This document shows, in pieces, positions 1 to 40,430 of a stretch of 40,430 nt of DNA. The first letter of the stretch is position 1; each line of letters starts with the position of its first letter. Under the pieces are notes generated by a model. That model made no database searches. It had not been told where the DNA came from and was given only the letters and a program-made list of their open reading frames with translations. Source of the DNA: a virus. Both the position numbers and the translations under genes were made by a program. The DNA lies in IMG/VR virus record IMGVR_UViG_3300020463_001339, positions 1 to 40,430 of that record. One strand, written 5' to 3'.

Positions 1-129
1 AATATATTTAATATTGCAATATCCACATATTGCTTCACCGTTCTTGAGTGTGTAATATACCTTAGGGTGATCATCATTCTCACCTGTACAGGAAATATGT
101 TCCTCAGTAACGTAAACTATCTTAGGCAC
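1..129 (-). CDS. zf-CHCC zinc-finger protein (partial, cut by window edge)
   Basis: Reading leftward from a GTG at 129-127 gives 43 open residues that run off the window. They contain Cys14, His21, Cys35 and Cys38 in the order C-x6-H-x13-C-x2-C, with the phrases ISCTG, HPKVYY and CGYC. This is the layout of the zf-CHCC family, the small zinc-binding domain also seen in mitochondrial complex I subunit NDUFS6 and in small bacterial and phage proteins. The start is supported by GGGAG five bases upstream, inside the end of the preceding gene, which it overlaps by 8 bases. The domain itself is complete here; the true C-terminus is not visible. Role in the phage is unknown; zinc binding is inferred from the motif. 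Confidence 0.75.
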   Translation of the reverse strand, partial: MPKIVYVTEEHISCTGENDDHPKVYYTLKNGEAICGYCNIKYI

Positions 130-310
130 TTTTGCTCCCAACTGGTTTACACACATAATCTACTGTGTCCCATTTACCATCAAATGGTATATCTTTATAT
201 CGTTTAAGCATTAAGTTACACTCTTGTTGAGTTTCAAACCATTGTACATCTTGTGTTAAGCAATTACCTTTCAAACAGACTGTAAGTAATATGTGCCAGA
301 TGATTTCCAC
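122..310 (-). CDS. Small conserved-looking protein, 62 aa
   Basis: No recognised domain. The start codon is GTG at 310-308; its first base is shared with the stop of the preceding gene (TAGTG), and GAGGAG lies about seven bases upstream, so this start is well supported. The first dozen residues are hydrophobic (IIWHILLTVCL), followed by a polar body with several cysteines (KGNCLTQ, QQECN, DYVCK). It could be a short membrane-anchored or exported protein, or a small folded protein with a metal or disulphide site. Similar short Cys-containing proteins are, as I recall, common next to fibre genes of marine T4-like phages, but I cannot name a function. It sits in a translationally coupled run with the glycosyltransferase-like gene before it and the zinc-finger gene after it. 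Confidence 0.7.
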   Translation of the reverse strand: MEIIWHILLTVCLKGNCLTQDVQWFETQQECNLMLKRYKDIPFDGKWDTVDYVCKPVGSKSA

Positions 311-1164
311 TACATTTCTCCTCTATCTATGATTCTATTAAGACTAAACTTGTTCATAACATGAACATTACTTCCTTTAATACGCAATGGCGTATACTCT
401 CCTAGATGATTTTCCTTTTCTAACAAAAATAAAAAGTTATCATCTTTTAAATCCCATAATATATCTCTATCTGCTGTATAATACTTCTTACCAGGTAGCT
501 TACGAGCAAAATCTCCTGATTGATAACCATTCATTATGTGTATTGCTACACTAAACACATGGTCGTTACGGAAGGTACCTCTGTTTACTTGAAAGATACT
601 GTTATAGTGATCCCAGTTTTCCTGTATGTGCTTTGTTAGGTCAAAGAATATTTTGTTTTCTTCTGACTTTCTAAAGAATATAACAGTAGCCCAATAAAAG
701 TCTACACTTGCGTCACTTATCTTTTGAAATTCATCTGTGTTTCTATGTCCTGTTAGATCTATTGCATTTTTAAAAATTAAAAAGTCATGATCTTGTTCAA
801 AACAATGCTTGAATAATCTGTTTGCAATAATATAATCACTATCTAATAGTAAAGTTTCATCATACGGTGTTAGCTCATATGCATTTGTACGCATATCGTT
901 CTTAAACTGTAAATGCTTTGCTACTCCCGACCCATCAAAATATCTTTTAGTAGTCGAATTGTTTGTGAAAGGCACTTCAATGACCTTATCAAATACTTCT
1001 TCATAATCCTTATATGTTTCCTTTAAATAATCTACACTATCCGTAACTATGCTAGTGGGTATGTTTAGAAATTTCTTAATTCTTTTTGCTGAATAATGTG
1101 CTTGTTTGATGTAATCTATCTGTGCATTATTTCTGGCAAATATTAAAGCACCTTTACTCTTCAT
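310..1164 (-). CDS. Glycosyltransferase-like protein (GT-A fold suspected)
   Basis: 284 residues. The N-terminus (GALIFARNNAQIDYIKQA..., then PTSIVTDS at about 36-43) looks like the Rossmann-type start of a nucleotide-sugar transferase. A hydrophobic strand leads into D108-S109-D110 (ETLLLDSDY), which fits the DxD metal and sugar-nucleotide motif of GT-A enzymes. A later NDHVFSVAIH segment near 200-209 could supply the acceptor-side acidic or histidine residue. The gene overlaps the preceding gene by 11 bases and is coupled to the next by TAGTG, at the end of the tail fibre block. That context suggests modification of fibres or another virion surface, or of host glycans. Family assignment is inferred from motifs only; exact fold family and substrate are not known. 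Confidence 0.55.
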   Translation of the reverse strand: MKSKGALIFARNNAQIDYIKQAHYSAKRIKKFLNIPTSIVTDSVDYLKETYKDYEEVFDKVIEVPFTNNSTTKRYFDGSGVAKHLQFKNDMRTNAYELTPYDETLLLDSDYIIANRLFKHCFEQDHDFLIFKNAIDLTGHRNTDEFQKISDASVDFYWATVIFFRKSEENKIFFDLTKHIQENWDHYNSIFQVNRGTFRNDHVFSVAIHIMNGYQSGDFARKLPGKKYYTADRDILWDLKDDNFLFLLEKENHLGEYTPLRIKGSNVHVMNKFSLNRIIDRGEM

Positions 1165-1513
1165 CGTACTCTACCAATCCAGAGACCTTGCGTTTAGACC
1201 TAATCTTTTCATACTCTTGATGGTATTCGTTTGAAGCTGTAAAATAGATGTCCAGGATATCATCATAAAACTCATCTAAGTTTACGACTTTTATCGGTAC
1301 GTCATTATCATCTATTATCGGAATGTTGGCGTTGTCTCCTTTGTCGCATAACTGCCCAACAAAAGTAAGTAGTTCTCTGGTTACAGAAAATTGTCCACCA
1401 TTGAAATAGTGAATTCTTGATTCAAAATATTTTTCTTTTAGCACCCTTTTTTGGTTATTAAGAGTAACCATGTAGTTTGAAAAATCGAGGGCTTTTTTTA
1501 ATCGTTCGTCCAT
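1154..1513 (-). CDS. Hypothetical protein, 119 aa, in fibre operon
   Basis: No domain recognised. The protein is soluble, acidic at the C-terminus (EYDEE end) and looks mostly helical, with a Lys/Arg-rich first 30 residues. It has its own late-type box (TCTAAATA at 1545-1538) and AGGATT about nine bases before the ATG, so it probably opens the transcript that includes the glycosyltransferase-like gene and the two short genes beyond it. The stop overlaps the next start by 11 bases. The position just after the fibre genes suggests a tail-assembly or fibre-associated accessory role, but nothing in the sequence proves this. Confidence 0.7.
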   Translation of the reverse strand: MDERLKKALDFSNYMVTLNNQKRVLKEKYFESRIHYFNGGQFSVTRELLTFVGQLCDKGDNANIPIIDDNDVPIKVVNLDEFYDDILDIYFTASNEYHQEYEKIRSKRKVSGLVEYDEE

Positions 1514-1537
1514 AACAGTAATCCTAATTCTTTATAC

Positions 1538-1545
1538 TATTTAGA
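1538..1545 (-). promoter_or_regulatory. T4-type late promoter box (TCTAAATA)
   Basis: On the minus strand TCTAAATA lies 24 bases before the ATG at 1513, in the gap between two genes. It matches the TAAATA core of the T4 late promoter (TATAAATA), recognised in T4 by gp55-loaded RNA polymerase. Other boxes with the same core stand at equivalent places before other genes here. Confidence 0.55.
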
Positions 1546-1560
1546 CAAAAAATTAGTGGA

Positions 1561-2451
1561 CTATGTTAAGTTTGAACTGCCGTTTGTGCTATGTGTTGGA
1601 GTTGGTACTTCTACGTATACGCCTGTTGCACGATATTGAGTAACTGTACTGTTTACAACACCCTGAACGTCTTCATCGTAGTTTGGATTACCTGTGTTTG
1701 CGTCATTCCATTCAGCTCTAAATTGGACTTGAGTAGTTCCAACCAATTTAGCCTTCAATGTATAGTTGTTGGCCGCATATAATCCTGTACCATTTTTAGT
1801 AAAAAGTGTTTGGAAAGATGTTGTAAGATCATGGAATCCTGTAGTTGACCCTGATCCTGAACCAGTTGCCGCTGTAGAAGTATATCCCATCTTAACAGTT
1901 CCCATATTTACAAGCATACCCATCCAGTCAATAGTTTTTGCACTAGAGCCTAGGTATGTAATATTACTTGCAAAACGGATTTCTCCACCTGCATTAAAGA
2001 ATTGTCTACGGTGGTCCGCTGAACTAAATGTTACATCTAGTAAATGTACCAGTGTTCCGTTCCAAGCACTTGAGTATTGAGCTGTTTTGGCCGCTTCTGC
2101 CGTTGCTTGAGAACTGTGTATTTGAAACTTTTCGTTCTCTAAGGTAGTTGTTAAATTTTCAAACTGTGCTACACCTTTTTTATTAACTGTATCACTATCT
2201 AAAATTGTTGAACCTTGTGTAATTATTGCTATCTCTGAAGGTGCTGTACCTGTTTGGTGTACCCTTCCGTTTGCAACATCTGTATATAGTGTTGACATAT
2301 GACTAGCAGTGATGTTAGTAGACACTCCAACTTGATTAGAGTTTAGTGTTTGACCGTATCCGTCATCACCTGAACCCGTTCCTAAGATTGTTGCTACTCT
2401 TGATTGCAAGTTGTTATACCTTGCCGCTGTAATAATATCACCGATTGCCAT
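1561..2451 (-). CDS. Virion structural / fibre-like protein, 296 aa
   Basis: This low-complexity protein is rich in Thr, Ser, Asn and Gly, as phage fibre proteins are. The N-terminus (MAIGDIITAARYNNLQ) resembles the start of tail-associated structural proteins of marine T4-like phages. The middle contains a Gly/Ser linker (ATGSGSGSTTGF, around 195-206), and the C-terminus is a beta-rich segment with a DEDVQGVVNSTVTQYRATG phrase. No enzymatic motif is visible. It begins 5 bases after the stop of the ADLAEKY fibre gene with AAGG upstream, so it is probably co-translated with it. It is likely a fibre or fibre-attachment component; exact position in the virion is unknown. Confidence 0.65.
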   Translation of the reverse strand: MAIGDIITAARYNNLQSRVATILGTGSGDDGYGQTLNSNQVGVSTNITASHMSTLYTDVANGRVHQTGTAPSEIAIITQGSTILDSDTVNKKGVAQFENLTTTLENEKFQIHSSQATAEAAKTAQYSSAWNGTLVHLLDVTFSSADHRRQFFNAGGEIRFASNITYLGSSAKTIDWMGMLVNMGTVKMGYTSTAATGSGSGSTTGFHDLTTSFQTLFTKNGTGLYAANNYTLKAKLVGTTQVQFRAEWNDANTGNPNYDEDVQGVVNSTVTQYRATGVYVEVPTPTHSTNGSSNLT

Positions 2452-2456
2452 TTAAT

Positions 2457-3941
2457 TTAAACCTTCAAAAATACTTCGACTAGTTTTTCTTCTTCATCTT
2501 CTTTAGTTTCAAGTGCAATACCAATCATTTTACCGTCTTGTATAACTTGTGAACCTATACCATCAACGTTTGAATAAATCGGCTCGCCTTTAAATGCTGG
2601 ACCTACAACTCTTACTGGAACTTTACCTTTTAGTGCTACTGCTTGTCCTTCTGATTCAGCATTCATTAAGTATGCTGGTTTGTCGGATATAACACCTGTT
2701 GGTATTCCAGCTAAATCACAAGCTATCATTTCACAATCAAACTCTCCATCTCTTAATGTAGGAATAGTCATGATAGTTCCTACAGGATGTTCTTGGTCAG
2801 TTGTGTATTTCTCTGCCAAGTCAGCGTATTGTGCCTGTGTAGCTGTACCTGTAAATAAGTTTGCTACTAAATTACCTGATCCATCTCTAACTGCTACTGT
2901 GTCATTAGTTGCCGCTGTTGAGGCTGAACGATAATTTGCTCCAACGGCTAATGTTGAAGCCTGTGAAGCTGTACCATTAAATGTTGTTGCATAAATTGTA
3001 TTAAATTTAGTTCCTGCTTTACCTATATTGAATGTATTGTTTGTTGCAGGATGTAATCCTGTTGACTCAATAGTAAGTGCATGAGTGTTAGTACCTACTG
3101 AATCATCAACTTTAAATTCAATTTTAGTACCAACTTCATTTGAAATAACACCTTCGTTATCATTTTCAACATAAATTTTAAGATCGTTTGAGTTACCAAT
3201 TGAAATACCTGCGTCTGCAAAGCTAACAAGTGAAGTAAATGATCCTGATCCTGCTAATGCAAAGTCAGTAGCACTATATCCACCAAGTTTTAATGAGTTA
3301 CTTGCTGTACCCCAGTAGTAATCTGTTGAACTTGTAACACCACCTGTTGCGTTTTGTGTATTTCTTAGAGTTAATCCTTTTTTGACTACGTCAAATCCTG
3401 TAATTGCATTACTTGGATCTGTTGAATCAATAGTAAATGATACTGCACTAATAATATAAATTACTTCATCATTAACAACGGCTTGAATGACTACTCTGTT
3501 TATACTAGTTGTATCACGTACTGAAACAGTTTTCATCTGTGTTACAGTAGTTCCTGAACCTTGTGGTCCAATCAGTACGTAACCTGTTCCATTGTATGCG
3601 TATAATTGTTCGTTTGTGCTATCCCACCATAAATCACCAGTGGCTAAACCAGCCGGTTGTGTTGCACTTACTTCTGCTCCACCTGTTGTTCTAAACTTAG
3701 AACCATCATAAAATTTAAGTTTAGATGCTGTAGCATCAAACCAAATTTGCCCTGAAATTGCTTTAGGTGGTTGTGAAGTTCCGCTAAAGTTCTCTAGCAG
3801 ATGTAAAAAATTCTCATTTTGTATTTCACCGTAACCAGCATAGTTTTTACCTACTAGCTTGATATCGGTAGTTTGGTCAACGGTACCATCTTCAACTGTT
3901 GTTAAAGTTACTCCGCTGTATCTATCTATAGTATATGCCAT
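2457..3941 (-). CDS. Tail fibre protein with shared N-terminal module and ADLAEKY C-terminal domain
   Basis: 494 residues. The first ~135 form the module shared with the next two fibre proteins: GKNYAGYGE, NFLHLLENF, a Q-x-WFD/WYD motif, and GDLWWDS...QLYAYNGTGY. A beta-rich shaft follows. The C-terminal ~125 residues begin with ADLAEKY and PVGTIM and continue through GVISDKPAYLMN, VALKGKVPVRVVGP and a terminal EEKLVEVFLKV. This tip domain is widespread at the ends of phage tail fibres and is probably the receptor-facing or trimerising end. ATG is preceded by AGGGG and by a GATAAATA late box. Fibre identity is well supported; receptor specificity is not known. Confidence 0.8.
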   Translation of the reverse strand: MAYTIDRYSGVTLTTVEDGTVDQTTDIKLVGKNYAGYGEIQNENFLHLLENFSGTSQPPKAISGQIWFDATASKLKFYDGSKFRTTGGAEVSATQPAGLATGDLWWDSTNEQLYAYNGTGYVLIGPQGSGTTVTQMKTVSVRDTTSINRVVIQAVVNDEVIYIISAVSFTIDSTDPSNAITGFDVVKKGLTLRNTQNATGGVTSSTDYYWGTASNSLKLGGYSATDFALAGSGSFTSLVSFADAGISIGNSNDLKIYVENDNEGVISNEVGTKIEFKVDDSVGTNTHALTIESTGLHPATNNTFNIGKAGTKFNTIYATTFNGTASQASTLAVGANYRSASTAATNDTVAVRDGSGNLVANLFTGTATQAQYADLAEKYTTDQEHPVGTIMTIPTLRDGEFDCEMIACDLAGIPTGVISDKPAYLMNAESEGQAVALKGKVPVRVVGPAFKGEPIYSNVDGIGSQVIQDGKMIGIALETKEDEEEKLVEVFLKV

Positions 3942-3962
3942 TGTTATTAACCCCTATAATGT

Positions 3963-3970
3963 TATTTATC
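3963..3970 (-). promoter_or_regulatory. T4-type late promoter box (GATAAATA)
   Basis: GATAAATA on the minus strand, 21 bases before the ATG at 3941, in the short gap after the upstream fibre gene. It differs from the T4 consensus TATAAATA in the first base only. The AGGGG ribosome site follows it. Confidence 0.6.
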
Positions 3971-3972
3971 TT

Positions 3973-5790
3973 TTACCATAGCCCGCCACTGCTACCTAGA
4001 TTAGTGTCAAACACCCATGCTCCAGCCTGTACTTTGAACCTTTTTAGGCCCCTAGTAACAGATGAACTTACAGTACCTGATGCCGCACTAAAGGCAACAT
4101 CTTGTAATACACTCTGGTTTTGTACACCGTTGGCATCAACAGCTATAAAAGATTTGTTTGCTACGGAGTTTATGTCAATTCCACTAACAGTAGCACCTGT
4201 TAATGTGCTAGTTGGTACATAAGCATATGAACCCGTTTTCTTTGTTGCCGCCGGATAAATGTCCTCAATAATTGTAGCAATATTGGCATTACTTAACCCT
4301 GTAATATCTAATGGTACAATAACTGGTTCATTATCAAATGAATCGTCGACGTAAAATTTTGTTGCCGCATCTGTGTTGGTTGTTGGTTCAGCTAATCCTG
4401 TAATCTTCTGATTATTAGTAATAGTAATCGAACCATCACTTGTTAACTGTAATCCACCACCTGATGTGCCAATTGCATAGTTGTTAAGTGTAATATTATC
4501 AACTGCTAAACTAGTTAGTGTACCAACCTGTGTTATACCTGTTGCTGATGTTACTGTTGATCCTATTGAAGTTTTGTTTAATACTTCTGCTCCATCAACA
4601 TAATATCCCATTGTTGGTGCTAGGTCAACGTTTACACTTGATGTCCATGCGTTTGTTGAGTTACGCCATATAAATTCTTTATCATTATCTGAAGATTTAA
4701 GAACAACACCACCAAGATCTACTGCGGCGTTGTTGCCCACTGAACTATCTGATTGTATTGCAAGTTCAATTTGCTTATCTTCAACTCTTAAATTACCAAC
4801 ATCTACGTTAAATGTTGATCCTTTTACTACTAGGTTACCATCAATAGTTGCATCACCACCTACGTGTAAAGTTGATGTTGGTGAACTTTTAAATATTCCT
4901 AAACTAGAAATATCTGTATCAATAACAATAGCATCTACGTATCCTGTAGTTTTTCTAACTCTAACTTTCCAATCATGATTTGATAGTTGGTTCTCACTTA
5001 CAAAAGCAGTTCCTACAATCTTTTGAATGTTGTTCTGAGCAGTACCAATAGTTACACCACCAGTATTACTAACTGTTAATGCACCTGTTGTTGTTCCTGA
5101 TGCGTCTGCAGGTAAAAACTGTGCCGCACTCTTTTCAACTCCTGCAGAGTTAACTAAATTAAGTGCCGCGTTTGCTACGCCTCTATAAACTGTTCCAGTT
5201 GATGTAGCATCAATAGGAGTAAATCCTTTTTTAATGTTACCTGTAAGTCCTGATACAGTATAACCTACTGCTGGAGTAAATTCTTCATTAGCCCATACAC
5301 CCATCATTGTACCACCGATGTACATCTTGATAATAGTTTTACTATTGTTTTGTGTATCTAAAGCTGTAGTGGTTTCAAATCCTGTCTTACCTTGTTGAGC
5401 TGTGTATATTGGCCCAGCTAGTTCTAAGTCTGTACCATCATAAAAATATAATTGATTAGTTAAGCTGTTTAACCAAAGGTCACCACTTACAAGGTTTGCT
5501 GGTTGTGAAGTTGATACAATAGGTCCACCACTTTCTCTAAATGTTGTTCCATCGTAAACTTTAATTCTTCCCTGTGATTTATCATACCATAGCTGTCCTA
5601 TTAGTGGAACACTTGGTGCTGATGTGTTAGCAAAATTTTCTAACATCTTGATTTGGTTTTCGTTTAGTGTTTCACCAAATCCTGAATAGTTTTTTCCTAT
5701 AAGGCCAATGCTTGTTGTAGTAGTATCTAATGATCCATCAACTAAATCTACGAGTAATGTGCCGTCGGTTTTGTTTAGTTTATAACTCAT
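3973..5790 (-). CDS. Tail fibre protein, 605 aa, paralogous N-terminus
   Basis: The first ~135 residues carry the same module as the flanking fibre proteins: GKNYSGFGE, NENQIKMLENF, PLIGQLWYD, GRIKVYDGT and GDLWLNS...QLYFYDGT. The rest is a long Thr/Ser/Asn-rich beta shaft with alternating strands (for example GNLVVKGSTF, GNLRVEDKQIELAI), then a C-terminal segment of about 130 residues ending SVTRGLKRFKVQAGAWVFDTN. It has neither a collar domain nor the ADLAEKY tip, so it may be a shaft, connector or alternative fibre. The stop-start junction with the preceding gene is an ATGA overlap, with GGGAGAA upstream of this start, so the two fibres are translationally coupled. Confidence 0.75.
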   Translation of the reverse strand: MSYKLNKTDGTLLVDLVDGSLDTTTTSIGLIGKNYSGFGETLNENQIKMLENFANTSAPSVPLIGQLWYDKSQGRIKVYDGTTFRESGGPIVSTSQPANLVSGDLWLNSLTNQLYFYDGTDLELAGPIYTAQQGKTGFETTTALDTQNNSKTIIKMYIGGTMMGVWANEEFTPAVGYTVSGLTGNIKKGFTPIDATSTGTVYRGVANAALNLVNSAGVEKSAAQFLPADASGTTTGALTVSNTGGVTIGTAQNNIQKIVGTAFVSENQLSNHDWKVRVRKTTGYVDAIVIDTDISSLGIFKSSPTSTLHVGGDATIDGNLVVKGSTFNVDVGNLRVEDKQIELAIQSDSSVGNNAAVDLGGVVLKSSDNDKEFIWRNSTNAWTSSVNVDLAPTMGYYVDGAEVLNKTSIGSTVTSATGITQVGTLTSLAVDNITLNNYAIGTSGGGLQLTSDGSITITNNQKITGLAEPTTNTDAATKFYVDDSFDNEPVIVPLDITGLSNANIATIIEDIYPAATKKTGSYAYVPTSTLTGATVSGIDINSVANKSFIAVDANGVQNQSVLQDVAFSAASGTVSSSVTRGLKRFKVQAGAWVFDTNLGSSGGLW

Positions 5791-7814
5791 GTTGCTGTGT
5801 TCTCCCCGGCATACATGATATAGTTCAATGCCATATATGGATTCATAATATCAACTGCTGAACCTAATGCATTGTTTGTTAATACTCCTCCTGATGTAGG
5901 ATATGCCTGGCCTGCTTGTGATCCAGTTGGAGCATCATATTGAATACCTTGTGCGTCATTTGGAGTACCACTTACATCTCTAATAGTGTAATATTGATCT
6001 CCGCTTGGTCCTCTTAAATCGTGTTCGTGTTCTGGTAAGTTTGTAACTGCAATAGTTTGGTTCTGTTGTCCTTCAACACTTCCCATTGTATCTGCCGCCG
6101 CTGATGTTACAACGTTTGCTGATCCGCCACCCATGTTATCTTTACCTAGTGGGAATCTACCTCTTAAGTCAGGTAGTGCAAATTTACCTGCCGCTACCAA
6201 TGATTGATCTTTAAAGTTATAACCAACCACATTAAATAAGTTTTGATACTCTGCAATAGTTACTTCCTGTCCATAACACAATACCCAATCTTGCGGAGCA
6301 GTATCTCCACCATATGGTGATATCATTCCAATTGGTAATGTAGGAATAGCTTTAAATAAATTTGTTCTTGATACTTTGTAAACACCTGTATCACCAGTTA
6401 CTCTGTTAATTAAAAATTCATCTGTTGATAACGAGCTTGAAACTTCTGTTTTGTTAGCAACAAAGGCATTTGAAATTGTTGTTGTAAATGTTTTAGTACT
6501 TGCATCTTGTCCGTCAAATGTAAATGACCCCGCAGTAACATCTCCTTGCATTTGGAAAGTCGTTGAACTAGCAAGTTTATCTGTTGAACCTGAACGTCCT
6601 GAAACTGTTCCTGTAACGTTACCTGTTAAATTACCTATAAAGTTTTGTGAATAAACGTTTAACCATTGTTCGTTAGCAGTACCTAAGTTACGTGCAGTAG
6701 TTGTGTTAGGAACAATGTTTGCTGTAGTTGTAAGTCCTGCAAGATTCGTATCACTGCCTACAAATAATTTCTTAGCAATACCAACACCACCTTTAGTAAT
6801 AATACTTCCTGTTGATATTGTTGATGCGTCTGTTGTACCGTCTACTAATAGTTGACTGTCTGTTTGAATATTACCTACAACGTCTAATGGTTGATCTGGT
6901 GATAAATTGTTAATACCAACTTTAGCAGTTGAATCAATTCTCATTACAGTTTGTGACACACCGTTATTGTTTACTCTAATGTCAATGTTTGAACCTGAAG
7001 TGTTATGACTGATAAGTCCAGCCTGTCCTTCAACCCCAACACTTAAAGTACTTGATGCTCCAACTGTTATACCACCGTTGTTTTTTACGGTAATAGGAAA
7101 TAAACTTTGTGATGTTGCATCGTTACGTATAAAGTTTGTTGCCGGAATAGTTTCTCCAGCAATTACTAATGCTTCTGCCTTTTCTGCAACACCGTAATAT
7201 TTTCCTGCGCCAGCACCTGTAATATCTGCTGAACTTAAATTAAATCCAGGCTTGATTGATGTAAACCCTGTAAGTGTTGTCTTAGGTGTAAATGTCGCTG
7301 TTGAATAAATTGCTAATGTCTTTGCACTAACTTCTACAATTAAACAAGTGTAACTAACATTATTAGTTCCAACTATTGAAGTTGCTCTAACACCTGTTGA
7401 AAGTCCATCACTAAATTGTGGTCCTACTAGTACCCAACCTGAACCTGTGTACAAATATAATTGTTGGTTATCAGTATCAACCCAAAGGTCTCCTGTTACT
7501 GATTGTGCCGCACCTGGTTGTGTTGTTGCTTTCTTTAAACCTGATGCACTAATCCAAGTAGTTCCATCATATAGTTTAAGCATATCAACACCTGGAGTAT
7601 TATCGTACCATAGTTGTCCTTCGATTGGATTTCCTGGTGCTGTTGAATTTGTAAAGTTTTCTAGTAAGTGTAAAAAGTTTTCTGCAATAGCAGTTCCGTA
7701 GGCAGTTGTATTCCTACCTGGAAGAGACAAAGTAGTTGTTTGGTTGAGAGTATTATCTTCAACTGTTATGCTACCCTTGTTAGCTAGGTCTGTATGGTTT
7801 ACCGTATAAGCCAT
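5787..7814 (-). CDS. Tail fibre protein with phage tail collar domain (gp12-like)
   Basis: 675 residues. Residues 1-140 are the shared fibre module (LPGRNTTAYG, NFLHLLENF, IEGQLWYD, GDLWVDT...QLYLYTGSGW). A long beta shaft follows. At about 495-550 comes a tail collar domain: PIGMISPYGG, a DWVLCYGQEV strand, EYQNLFNVVGYNF, and LPDLRGRFPLGKD. Near 590-600 is NLPEHEHDL, like the histidine-rich metal-binding tip of T4 short tail fibre gp12. The end, NPYMALNYIMYAG, is the typical closing strand of collar proteins. It is probably the short tail fibre or a receptor-binding fibre. It ends in an ATGA overlap with the next fibre gene. Confidence 0.85.
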   Translation of the reverse strand: MAYTVNHTDLANKGSITVEDNTLNQTTTLSLPGRNTTAYGTAIAENFLHLLENFTNSTAPGNPIEGQLWYDNTPGVDMLKLYDGTTWISASGLKKATTQPGAAQSVTGDLWVDTDNQQLYLYTGSGWVLVGPQFSDGLSTGVRATSIVGTNNVSYTCLIVEVSAKTLAIYSTATFTPKTTLTGFTSIKPGFNLSSADITGAGAGKYYGVAEKAEALVIAGETIPATNFIRNDATSQSLFPITVKNNGGITVGASSTLSVGVEGQAGLISHNTSGSNIDIRVNNNGVSQTVMRIDSTAKVGINNLSPDQPLDVVGNIQTDSQLLVDGTTDASTISTGSIITKGGVGIAKKLFVGSDTNLAGLTTTANIVPNTTTARNLGTANEQWLNVYSQNFIGNLTGNVTGTVSGRSGSTDKLASSTTFQMQGDVTAGSFTFDGQDASTKTFTTTISNAFVANKTEVSSSLSTDEFLINRVTGDTGVYKVSRTNLFKAIPTLPIGMISPYGGDTAPQDWVLCYGQEVTIAEYQNLFNVVGYNFKDQSLVAAGKFALPDLRGRFPLGKDNMGGGSANVVTSAAADTMGSVEGQQNQTIAVTNLPEHEHDLRGPSGDQYYTIRDVSGTPNDAQGIQYDAPTGSQAGQAYPTSGGVLTNNALGSAVDIMNPYMALNYIMYAGENTAT

Positions 7815-7819
7815 TTATA

Positions 7820-8434
7820 TTACGCCTCGTTAAATCCAGTTAAACTTTGTACTCTTACAGTATAGTCTATCTGGATAAGTCTGTTTAAACTTTTTTGTAC
7901 TGGGTGGAATATAACGTGTGTTAGTAATCTACCTGTACCACTTGTTGCATAGCTTACAAGTCCTAGTTCATCAAATACATATAAACTACTTGAACTTGTT
8001 GCGTTATCTAATGCATCTTGTCCACTTGGCTCACCATAGTCTAGTAAGCAAGTTGCAACGATGTCTGTGTAATTTGTTCCACTAACGTGACGTGTTTCAA
8101 TCTTGTTTCTTGTAGGATCTGTGTTGTTGATTGAATTATCGTCAATTACTTTAGTGTATGTTTGATTGTACAAACTAGCATTTGTACCTGTGCTATTTGG
8201 TGATAGGTATGTAATAATACCCGTTGGATCGACGGATGTACCACCATTACCAAAGTTCATGGAATATATCATTCCTTGTCCTTGATTAGCTAAACTTTCT
8301 GCTAGTGAAATACTCATATTCTCATAATGGATAGCATTTCGCTTATCCACAAAGATTTCACCGCTTTCTGGGTTATGTATCTTTATGTGTCCTTGCAAAA
8401 GAACTCCTGAATTATCTTTAAAAATGTCTGTCAT
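7820..8434 (-). CDS. Virion structural protein, 204 aa, between giant protein and fibres
   Basis: I do not recognise a named family. The protein starts MTDIFKDNSGVLLQGHIKI and has a FVDKRNAIHYENMSISLAESLANQ segment, which may pack against the baseplate. The rest is beta-rich and Thr/Asn-rich with a C-terminal strand pair (LNRLIQIDYTVRVQSL). Its position between the giant baseplate-type protein and the first fibre, and its own late box, suggest a fibre-attachment or baseplate-edge protein, perhaps filling the role of T4 gp9 or gp8; that is inference. AGGAT lies eight bases before the ATG. The next gene starts 6 bases beyond the stop. Confidence 0.65.
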   Translation of the reverse strand: MTDIFKDNSGVLLQGHIKIHNPESGEIFVDKRNAIHYENMSISLAESLANQGQGMIYSMNFGNGGTSVDPTGIITYLSPNSTGTNASLYNQTYTKVIDDNSINNTDPTRNKIETRHVSGTNYTDIVATCLLDYGEPSGQDALDNATSSSSLYVFDELGLVSYATSGTGRLLTHVIFHPVQKSLNRLIQIDYTVRVQSLTGFNEA

Positions 8435-8452
8435 GTTTATATCCTACAAGTG

Positions 8453-8460
8453 TATTTATT
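8453..8460 (-). promoter_or_regulatory. T4-type late promoter box (AATAAATA)
   Basis: AATAAATA on the minus strand, overlapping the stop codon of the giant gene and 18 bases before the ATG at 8434. The following bases, CACTTGTAGGA, nearly repeat those after the late box at 32676-32682 (CTTGTAGGA), so box and ribosome site seem to be a conserved unit. Confidence 0.6.
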
Positions 8461-11400
8461 TAGGTAACGTCACCTCTTTGTTCCTTAAGAACCTTCCAAT
8501 GTCATTTTCTTGCAATCTCAATGGAGTTCCTGAGTCAGTCCATGTTTTACCAATGCGTCTAACCACCGTTATCTTGGTGTTAATCGCTGGTGTATCAGTT
8601 AGTGTTACTACTGGATTGACTCCATCAACACTAAATTCTGCTGGTAATGTAGAATCTCCCTCTGGACTGTCCAAATCAGTGATTGGATTGAAGGAACTTA
8701 TCGCATTTTTGCGTAATCTACGTCCACCTACAAAAATTTCAAATTCATTTACGTTGTTTGGTGTAAAGTCTACAGTTACAGCTCTAGTCGAGCCATCTGC
8801 TGTAAACGTTTGTGTTCTAGTTTCATCTTTATACGGTACAGTCTGGTAAACACTCTGATCAAACACCTGTGCTCCTGCTTTGTGTATCGTTTTGATACCT
8901 GTTCCAAGTGTACCTCTGCGTAACTGTCTTAAAGCACCATCTTCTTTTAAGTAATATTCAACACGTTCTCCACCAATGAATACAATACCTGGAATACCTC
9001 TATCTCTGTTTGGATTAGGCAAAGTATCTGCGTTAGTTACAAATATCTTAGTATCGTACCAGTTTAAGTTTTCTGCTAGTGTGTACTCTACATTATCACC
9101 TAAACGTTTAAAGTGTGTTCTGTTTAGCATATCTTTGAACTGTCTGTAACCAAACTTACCAACTATTGTACTGTTTGAGAAGTGTATCAACTCAAGACTA
9201 TCATTAGCCGCAACATCTATTACCATTCTAATTGACTGCTTATCATCTTGTAAGTAATAATCAACACTTGGTGTTAACAATGCTCCGTTTTTAGTAATCC
9301 AAACATATTCAGCATCAATGGCCGCTTTACGTAATTTAATAATTCCATTTGTTAACTGATGGTATTCAGCATAATTATCTGTACCAACTGTTACAGGATT
9401 TCTAGTAACAACATCTAAGTTCATTCTTTCAATTTTTCTAACATCATGATTAGTTAATTGATAAACTGTTACACTTTCATTATTAGCTGGAGCAGTATCA
9501 AGGTAAACTTTATCTGTAGTTTCAACCCATAATCCGTTACCATCTAAGTAACCAAATGCATATTCACCATTGTCAATTACATAAACATCTAGCACGTCAC
9601 CGTCAACACCTACGTCTGCAAAAAGATTTACTGTTGCGTTAAATGTATCCCAGTTCCAACTTTGTGTAAGAGTTTGTTCTACTCCATTTAGGAATACTCT
9701 TACTTGGTTAGCACCTACACCAGCTTGACTAATTTGATAATCTCTTAACTGGTATTGCCTGTTAGCTGTTGTTATATTAAATGACTGATTGTATCCTGCT
9801 CTTAATATCTTGTTTCCAACTTTAACAATTACATTATGTTCTAATGGTTTTTGATTCAATGGTGTTTGTGCAAGTGTAAACACTTTATTTGTTCCATCGC
9901 CTGTAAATGTATCTGTTGCAATTTGTGAGAATGATTTACTTGCACTATCAAATATTGCATATTGTATAACTGAATTATCAGCTGGTGCTGTACCCATCTT
10001 AAATACGCACAATCCTTGTCCAACATTATAAGTTGCATCTGTTTCTGCCATGTCAACGTTTACTGTTCTTCCATCAACAGTTAAGAAGAAACTTAATGTA
10101 GATTTATATTTTATAGGAGTAACAAATTGTGCTGTTGACCCGTCACCTGTAAACTGATCAACATCTAGTATATGCTCACCGTTATTACTCATTGTAATAA
10201 TGTGTACCTGTTGCTGATCTCCTGGAGCAGTAGTTAACTTAATTTTTTTATTTTGATAGTCTACTGTAAATTCTGTATCAGATAAAATAGTGCCATGTAC
10301 TTTTATCCATACATCTTTTTGACTCATTGGAACATAATTAATATCAAAGTCTTTGTTTGTTCCGTCACCTAAGTAGTTATAACTGTGTAACACACTTGAA
10401 CCATCTCCGGTTCTTTCATATACTTTAATATCAAGTGTATCTAATACCTGTCCTGGAACAAGTTCCTCAGGACCTTTTGATGTTAGTGGAGTAACAAACC
10501 CATCACCGTCAACAACAATTTCTTCTGCTTTAATTCCTCTAGCACTTTCGTAAGCTAGATTACCACCTTGTAATAATGTGTCATACCCATCTGGATCTGG
10601 AATAAATGATCCATCGCTTGATGCTTTTCTAATTACAATAACATCATTTGCTACTGTAGGAATTAATGTTTCGTTTAATTGAACTGAAGTTTGTCCTGAA
10701 CCTGTAATCGGTAGCATAACTGCATTAGGATTATTAGTTGTTCCAATGCTACTTCCGTCCCATGTCTCGTCATCAATTCTTATTCCGTTTTTGTATACAT
10801 TATATACTACACCATTTTCTAATGGTTTAGCAAGTGCAAATACGTTTGTACTTCCATCAAGTGTAAACACTTCGTCTTCGTAGGTATTATCATATGTGTC
10901 CCAAGTAGTAGTGTAATAAGGATCACTTGACCAACCTGTTCCAGAACCAAACGTGAAACTCTTAACTTCAATTCCACCATAATCAACACCGTCCATTAAT
11001 TGTGAAACATCATTACCTAACATTCCTGTTGTTGGACTATAAAATAAATTAATTCTATCCTGTGCTTGTAGCATATCAATAGACTTAGAATACTTAACAA
11101 CAATCGCTGAACCTGTTACTGGTGGTTCTGTAAATGTAATGCGACCTTTGTATCTTACATAAGACTTGTCTGTGTATTCTATATTACTAACTGCATATTC
11201 ACTCTGTAAACTTTCAACTCCTGCTACTGTAATTTCAACCTGTGTAGTTCTCAAATCCATTGGAAACTTAAGATTGAAAGTTGTTTGACTACCAGTACCA
11301 GTAAATGTTTCTGTTTGTGATAATGTTGTAATTAAGAAAGTTCCAGTTGTTCTATCAAATCTTGAAACGTGATGAATACTTCTTACTTTGCTATTTCCTA

Positions 11401-14400
11401 TTTCAGCTGTTATTGTAGCTATACTATAACTTGATTGATTCTGTGTACCATCAATAGTAATAGTTGGAGCAGATAAGTATCCAGATCCTGGATTTGTAAC
11501 TGTAATATATTTTATCGATCCGCCACTACCAAGTGTAGCTGTTGCCTTAGCACCTGTGCCGCCGCCGCCACTAAATTTAATCTGCGGAACTTCTAAGTAT
11601 CCTGAACCGCCACTTTTAATGTTAACTTTAGTAACTTCAAACCCAACGTTGTCTGCCCAGTATTTGTTAGGATAGCTTGTAATATTTGCATCCTGTCCAT
11701 ATATTAAATTATCTTTAACTTTTAAACTTGCAGGAACAATTTTACCATCGTCAACACTGAAAGCTGGTGGCATATCAAAATCTGTTACGCCTGTGCTAGT
11801 TGGATCAGTTTTTGTGTAAGAACTTATATATTCTCTAACTTTAGTTTTATAAGGTTTAGCTTCTTCAACAAATTTTTCATAACTTGGTAAGCTATCATTT
11901 TGGAAAGTAATTTTCTGTTGTAAATCACCAGCATTATGTTTTGCTTTTAAGAAACTAGTTTTAAATGCCCAATCAACATTAGGTTGTTCTGCAAAAGCAT
12001 AACGCATACTTGCAAAGAATAAGTTATTGTACTCAACAGCAAGAGTGTTTATAAAGATATGATCTCGTAACCCTGTTAAAATATTTCTTAATTCAAGAGT
12101 TGGTTGATCATCGTAAAATGAAGTATCATAACTTAATCCATCGTAACCAACATTACTGTTTGCTGGATTATACAATGCTGTTTTTAATTGTATAGTTCCG
12201 TTCTCTCTACCTACTGTTTTATATTTTGTAGTGTAGTCGGCTCCGTCATTACTAATCTTCTCAAGTAGTAACCAACCGCCTGTTCCGATTATAGATATTT
12301 TAACAATATCTCCTATAGTATCTGATAATCCTTCTAGCTCATATGAGTAGTCAACTAGGAAATCTACTTCAGTAAATTCACTGTAACCTGTGTCATACCA
12401 ATCTGCATAGTCCCACCAGTTAGTTGTATCATAGCTTGAACTTGAAGTTCTTTCCCAAAGTTTAGTTAAATTATTGTAGGCATATATTGCCCACTTGTTA
12501 CTAACTGTTTCGTCTACACTAACTAGTACACTATATTTTCTTATTTCTAAACCAGTTGTTGTTGCATACCCTGATCCTGAATTTTTAACAGTTGCACTTG
12601 TTACTGTACCTGCTGTATTAATTTCTAGAGTTATTTCTGCACCTGAACCATTACCTACATTACTAAATGTGTATGTTGGAACTGTTGTATATCCTTTACC
12701 TCCATTTGTAATTGTTAATCTGTCAAGTTTACCATTCACAAACACTGGTGTTATTACTGCTGGAATAACATTTGATATTCCTACAAATCCTAGTTCAGCA
12801 TGAGTTGTTACTGACTTATCAAACTTTCTACTTAATAAAGTAGGTATTGCATCTTTGCTTAAAAAGTTTGTTAAATTATATTCATCAACAATTAAGTTTT
12901 TCTTTAATACATCGTTGGCTCTTTCAACAGTTTGTTTTAGAGCTTCAACACGATTCTTAAACATACCTTGTCTTGGTCTGTCTAATATACCATATCTTTG
13001 TTTTTCACTTAATATTGGATCTGGAACTGGTCTGTCATTTTTATCAACACCAATTAAACTATCGTACCATTTGCGTTCTAATTCTGCATTAGGCGTACTA
13101 GTGTCTAATCCTTCAGATATAATCTGATACTGATTGTGTGCATTAATATTTTTATTATCTATCTTCCAATAACGGAAGTTAATAGCATTATTTGGACCAC
13201 TTACTAATGATTGACAGTTGTATAATCCAAACCTGTTATTGGAATACATGGCAACAAATTTTTGTCCTTGTGCCGCTGGATCTGTAATCAACTGTGAAAC
13301 ATCATAAGCTGAAGTTTTTCTCCACTCTAGTGGTGGAATAATTTTCTTGTTCTTGACCCAATAGTAATACTTGTTAAAGAATCCTTTAGACACTTCGTCG
13401 TATTTTTGTATTTGTGTAAATTCTGTTAAACTTCTAGGAGTACCACTTATACCTTTAGATAGTCCTTCTTCCGTATCTGCTAATGCTGTCCAAGCCGTTG
13501 GAGATAATTGTGTTTCTACCCACTCGTATACATCAATACTTGCACCTGTAAATAATCTATTCCAGTTTGCAGTATTGTAAACTATGTTTCCTTGATAAGG
13601 ATTTACAAATTTAGCTGTACTTATATCCCACCATAACTTACCAACGTAACTATCAGCCCAATAATTTTCTGGATCAATAACTGTACTTGGCGTTGCTGTA
13701 CCTGTTGTATAAACAGCAGGATCATAATGCGTTTTATAAGTTAATTCTTCTTCGGCCGCTCCTGCAATTTTTCCTTGTATAGGATCAATATAATCAATCG
13801 TTTGCGCCTTAGGATTAGAAGTTATGTTGTAAATGAATACACCTTTAAACTTACTTAGATCAACTTGCTCTGTAGGATTACGTAACTCTTTCCAAGGTTT
13901 GATTCCTCTTGCTGATTTGTAATCTAATAATGTTCCAATGTAGTTATTGTCTGTTACAGAAAGCTCTGGCATCGGTACATATACATGGTTTTCATTAAAC
14001 AGCAAGTACTCACCGAATCTTTCTGTAGAAGCATTTTTATAATTAAACTTCTCTGAATAAAGTAATTTGTTTTTAACCTTCTGATACATGAACACTTGTC
14101 CACTATCTGCATTAACACTTTCAAACTGTGTTAAGTTATTATCAAATGTAGTTGTTAGTGTATCAAAAGATGTTGATGTTACAAGATCGCCACCTTTAGA
14201 ACTTACTATTAAATCGTTGCCTTCAAAGTCTAATGATGCACCAAATCGTTCAGCAACATCATTTTCAGGACTGTATATTACCTGTGTATTTGTAAACGTA
14301 CCAGCACTACTTGTATAAAGATAAACTTTACCATTGTCGTTTGAACGAGTATCGTCTAGTGGAGCACCTACGGCTAACATATCTCCGTCATCGTTAAGGC

Positions 14401-17400
14401 TTACTGATGTTCCGAAGCCAATGCCTGTTGCAGGAGCAGTAATCATCTGTGAAAAATCATAATGACCATTGTTTAATCTGTAAATTATTATCTTAGGATC
14501 ACTATCATTAAAGTCTGCCACAGTTGCAATCAAATCTCCGTACTTGCTAATTGCAAACGGATGTGCGTAATTTGTTAATGTGTTTTTGTCAAATGTGCTA
14601 TCGTCACTAACTGTTAAACTTGTATCATTAGGAACATAACCTATATAATCAATAGTTGAAGTTAAAAGTGTCCAGTATGATATACTAAAAGTACCCGGTG
14701 TTAAGTTAGTTGTTGCCTCATAGAAGCTACCTTGATATAAAACAATATCATTGGTATAATAAGATAATGCGGCATCATACTCACCTTTGAAGTTTAAGTT
14801 CTTACTTCTTGCCCACTCGTAAACTGTGCCAGTTGAATCTGTACCATGATTGACAAAGTGTATTCTACCACTGTTGCTTACAGTACCGTCTCCAGGGGCA
14901 CTTATGAATACTCTATAAAAATTATCTAGTATGTTAGATTTAGTTATTTCAATTTGAGTACCTAAGTTACGATTGTTATCTCTTTGTGGATTAGTATAAC
15001 CGTGTTGGAAAGAATATAGTCCTGTACCCATTCTTTCATATACAAAGTATACACCTTCATTACTAAATGAACTTGCTACTCCTGAAGAGTCTGCCTTAAT
15101 TGCACTAACCTGTACCCAATCTTTGTTAAGTGGATTAGGATAGTTTGGTGTTCTTGCAACACCGCTTACTGTTCTATCATTATAAACATGAATCTCAACT
15201 TCGTTCCTAAACGAAGGTGTTGTTACAGGTAACTGCGTTGAATCAGTAAATCTAACAACAACTAGTTTACCTGTTGTATTACTTGACTGGTCAGTAGCAT
15301 CTAGTCTTCCTGACAATCTATCAATACCAGCACTCACACCATTTTTAATTGCAATGGTACTTGTATCAGCATTTAAATTTCCAAACTTAAACGCACCTGT
15401 TTTATTTTTAATATAAAGTCTACAATCTAATAATTGTTCCTGTAAATATGCCACGTAGGCTTCTGCACCTGTTGTTTGATCAACAATTATGTCGCCTATT
15501 TGCGGAATAAAAGGATTACCTTGGTTATCAAAATTTGTAAATGTTACATCAACGTAACCGTCCCAAAGATCATAAACTTCATGTCCAAGTGCCTGGTTAG
15601 TGTAAGATAAATTTAAACCTAATGTTGCAGGATCAAAAACAGTACCTAAACTATTTCTGACCTGGTTAACTTCCATTTTAAAAGTGTCACCAACAGTTAA
15701 AGTATCTGTCCAAGCCTTTGGAGCTCTAAAGAACCAGTAAGGACTTAGATCAGGCATACCTTGTTTGTTATAATAACTTAGATGTCCTAACTTACCGCCT
15801 TTGGTTGGATCTGTTATTTGATTTAGTGCATACACATCATCCATTGTGTTGTAGTATACTTCAGGAGTTTTACTTTCCTGTGTTGTAATAATATCTTGTA
15901 CTACAAATTGTGGAGTAGTAATATCTTTAACACTTGAAGTAAATGCTGTTAAGCCTGAAACCTTCCACCAGCCACCAAATGATGCCGCGGAGTTTAAAGG
16001 ATTAACTGCAACATAAGTTCCCATTGAAACTGAATCTATTGTTGCTGATCCACTGTCAGTAAACTGACCATTTGAATCTTTAATATAAATTGTTGCTTGG
16101 TTTACGTTCTCAACGTGAATGTAATCAACTACACCTATTGCTGTAGCTGTTGATATAGTATCTCCAATAACCGGAGTTCTTAGTAAGTTATCAAAGTAAA
16201 GTACAGCATCAACTTTACTTGCAATAGTTTTACTGCCTTCAAATTGTGCCACGCCCGGACCGTTACTACCAAATGGTACTATTCCGTTTGGATAATTTTG
16301 TGAATACTGTTTCCAGTTTAATACAAGTGCATCACCAACAGCTGATCCTTCATACTGAGCCGTTGGAGCTCTAATAAGCATATGATCTGTTGGAACATTA
16401 AAGTTGTAGTTTCCTCTTATGGCATATACTACGTTTGGATAAGCTGTTCCATTCCAACTTGCTTCTGCAATATCGGCAGTATCATAAAAACTGTTAAATG
16501 TTAATGTACCTTGCGCCGCCGAAATAGGAAATTGTGCTTCCCAGAAATTTTCTTGATAGTTTACAATGTCGCCTTTAGCATAACTTTGACTTCCTGTAAA
16601 GTTTCCACTAAATTTAGTTTTTAAATTACTAGCCTGCGGTGCACCTACAACTAACCATTTGCTATCTCTTGATAGTCCTAGTCCTGTACCAAACTTACCG
16701 TTACCTGTGTATAAATCTGTTGGAGCAGTAATAGTCTGTGCGTGTTGATATTGTCCTCCATCACTTGTTCTTTGATAAACGTAAACTTTGTTTGATTCAG
16801 AAGCACCCACCATTAATGTTGCGTTTCTTTCATCACAAGCAATTACCTTACCAAAGTTTGTACTTGCATCACCTGTTTCAACATTTGATATAACTTGGTG
16901 TTGCGAGTGTGTTGGATTATTTTGTAAAACTACCCAACGACTATTGCTGTCGTCATCAACCCATATAGTTTCGCCTACTTTTAGTTGGCTATTAATTAGT
17001 CTTGTGTTAGCTTCTTCTAAAGATGCTACTCTGGATGAAACAAAGTGAGTAACAAATCCAAAGTTAGCTGATGGATCTTGTGCTTCTGCTAGATCTGGTG
17101 TAACTCCATTTGCGTAACAAACGATAGTACCTAAGACACATTCTTTTACTTTATAAAACTTCTCGGCACCAGGAGCATCAATAATTCCAATAATATCATT
17201 AGCGGCAAAAGTAGCCATTTGTCCTGCTTTTAAGGAAAATGTAGTTGTACCTGCATTGGTATCTGAACCAATTGATTTAAGTTGGAAATCTGTACGTGTG
17301 TATTTTAATACGTCCCAGCTTGTAGTTGATTTACCAGTACCAGTCCATATATAATCACCAATGTTATAGTTAGTCAATGTTAAGGCTAATATATCATCAT

Positions 17401-20400
17401 ACTTTGCTACTTGTGATTTAACATCTGCAGAATTTACGTATCCAGCAGTCTGAATGTAATCCTTATCCTTGTATTGAACAGGGAATGGTTTATGATCATA
17501 GCCGTCTGGTTTTAAATAAGTTTCAAACGGTCTTTGTCTATAAATTAAATCTGTTTCTTGTCCTGTTATAGAACTTACAAGTTCTACAGGTTGAGGACTT
17601 AATCTAAATTTAGATTCGTCTAACTTGTACTCAACTTCGTCAAAGGATTGTGATGATCCTAGTTGGCCAAGTCTCACTGCCCATTCTTCATAGAACTCTA
17701 CACTATCCGTTGTAGTATTTGATAATGCATCAAACAGTTTAGTTAGTGAATTTTTTGTACCTTTGTCTTGAATAAATCCTTGATAGAATTTGTACTGTGA
17801 AACATCATCATTAATAATATTTTCTAAGTATTGACGTTTTTGATAACCAATTAGATGTTGTGCAACTTTTTGTTGACCTTCATCAAAGTTATCTGTGTCT
17901 AAGTCATAAAAGTCACCAAACTGTTTTGCTTTATAGTCTAGGTTTGCAATCAATCCAGACTGTGGTTTTGTACGTAAACGTTCCCAGCTAGACTCATCAA
18001 AGGTTTCTGCTCCTGGTACTTTTACCTTTGCAACATAATAAAATTCTTTGTACTTAACTGTATCGCCAAGTGCGTAATCTGTCCATGTATCCCATTCTGT
18101 AATCTTAACATCATCAAAAACAAATCCTGGAATATTAAATCCACCAGTCCATTGATCAGTTCTATATCCTAATACCTTAATTCTTTCTTGTCTATATCCT
18201 GGTTCTAAATCATAAATGTAATCTTTGAATACAGTAGTGTTGTCAAGTAATACAACGTGTTCAACTTGTATTAAAGGAATCTTAACAGCATAAATTCCAT
18301 CTGCTGTATTCTTGGTAGTAATTTCCACATAGTTGTCGTTGTCTCTATATGTGTTTACAAATGCTTGTAATAACTTTTTACCATCTGCTTTAAACATATT
18401 GTAACCGTAGAAGTTATCAAAAATATTATCTGCAACATGATTTTCTTTATAGAAACAAAGTTTGTTAGCACCTGCACTTAAAGTTATAACACTATTCTCT
18501 GCCCAGTTCTGTGTAGTCCAGAACATAAATTCTCTTGCACTTAGACGCCAATCTTCAACTTGATTTATCTCTGTGTTGTATTGTTCAAACTTAAATCCTT
18601 GTGCATTTAGATATCTTTCATATCCTAATAGGAAATCAACAACTCCTTGTATAGTCCTAAACATAGTACCATAAGCTAACTCTAACGGTTCGTCGTTAAT
18701 TCCTTCATTCCATTGTTTATGGAATTTTGCTGTTCTTCCTCCTGTTACAGGTAGTTCAGCTAATTTAACAAATTTTGATTGATCAAAATTATCACCGGCA
18801 ATGTGTTGTGTTTCAGTCATGTAATATTGACTTCCAAACTCAACAATTAGTCCTGGGCTATAACTTTGGCCGCCTGTCCAAGTTACAAAACTTTCTGTAA
18901 CTCCGCCAACCCTTGCTATCGGATCATCTGCAAGTTCAACAGGTGAATAGTATTTGAAGTAAGGGTTATTGTAGTTGTATCCTCTAACAATAAATCCAGC
19001 GGCAACTTTTTCTATAATTACACCACTGTATGGAATAAGATCAATTACGCTACTCTTGTTAAGAAATACTTGATAGTTTTCTTCTGGAACAAAAACATTA
19101 CCTTCATTATAAGGAGTTCTTGAATCTAGTGCTAGTTTAAATTTAGTTTTTTCTGTATATCCACCAATCTTTAACCCTAGTTGATTGGTAACACTTTTTA
19201 AATCAGTTTTAAACTGTGAATAATACTTAATTGTTTTGCTGTTCATGTATTCAGCAATATAGTTTACAAGTCCTGATGTAGTTACTCTTGTTGTATCCTG
19301 ATCCGTATTAGGAAATACTAAATCTTCTAATCTAAGTCTTTTATTAGTTTCACTATAGATAACTTCTTTAGCAGGATTACGTTTAATTCTTGCTCTATCA
19401 TATCCTAGTCCTATAATCTTAGTTGGTTGGTTAAGCATCCAGGCTGTTATTAATGCAAATGGATATTCAGAACTTCTGCGCCAAGCAGTTTCAGTAGGTG
19501 ATTGATCACCAAACACAAATGGATTTTGTGTTCTGTTACTAATGTAATCTTTTGCATAGTTTGAATCTAATGGACTTAATAAGTTACCACCATCGTCAAC
19601 TGGAATGTGCCTTGTTAAATCAGTTCTAGCATAGTTGCTATTATAAGTTACAGGTTGTCCTGGAATTCTGATTATACCATCTTCAAGATCTTTCCATAAA
19701 ATTTTATTTTCACTTGTATAAGGAGCCGCACCGTAAACTGTATCCCACCAAGTTGGTTTTAAACTATATCCTAACATTTCCCATGGATGAGTATGAGGAC
19801 GATCAGTATCATATGCTTCTTTGTATACTGCTCTCCAGTATCCTGCATTTTGTTTTCCGCTTGGACTATTAGTACTGCTATAGTTGTACGTAAAACTATT
19901 TGATCTAGCCCAGAAACTATAGTCTGTGTAATCTGGACTTCCTAGTAAATTACTCCATTCTATAAATTCAGATAGTAGTGCCTTATCTCTTGAGGCTCTA
20001 GTAAATCCTGTATCTCTAGTTTCTCCACCAATGAATTCGTGTATGTTAACCATAGTAGCATCATAGTCAACTTTAATATTATTATAAATTCTTTTTTCTA
20101 GTTCAAGTAATAAGTCATCTCTATAATCATTATAAGCAACAAATATATTTCCATCATGCCCTTGGATAACATCAACCGGTGTTTGGTATGTTGTATCTGA
20201 AAACTTTTGAGGAACAAATTTAGGATATAAGCCTAACTTGGTTGGTGTAGGTGGAATGTATGATCCATCAGTATTGCTATATTCGTATATGTCAATAGTA
20301 TCTCCAATAACCTTAGTTTTTGTAATAGTTACAAAGCCACTATAGTTTGCTTCAAATATGTAATCAGTTCCTTCTATAAGCTGTACTCCGTTAATATAAA

Positions 20401-23191
20401 CGTTTACAGATCTATTACCAACTGATGTAAGATCAAATGCTGTGTTCAATGCATAATATTGTGTGCTTGGATTCTGTACAATATGAGTTGATTTTTTAGA
20501 ACTTAGGTAACCTATCATGTCACTAAAGTAAAACGGCATATCGCTAGTTTTACTGTTGTTAAGTTTTTCCATCACTTTATCAAAGTGAATTTTATTTTGT
20601 CCATCAAATCCTAAAGTATCTGCTGTCTGTAAAAATAGCTTTCTAAACTTACCGTATTCTCTTCTAGCAAATTGTACTGCTTTTATGATGTTAGCATCTT
20701 TATTAGTGATATGGTAGTTTGCTAAATTAAAAGGTCCACTATGTTGTAAAAATTTTGTACCATAAGCAGACAGGTCTCCTAAATCTCTTAGATTACCTGT
20801 ACCTGGAAAATCACCTACAAAGTCATCACGCATTTCGCAGATGCTTTCAACATGGTCGTTAACTTCTCCTAGTGTAAACGATCCAATATTATTATTAAGT
20901 GGATTGCTTTCTAAGTTTGATGCTATTTCATAAATGCCGTTTGCATTTTTCTTTGTATCACTTTTTGTTTTAATTAAAAGTATATCGTCTTTTACTAAAG
21001 GTGTAGTAAAAGTAATATATGCAATCTTATTAATTCTGTTAACAGTATAATCTGTAAGAGGTTTTTTACGTTTATTGTTTACATAAACTCTTACCCATAA
21101 GTCATTTAAGTTACCACTATCTTTATAAACGTCAATTGGAAAGTCATTGTATTGCGTATCTACGACATACTGTCTATTAACTAACTGTTTACTATCTTCA
21201 TAACCTTTAGTCCACCCCGAAGTATATGTAAATGTTGTTCTGTCAGTATATCTTCTTAAAAGACCAACTTCTGTTTTTGCTGTAGCACTTGCGTTGCTAG
21301 TTTGATATGTAAACTCGTCTTGTAATAAATTAAAATCAAATACAATATCACCTGTGTTTTCTAATGCCCTATATGTTAAAGGAAAACCTAGTACAGTATC
21401 GTTGGTTCCTGTGCCTTTTTTGTAAGAAAATAATTTAGTTCCTACAAAGGTTGAGTTAGGATAACTTGTTGTATCGTTAAAGTCTACTCCACTTTGATCA
21501 TATAGGTCAAAGGTTGGAGATTGATTAACTGCTGTTTTGTCTTGTCCAGCTTTCCATTTGGTTCCGTTATAAAACCACATCTTTCCTTTATAGTCTGTAC
21601 CATCTTTGATTAATACAGTTTCATTTAATAAAGGTGTTGTATCTGTTTCTTCTATTAAGCTGATTTGTCTTACAAAGTTATGTATAATAAATTTAACTTT
21701 AAAAATCTTACCTGCGACTCTTGTATCTGGATCAGCAGTAAATAAAATTCTCATTCCGTCAGCAACATCTACGCCATCAATGTTGTAACCTATTGCACCT
21801 TCAACAGTTGAAAATACATCAGCTGTAAATGTGTCTAGTAAGTCAACATCTTGTTTTGCTTCAGTACCAAAGTTCCATAATTTAAGTGTTGGATCAAATT
21901 CAATAATTGGTCTTGTAGCTCTACCTGTTTGATTAACATCACTAGGTTCGTCATTGATTAATGCTGTAGCTTCTAGTACTGACTTATGAAACCACTTGTT
22001 ATATCTTGACCAAGAACTTTTACTTGTTGAAGCTCTGTTTTGTACAATATAATCTTTTGTTGTTGCCCAGGCATTTGCATTACTAAAAGGTGCTCTATCA
22101 AACTTTTGACTATCAAACAGGATTGGCTGGTTTGTGCTTACTGTACCAGGTACTTCAATATCTTTTTCGTTAATAAGTTTTATTTCACTACCCACTCCTT
22201 CAACATACCAATTGCCTTCGGCATATTTTGTAGGCGTTACTGTACCTTGGAAGTTTACTTTCATACCGTTTGACATTTCATATCCGTTTGTCATTGAGTA
22301 TGTTTTCTTACCAACTATCTCTGCTTCAACATCAATAGCTGTGTTATCTAAAATATCATAAACTTGTATCAATCCACTTGCATTAATATCGTTACCATTT
22401 ACATAATATAATGTATCTGGTGCAAGTACGTCAACTGTAAATTCAATAGTTCCTACGTCTGTTGTATGTGTGCTATCGCTAATACCTACACTATAATTGT
22501 ATGCACTATCTAACGTTCTAGCTGTCTTGATTGACATCGGCATACCTGGGGTATTGATATCAAACTTATACGTTTGTCCTCTATATAATTTAAGTGTTGG
22601 ATTCTGTGTTTGTCCATCAGGTGTAAAAAGATATGCTTTATTATCTAAGTTATCTACACTTGTAACTGTATATGTACTTGTTAATCCTTTTGCTTGTCCA
22701 ACAACAGGAATACTTAATGGTCCATTTTCTAACCAGTAGTAATCTCTAAAGTTTGTAAACTTATCCCAATCAACATTAGGATTCCAAGCATAATACTCTT
22801 GACTGAATAATTTACTATCGTTATCAACAGTACCATTAAATGCTTTAACTTGGTTTTTTAAATCGTTATAATCTTTGTAAAACGTTACGTTGTTTAACGT
22901 ATCCTTAATAACTGTTGCAGGTTCTAGTTGATAATTTTCTCTTTGTGTGCTAACATCACTTACGTAAGTATCAGATGCCTTACGTGCTTTAGCAATTCTT
23001 CTACCATAGTAAGAACTAATCTTTTCTGCAACACCTGGATTTAATAACTGGTCAAGTGTAGCACTTAAGAATTTTTTATTATGTGAAGTCCTAAAATATC
23101 TTGGAAGATGTTCAGCACTGGTCCTAGTACGGCTAGTGTCTGATGTTCCAGCCGGTAAAGGATATTCGTTTTGATTATCATCATATGCCAT
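8456..23191 (-). CDS. Giant modular baseplate/tail structural protein, 4911 aa
   Basis: A single unbroken frame of 14.7 kb, in the place where T4 has gp7, gp8 and gp10 after gp6. Visible parts: residues ~200-275, a cupredoxin-like beta segment (LYRGQTYKF, MPMSIKTART, APDTLYYVNG); ~1040-1330, a Trp/Tyr-rich region (THPWEMLGYSLKPTWW); ~2100-2200 and ~2900-3000, FG-GAP or propeller-like repeats (KWLVVGAP, GDMLAVGAP, NDLIVSSKGG); ~3490 and ~3870-3920, paired G-G-x-GY...P modules; ~3960-4880, at least six FTGDGST-type beta modules. ATG overlaps the gp6 stop as TAATG. The size is far above T4 gp7 (1032 aa). It is likely a baseplate wedge or fibre-scaffold protein; the exact homology is not settled by eye. 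No stop or frameshift was noticed. Confidence 0.8.
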   Translation of the reverse strand: MAYDDNQNEYPLPAGTSDTSRTRTSAEHLPRYFRTSHNKKFLSATLDQLLNPGVAEKISSYYGRRIAKARKASDTYVSDVSTQRENYQLEPATVIKDTLNNVTFYKDYNDLKNQVKAFNGTVDNDSKLFSQEYYAWNPNVDWDKFTNFRDYYWLENGPLSIPVVGQAKGLTSTYTVTSVDNLDNKAYLFTPDGQTQNPTLKLYRGQTYKFDINTPGMPMSIKTARTLDSAYNYSVGISDSTHTTDVGTIEFTVDVLAPDTLYYVNGNDINASGLIQVYDILDNTAIDVEAEIVGKKTYSMTNGYEMSNGMKVNFQGTVTPTKYAEGNWYVEGVGSEIKLINEKDIEVPGTVSTNQPILFDSQKFDRAPFSNANAWATTKDYIVQNRASTSKSSWSRYNKWFHKSVLEATALINDEPSDVNQTGRATRPIIEFDPTLKLWNFGTEAKQDVDLLDTFTADVFSTVEGAIGYNIDGVDVADGMRILFTADPDTRVAGKIFKVKFIIHNFVRQISLIEETDTTPLLNETVLIKDGTDYKGKMWFYNGTKWKAGQDKTAVNQSPTFDLYDQSGVDFNDTTSYPNSTFVGTKLFSYKKGTGTNDTVLGFPLTYRALENTGDIVFDFNLLQDEFTYQTSNASATAKTEVGLLRRYTDRTTFTYTSGWTKGYEDSKQLVNRQYVVDTQYNDFPIDVYKDSGNLNDLWVRVYVNNKRKKPLTDYTVNRINKIAYITFTTPLVKDDILLIKTKSDTKKNANGIYEIASNLESNPLNNNIGSFTLGEVNDHVESICEMRDDFVGDFPGTGNLRDLGDLSAYGTKFLQHSGPFNLANYHITNKDANIIKAVQFARREYGKFRKLFLQTADTLGFDGQNKIHFDKVMEKLNNSKTSDMPFYFSDMIGYLSSKKSTHIVQNPSTQYYALNTAFDLTSVGNRSVNVYINGVQLIEGTDYIFEANYSGFVTITKTKVIGDTIDIYEYSNTDGSYIPPTPTKLGLYPKFVPQKFSDTTYQTPVDVIQGHDGNIFVAYNDYRDDLLLELEKRIYNNIKVDYDATMVNIHEFIGGETRDTGFTRASRDKALLSEFIEWSNLLGSPDYTDYSFWARSNSFTYNYSSTNSPSGKQNAGYWRAVYKEAYDTDRPHTHPWEMLGYSLKPTWWDTVYGAAPYTSENKILWKDLEDGIIRIPGQPVTYNSNYARTDLTRHIPVDDGGNLLSPLDSNYAKDYISNRTQNPFVFGDQSPTETAWRRSSEYPFALITAWMLNQPTKIIGLGYDRARIKRNPAKEVIYSETNKRLRLEDLVFPNTDQDTTRVTTSGLVNYIAEYMNSKTIKYYSQFKTDLKSVTNQLGLKIGGYTEKTKFKLALDSRTPYNEGNVFVPEENYQVFLNKSSVIDLIPYSGVIIEKVAAGFIVRGYNYNNPYFKYYSPVELADDPIARVGGVTESFVTWTGGQSYSPGLIVEFGSQYYMTETQHIAGDNFDQSKFVKLAELPVTGGRTAKFHKQWNEGINDEPLELAYGTMFRTIQGVVDFLLGYERYLNAQGFKFEQYNTEINQVEDWRLSAREFMFWTTQNWAENSVITLSAGANKLCFYKENHVADNIFDNFYGYNMFKADGKKLLQAFVNTYRDNDNYVEITTKNTADGIYAVKIPLIQVEHVVLLDNTTVFKDYIYDLEPGYRQERIKVLGYRTDQWTGGFNIPGFVFDDVKITEWDTWTDYALGDTVKYKEFYYVAKVKVPGAETFDESSWERLRTKPQSGLIANLDYKAKQFGDFYDLDTDNFDEGQQKVAQHLIGYQKRQYLENIINDDVSQYKFYQGFIQDKGTKNSLTKLFDALSNTTTDSVEFYEEWAVRLGQLGSSQSFDEVEYKLDESKFRLSPQPVELVSSITGQETDLIYRQRPFETYLKPDGYDHKPFPVQYKDKDYIQTAGYVNSADVKSQVAKYDDILALTLTNYNIGDYIWTGTGKSTTSWDVLKYTRTDFQLKSIGSDTNAGTTTFSLKAGQMATFAANDIIGIIDAPGAEKFYKVKECVLGTIVCYANGVTPDLAEAQDPSANFGFVTHFVSSRVASLEEANTRLINSQLKVGETIWVDDDSNSRWVVLQNNPTHSQHQVISNVETGDASTNFGKVIACDERNATLMVGASESNKVYVYQRTSDGGQYQHAQTITAPTDLYTGNGKFGTGLGLSRDSKWLVVGAPQASNLKTKFSGNFTGSQSYAKGDIVNYQENFWEAQFPISAAQGTLTFNSFYDTADIAEASWNGTAYPNVVYAIRGNYNFNVPTDHMLIRAPTAQYEGSAVGDALVLNWKQYSQNYPNGIVPFGSNGPGVAQFEGSKTIASKVDAVLYFDNLLRTPVIGDTISTATAIGVVDYIHVENVNQATIYIKDSNGQFTDSGSATIDSVSMGTYVAVNPLNSAASFGGWWKVSGLTAFTSSVKDITTPQFVVQDIITTQESKTPEVYYNTMDDVYALNQITDPTKGGKLGHLSYYNKQGMPDLSPYWFFRAPKAWTDTLTVGDTFKMEVNQVRNSLGTVFDPATLGLNLSYTNQALGHEVYDLWDGYVDVTFTNFDNQGNPFIPQIGDIIVDQTTGAEAYVAYLQEQLLDCRLYIKNKTGAFKFGNLNADTSTIAIKNGVSAGIDRLSGRLDATDQSSNTTGKLVVVRFTDSTQLPVTTPSFRNEVEIHVYNDRTVSGVARTPNYPNPLNKDWVQVSAIKADSSGVASSFSNEGVYFVYERMGTGLYSFQHGYTNPQRDNNRNLGTQIEITKSNILDNFYRVFISAPGDGTVSNSGRIHFVNHGTDSTGTVYEWARSKNLNFKGEYDAALSYYTNDIVLYQGSFYEATTNLTPGTFSISYWTLLTSTIDYIGYVPNDTSLTVSDDSTFDKNTLTNYAHPFAISKYGDLIATVADFNDSDPKIIIYRLNNGHYDFSQMITAPATGIGFGTSVSLNDDGDMLAVGAPLDDTRSNDNGKVYLYTSSAGTFTNTQVIYSPENDVAERFGASLDFEGNDLIVSSKGGDLVTSTSFDTLTTTFDNNLTQFESVNADSGQVFMYQKVKNKLLYSEKFNYKNASTERFGEYLLFNENHVYVPMPELSVTDNNYIGTLLDYKSARGIKPWKELRNPTEQVDLSKFKGVFIYNITSNPKAQTIDYIDPIQGKIAGAAEEELTYKTHYDPAVYTTGTATPSTVIDPENYWADSYVGKLWWDISTAKFVNPYQGNIVYNTANWNRLFTGASIDVYEWVETQLSPTAWTALADTEEGLSKGISGTPRSLTEFTQIQKYDEVSKGFFNKYYYWVKNKKIIPPLEWRKTSAYDVSQLITDPAAQGQKFVAMYSNNRFGLYNCQSLVSGPNNAINFRYWKIDNKNINAHNQYQIISEGLDTSTPNAELERKWYDSLIGVDKNDRPVPDPILSEKQRYGILDRPRQGMFKNRVEALKQTVERANDVLKKNLIVDEYNLTNFLSKDAIPTLLSRKFDKSVTTHAELGFVGISNVIPAVITPVFVNGKLDRLTITNGGKGYTTVPTYTFSNVGNGSGAEITLEINTAGTVTSATVKNSGSGYATTTGLEIRKYSVLVSVDETVSNKWAIYAYNNLTKLWERTSSSSYDTTNWWDYADWYDTGYSEFTEVDFLVDYSYELEGLSDTIGDIVKISIIGTGGWLLLEKISNDGADYTTKYKTVGRENGTIQLKTALYNPANSNVGYDGLSYDTSFYDDQPTLELRNILTGLRDHIFINTLAVEYNNLFFASMRYAFAEQPNVDWAFKTSFLKAKHNAGDLQQKITFQNDSLPSYEKFVEEAKPYKTKVREYISSYTKTDPTSTGVTDFDMPPAFSVDDGKIVPASLKVKDNLIYGQDANITSYPNKYWADNVGFEVTKVNIKSGGSGYLEVPQIKFSGGGGTGAKATATLGSGGSIKYITVTNPGSGYLSAPTITIDGTQNQSSYSIATITAEIGNSKVRSIHHVSRFDRTTGTFLITTLSQTETFTGTGSQTTFNLKFPMDLRTTQVEITVAGVESLQSEYAVSNIEYTDKSYVRYKGRITFTEPPVTGSAIVVKYSKSIDMLQAQDRINLFYSPTTGMLGNDVSQLMDGVDYGGIEVKSFTFGSGTGWSSDPYYTTTWDTYDNTYEDEVFTLDGSTNVFALAKPLENGVVYNVYKNGIRIDDETWDGSSIGTTNNPNAVMLPITGSGQTSVQLNETLIPTVANDVIVIRKASSDGSFIPDPDGYDTLLQGGNLAYESARGIKAEEIVVDGDGFVTPLTSKGPEELVPGQVLDTLDIKVYERTGDGSSVLHSYNYLGDGTNKDFDINYVPMSQKDVWIKVHGTILSDTEFTVDYQNKKIKLTTAPGDQQQVHIITMSNNGEHILDVDQFTGDGSTAQFVTPIKYKSTLSFFLTVDGRTVNVDMAETDATYNVGQGLCVFKMGTAPADNSVIQYAIFDSASKSFSQIATDTFTGDGTNKVFTLAQTPLNQKPLEHNVIVKVGNKILRAGYNQSFNITTANRQYQLRDYQISQAGVGANQVRVFLNGVEQTLTQSWNWDTFNATVNLFADVGVDGDVLDVYVIDNGEYAFGYLDGNGLWVETTDKVYLDTAPANNESVTVYQLTNHDVRKIERMNLDVVTRNPVTVGTDNYAEYHQLTNGIIKLRKAAIDAEYVWITKNGALLTPSVDYYLQDDKQSIRMVIDVAANDSLELIHFSNSTIVGKFGYRQFKDMLNRTHFKRLGDNVEYTLAENLNWYDTKIFVTNADTLPNPNRDRGIPGIVFIGGERVEYYLKEDGALRQLRRGTLGTGIKTIHKAGAQVFDQSVYQTVPYKDETRTQTFTADGSTRAVTVDFTPNNVNEFEIFVGGRRLRKNAISSFNPITDLDSPEGDSTLPAEFSVDGVNPVVTLTDTPAINTKITVVRRIGKTWTDSGTPLRLQENDIGRFLRNKEVTLPK
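8740..11330 (-). repeat. Tandem FTGDGST-type beta modules at the C-terminus of the giant protein
   Basis: Degenerate protein-level repeat. Module starts are near residue 3960 (TFTGTGSQTTF), 4110 (VFTLDGSTNVF), 4273 (NYLGDGTNKDF), 4347 (QFTGDGSTAQF), 4433 (TFTGDGTNKVF) and 4800 (TFTADGSTRAV). Each is followed by a short strand pattern such as ...V.V.G... and then an I/L-rich strand with AP(A/G)D or similar. Spacing varies from about 75 to 370 residues, so some copies are separated by other sequence. These modules occur in fibre and baseplate proteins of marine phages; here they probably form a stalk. Confidence 0.65.
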
Positions 23192-26100
23192 TAATAACCA
23201 CTCCCAGAGCTTCTACTACTTGAACTTGAAGAACTTGAAGAACTTGAACTTGAAGAACTTGAACTTGAAGAACTTGAAACTGTTGATGCCGCTGTATAAC
23301 TAGATCCACTTGTAACACCACTTGACGTAGTAGCTGTTGATGTAAGAACAGTTCCTGATGCTTTTAATTTACTTGCCGTAATTGCATCAATAATTGCTAC
23401 ATCGTCAACTGTTGCTCCGCTAACAAAAACTTCATCTGCTTCTGACTTGATTTCGTAAAGACTTCCAAATCCTTGAGAGTCTTGTTTAGGAACAATTACA
23501 ATGTTTACTAGATCAGGTGCAACTTCGTTCATAATATAAGTAGCCATCTCTGAGAAATGAAACGTATCACCGAAATCCCAATTTTCTAAAGCAAAATAGC
23601 CATTCATTGCTGAAATAACTCTTGCCTTAATATCGTTATCGTTAACAACCTGATCTGGATTCTTAACTATTTTAATGTTTGCTTGTACTTGAGCATCTGC
23701 TTTTGATCCAAATAAAACTTTATATTTTACCGGGTGGTAAATTACGTCATCACTGATAGATTTAATCTTGTTAATTTCAGAACCGTAGTTGTTAAACAGA
23801 TTGTCACTGCTAGGTGGTAGAGGTTTATTTAAAACTGTACCATCTAGATATCTTCTAAACTCTGTATCATAAGTTCTTGTTAGTAAGTAACTGTCAATTA
23901 AGTTACTTGAACTTGGATCAATTCTGCTGTCATCATCTGCTGAATGAACGTAATGGAATTTAAGTCCACTTCTACCTATGTATGCTTTATAATCAGTTGT
24001 TAATGATAGTGTGCCTGCTGTCGAGCTGTATACTTTAAATACGTCTTCAGTAACTAGGTAAAATACCTGGCCATCTGTGTATGTGCTTAATGCACCAACA
24101 AGACTTTCACTTTGTTTTACTAGTACACTACCAGAACTATTATCCATATACTTGTAGTCATCAATACCATCTGATGATGTATATTTTTCCAAGAAAACGT
24201 ATTTTGTTAAAGGATTAGTTGTTTCATCAACTAGTGCAATAAACGTTTCAGGATCATCTACAACTCCATCAGAGTCTGAATCATAAAAACTTACTTCAAC
24301 TTTTTTACTGTCAATGTATCCGTCTCCGTCTCTATATTCTTTAGATATTTCCCATGGATAATCTATTGTAAAAGGACTTGTACTATCTGGTTGTGTATTA
24401 ATACTTAATACTGCAATTTTGTCTTTAATAACTTTACCTGTTCTGTTATCAAATATTTTGCTCGTACTATCATAGTAAAATCTAATTTCCTCGTTACTTT
24501 CAAAAACGTATCGTTGTGCTCTTGAAGTAACTGTATATTTTTCACCGTCTGTTTCAAATAATACTAGCCAACTTGAATCTAATGCTTGGTCTGTAACATC
24601 ACCTGTTTTACCTGTACTAAAATTGCTTGAAATATCTAAGTTAGTTGCAGTAATCATACGCCATTGTCTTAATGCACTATCATATCTTAAACCAAATGTT
24701 TTGTAAGCAAATATTTGATCTGTAATCTGTGACTGTACATCAGTTAACAATGTTTTACTGAACTTAGGTTTTAATTCTGATAAAACAGCATCTGAAGGAA
24801 TTATGTCATTTAATATAATTGGTCCTGTGCCATCTGTGTTGTCTGTTCTTCCATCTCCAGTAACACTTACAACTTTTACCCATTTGTAAGTTATTGCATT
24901 AGGATGATCTGGATTTCCAGTCATTAAAGCATGACTGTTGTTTGCCATGAAATGTTTTCCTGTTGGTGCAACAAATTTTAATAGTGTGCCTGGTTCAATA
25001 AATTTTAATGCACTGGCAGTAAAACTTCCTACTTGTAATGATGTACTATTTGCATCAACAAATGATCCTGTAGATTGATTTGTTGTTGTAGTTTTACTTG
25101 ACCATTTTGCACCCAAGTCAGCAACAAGCGTCTTAGGAAAGTTAGTCAAATAATAATTCAACATTTGCTTCTGGCTTAATATTGGTGTTATAGTGTTTAC
25201 TAGAACGCCCTGTACGTCTGTTTTAGTACTAAACGTAAAAGATGTTTTATCTGTGTAAGAGTCTTTGTAAATGACGCCGTCAGCACCATATAAGTTGGTG
25301 CTAGAATATTTTCCTGTAGCATCTAATAAATCGTAGTATCTTGAAATACCACTTGAAGTTCTGTTTACACTTTTTACTTTAATAATTTCTTGGCTAATTC
25401 CTAAAGGACTTACTTGATAGTCTTCTCCAGTAACCATTCTGTTCTGTGTGTAATATGTACTTGGAGCATTCTGTCTAATACTTGCATTACTTTCTGAAAT
25501 GGTTGCATTGTCAACAGTATATTTTAACTCCAACGCAATCGTAAGTGTTTCTTGATTGCCTGTTTTCGATGTGTAAGGTATTGACACACTGATGTTAACT
25601 AAATCTGCTGGAACAATATTGTATTGATCGTTTACACTTGTTCTATAATATGTTCTAAAGTTTCCTTGTGGTAAGTTACCAAACGTACCATCACTAAAAA
25701 TTAAATCAACTGAGTCTTGTGATTTACTTAATACTCCAAAGATATTTCTCATATTTTTTCTTATACTGTTGTATACAATGTTATTACCTTCAGTTGAATC
25801 AACCTTTGTCCATATTTCGTCCTCAGCCCCAATTGAATTTAATCTGTATAACCAAACATCTGTGTTGTTGATGTTAGTTGCTTCAAGTCCTATTGTTTGA
25901 TTCGTGCTAGGAGATGTAATATTAAAAGTACCTGTATCTAATGTACCTTGTCTAAAATGTGAAAAGTATCCTGTGTTAGAACTTCCAGGTCCTCTTCCGT
26001 CATCTCTATATAAAAATCCTAAACTGTTTCCAGGTAGTGGTGCTTCTTCTGATATAACACCGTTATTAACATCTGTCGAAACAACTTGAAATTGTAAATT

Positions 26101-26724
26101 CTTTCCGTCAACGTTTTTACTAAAAGTATAAACAGGAACATCTGTATTACTTGCATCAAATCTGTATTGGTATGTTGGTACTCCTTCAACAGTATCTTTT
26201 TTGATAGGTCTACCTACAATGCTGTTTACTGGCAATGACGCATTTAAAACTTTTTCAAACTGTTCTCTCCAGTTTGTGTTTGCAGGGTCGTTCCATAAAA
26301 CTGTTTGGTTTGATAGGTTAGTACCATTTGAATCAACTATGTCCTCTGATGTACTTACACTTTCAAATTTAAGCAATCCGTTTGCTGTTTGATTACGTTT
26401 TGGATTGTATGATAAGAGCCTAGCTAAACGTAAAACTGATTCTCTACGTTCAGCTAACTCTAAAAAGTTTTCTCTAGCATTTAAATCTACGCGGAAAGCA
26501 ATATTTTGACCTAGGAAAGCTATAAGGTCAATTAATGCAAGGTACTCACTTGATTCAATATAATCGTTAAAATCTTCTGGATAATTTTGTCGTATATAGT
26601 TGATCATTGTACGACGCAGATTATCAAAGTCATACGACTTAAATTCTGCATTTCTAAATGACTGATAGACCTTTTTCCAATCTTCAGCTAACAATAATCT
26701 GTTTTGTCTATTTGTTGACGACAT
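23191..26724 (-). CDS. 6: Baseplate wedge protein gp6 (T4 gp6 family), enlarged
   Basis: 1177 residues against 660 in T4. The N-terminus carries the conserved gp6 block: YDFDNLRRTMINYIRQNYP, ESSEYLALIDLIAFLGQNIAFRVD, NARENFLELAERRESVLRLA and LLSYNPKRNQTA (about 25-115). gp6 dimers form the inner ring of the baseplate wedges with gp7, gp25 and gp53; gp25 lies immediately upstream. A middle region of several hundred residues is beta-rich and holds a calcium-loop-like DSDSDGVVDD (about 810). The conserved C-terminal part (VKYKVLFGSKADAQVQANIKIVKN, about 1000-1025) precedes a tail of 21 consecutive serines and RSSGSGY. ATG has AAGGA upstream and an AATAAATA late box. Family assignment is confident; the extra length and the serine tail are unusual. 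Confidence 0.92.
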   Translation of the reverse strand: MSSTNRQNRLLLAEDWKKVYQSFRNAEFKSYDFDNLRRTMINYIRQNYPEDFNDYIESSEYLALIDLIAFLGQNIAFRVDLNARENFLELAERRESVLRLARLLSYNPKRNQTANGLLKFESVSTSEDIVDSNGTNLSNQTVLWNDPANTNWREQFEKVLNASLPVNSIVGRPIKKDTVEGVPTYQYRFDASNTDVPVYTFSKNVDGKNLQFQVVSTDVNNGVISEEAPLPGNSLGFLYRDDGRGPGSSNTGYFSHFRQGTLDTGTFNITSPSTNQTIGLEATNINNTDVWLYRLNSIGAEDEIWTKVDSTEGNNIVYNSIRKNMRNIFGVLSKSQDSVDLIFSDGTFGNLPQGNFRTYYRTSVNDQYNIVPADLVNISVSIPYTSKTGNQETLTIALELKYTVDNATISESNASIRQNAPSTYYTQNRMVTGEDYQVSPLGISQEIIKVKSVNRTSSGISRYYDLLDATGKYSSTNLYGADGVIYKDSYTDKTSFTFSTKTDVQGVLVNTITPILSQKQMLNYYLTNFPKTLVADLGAKWSSKTTTTNQSTGSFVDANSTSLQVGSFTASALKFIEPGTLLKFVAPTGKHFMANNSHALMTGNPDHPNAITYKWVKVVSVTGDGRTDNTDGTGPIILNDIIPSDAVLSELKPKFSKTLLTDVQSQITDQIFAYKTFGLRYDSALRQWRMITATNLDISSNFSTGKTGDVTDQALDSSWLVLFETDGEKYTVTSRAQRYVFESNEEIRFYYDSTSKIFDNRTGKVIKDKIAVLSINTQPDSTSPFTIDYPWEISKEYRDGDGYIDSKKVEVSFYDSDSDGVVDDPETFIALVDETTNPLTKYVFLEKYTSSDGIDDYKYMDNSSGSVLVKQSESLVGALSTYTDGQVFYLVTEDVFKVYSSTAGTLSLTTDYKAYIGRSGLKFHYVHSADDDSRIDPSSSNLIDSYLLTRTYDTEFRRYLDGTVLNKPLPPSSDNLFNNYGSEINKIKSISDDVIYHPVKYKVLFGSKADAQVQANIKIVKNPDQVVNDNDIKARVISAMNGYFALENWDFGDTFHFSEMATYIMNEVAPDLVNIVIVPKQDSQGFGSLYEIKSEADEVFVSGATVDDVAIIDAITASKLKASGTVLTSTATTSSGVTSGSSYTAASTVSSSSSSSSSSSSSSSSSSSSSRSSGSGY
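23215..23277 (-). repeat. Serine homopolymer tract (21 codons) at gp6 C-terminus
   Basis: Sixty-three bases encode 21 serines in a row using TCA, AGT and TCT. The DNA is a mixture of six-base TCAAGT and nine-base TCTTCAAGT units, so it is a simple-sequence repeat that could change length in register by slippage without breaking the frame. It is followed by Arg-Ser-Ser-Gly-Ser-Gly-Tyr and the stop. Confidence 0.9.
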
Positions 26725-26743
26725 TTGCTTTCCTTAATATTAC

Positions 26744-26751
26744 TATTTATT
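26744..26751 (-). promoter_or_regulatory. T4-type late promoter box (AATAAATA)
   Basis: AATAAATA on the minus strand in the 47-base gap between gp25 and gp6, 19 bases before the gp6 ATG. A TTAAGGA ribosome site follows it. One mismatch from T4 TATAAATA. Confidence 0.65.
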
Positions 26752-26771
26752 GTAATCCGTAAAGTACGTAC

Positions 26772-27203
26772 TTAATAAGAGCCTGACTCTTCATCAAAAG
26801 TCAACCTCAGTTTTTCTGAAATATTGTATGGCAAATACATCAAATCAACATCAATTATTATTCCGCTCTCATACGAATCAATTACTATACTAGAAACAGC
26901 TATACGTGGATCGCTGTTTACGACCTGTGTAACGTTCTTTGCAATAGCTTCTTTCATATCCTCTGTTAAAGGTTCATGTATTGCGTCCCATATCACTGTT
27001 CCAAATTCTGGATTCATCAGCTTCTCACCTTGTCTAATGTGGAAGTGATTCAATAAATCTTGTTTAATAAGTCCTATGTCAAACAGCCTTTTGCTGTTAT
27101 TATCAGGATTAACTGTACTTGTACCCTTATAGGCACGATTAGTAGTAACCGGTTGCTGGTTTACTCCTGATGGTACTGTAATTTTTTTATATAAGTCTGC
27201 CAT
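26772..27203 (-). CDS. 25: Baseplate wedge protein gp25 (GPW/gp25 family)
   Basis: 143 residues, close to T4 gp25 (132). The core signature is intact: LIKQDLLNHFHIRQGEKLM, NPEFGTVIWDAIHEPLT (about 45-85), then NSDPRIAV and a strand pair ending LRLTFDEE. gp25 is the sheath initiator of contractile tails, with counterparts in R-type pyocins and type VI secretion (TssE); it links the baseplate inner ring to the sheath and contacts gp6 and gp53. About 45 residues precede the core, including a VTTNRAYKG segment. The ATG lies 12 bases after the gp5 stop. The ribosome site is weak (AGGT about 11 bases upstream). Confidence 0.92.
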   Translation of the reverse strand: MADLYKKITVPSGVNQQPVTTNRAYKGTSTVNPDNNSKRLFDIGLIKQDLLNHFHIRQGEKLMNPEFGTVIWDAIHEPLTEDMKEAIAKNVTQVVNSDPRIAVSSIVIDSYESGIIIDVDLMYLPYNISEKLRLTFDEESGSY

Positions 27204-27215
27204 AACAATATTTAC

Positions 27216-28781
27216 CTATGCTTTGAATTCCTTTTTAAACACATCAGCTGTGGTTGGTGTTGGTAAAGGATTTGCTACTGTAGTCACTAAATCCCTATCT
27301 GTAAGTGCAATTTTAAATGCTAACGGGTTTAAATTCTCATGGTGTGTCCAAGGTTCAGCTTGTGGTGAACGTTGTGAAAGAACACCAAGTGTTGTGTGAC
27401 CAGGTACGCGATGTACGGACAGAGCGGACGCGGTAGCGGCCGTAGCCGCCTGCGGTCCATTCATATGGATTTCGGAAGCGGTTTCTGTATGGTTGCCTCC
27501 GCTGAGTATATCAGTAGTTCCGCCTGCTGTAAGTTTGTTTGCTCCACCTGTGTTTATATCAAAGTCTGAAGTTGTTGTAATCTTGGTGCTACCGCCCACT
27601 AGTATATTTGTATTCTTGTTTGATTCTATCTGTACTCTTCCTTTGAGAATCTTGTCTCCAACATAATCTCCTGATGCTTTTAGGCTTAGATTAGCACCTG
27701 CTTCTATTGTAACGTTTCTGTCTGCTGTAAGGTTAAAATCATTTGCTGTGTGCATACTGATTGAATCCTGTGCAAATATGTCAATCTTGCCATCTGATGT
27801 TAATTCTATCCAAGCAGTACCTCTAGCATTTCCTAGATATATCAAGTCTTCCGTGTTGTGTAAAAGTATTTGGTGTCCTGTACGTGTACGCAATCTCACA
27901 AGTTCGTTGTGCAATAGATCTCTTTGACCGTCCAGTTCACCTTGGTTTACATCTGCATAGTCAGGGGCTCCTTCACTTGCAGATTTTTTTCTTAGGTACT
28001 TGTCATTACCATCATCAAAAACAAAACTTGTTCCACCAAGTCTTGCCTTGAACACACTTGTATTGTCGTCCTTTGAACCTATCTTAACCTGTGGTGATCC
28101 TGGACTCTTGTCTACAGGTCCAGGTGTGTTTATCCCAAATACTGCACTAGGCACTTCACGCCTTGCACTTGAACTTGTTATACCACGTGTTTCATCTTCC
28201 AACAATCCTTGTGCAACAAGGTTGTCAGTAAATGTTTTTTGATAGGGTTTTAAATATCTAGTAGGGTCTTGTTGTGTTCCAGGATTTAATACTTTGTTGT
28301 ATTCACTTGCTGGTAACTTTTTACCTTTTAGGTTATCTGGAACATCTTCGTTAAGAAGTGTTGTTGCGGCATGACCCGGTACACTAAAGTTCATAAACTT
28401 GTCTTGTACAACACCTAACCAGTAACACATATTAGGATTACCTTCTGCAAATATAACCAATACTGTCGTTCCCACATCTGGTGGAACCATCCACATACCG
28501 TAGCTCTGTTGGCTGTCTTTGTATCCTGTATTCTTTGTACTTCCAAACCCAGGAGTTGATCCTCCAAATGGTTGCAGATATTTTGCTGTATATAATTCGC
28601 CGTCTGCAAAAGCAATACCTTGCGACTCGTTCATTTTTCTTAGTTGTACAGTTATGGCTCCATGGAATTCAGGATCTAAATTGTTTATAACAACAGCTTC
28701 AAACGGACCAGGTTTAAATTCAGGAGCGGTATACTTACTGGTCCTGTCTATGTTTTGATTTTTTTCTGGTAATCCGGCCAT
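27216..28781 (-). CDS. 5: Baseplate hub spike protein gp5 (OB-fold plus beta-helix, no lysozyme)
   Basis: 521 residues. Residues ~25-145 are the gp5 OB-fold: GPFEAVVINNLDPEFHG, YLQPFGGSTPG, QSYGMWMVPPDVGTTVLVIFAEGNP and a YWLGVVQDKFMNF strand. The C-terminal half, from about 290, alternates short strands (KIDIFAQDSISMHTANDF, NVTIEAGANLSLKASG, TNILVGGST) as expected for the triple beta-helix needle of gp5 and VgrG. The muramidase domain found between these parts in T4 gp5 is not visible, as in many marine relatives. It is coupled to the preceding hub gene by TAATG with AAGGAAG upstream. A GC-rich patch near 27407-27460 encodes an Ala-rich linker near the end. Confidence 0.9.
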   Translation of the reverse strand: MAGLPEKNQNIDRTSKYTAPEFKPGPFEAVVINNLDPEFHGAITVQLRKMNESQGIAFADGELYTAKYLQPFGGSTPGFGSTKNTGYKDSQQSYGMWMVPPDVGTTVLVIFAEGNPNMCYWLGVVQDKFMNFSVPGHAATTLLNEDVPDNLKGKKLPASEYNKVLNPGTQQDPTRYLKPYQKTFTDNLVAQGLLEDETRGITSSSARREVPSAVFGINTPGPVDKSPGSPQVKIGSKDDNTSVFKARLGGTSFVFDDGNDKYLRKKSASEGAPDYADVNQGELDGQRDLLHNELVRLRTRTGHQILLHNTEDLIYLGNARGTAWIELTSDGKIDIFAQDSISMHTANDFNLTADRNVTIEAGANLSLKASGDYVGDKILKGRVQIESNKNTNILVGGSTKITTTSDFDINTGGANKLTAGGTTDILSGGNHTETASEIHMNGPQAATAATASALSVHRVPGHTTLGVLSQRSPQAEPWTHHENLNPLAFKIALTDRDLVTTVANPLPTPTTADVFKKEFKA

Positions 28782-31399
28782 TATGTTAATCTTCCTTTGA
28801 TTTCATTTACAGCTAAATTAACTGCTGAATCTAAATCTTTTGTTATGTCTGCACCTGCATTAAACTGATCTATCAGTTCTTGTCCAATGTTTATCCGATT
28901 TTGATTTGCTAGTGCCATGGCTCTGAGTTCAGCTATCTTGGCTTGCATTGGAATAGGCTTCTTCTTGACAGCGGCAAAGTCATCAACCATCATCTGTGTT
29001 TCCATTGACTTATGGCTTTTCTTGTCTGGACCTTCACCCTTTGGAGCTGGCTTCTTCTCAGTTGGATTAGCTATTCCAGTTGGTTTTTGATCTGTATCTA
29101 GATTCGTTTGATTAGGCGCTCTGATAAGTGTTAGTTCCTGTGTAAACTGTCCGCCACTAAAGTCACTAGCAACTACGGTAACTCTGTATAATCCGCTAAA
29201 GGATTTAACTACCATTCCTCCCTTGGACGTAAGCAATCCGCCTTCACTGACCGGATCAATATCAAAAGGTGTTCTAAAGTTTAGGTAAATGAATACCTGC
29301 TGTCTTACATAATCCATCTGCTTTTTTTCATCATCAAACATCATGAATCCAGATTTTGCTTGATAGTTTCCTATACCACTGTCTGACAGATACCAAGGAT
29401 CCCCCATAATTTTTAAATTTACATTAACCAAGTCAACTGTACTGTTGATAAGTGCCTTGTGAAATTCTCTAGCTATCTTACCTTTGGTTGTGGCATTGGC
29501 GGCTGTTACACCTGTTGTTATGTTTGCTATGTCAGACGCACCAACAACCTTTAACGGATTTACTTTTGGTGTTTCTGCCGATCCTGGAGCGTTGGCAATT
29601 ATAGTACCTTCTTCACTTACTGTTGCAGAGGCAAGATATGCATTTGGTATTTCGGGTTTCTTGTCCATCGGTGTAGGAGTTAAGAATCTAGTTTCGTACT
29701 TGATGTCAAAGTCTAAAATATCTTTGTTCATTCCTGTGTAGATATAATTGTATGCTTTTCTTACTTTTCTTTTTATTTCCTCTTGTCCTTCGGTAACAGT
29801 TTGTGGAGCCTGCCAAACACTTGAATGAACCTTGTATGGTATAACCTTGAACACATAAATCTTAGGCATTCTTGCTTTAGCATCTTCTACCTGCTTCACA
29901 GGAACATCGTACACACACCCTTGTATCGTAAACCAATTTCTGTAACCTTCTTTATCAAGGTCTTGTGTTGTTAAGGCTAATCCATATCTACTAGTAACAA
30001 CTATCTCCTCAATAATCGTGTTCAGCGTTGTACCTTTGGTAAATTTAAAAGCTCTTTTGTCTGGTGGTATGGCTATCTGACCTTGTTCAAATATCTGTTT
30101 CTCTTTGTCGTAACTTGCATAATAAGTTCCAGGTTTAATGCCTCCAGCTTCTAGTTTTTGTTCTAGTAGTGTTGACTTACCTATTACACTAATATTTTCT
30201 TGTTGTGTTGTGCTGGTTCTTATTGCATCACTTGTTTTTGATCTTTTAACACCAAAGCCTGTAACACTTTGAAACCATTCTTCATAGTTTAACTTCTGTA
30301 CACCCTGGGATGCACCATATCTTGATTCATATTCTTTCTGCGGATCATATGTTGCTTTTCCTGTGGTCTCATCTGGTGATGTTGCAAAAGTCTTACTTGC
30401 AAGATTTTCTTCCTTAGGAAACATAATAATATATTCATCAGCAAACTGTTCTGTTTCTGACTCTTCTCTTTCAAGTAGTGTTGTGTTCATTACTCTTGTT
30501 AGACTTTGACTTCCACTTTGAAGTGCTTCTTCAACTGTTCCGCCAATGATTGTTACATCTGTTTGTAACATCTGTATTGCATCTGTATAACAAGCACCGT
30601 TCCTAGCAGTTGCTTGGATATCGTATTTGGTTCCTCCTGCGTCAGCAGTGATTGATGTGGTACTTAATTGTATAGGAAAATATCTTTTTGCAACTCTTTT
30701 GGTAGTGTTCTCATCTGTGTGTCCAATGAACTCACACATTAATAAAAAAGGTGCTGAAATATATTGTTTGTATCCGGCTGTAACTGCCGCTACCTGTAAA
30801 CTTTCCATAAAGTTACCAAGACTGTATGGCTCTGTAACTTCAAATTGAAATGTGTGAACCGCTGGCATCCTTGATCCCATACCGCCTGGTTGTAATACTG
30901 ATTCTATACGGACATTGTCGATATAGTATTCTACTCTGCCGAAGGTATCTTCGGTTAAAGTTGTTGCACGTCTACCTTCTTTAATATTCTGACTTCCGCC
31001 ACCACCCTTGATAACATTAATCATAGGTTCGCTTTGCATAAATGTTTCATCTGGTTTTGAAGCCTCGTCAGGAGTTAAACAAAATAATGACCAAATCTGA
31101 CTGTGTGTACGGAACTGGTCCATTATGTTAGGCTCAACAGCTACAAGATCTGTATGAATATAAACTTTTGGTTCTGAAGGTTCTTCAGTGCCTTTTTCAG
31201 CACCGTCTTTGGTTGCTGTTTTATCGGCGTCTTTATCTTTACCTACCTTGTCAAGGTCACCTTGTAAATCAGTTGTGGCTTTGTTATTTTTACCTGTTAG
31301 GGTATCGTCGAATTTTTCTGCTTTTTCTTTGCTAACAGCATCAAGTCTTTCTTGAGTGGTTAATGTTTTTTCTGCTTTTGAATTATTAGGTACAGCCAT
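28781..31399 (-). CDS. Large structural protein, probable baseplate hub component, 872 aa
   Basis: Not assignable by eye to a named T4 protein. Residues 1-~85 are highly charged (KAEKTLT, LDKVGKDKDADKTATKDG). The body begins at ~86 (LVAVEPNIMDQFRTHSQIWSLFCL) and contains HTFQFEVTEPYSLGNFMESLQ and YISAPFLLMCEFIGHTDE at about 185-230, which look like a hub-type beta-barrel. The C-terminal third has QQVFIYLNFRTPFD and GLYRVTVVASDF, then a Lys-rich region and a helical end. It lies directly before gp5 and after gp53, and in T4 the spike sits on gp27; a gp27-like role is the best guess. The TAATG overlap with gp5 supports equimolar production. No protease or lysozyme motif was seen. Confidence 0.7.
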   Translation of the reverse strand: MAVPNNSKAEKTLTTQERLDAVSKEKAEKFDDTLTGKNNKATTDLQGDLDKVGKDKDADKTATKDGAEKGTEEPSEPKVYIHTDLVAVEPNIMDQFRTHSQIWSLFCLTPDEASKPDETFMQSEPMINVIKGGGGSQNIKEGRRATTLTEDTFGRVEYYIDNVRIESVLQPGGMGSRMPAVHTFQFEVTEPYSLGNFMESLQVAAVTAGYKQYISAPFLLMCEFIGHTDENTTKRVAKRYFPIQLSTTSITADAGGTKYDIQATARNGACYTDAIQMLQTDVTIIGGTVEEALQSGSQSLTRVMNTTLLEREESETEQFADEYIIMFPKEENLASKTFATSPDETTGKATYDPQKEYESRYGASQGVQKLNYEEWFQSVTGFGVKRSKTSDAIRTSTTQQENISVIGKSTLLEQKLEAGGIKPGTYYASYDKEKQIFEQGQIAIPPDKRAFKFTKGTTLNTIIEEIVVTSRYGLALTTQDLDKEGYRNWFTIQGCVYDVPVKQVEDAKARMPKIYVFKVIPYKVHSSVWQAPQTVTEGQEEIKRKVRKAYNYIYTGMNKDILDFDIKYETRFLTPTPMDKKPEIPNAYLASATVSEEGTIIANAPGSAETPKVNPLKVVGASDIANITTGVTAANATTKGKIAREFHKALINSTVDLVNVNLKIMGDPWYLSDSGIGNYQAKSGFMMFDDEKKQMDYVRQQVFIYLNFRTPFDIDPVSEGGLLTSKGGMVVKSFSGLYRVTVVASDFSGGQFTQELTLIRAPNQTNLDTDQKPTGIANPTEKKPAPKGEGPDKKSHKSMETQMMVDDFAAVKKKPIPMQAKIAELRAMALANQNRINIGQELIDQFNAGADITKDLDSAVNLAVNEIKGRLT

Positions 31400-31400
31400 G

Positions 31401-31706
31401 TTAGACTCCTAGCATACTTTTTAACGGTCCACCTTTTGGTACGTATATGGTTGCCCCTGACTTGAAATCGTATATAGGATCTTCCATAGTATCTAAATTA
31501 CGTTGACAAAATACCCACCATAGATTTGGGTTGTCATACATATCATATGCTAACAAGTCTGGTCTTTGATGGTACTGTGGTTCAATAGTATATGTTGCAT
31601 CATCAGACTGTGCAGGTATAGTTCTAATTTGATAAAATCCTAAATGTTCTCCACTAGGATTCATTGAGGTTGCTTTGTAAGGACTTGACTGTTTATATGT
31701 TGCCAT
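31401..31706 (-). CDS. 53: Baseplate wedge protein gp53 (LysM-like)
   Basis: 101 residues. The signature is YTIEPQYHQRPDLLAYDMY, then DNPNLWWVFCQRN, DPIYDF and a final strand ATIYVPKGG, matching the N-terminal region of T4 gp53, in which the RPDL and LWWV phrases and a LysM-like fold are conserved. gp53 clamps adjacent wedges together during star assembly around the hub. It is shorter than T4 gp53 (196 aa), as is usual for marine relatives. The start overlaps the upstream stop (TAATG) with GGAGG a little upstream; the next gene begins one base after the stop. Confidence 0.85.
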   Translation of the reverse strand: MATYKQSSPYKATSMNPSGEHLGFYQIRTIPAQSDDATYTIEPQYHQRPDLLAYDMYDNPNLWWVFCQRNLDTMEDPIYDFKSGATIYVPKGGPLKSMLGV

Positions 31707-32656
31707 TAAATAAATCCTCCATCGCCAACATATCCACCACTAACATATTTGTTCAAGCTAAATTTCTCAACTTCTCTTCTGCTGTAGATCGGTTGTACCG
31801 TAACAGTTATTAAACTTTGTGAAGGTGCCCAACCAATTGGACCTGCTCTTTCATCGGTGGCCGCCTGTCTTGCTTCAGGATGATTTTTAGGAATATCATT
31901 TACCCCATCAGGGTGACCTGTTGCAATATAGTCAACGTCCTGTGGAAGGTCAACTGTAAACTGTGTTATGATTACTGGAACATTATTAAAAATGTAATCA
32001 CCATAACCATTTAATTTTACTACTGGAGGTGGTGCTCCTAGTGTACTTGCTTCGCCACCAAAGAACATTTTTGTCATGCTTCTTAGATAGTGCAAGGCAC
32101 CAACCCAATACTGTGCTTCTGTACCATTCTGACAGAAAAAGTCACCTGTAATAACCAACTGATCCACTTGTGAATTCTGGTAAGCAAAGTACGGATAATT
32201 AGTATGTGTAGGGGCCATTGTATTATAATTGGCGCTGTGTGCCACAATAATAGTTGGAGTATATGGAAAAACTAAACCGCCCGTCTTTTTCAAAGGAGCT
32301 AACATACCCGCAGTTGAGAAAGGTTCAATAGTGGGTATACTTAATTTAACACGCCAGTCTTGGTTGACTGATTTTTTAAATGTAGCTGACGAATTATGTT
32401 GTATCTCGCCTAGCCCCGGCATTCCATCTTTTGGAATATTCTTACTACGTAACCCTTTGCCCATTCCCATGGAATCCATAAATGCCTGTGCACCTTCCGG
32501 TGTACCTTTAGAGGCTACTGCGGCTCCAGGCTCGGAACCACTATGTGGACCCATGCTAAATTCATTGGCACGTTCACGATCGGTGAAACCGTCTTTACGA
32601 ACTTGGTTATCAGACGAAATTACTGTTCTACCGTTTACTGTTCTGAATGTTGACAT
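31706..32656 (-). CDS. Baseplate tail-tube cap/initiator protein (gp48/gp54 type)
   Basis: 316 residues, similar in length to T4 gp54 (320) and gp48 (364). The conserved body runs from WRVKLSIP through LVFPYTPTIIVAHSANY, PTHTNYPYFAYQNSQ, LVITGDFFCQN and HYLRSMTKMFFGG to PPPVVKLNGYG and FTVDLPQDVDYI (about 105-255). This pattern is usual for the tail-tube cap or initiator of marine T4-like phages; I cannot decide between gp48 and gp54 by eye. These proteins sit on the hub and start tube polymerisation. The first ~85 residues are Gly/Met-rich and possibly disordered. It opens the leftward baseplate block behind a CTAAATA late box and AGGAG. Confidence 0.75.
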   Translation of the reverse strand: MSTFRTVNGRTVISSDNQVRKDGFTDRERANEFSMGPHSGSEPGAAVASKGTPEGAQAFMDSMGMGKGLRSKNIPKDGMPGLGEIQHNSSATFKKSVNQDWRVKLSIPTIEPFSTAGMLAPLKKTGGLVFPYTPTIIVAHSANYNTMAPTHTNYPYFAYQNSQVDQLVITGDFFCQNGTEAQYWVGALHYLRSMTKMFFGGEASTLGAPPPVVKLNGYGDYIFNNVPVIITQFTVDLPQDVDYIATGHPDGVNDIPKNHPEARQAATDERAGPIGWAPSQSLITVTVQPIYSRREVEKFSLNKYVSGGYVGDGGFI

Positions 32657-32675
32657 ATTGGCTAACTCCTACAAG

Positions 32676-32682
32676 TATTTAG
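32676..32682 (-). promoter_or_regulatory. T4-type late promoter box (CTAAATA), heads the baseplate block
   Basis: CTAAATA on the minus strand, 19 bases before the ATG at 32656 and followed by CTTGTAGGAG. It abuts the -35 element of the rightward promoter, so late and host-type polymerases would compete or alternate at this spot. Confidence 0.6.
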
Positions 32683-32711
32683 TTGACTTTTTTAACTACG
32701 TAGTTTATAAT
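32683..32711 (+). promoter_or_regulatory. Sigma70-type promoter for gene 55
   Basis: TTGACT at 32683-32688, a 17-base spacer, then TATAAT at 32706-32711. This is one base from the ideal -35 and a perfect -10 at ideal spacing. The start of transcription would be near 32718, about 26 bases before the gene 55 ATG. It should be read by the unmodified host polymerase early in infection. Confidence 0.8.
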
Positions 32712-32743
32712 AATGTATTATTTAAGGTTTGGAGAAAACAAAT

Positions 32744-33577
32744 ATGAAAAGAGTGAATTATCTCAACAATAGAGATATACTGGCAGAAATACATAAATCA
32801 AAAAATACGTTTTGTAGTTATACAGACGAAGATTTTGCACAATATGATATAATTCTACCTAGTATAGATAAGATTAACATAAGAACTATAGCAGATGCTA
32901 AAAGAAACCAGGCTAAACGCATTGGTTTGAAGGAATATGAGTCAAGGAAAGGAGCCGGCGAAAAGGTTAAGCAGGCTGATTGTGCCGTAGACTACAGAAA
33001 AATAGCTAAAACGGATGTAGTATTCCGAATTATGATGTATGATCACATTCCAGAAGAAAAAGGTAGGAAGAAAAATCCTAAAACTATAGCAGATACTAAG
33101 ACAAAATTAAATTTTCCACCATTTCAGCATTATAAGTTCAACGAGAAGAACGAACTTGTATGTGTAGGTAAGAGCCACTGGGAAGGTGGTATGTCAAATG
33201 GTAACTTTAACAAAGGTCACGGAATGGCAACCAATAAACTTGCTTTGATGTGGATGAAACTTTGTGAACGTTATGCAACAAGAGGTAACGTTAGAGGTTA
33301 TACATATAACGATGAGATGAAAGGACAGGCTATTCTTCAATTGACACAGATTGGCTTACAGTTTGATGAATCAAAATCAAACAATCCTTTTGCTTACTAC
33401 ACCGCGGCTGTTACTAACTCGTTTGTAAGAATCATTAATATCGAAAAACGTAATCAAAACATACGTGATGATATTTTAGAAATGAATCATATGAATCCTT
33501 CCTTTACCAGACAGAATCAAGGTCAGTGGGAGAAGAGTGTGGAACGTCAAAACACAAAAGATACTTCGGACAAATAA
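32744..33577 (+). CDS. 55: Late-transcription sigma factor, gp55 type
   Basis: 277 residues from the ATG at 32744, preceded by GGAG nine bases upstream; a TTG at 32729 is in frame but overlaps that ribosome site, so ATG is preferred. The C-terminal half has the gp55 block: LMWMKLCERYATRGNVRGYTYNDEMKG, LTQIGLQFDESKSNNPFAYYT, SFVRIINIEKRNQNIRDD, and PSFTRQ. This corresponds to sigma region 2-like sequence, which in T4 directs polymerase, with the sliding clamp and gp33, to TATAAATA boxes. The protein is longer than T4 gp55 (185 aa), with an extra N-terminal region that includes NFPPFQHYKF and GKSHWEGG. A host-type promoter controls it, while late boxes elsewhere are its likely targets. Confidence 0.85.
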   Translation: MKRVNYLNNRDILAEIHKSKNTFCSYTDEDFAQYDIILPSIDKINIRTIADAKRNQAKRIGLKEYESRKGAGEKVKQADCAVDYRKIAKTDVVFRIMMYDHIPEEKGRKKNPKTIADTKTKLNFPPFQHYKFNEKNELVCVGKSHWEGGMSNGNFNKGHGMATNKLALMWMKLCERYATRGNVRGYTYNDEMKGQAILQLTQIGLQFDESKSNNPFAYYTAAVTNSFVRIINIEKRNQNIRDDILEMNHMNPSFTRQNQGQWEKSVERQNTKDTSDK

Positions 33578-33580
33578 AGT

Positions 33581-33609
33581 TTGACTATTTTATCTTTATC
33601 GTGTACAAT
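33581..33609 (+). promoter_or_regulatory. Sigma70-type promoter for genes 47-46
   Basis: TTGACT at 33581-33586, a 17-base spacer, then TACAAT at 33604-33609. It starts just after the gene 55 stop. The near-identical layout to the promoter at 32683 suggests the same early expression class. The expected start near 33616 leaves a leader of about 17 bases. Confidence 0.75.
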
Positions 33610-33632
33610 ATAATAAATTGTGAGGATTAGGT

Positions 33633-34649
33633 TTGTTTAAGAAAGCGGCAGTATTTACAGACATACACTTTGGTTTGAAGTCAAACTCAAAGGTGCATAA
33701 TGATGACTGTGAAGAATTCATTGATTGGTATATAGAACAAGCAAAAGAAAACGGTTGTGAAACTGGAATATTTTGCGGTGACTGGCATCATAATCGAAAC
33801 AGTCTGAACATTACTACCATGGATGCAACCATTAGAAGCCTTGAGAAGCTAGGTAAGGCTTTTGAAAAGTTTTATTTCTTTCCTGGTAATCACGATTTAT
33901 ACTACAAAGACAAAAGAGATATTAATTCCATCGACTTTGCAAGACACATTGAAGGTATTACAATGGTCAATGAGATGATGACCGAAGGTGATGTAACACT
34001 TATTCCTTGGTTAGTTGGTGATGAATGGAAAAAGATTCCTAAAATAAAAAGCAAATACATATTTGGTCACTTTGAACTTCCAAACTTTTATATGAATGCT
34101 ATGGTTCAGATGCCTGACACGGGTGAACTACAAGCAGATCATTTCAAGAACCAAGATTATGTGTTTAGTGGTCACTTCCATAAGAGACAAGTAAAAGGTC
34201 CTGTTCATTATATAGGTAATGCACTTCCTCACAATTACGCAGATGCCTGGGATGATGAACGTGGTATGATGATACTTGAACATGGAGGTGAACCACAGTA
34301 CATTAACTGGTGGAACTGTCCTAAATATAGAACAGTAAAACTTTCCAGACTGTTAGATGAGAAAGATACACTAATAAAAAGTAAAATGTACCTACGTGTT
34401 ACATTAGACTTACCTATTAGTTATGAAGAAGCAAACTTTATCAAAGAAACTTTCATGAAAGACTATGAATGTAGAGAAATTTCTCTTATTCCTAACACAC
34501 AGGACGAAGAAATCAACTCAAACATAGATATTACGAAGTTTGAAAGTGTAGATGAGATTGTTGCTAAAGAAATTGAAGCTATCGAGTCGGATAGTTTCGA
34601 CAAAAGTAAACTACTTTCAATATATAGAGATTTAAGCAAAGATGATTAA
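33633..34649 (+). CDS. 47: Recombination nuclease subunit gp47 (Mre11/SbcD-like)
   Basis: 338 residues, matching T4 gp47 (339). Phosphoesterase metal ligands are visible in order: D10 and H12 (FTDIHFG), D50 (GDWHHNR), N86-H87 (GNHD), H146 (FGHFE) and H181-x-H183 (SGHFHK). With gp46 it forms the Mre11-Rad50-type complex that resects DNA ends for recombination-dependent replication and helps degrade host DNA. The start is a TTG at 33633: a stop (TGA) lies in frame 12 bases upstream, no ATG occurs before the conserved DxH motif, and GAGGA is six bases upstream. The 3' end overlaps gene 46 by 8 bases, so the subunits are probably made together. Confidence 0.93.
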   Translation: MFKKAAVFTDIHFGLKSNSKVHNDDCEEFIDWYIEQAKENGCETGIFCGDWHHNRNSLNITTMDATIRSLEKLGKAFEKFYFFPGNHDLYYKDKRDINSIDFARHIEGITMVNEMMTEGDVTLIPWLVGDEWKKIPKIKSKYIFGHFELPNFYMNAMVQMPDTGELQADHFKNQDYVFSGHFHKRQVKGPVHYIGNALPHNYADAWDDERGMMILEHGGEPQYINWWNCPKYRTVKLSRLLDEKDTLIKSKMYLRVTLDLPISYEEANFIKETFMKDYECREISLIPNTQDEEINSNIDITKFESVDEIVAKEIEAIESDSFDKSKLLSIYRDLSKDD

Positions 34650-36414
34650 GATAAAAAGCCTTACAGTTAAGAACTTTATGAGTGTAGGTAACACTACACA
34701 AGGTGTAGACTTCAACAAACAACAACTAACGTTAGTGCTTGGCGAAAACTTAGATCAAGGAGGTGACGATTCTGGTTCACGTAACGGTACAGGTAAGACT
34801 ACAATTATTAATGCGTTGTCATATGCCCTGTACGGCCAAGCACTAACGAACATTAGGCGAGATAATCTTGTAAACAAAACTAACAACAAGGGTATGTTGG
34901 TTACACTAGCATTTGATAAAGATGGTAAAGAATATCATATTGAAAGAGGACGTAAGCCTAACACACTAAAATTCAAGATTGACAACAAGGAACAAGAGCT
35001 TACTGATGAAAGCCAAGGTGATTCACGTAAGACACAGTTGGATATCAACAGCCTATTAGGTATGAGTCATGATATGTTCAAGCATATTGTGGCACTTAAT
35101 ACGTACACAGAGCCCTTCTTAGCACTGAAGAACAATGATCAACGTGCTATTATAGAACAACTACTTGGTATTACATTACTTTCTGAGAAGGCTGAACTGT
35201 TAAGGGAGCAGGTACGTATTAATAGAGATAGGCTAACTGAAGAAAATGCTAGAATAACAGCAGTCAAAGACAGTAACGAAAAGATTAAAGAGAATATTGA
35301 TAGGTTACATAGTAGACGCAAGGCTTGGATCGCACAAAACAAACAAGACTGTGATAAACTTGCAAAAGCAATTAGAGAACTTGAACACTTAGACATTGAT
35401 CAAGAATTAGAAGATCATGAGAAACTAGAAAAGTGGAACGAGAACAGTAAACATCTTACAAACCTGACAAAAGAAAAAGCAACTGTTGAACGTGCATTAG
35501 AACAAGCAGACAATAACGTAAACAAACTTGGTAAGGATCTCGATGATCTTGAAACTGCCAAGTGTTATGCTTGTGGACAAGACTTACATGATGACAAACT
35601 TGAGGAAATGAAAGACAAGCTACAAAAGGATTATGGTGATGCCCACATTTATCAAACTGGCATGGCAGAAAAGATGGTCAAGGTAGAAGAAAAGATTTCC
35701 ACCTTAGGTGATCTTGATGCTAAACCAAATACCTTTTATGAAACAGCCAAAGAAGCATATCAACATAGAGGTAATGTTGAGAGCTTGACCAAAAGTTTAG
35801 AAGAAAAGACAACTGAACTTGATCCATATCAAGAACAAATTAAAGATTTAGAGGATACTGCAATACAAGAAGTATCTTGGGATACTGTAAACGATCTAAA
35901 CAGTACTAAAGAACATCAAGACTTCTTATATAAACTATTAACTAACAAAGACAGCTTTATACGTAAGAAGATCATCGATCAGAACCTTGCATACTTGAAT
36001 AATAGACTTACATACTACTTAGACAAGCTAGGACTTCCGCATACAGTGGTGTTTAAGAACGATCTAAGTGTTGAGATTACACAACTAGGACAGGATCTAG
36101 ACTTTGATAACCTAAGTAGAGGTGAACGTAATAGACTTATACTTGGTATGAGTTGGAGTTTCCGTGATGTATGGGAAAGTCTATATCAGAACATCAACTT
36201 ATTGTTTATTGATGAATTAGTTGACAGTGGTATGGATGCAAATGGTGTTGAAAACAGTATGAGCATACTTAAGAAGATGGGTAGAGAACGTCAAAAGAAC
36301 ATTTATCTTATATCGCACAAAGAAGAATTAGCAAGTCGTGTAACAAACGTACTAAAAGTTATAAAAGAAAACGGATTTACATCTTATGACAATGATGTAG
36401 AGATAATGCAATGA
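34642..36414 (+). CDS. 46: Recombination nuclease ATPase subunit gp46 (Rad50/SbcC-like)
   Basis: 590 residues (T4: 560). Walker A is SRNGTGKTT near 46-54, inside a longer glycine/aspartate loop (GENLDQGGDDSG). Two coiled-coil stretches (about 175-305 and 320-400) flank a zinc hook, C308-Y-A-C311 in CYACGQ. The ABC signature is LSRGERNRLILGMSW (about 492-506) and Walker B is LLFIDELVDSG (about 519-529), with a later ISHKEEL switch. This is the ATP-driven clamp that controls gp47. It overlaps gene 47 upstream; the sufE-like gene starts two bases after its stop. All motifs needed for activity look intact. Confidence 0.95.
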   Translation: MIKIKSLTVKNFMSVGNTTQGVDFNKQQLTLVLGENLDQGGDDSGSRNGTGKTTIINALSYALYGQALTNIRRDNLVNKTNNKGMLVTLAFDKDGKEYHIERGRKPNTLKFKIDNKEQELTDESQGDSRKTQLDINSLLGMSHDMFKHIVALNTYTEPFLALKNNDQRAIIEQLLGITLLSEKAELLREQVRINRDRLTEENARITAVKDSNEKIKENIDRLHSRRKAWIAQNKQDCDKLAKAIRELEHLDIDQELEDHEKLEKWNENSKHLTNLTKEKATVERALEQADNNVNKLGKDLDDLETAKCYACGQDLHDDKLEEMKDKLQKDYGDAHIYQTGMAEKMVKVEEKISTLGDLDAKPNTFYETAKEAYQHRGNVESLTKSLEEKTTELDPYQEQIKDLEDTAIQEVSWDTVNDLNSTKEHQDFLYKLLTNKDSFIRKKIIDQNLAYLNNRLTYYLDKLGLPHTVVFKNDLSVEITQLGQDLDFDNLSRGERNRLILGMSWSFRDVWESLYQNINLLFIDELVDSGMDANGVENSMSILKKMGRERQKNIYLISHKEELASRVTNVLKVIKENGFTSYDNDVEIMQ

Positions 36415-36415
36415 T

Positions 36416-36820
36416 ATGATACTAGATAAAATCAAAGAACGTGGTGAGGAAATGGCTCCTTTAGAAGGACATGACCGATTACAGTATTTGGTTGATCTAG
36501 CAAGAGAAGTAGAACCGTTAAGTGACGAAGATAAAATAGACGAAAACAAAATAAGAGGTTGTGCAAGTAATTTGTGGGTAGTAGGTAAGATGAATAAAGA
36601 CGGAACAATGTCTTACAAACACGACGGAGATGCTTGGATTACAAAAGGTACTGCAAAAGTAATAGTTGATCTAGTAAACGGTGAACATAAAAACGAAATA
36701 GCAGAACTAACCTTGGAAAGTTTTAGACCACTAGGTGTAAGAGAGTTACTAACCATGCAAAGGCAGGTAGGGTTTGGTAGTTTGATTGAAAGAATTATAG
36801 GTATAGCAAAACATGGATGA
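36416..36820 (+). CDS. SufE-like Fe-S cluster assembly protein
   Basis: 134 residues, the normal SufE length (138 in E. coli). The SufE core is clear: LQYLVDLAREVEPLSDEDK, then NKIRGCASNLWVVG with Cys49 at the place of the sulphur-accepting cysteine, a DGDAWITKGTAKVIVDLVNG segment, and a C-terminal RQVGFGSLIERI helix. SufE takes persulphide sulphur from the cysteine desulphurase SufS and passes it to the SufBCD scaffold; a stand-alone phage copy would have to work with host SufS/SufB. It starts two bases after gene 46 and overlaps the next gene by 8, so it is expressed with the recombination genes. I regard it as an auxiliary metabolic gene. The family is confident, activity inferred. Confidence 0.9.
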   Translation: MILDKIKERGEEMAPLEGHDRLQYLVDLAREVEPLSDEDKIDENKIRGCASNLWVVGKMNKDGTMSYKHDGDAWITKGTAKVIVDLVNGEHKNEIAELTLESFRPLGVRELLTMQRQVGFGSLIERIIGIAKHG

Positions 36821-37019
36821 TACGCACGATAAATTAACCAAAGCATACTTGGAATATTTCAAAGCCAACGAGGCTTGGGAAGTACGCAAGAGCGAACGTA
36901 CCAAAAGATCCTCAAGAAAATGGTTAAGTGAGATACGTAGACTGTGTACAGAACGTAGAAAAGAAATAATAGAAGAGTACAAAGCCAAAAATGGTAGCCC
37001 TAGCGATGATACTGAGTAA
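36813..37019 (+). CDS. Small basic helical protein, 68 aa
   Basis: No named family. It is strongly charged, helical and basic in the middle (KSERTKRSSRKWLSEIRRL, RRKEIIEEYKAK) with an acidic tail (SPSDDTE). It starts at an ATG overlapping the last 8 bases of the sufE-like gene and ends 8 bases before the GIY-YIG gene, so it is read as part of the same run. The tight overlaps at both ends argue that it is a real gene. Nucleic-acid or protein binding is plausible for such a helical basic protein but not shown. Confidence 0.75.
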   Translation: MDDTHDKLTKAYLEYFKANEAWEVRKSERTKRSSRKWLSEIRRLCTERRKEIIEEYKAKNGSPSDDTE

Positions 37020-37027
37020 GTATCACT

Positions 37028-37450
37028 ATGCAATGGACATATCAGGGTAAAAAAGTAGACGAGCTACCAGAAGACTGCGAAGCATTTGTTTACTTAATCA
37101 CAAATACAACCAACGATCGTAAATACGTCGGCAAAAAACTAGCTAAATTCAAAAAGACTAGGCCACCTCTGAAGGGTAGGATAAACAAACGTAGAAGCAA
37201 AGTAGAATCAGACTGGAGAGACTATTGGGGCTCCTCAGATCAACTACAAGAAGACGTGAACCAGATAGGCGAAGACAAATTTACAAGAGAGATATTATAC
37301 TATTGTCCAAGTAGAGGCGTAGCAAGTTATTTAGAGGCAAGAGAACAGTTTGAAAGAAGAGTCCTAGAGAAGGACGAGTATTACAATGGTATCATCAACG
37401 TCAGAGTAGGCGGATCCAAAATATTACGTGAAGCATTAAAAGGCAAATAA
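37028..37450 (+). CDS. GIY-YIG nuclease-like protein
   Basis: 140 residues. FVYLI at 20-24 and YVGK at 33-36 stand at the spacing of the GIY and YIG strands. A basic segment follows (KGRINKRRSK), then SDWRDYWGSS, a helix, and EAREQFERRVL (103-113) with a candidate metal-binding Glu, ending in YYNGIINVRVGG. The GIY-YIG domain is a single-metal nuclease fold used by phage homing and repair-type endonucleases. No DNA-binding extension is present, so it may be a free-standing small nuclease common in T4-like phages rather than an active homing enzyme. The ribosome site is weak. It is the last gene before the hairpin-rich gap. Confidence 0.75.
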   Translation: MQWTYQGKKVDELPEDCEAFVYLITNTTNDRKYVGKKLAKFKKTRPPLKGRINKRRSKVESDWRDYWGSSDQLQEDVNQIGEDKFTREILYYCPSRGVASYLEAREQFERRVLEKDEYYNGIINVRVGGSKILREALKGK

Positions 37451-37466
37451 CATAACAACATTGTTT

Positions 37467-37865
37467 GGTCGGGGTAGCTCGACCCGTATTGAGGTCACAA
37501 AGTATGACCGGAACTTACGAGTTGTAAGGGTAAGCTAACTAAAGGCTTAAAAGATGTGGCTCTGTGAAACAGATACAACCACAGCATTAATATATTTTGC
37601 TTAACAAGGGTATATTAGTGTTCCGAAACTATGCGAAGGCTAAGGTAGGGAGTTGGCGGGTTTCCGCTTCCGTACATATTATAATGTAATCCTTTTTGTT
37701 AAGATGGTAATCTCATCTCACATGATGTAACCAATCTTTGCCCGGAGACGGGCGAAGTATGGCTCAACTATCTACATGATGCAAAGTGCTAACGCACTAA
37801 TTGTTATCACATATAATAAAATTGTTTGAGTGTTAACGAAAACAAAGTTGAGCTTTAGCTCAACT
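37467..37865 (+). ncRNA. Candidate structured RNA (dense hairpin array, no ORF)
   Basis: About 400 bases without a gene but with at least nine hairpins in succession: 37467-37484 (GGTCG/CGACC), 37493-37509 (GGTCA/TGACC), 37514-37528 (CTTAC/GTAAG), 37531-37549 (TAAGC/GCTTA), 37555-37583 (TGTGG/CCACA enclosing TCTGT-GAA-ACAGA), 37585-37620 (10 bp), 37673-37688, 37702-37718, 37736-37757 (9 bp with a GAGA tetraloop) and 37785-37798 (GTGC stem, TAAC loop). G-T pairs at 37587/37618 and 37739/37754 are wobble only on the plus strand, and the GNRA loop is also on plus, so the RNA is probably rightward. No promoter is obvious; it may come from readthrough of the gp46 operon. I could not match it to tmRNA, RNase P, SRP RNA or tRNA. 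Confidence 0.55.
37838..37865 (-). terminator. Rho-independent-type terminator after the 64-aa leftward gene
   Basis: On the minus strand a perfect 8-bp stem (AGTTGAGC/GCTCAACT, loop TAAA, 37865-37846) stands directly after the TAG at 37869-37867 and is followed by TTGTTTT. That is a normal intrinsic terminator for the short leftward gene. On the plus strand there is no T run, so it would act only as a hairpin for the RNA candidate. Confidence 0.6.
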
Positions 37866-37866
37866 A

Positions 37867-38061
37867 CTAATGCAATTCCGGATCGCGTCCGTAACGAAAT
37901 GCATCACTATCGTATACAGCAACTTCTTCCACTTTATATTCTTTTTGTGGATTAGCGTCCTTTAACTGTTGTACCGTGAGATCAGCTTCACGCTCGTCAC
38001 TGCATTGAGTTAAGGGTTCAGAGTTGCCTATCTCAAAAACATTATATCTCGTCTGAGGCAT
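37867..38061 (-). CDS. Small hypothetical protein, 64 aa
   Basis: The sequence starts MPQTRYNVFEIGNSEPLTQ and continues with a DEREADLTVQQLKDANP helix and a KEYKVEEVAVYDSD strand, so a small alpha/beta fold is likely. No family is recognised. It is the only leftward gene in the right part of the window, flanked by the RNA candidate and terminator on one side and by the late promoter region of the rightward pair on the other. The start has no ribosome site: GTAAATA lies five bases upstream, so the message could be leaderless or the gene weakly expressed. The terminator placed right at its stop supports it being real. Confidence 0.55.
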   Translation of the reverse strand: MPQTRYNVFEIGNSEPLTQCSDEREADLTVQQLKDANPQKEYKVEEVAVYDSDAFRYGRDPELH

Positions 38062-38095
38062 AAGAGTATTTACGGGGTATGTTCGATGAATTATG

Positions 38096-38103
38096 TATAA
38101 ATA
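38096..38103 (+). promoter_or_regulatory. T4 late promoter, perfect TATAAATA
   Basis: Exact T4 late consensus TATAAATA, 22 bases before the ATG at 38126, with AGGAG (38113-38117) between. It is the only perfect match that I found, and it drives the two Ala/Gly-rich genes to the right. Confidence 0.8.
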
Positions 38104-38125
38104 TAAAGTAACAGGAGACTAAACC

Positions 38126-38719
38126 ATGAAAATAACACAAATAACAAGCGAAAATATAGTTAGCGAAGCTCCTGGTGGTTCTGCGTTAGGCAATATAGCA
38201 CGTAAGGTAGGCGCAAAAGTGGCTGGCGCCGTTGGCGCAAAGGCTACCGCCGCAGGAATGACGGGAAAAGCTGATGCTAACGACAGATCAAAAGAAATGT
38301 TTACACAGTATAGAGCATTTATGGGTCAAACAGGTGGTAATCCAAAAGCACCAACAGTTGACCAAGTACAGGACTTTATGCAAAAGCAAGGACTTGCAAC
38401 TACACATCTTAAAGGTTTAACAGGACAGATGACACCTAAGCAGGTTGATGATGTTTTACAAAAAACTGCACAGGATACTTTTAAAGGTGACCTAGGAAAA
38501 CAACAAGCAGGGTCGGCACCAGCAACACTAGGACAAAAATATAGTGGAGGCGGTGATGCACCAGCAGGTGGTACTGATCAAGCAGATGCTCCGGGAAGTG
38601 CTCCAGCAGGTGGAGGCGCTCCAGCTAAAGCTGGCGGTAAGGCTATTCCAACTGACATACAAAAAGCAGTTGACAGTTTAAATCCACAACAGAAAAAAGA
38701 ACTGGCACAGTTATTATAA
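38126..38719 (+). CDS. Ala/Gly-rich late protein, 197 aa (possible internal virion protein)
   Basis: No named family. After MKITQITSENIVSEAPGG comes a helix rich in Ala, Gly and Lys (ARKVGAKVAGAVGAKATAAG, about 25-45), then a helical middle (MFTQYRAFMGQ, TVDQVQDFMQKQG, TPKQVDDVLQKTAQ), a Gly/Pro/Ala-rich flexible linker (about 130-170) and a short C-terminal helix (DIQKAVDSLNPQQKKELAQLL). It is expressed from a perfect late promoter with a good AGGAG site, and is followed 10 bases later by a gene with similar Ala/Gly helices. Composition and late expression suggest a virion-internal or ejected protein; this is inference. Confidence 0.7.
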   Translation: MKITQITSENIVSEAPGGSALGNIARKVGAKVAGAVGAKATAAGMTGKADANDRSKEMFTQYRAFMGQTGGNPKAPTVDQVQDFMQKQGLATTHLKGLTGQMTPKQVDDVLQKTAQDTFKGDLGKQQAGSAPATLGQKYSGGGDAPAGGTDQADAPGSAPAGGGAPAKAGGKAIPTDIQKAVDSLNPQQKKELAQLL

Positions 38720-38729
38720 GGACAAAGCA

Positions 38730-40430
38730 ATGAAACTGAACGAAGTTACTACATCAAGATCGCAGACCATACTTACAGAAGGTTGGAGTGAACTAACAGA
38801 GTCACAGCACAGATACTTAGGTAGATTTGAGCGTGAACTTTGGCCTTTGATGGAGGAACTTAAAACAGTTTTCGAAGCAGACCTTACAGCAAAACAAATC
38901 ACAGACATATTCACAGGTGCTGAAGCAAGTGCAGTAGCAAGTGGAAACAATAGAACAGCATTAGGTAAAGCAGGAGATATTGCAAAACTACCTGTTGATA
39001 TAATGAAAAAGGTTGATGCCAAGATTAACGAACTTGGTAAGATGGCCGCCGAAGCTGGACCTATTAAAAATGCTGATGCAAAGTTTGAAGAATTAAAAAA
39101 GAAAATCGGCTCCAGTGATTCAAAGGTTGCCGCAGGAATTAAAAAAGTAAGTGACTGGGCAAAAGCCAATCCAGGCAAGGCTTCATTAGCAGTAGGTATT
39201 CTAACTGCGGTGGCGGCGTTTGCGGCTGGTCCGGCAGGTGGTGCCGCGGCTGGTTTCTTATTACGTTCAACAACAGGATTATTAAAAGGCGAAAAACTTT
39301 CAACAGCAGTTGGTAAGTCAATTAAGACAGCGGCATATGGTGCTCTAGCTGGTGCGGCATTCAAGTTTCTATCACAAGATATATTAGATAACTTTATGAC
39401 TTCATCACAAGAAGAATGGTTAGCAAACAAAGAAGCCATGGAGGCGGCAAATGCGGCCGCGGCCAAAGCCGACGTAGCAAAAGACTTTGGGTTCGATAGT
39501 GTTAGTGATATGAATGCTCAATTTAACGGAGCAATAGATTACCAAGTTACAGGTAACTACAATGGATTCTTTTACAATTATGATGTAACTATTGCACCAG
39601 AGTACGTAGAAGAATTTAAGGCGCTTAATGCGGCAATGAACAATGCGGAATCATTTTCGGCGGCAGATTACAAAGCGACTGCTGAGTTTCACAGTTTCAT
39701 GAAGGGCATGGTAAACAACGAACAGAATAAACTAGTAGGTTCAGTAATTGATGCTCTAAGAGACGTACCAAAAGATTCACTAAACATGAGCCAGGTAACT
39801 GATCTATTGGCACAAGACCAATCATTAAATGATTTATATGATTCACTTGAAGGTTCTTCAAAAGTGATGGCTTCAGCATTACAAGGTGCGGCACAAACAA
39901 TTGATGACAAAGCCCAAAAGGCTACAACGGTAAAACCAGCAGACAAAGAAGAATTAGAAAAAGTAAAACAAGAAGCAGAAGCTGAAAAAGAATCAGTAGC
40001 TTATGATTACGATACACAGTTTAACGAATATCTAGAAGAAGGTCCAATGGACGCAATTAAAAAAGCCGCGGGTGCAGTTAAAGGCGCCGCAGGTAAAGCC
40101 GCAGGTGCAGTAGGCGGAGCAGTTAAAAAAGGTATATCCAACGTTAAGACAGGTGCAAGTAACCTTGCTAACAAAGTTACACTAGATAAGCTAATGAAAA
40201 CATGGAAGAAGATGGGCGAACCTAAAGATACAGGATCCGTTGTAAACATATTAGCAGGTGCAGGACTTACAAACGATCAGATTACTGCAATAGGATCAGA
40301 ACAAAAAGTTAAATTACCTAAACCAACACAACCGGAACCACCAGCAGATGCTCCAGCAGATGCAGACGCAACAGCAGATGCAGACGCAACAGCAGAGCCA
40401 GGTGATGAAGATCCTAAAGCACCAACACCA
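38730..40430 (+). CDS. Large Ala/Gly-rich late protein, partial (runs off window)
   Basis: From ATG at 38730 (AAGGA seven bases upstream, overlapping the previous stop) the frame is open for 567 codons to the window end; I translated it by hand and saw no stop. The N-terminus is MKLNEVTTSRSQTILTEGWSELTE. A helical, Lys/Glu-rich part follows, then a hydrophobic Ala/Gly stretch (about residues 150-220: SLAVGILTAVAAFAAG, AAAGFLLRSTTGLL, GALAGAAFKFL) that could insert in or cross a membrane. Near 430 is YLEEGPMDAIKKAAGAVKGA, a second Ala/Gly/Lys helix. The visible end is a repetitive Pro/Ala/Asp linker (ADADATADADATA). It resembles ejected or internal head proteins in style, but no family is recognised. 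Confidence 0.75.
   Translation, partial: MKLNEVTTSRSQTILTEGWSELTESQHRYLGRFERELWPLMEELKTVFEADLTAKQITDIFTGAEASAVASGNNRTALGKAGDIAKLPVDIMKKVDAKINELGKMAAEAGPIKNADAKFEELKKKIGSSDSKVAAGIKKVSDWAKANPGKASLAVGILTAVAAFAAGPAGGAAAGFLLRSTTGLLKGEKLSTAVGKSIKTAAYGALAGAAFKFLSQDILDNFMTSSQEEWLANKEAMEAANAAAAKADVAKDFGFDSVSDMNAQFNGAIDYQVTGNYNGFFYNYDVTIAPEYVEEFKALNAAMNNAESFSAADYKATAEFHSFMKGMVNNEQNKLVGSVIDALRDVPKDSLNMSQVTDLLAQDQSLNDLYDSLEGSSKVMASALQGAAQTIDDKAQKATTVKPADKEELEKVKQEAEAEKESVAYDYDTQFNEYLEEGPMDAIKKAAGAVKGAAGKAAGAVGGAVKKGISNVKTGASNLANKVTLDKLMKTWKKMGEPKDTGSVVNILAGAGLTNDQITAIGSEQKVKLPKPTQPEPPADAPADADATADADATAEPGDEDPKAPTP

Follow-up and report, generated by a model that had tools for sequence, protein, structure and literature searches.

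Results

A structured RNA in the largest ORF-free gap of the window

The window that we analyzed is a 40,430-nt stretch of DNA from an uncultured phage (IMG/VR record IMGVR_UViG_3300020463_001339). It encodes gp47- and gp46-like recombination proteins, a SufE-like Fe-S protein (36416–36820, between gp46 and the next gene) and a GIY-YIG protein (Pfam PF19835, SegE_GIY-YIG; 37028–37450, plus strand), the last of which lies directly upstream of the feature studied here and is treated as genomic context only. The last base of the GIY-YIG stop codon is 37450, and a convergent minus-strand gene of 64 amino acids, the next credible one, begins at 37867, leaving a gap of 416 nt (37451–37866). By a mechanical ORF count this is the largest ORF-free stretch of the window, in agreement with an earlier reading of the DNA made from its letters alone (the sequence-only reading), to which a sizeable gene-free gap had stood out at this position. 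One other ORF-free stretch, of 222 nt (39467–39688), is found when ORFs of at least 50 amino acids are counted. ARAGORN and Rfam detected no tRNA or tmRNA in the gap.

Folding of the plus strand of the gap gave a minimum free energy of −127.7 kcal/mol, against −97.3 ± 5.9 kcal/mol for shuffled sequences (z −5.1), and none of 100 shuffles folded as well; the structure proposed from the sequence thus survived comparison with shuffled controls. The minus strand also folds unusually well (z −4.5), indicating that the strand cannot be chosen by folding energy alone. Among the homologues described below, however, the pairs of our model are occupied by G-U in 242 cases and by A-C in 51, an asymmetry that identifies the RNA as the plus strand and upholds an assignment first made from G-T wobbles in the window. 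Together, these results confirm that the gap encodes a structured plus-strand RNA of about 410 nt. From P1 to the last hairpin it occupies 37455–37866 (plus strand; ends approximate), as delimited by folding energy, covariation and homologous gaps.

Distribution and genomic neighborhood

To collect homologues, we searched with the GIY-YIG protein, which returned 80 viral contigs, about 50 of them with a related gap by nucleotide similarity. Further loci were recovered with a DNA pattern taken from the 3′ end of the RNA, independent of any gene, and two additional protein scans contributed freshwater relatives. Where pattern matches had enough upstream sequence, a GIY-YIG gene lay upstream in all but two chance hits. 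The RNAs fall into three main types with a common 3′ half: A, to which the window belongs, B, and D, which is the freshwater type. Their carriers are many uncultured marine and freshwater phages, large members of the T4 superfamily, and each of 18 large contigs, three of them longer than 260 kb, has a single copy. One 347-kb freshwater phage contig with the RNA (G011, L389–L406) also encodes 27 tRNAs and a tmRNA.

The RNA closes the gp46/GIY-YIG gene run on its 3′ side. It lies on the plus strand, starting 5 nt after the GIY-YIG stop codon in the window, and in the window and many relatives a convergent minus-strand gene follows it. This arrangement argues against a role as a leader. Among 169 distinct loci with both gp46 and the GIY-YIG gene, the RNA was found within 900 nt in 163, and in five of the six exceptions it was located 0.9–1.2 kb further on. 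By contrast, no RNA was found at 16 GIY-YIG loci without gp46, among them those of Melnitz, S-ShM2, S-SRM01 and phiM12. Of the loci examined, only about 21 had an ORF cluster with the length and place of the SufE-like gene.

Comparison of two close relatives, L278 (3648–3941) and L280 (3551–3909), revealed that they have an identical GIY-YIG protein and flanks that are 84–94% identical, while their RNA bodies cannot be aligned, belong to different types and differ in both copies of a short word described below. As judged from this pair, the RNA is apparently exchanged as a cassette between close phages.

We also looked for the RNA beyond uncultured phages. A model of the RNA (R1) did not find it in nine isolate phages: PA5oct, Phosso, Atu_ph07, HTVC008M, Melnitz, S-ShM2, S-SRM01 and phiM12 gave no match, and the ninth, a Vibrio jumbo phage, gave marginal scores only (E 0.6–0.8). 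Likewise, blastn of the window, B-type and freshwater RNAs against isolate phages produced no RNA match. The search of bacterial and archaeal genomes, with a pattern that covers the freshwater type only, returned a single match (L423), attributable to chance. The gp46 protein of the window is closest, at 50%, to that of PA5oct-like jumbo phages. Jumbo phages related through gp46 have nearly gene-free stretches of 0.7–1.3 kb close to this gene; the one in PA5oct (L369 5337–6680) holds tiny annotated ORFs and folds weakly (z −1.7), the one in Sinorhizobium phage Phosso (L370 4760–5773) folds better than shuffles (z −3.8), and neither matched Rfam or model R1.

A predicted 5′ domain and double-pseudoknot core

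For the 37 A-type sequences, we built a 74-pair model that includes two pseudoknots. In this model, 87.8% of cells are paired, 48 pairs have two-sided changes and 418 cells are two-sided, compared with 72.7%, 35.6 and 129 in shuffles and at most 46.5%, 25 and 127 in slid structures; because the structures were derived in part from these alignments, the comparison with slid controls favors them, and the two-sided changes nevertheless lie well beyond both controls. The covariation that the sequence-only reading had looked to an alignment of homologues to reveal is therefore present, and these comparisons demonstrate conservation of the RNA and of its predicted fold.

All elements of the fold are given on the plus strand. 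The 5′ domain (37455–37525), in which 14 of 21 pairs have two-sided changes, consists of P1 (37455–37459/37521–37525), P2 (37467–37473/37478–37484), P3 (37485–37488/37516–37519) and P4 (37493–37497/37505–37509). It is followed by P5 (GUGG/CCAC; 37556–37582; three of four pairs two-sided), which encloses a conserved GCUCUGNGAAA..AG element. The P6 hairpin (37585–37620) is most likely what had been described as a 10-bp stem with a nested hairpin; only 66% of its cells are paired in the A type, with two-sided changes at 7 of 10 pairs, and all 11 of its pairs are two-sided in the freshwater type. Its loop (37600–37607) is predicted to pair with 37696–37703, forming pseudoknot 1 (P7), in which six of eight pairs are two-sided in the A type, and seven of seven, with 100% of cells paired, in the 27 D-type sequences.

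Pseudoknot 2 joins 37625–37629 (GAAAC) to 37660–37664 (GUUUC) in the loop of P8 and is paired in 100% of A-type cells, with four of five pairs two-sided; the corresponding counts are three of five in the same D-type set and two of three in the 38 B-type sequences, which keep a shortened version of it. The B-type sequences show no evident pseudoknot 1, and a small hairpin seems to replace that strand. P8 itself consists of P8a (37642–37645/37691–37694; 4/4 pairs two-sided, 100% paired) and P8b (37648–37652/37667–37671; 100% paired), and the small P9 (37674–37677/37684–37687) is two-sided at all four pairs. In the predicted core, the P6 loop thus pairs with a strand lying 3′ of P8, and the P8 loop with the strand that links P6 to P8. 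A further candidate helix, P8c (CGG/CCG), was dropped, since it is nearly invariant and conflicts with pseudoknot 2.

Twin 7-nt words in the tail

Downstream of the core, the plus strand carries the same 7-nt word, ACAUGAU, twice: copy 1 (37720–37726) is preceded by CUC and copy 2 (37774–37780) by UCU. The copies are separated by P10 (37736–37757), a 9-bp hairpin with a GAGA loop that was already recognized from the sequence alone, in which 96% of cells are paired and four of nine pairs are two-sided. After copy 2 come P11 (AGUGC-UAAC-GCACU; 37785–37798), of which relatives have a version of varied sequence, and P12 (37822–37845; UUGUUUGAGU-GUUA-ACGAAAACAA), a hairpin that has a GNNA loop and tandem G.A pairs and whose layout, not scored for covariation, is common to the A, B and freshwater types; every RNA type has P12 3′ of its twin words. 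The last palindromic hairpin (37846–37865), not assigned to a strand, resembles a terminator on the minus strand, where it has a T-rich tail, and is weak on the plus strand. A candidate CAUC/GAUG hairpin containing word 1 (P9b) was not accepted, as it has no two-sided change.

The word varies between phages, with about a dozen types, yet its two copies match each other at 116 of the 118 distinct loci, a set selected with a regular expression that fixed three bases of the word. We therefore repeated the test with anchors placed only in the flanks, fixing no base of the word: the copies agreed in 130 of 159 loci, with many of the disagreements being visibly misplaced anchors, whereas none of 2000 shuffles or reassignments gave more than 44. 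A3-type loci, which fall outside the regular-expression selection, also have matching words on visual inspection, such as the two UCGUGAU copies in L054. Parsimony on the GIY-YIG tree assigned 35 changes to copy 1, 35 to copy 2 and 36 to the two jointly, a joint count that includes whole-cassette exchanges and thus overcounts independent events.

The agreement is confined to the words. Agreement between the bases flanking them is roughly what independent positions would give. Within the D type, word position 1 is A in 19 sequences and G in 15, and the other copy follows perfectly (normalized mutual information 1.00), whereas the next best column reaches 0.60. With no other column following this position in the freshwater set, linkage within the cassette fails to explain the identity of the words. 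On these alignments, the two words are demonstrably coupled.

Search for a partner of the words

We searched for the complement of the word within 6 kb, allowing exact and G-U pairing, and found no consistent place for it and nothing above swapped-word controls. A column-by-column search of the GIY-YIG/RNA region in the A, B and D sets revealed no pairing third strand and no third copy, and neither the word nor its complement was enriched in six large genomes. Where genome pairs that differ in the word could be aligned, over about 111–116 kb in the larger alignments, we found no full-length complement that changed together with the word; the sole full-length co-changing sites were the two RNA copies themselves, and two partial matches of 6 nt look like chance. 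The GIY-YIG protein was rejected as the specificity partner, because identical proteins occur with different words; in that test, perfect mutual-information scores fell on sparse C-terminal columns. The partner of the word may lie in the host or in phage DNA that could not be aligned, or may be a protein.

Relation to known RNA families

Against Rfam 15, the window RNA had no match at the gathering threshold and nothing credible at E ≤ 5. Among its freshwater relatives, however, the 5′ ~135 nt correspond to RF01718 (Polynucleobacter-1; gathering threshold 37 bits), with 120.9 bits (E 8e-28) in L246 (4357–4491), 102.8 bits in G012 and 83.1 bits in G014, all of the freshwater type. The view that this structured RNA lies outside known classes therefore holds for the window and has to be given up for part of its freshwater cousin. 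No RF01718 match was found in the A (window) and B examples tested, indicating that RF01718 describes one domain of one lineage; its model ends before the double pseudoknot and the twin words. Polynucleobacter-1, known from Burkholderiales and from fresh water or estuary, has been listed as a probable RNA with a probable cis-regulatory role (Weinberg et al. 2010, PMC2864571). The phage context found here is not that of a leader.

The non-coding RNAs GOLLD and ROOL of phages and bacteria, whose function is not settled, are large and structured. The window RNA shares these traits but differs from both in length and conserved elements, and the GOLLD covariance model in Rfam did not match it. The comparison with GOLLD-carrying phages drawn in the sequence-only reading is consequently unsupported, the gp46 affinity pointing instead to jumbo phages such as PA5oct. 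No Rfam intron model, including those for group I introns, matched the window RNA. The c4 antisense RNA of P1/P4-like phages is a phage RNA with short target-recognition sequences, whose targets lie nearby in cis; it is much smaller than the window RNA, for which no complement in cis was found. Our literature search uncovered no description of the RNA, which may nonetheless be listed in a large survey of structured phage RNAs.

Discussion

We tentatively favor, at somewhat short of even confidence, a trans-acting RNA whose two words bind one partner, so that the RNA would serve as a decoy or guide. Under this proposal, the RNA would be released from the operon transcript, or terminate it, and then act in trans; the pseudoknotted core would be the scaffold, and each of the two words would bind the same partner molecule, so that a substitution in either copy would have to be matched in the other. 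That the copies stay identical while no neighboring position follows suggests two contacts with one partner, which would most likely be an RNA or RNA-binding protein of the host or phage, titrated or directed by the RNA. Cassette exchange between close phages suggests in turn a partner that is not the same in every host, or that varies among competing phages.

Several other readings have to be weighed against this one. An element of the 3′ UTR that acts only in cis, shielding the operon mRNA from exonucleases or ending transcription, is improbable in our estimation. The start of the RNA just after the GIY-YIG stop in the window would suit it, as would the hairpins P11–P13 that follow and the retention of the RNA on the same strand, further downstream, at the five loci where sequence is inserted before it. 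Such an element, however, has no obvious need for pseudoknots conserved over several types or for two identical words, and the T-rich tail of the last hairpin is on the minus strand only. Programmed translational bypassing and excised elements use matched sites, and the identical words flanking P10 recall these; they could accordingly be read as the cleavage, ligation or hopping sites of a processing RNA or ribozyme that excises or skips the P10 segment. We regard this as distinctly unlikely, given that the words have different flanks (CUC versus UCU), that the region has no long open frame and that there is no similarity to an Rfam ribozyme family.

The proximity of the RNA and the GIY-YIG gene in nearly all loci raises the idea of a nuclease partner in the manner of HEARO/omegaRNA, which are also structured RNAs adjoining a nuclease gene. 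Theirs is an HNH/IsrB-type nuclease, whereas here the GIY-YIG gene and the RNA can be separated: the gene occurs without the RNA in the 16 loci noted above, is set apart from it by 0.9–1.2 kb of inserted sequence in five loci, and encodes an identical protein beside different RNA types in L278 and L280. With gp46 an equally constant neighbor, we give this idea very little credence. Slighter still is the chance of an element acting as DNA, such as an origin or a recombination or packaging site whose palindromes merely resemble RNA; the position between convergent genes near gp46 and gp47 would be natural for it, but the excess of G-U over A-C and the covarying pseudoknots point to single-stranded plus-sense RNA.

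Returning to the trans-acting reading, its more specific form is speculative and, to us, rather doubtful: a new class of phage RNA in which a double-pseudoknot scaffold presents two 7-nt recognition words that are identical and evolve jointly. The specificity of such an RNA would be reset by changing both words or swapping the cassette, and its target would be an RNA or protein specific to the host or to a rival.

What had been a gap in the genomes of uncultured phages can now be assigned to a defined RNA family of marine and freshwater T4-superfamily phages, with a fold backed by covariation. The orphan motif Polynucleobacter-1 emerges as one domain of a larger phage RNA, and only this piece of the freshwater cousin (RF01718) had already been catalogued. 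Twin words locked to each other are an unusual signature of evolution, and one that opens the function to testing: on present evidence, whatever binds the RNA should read both words.
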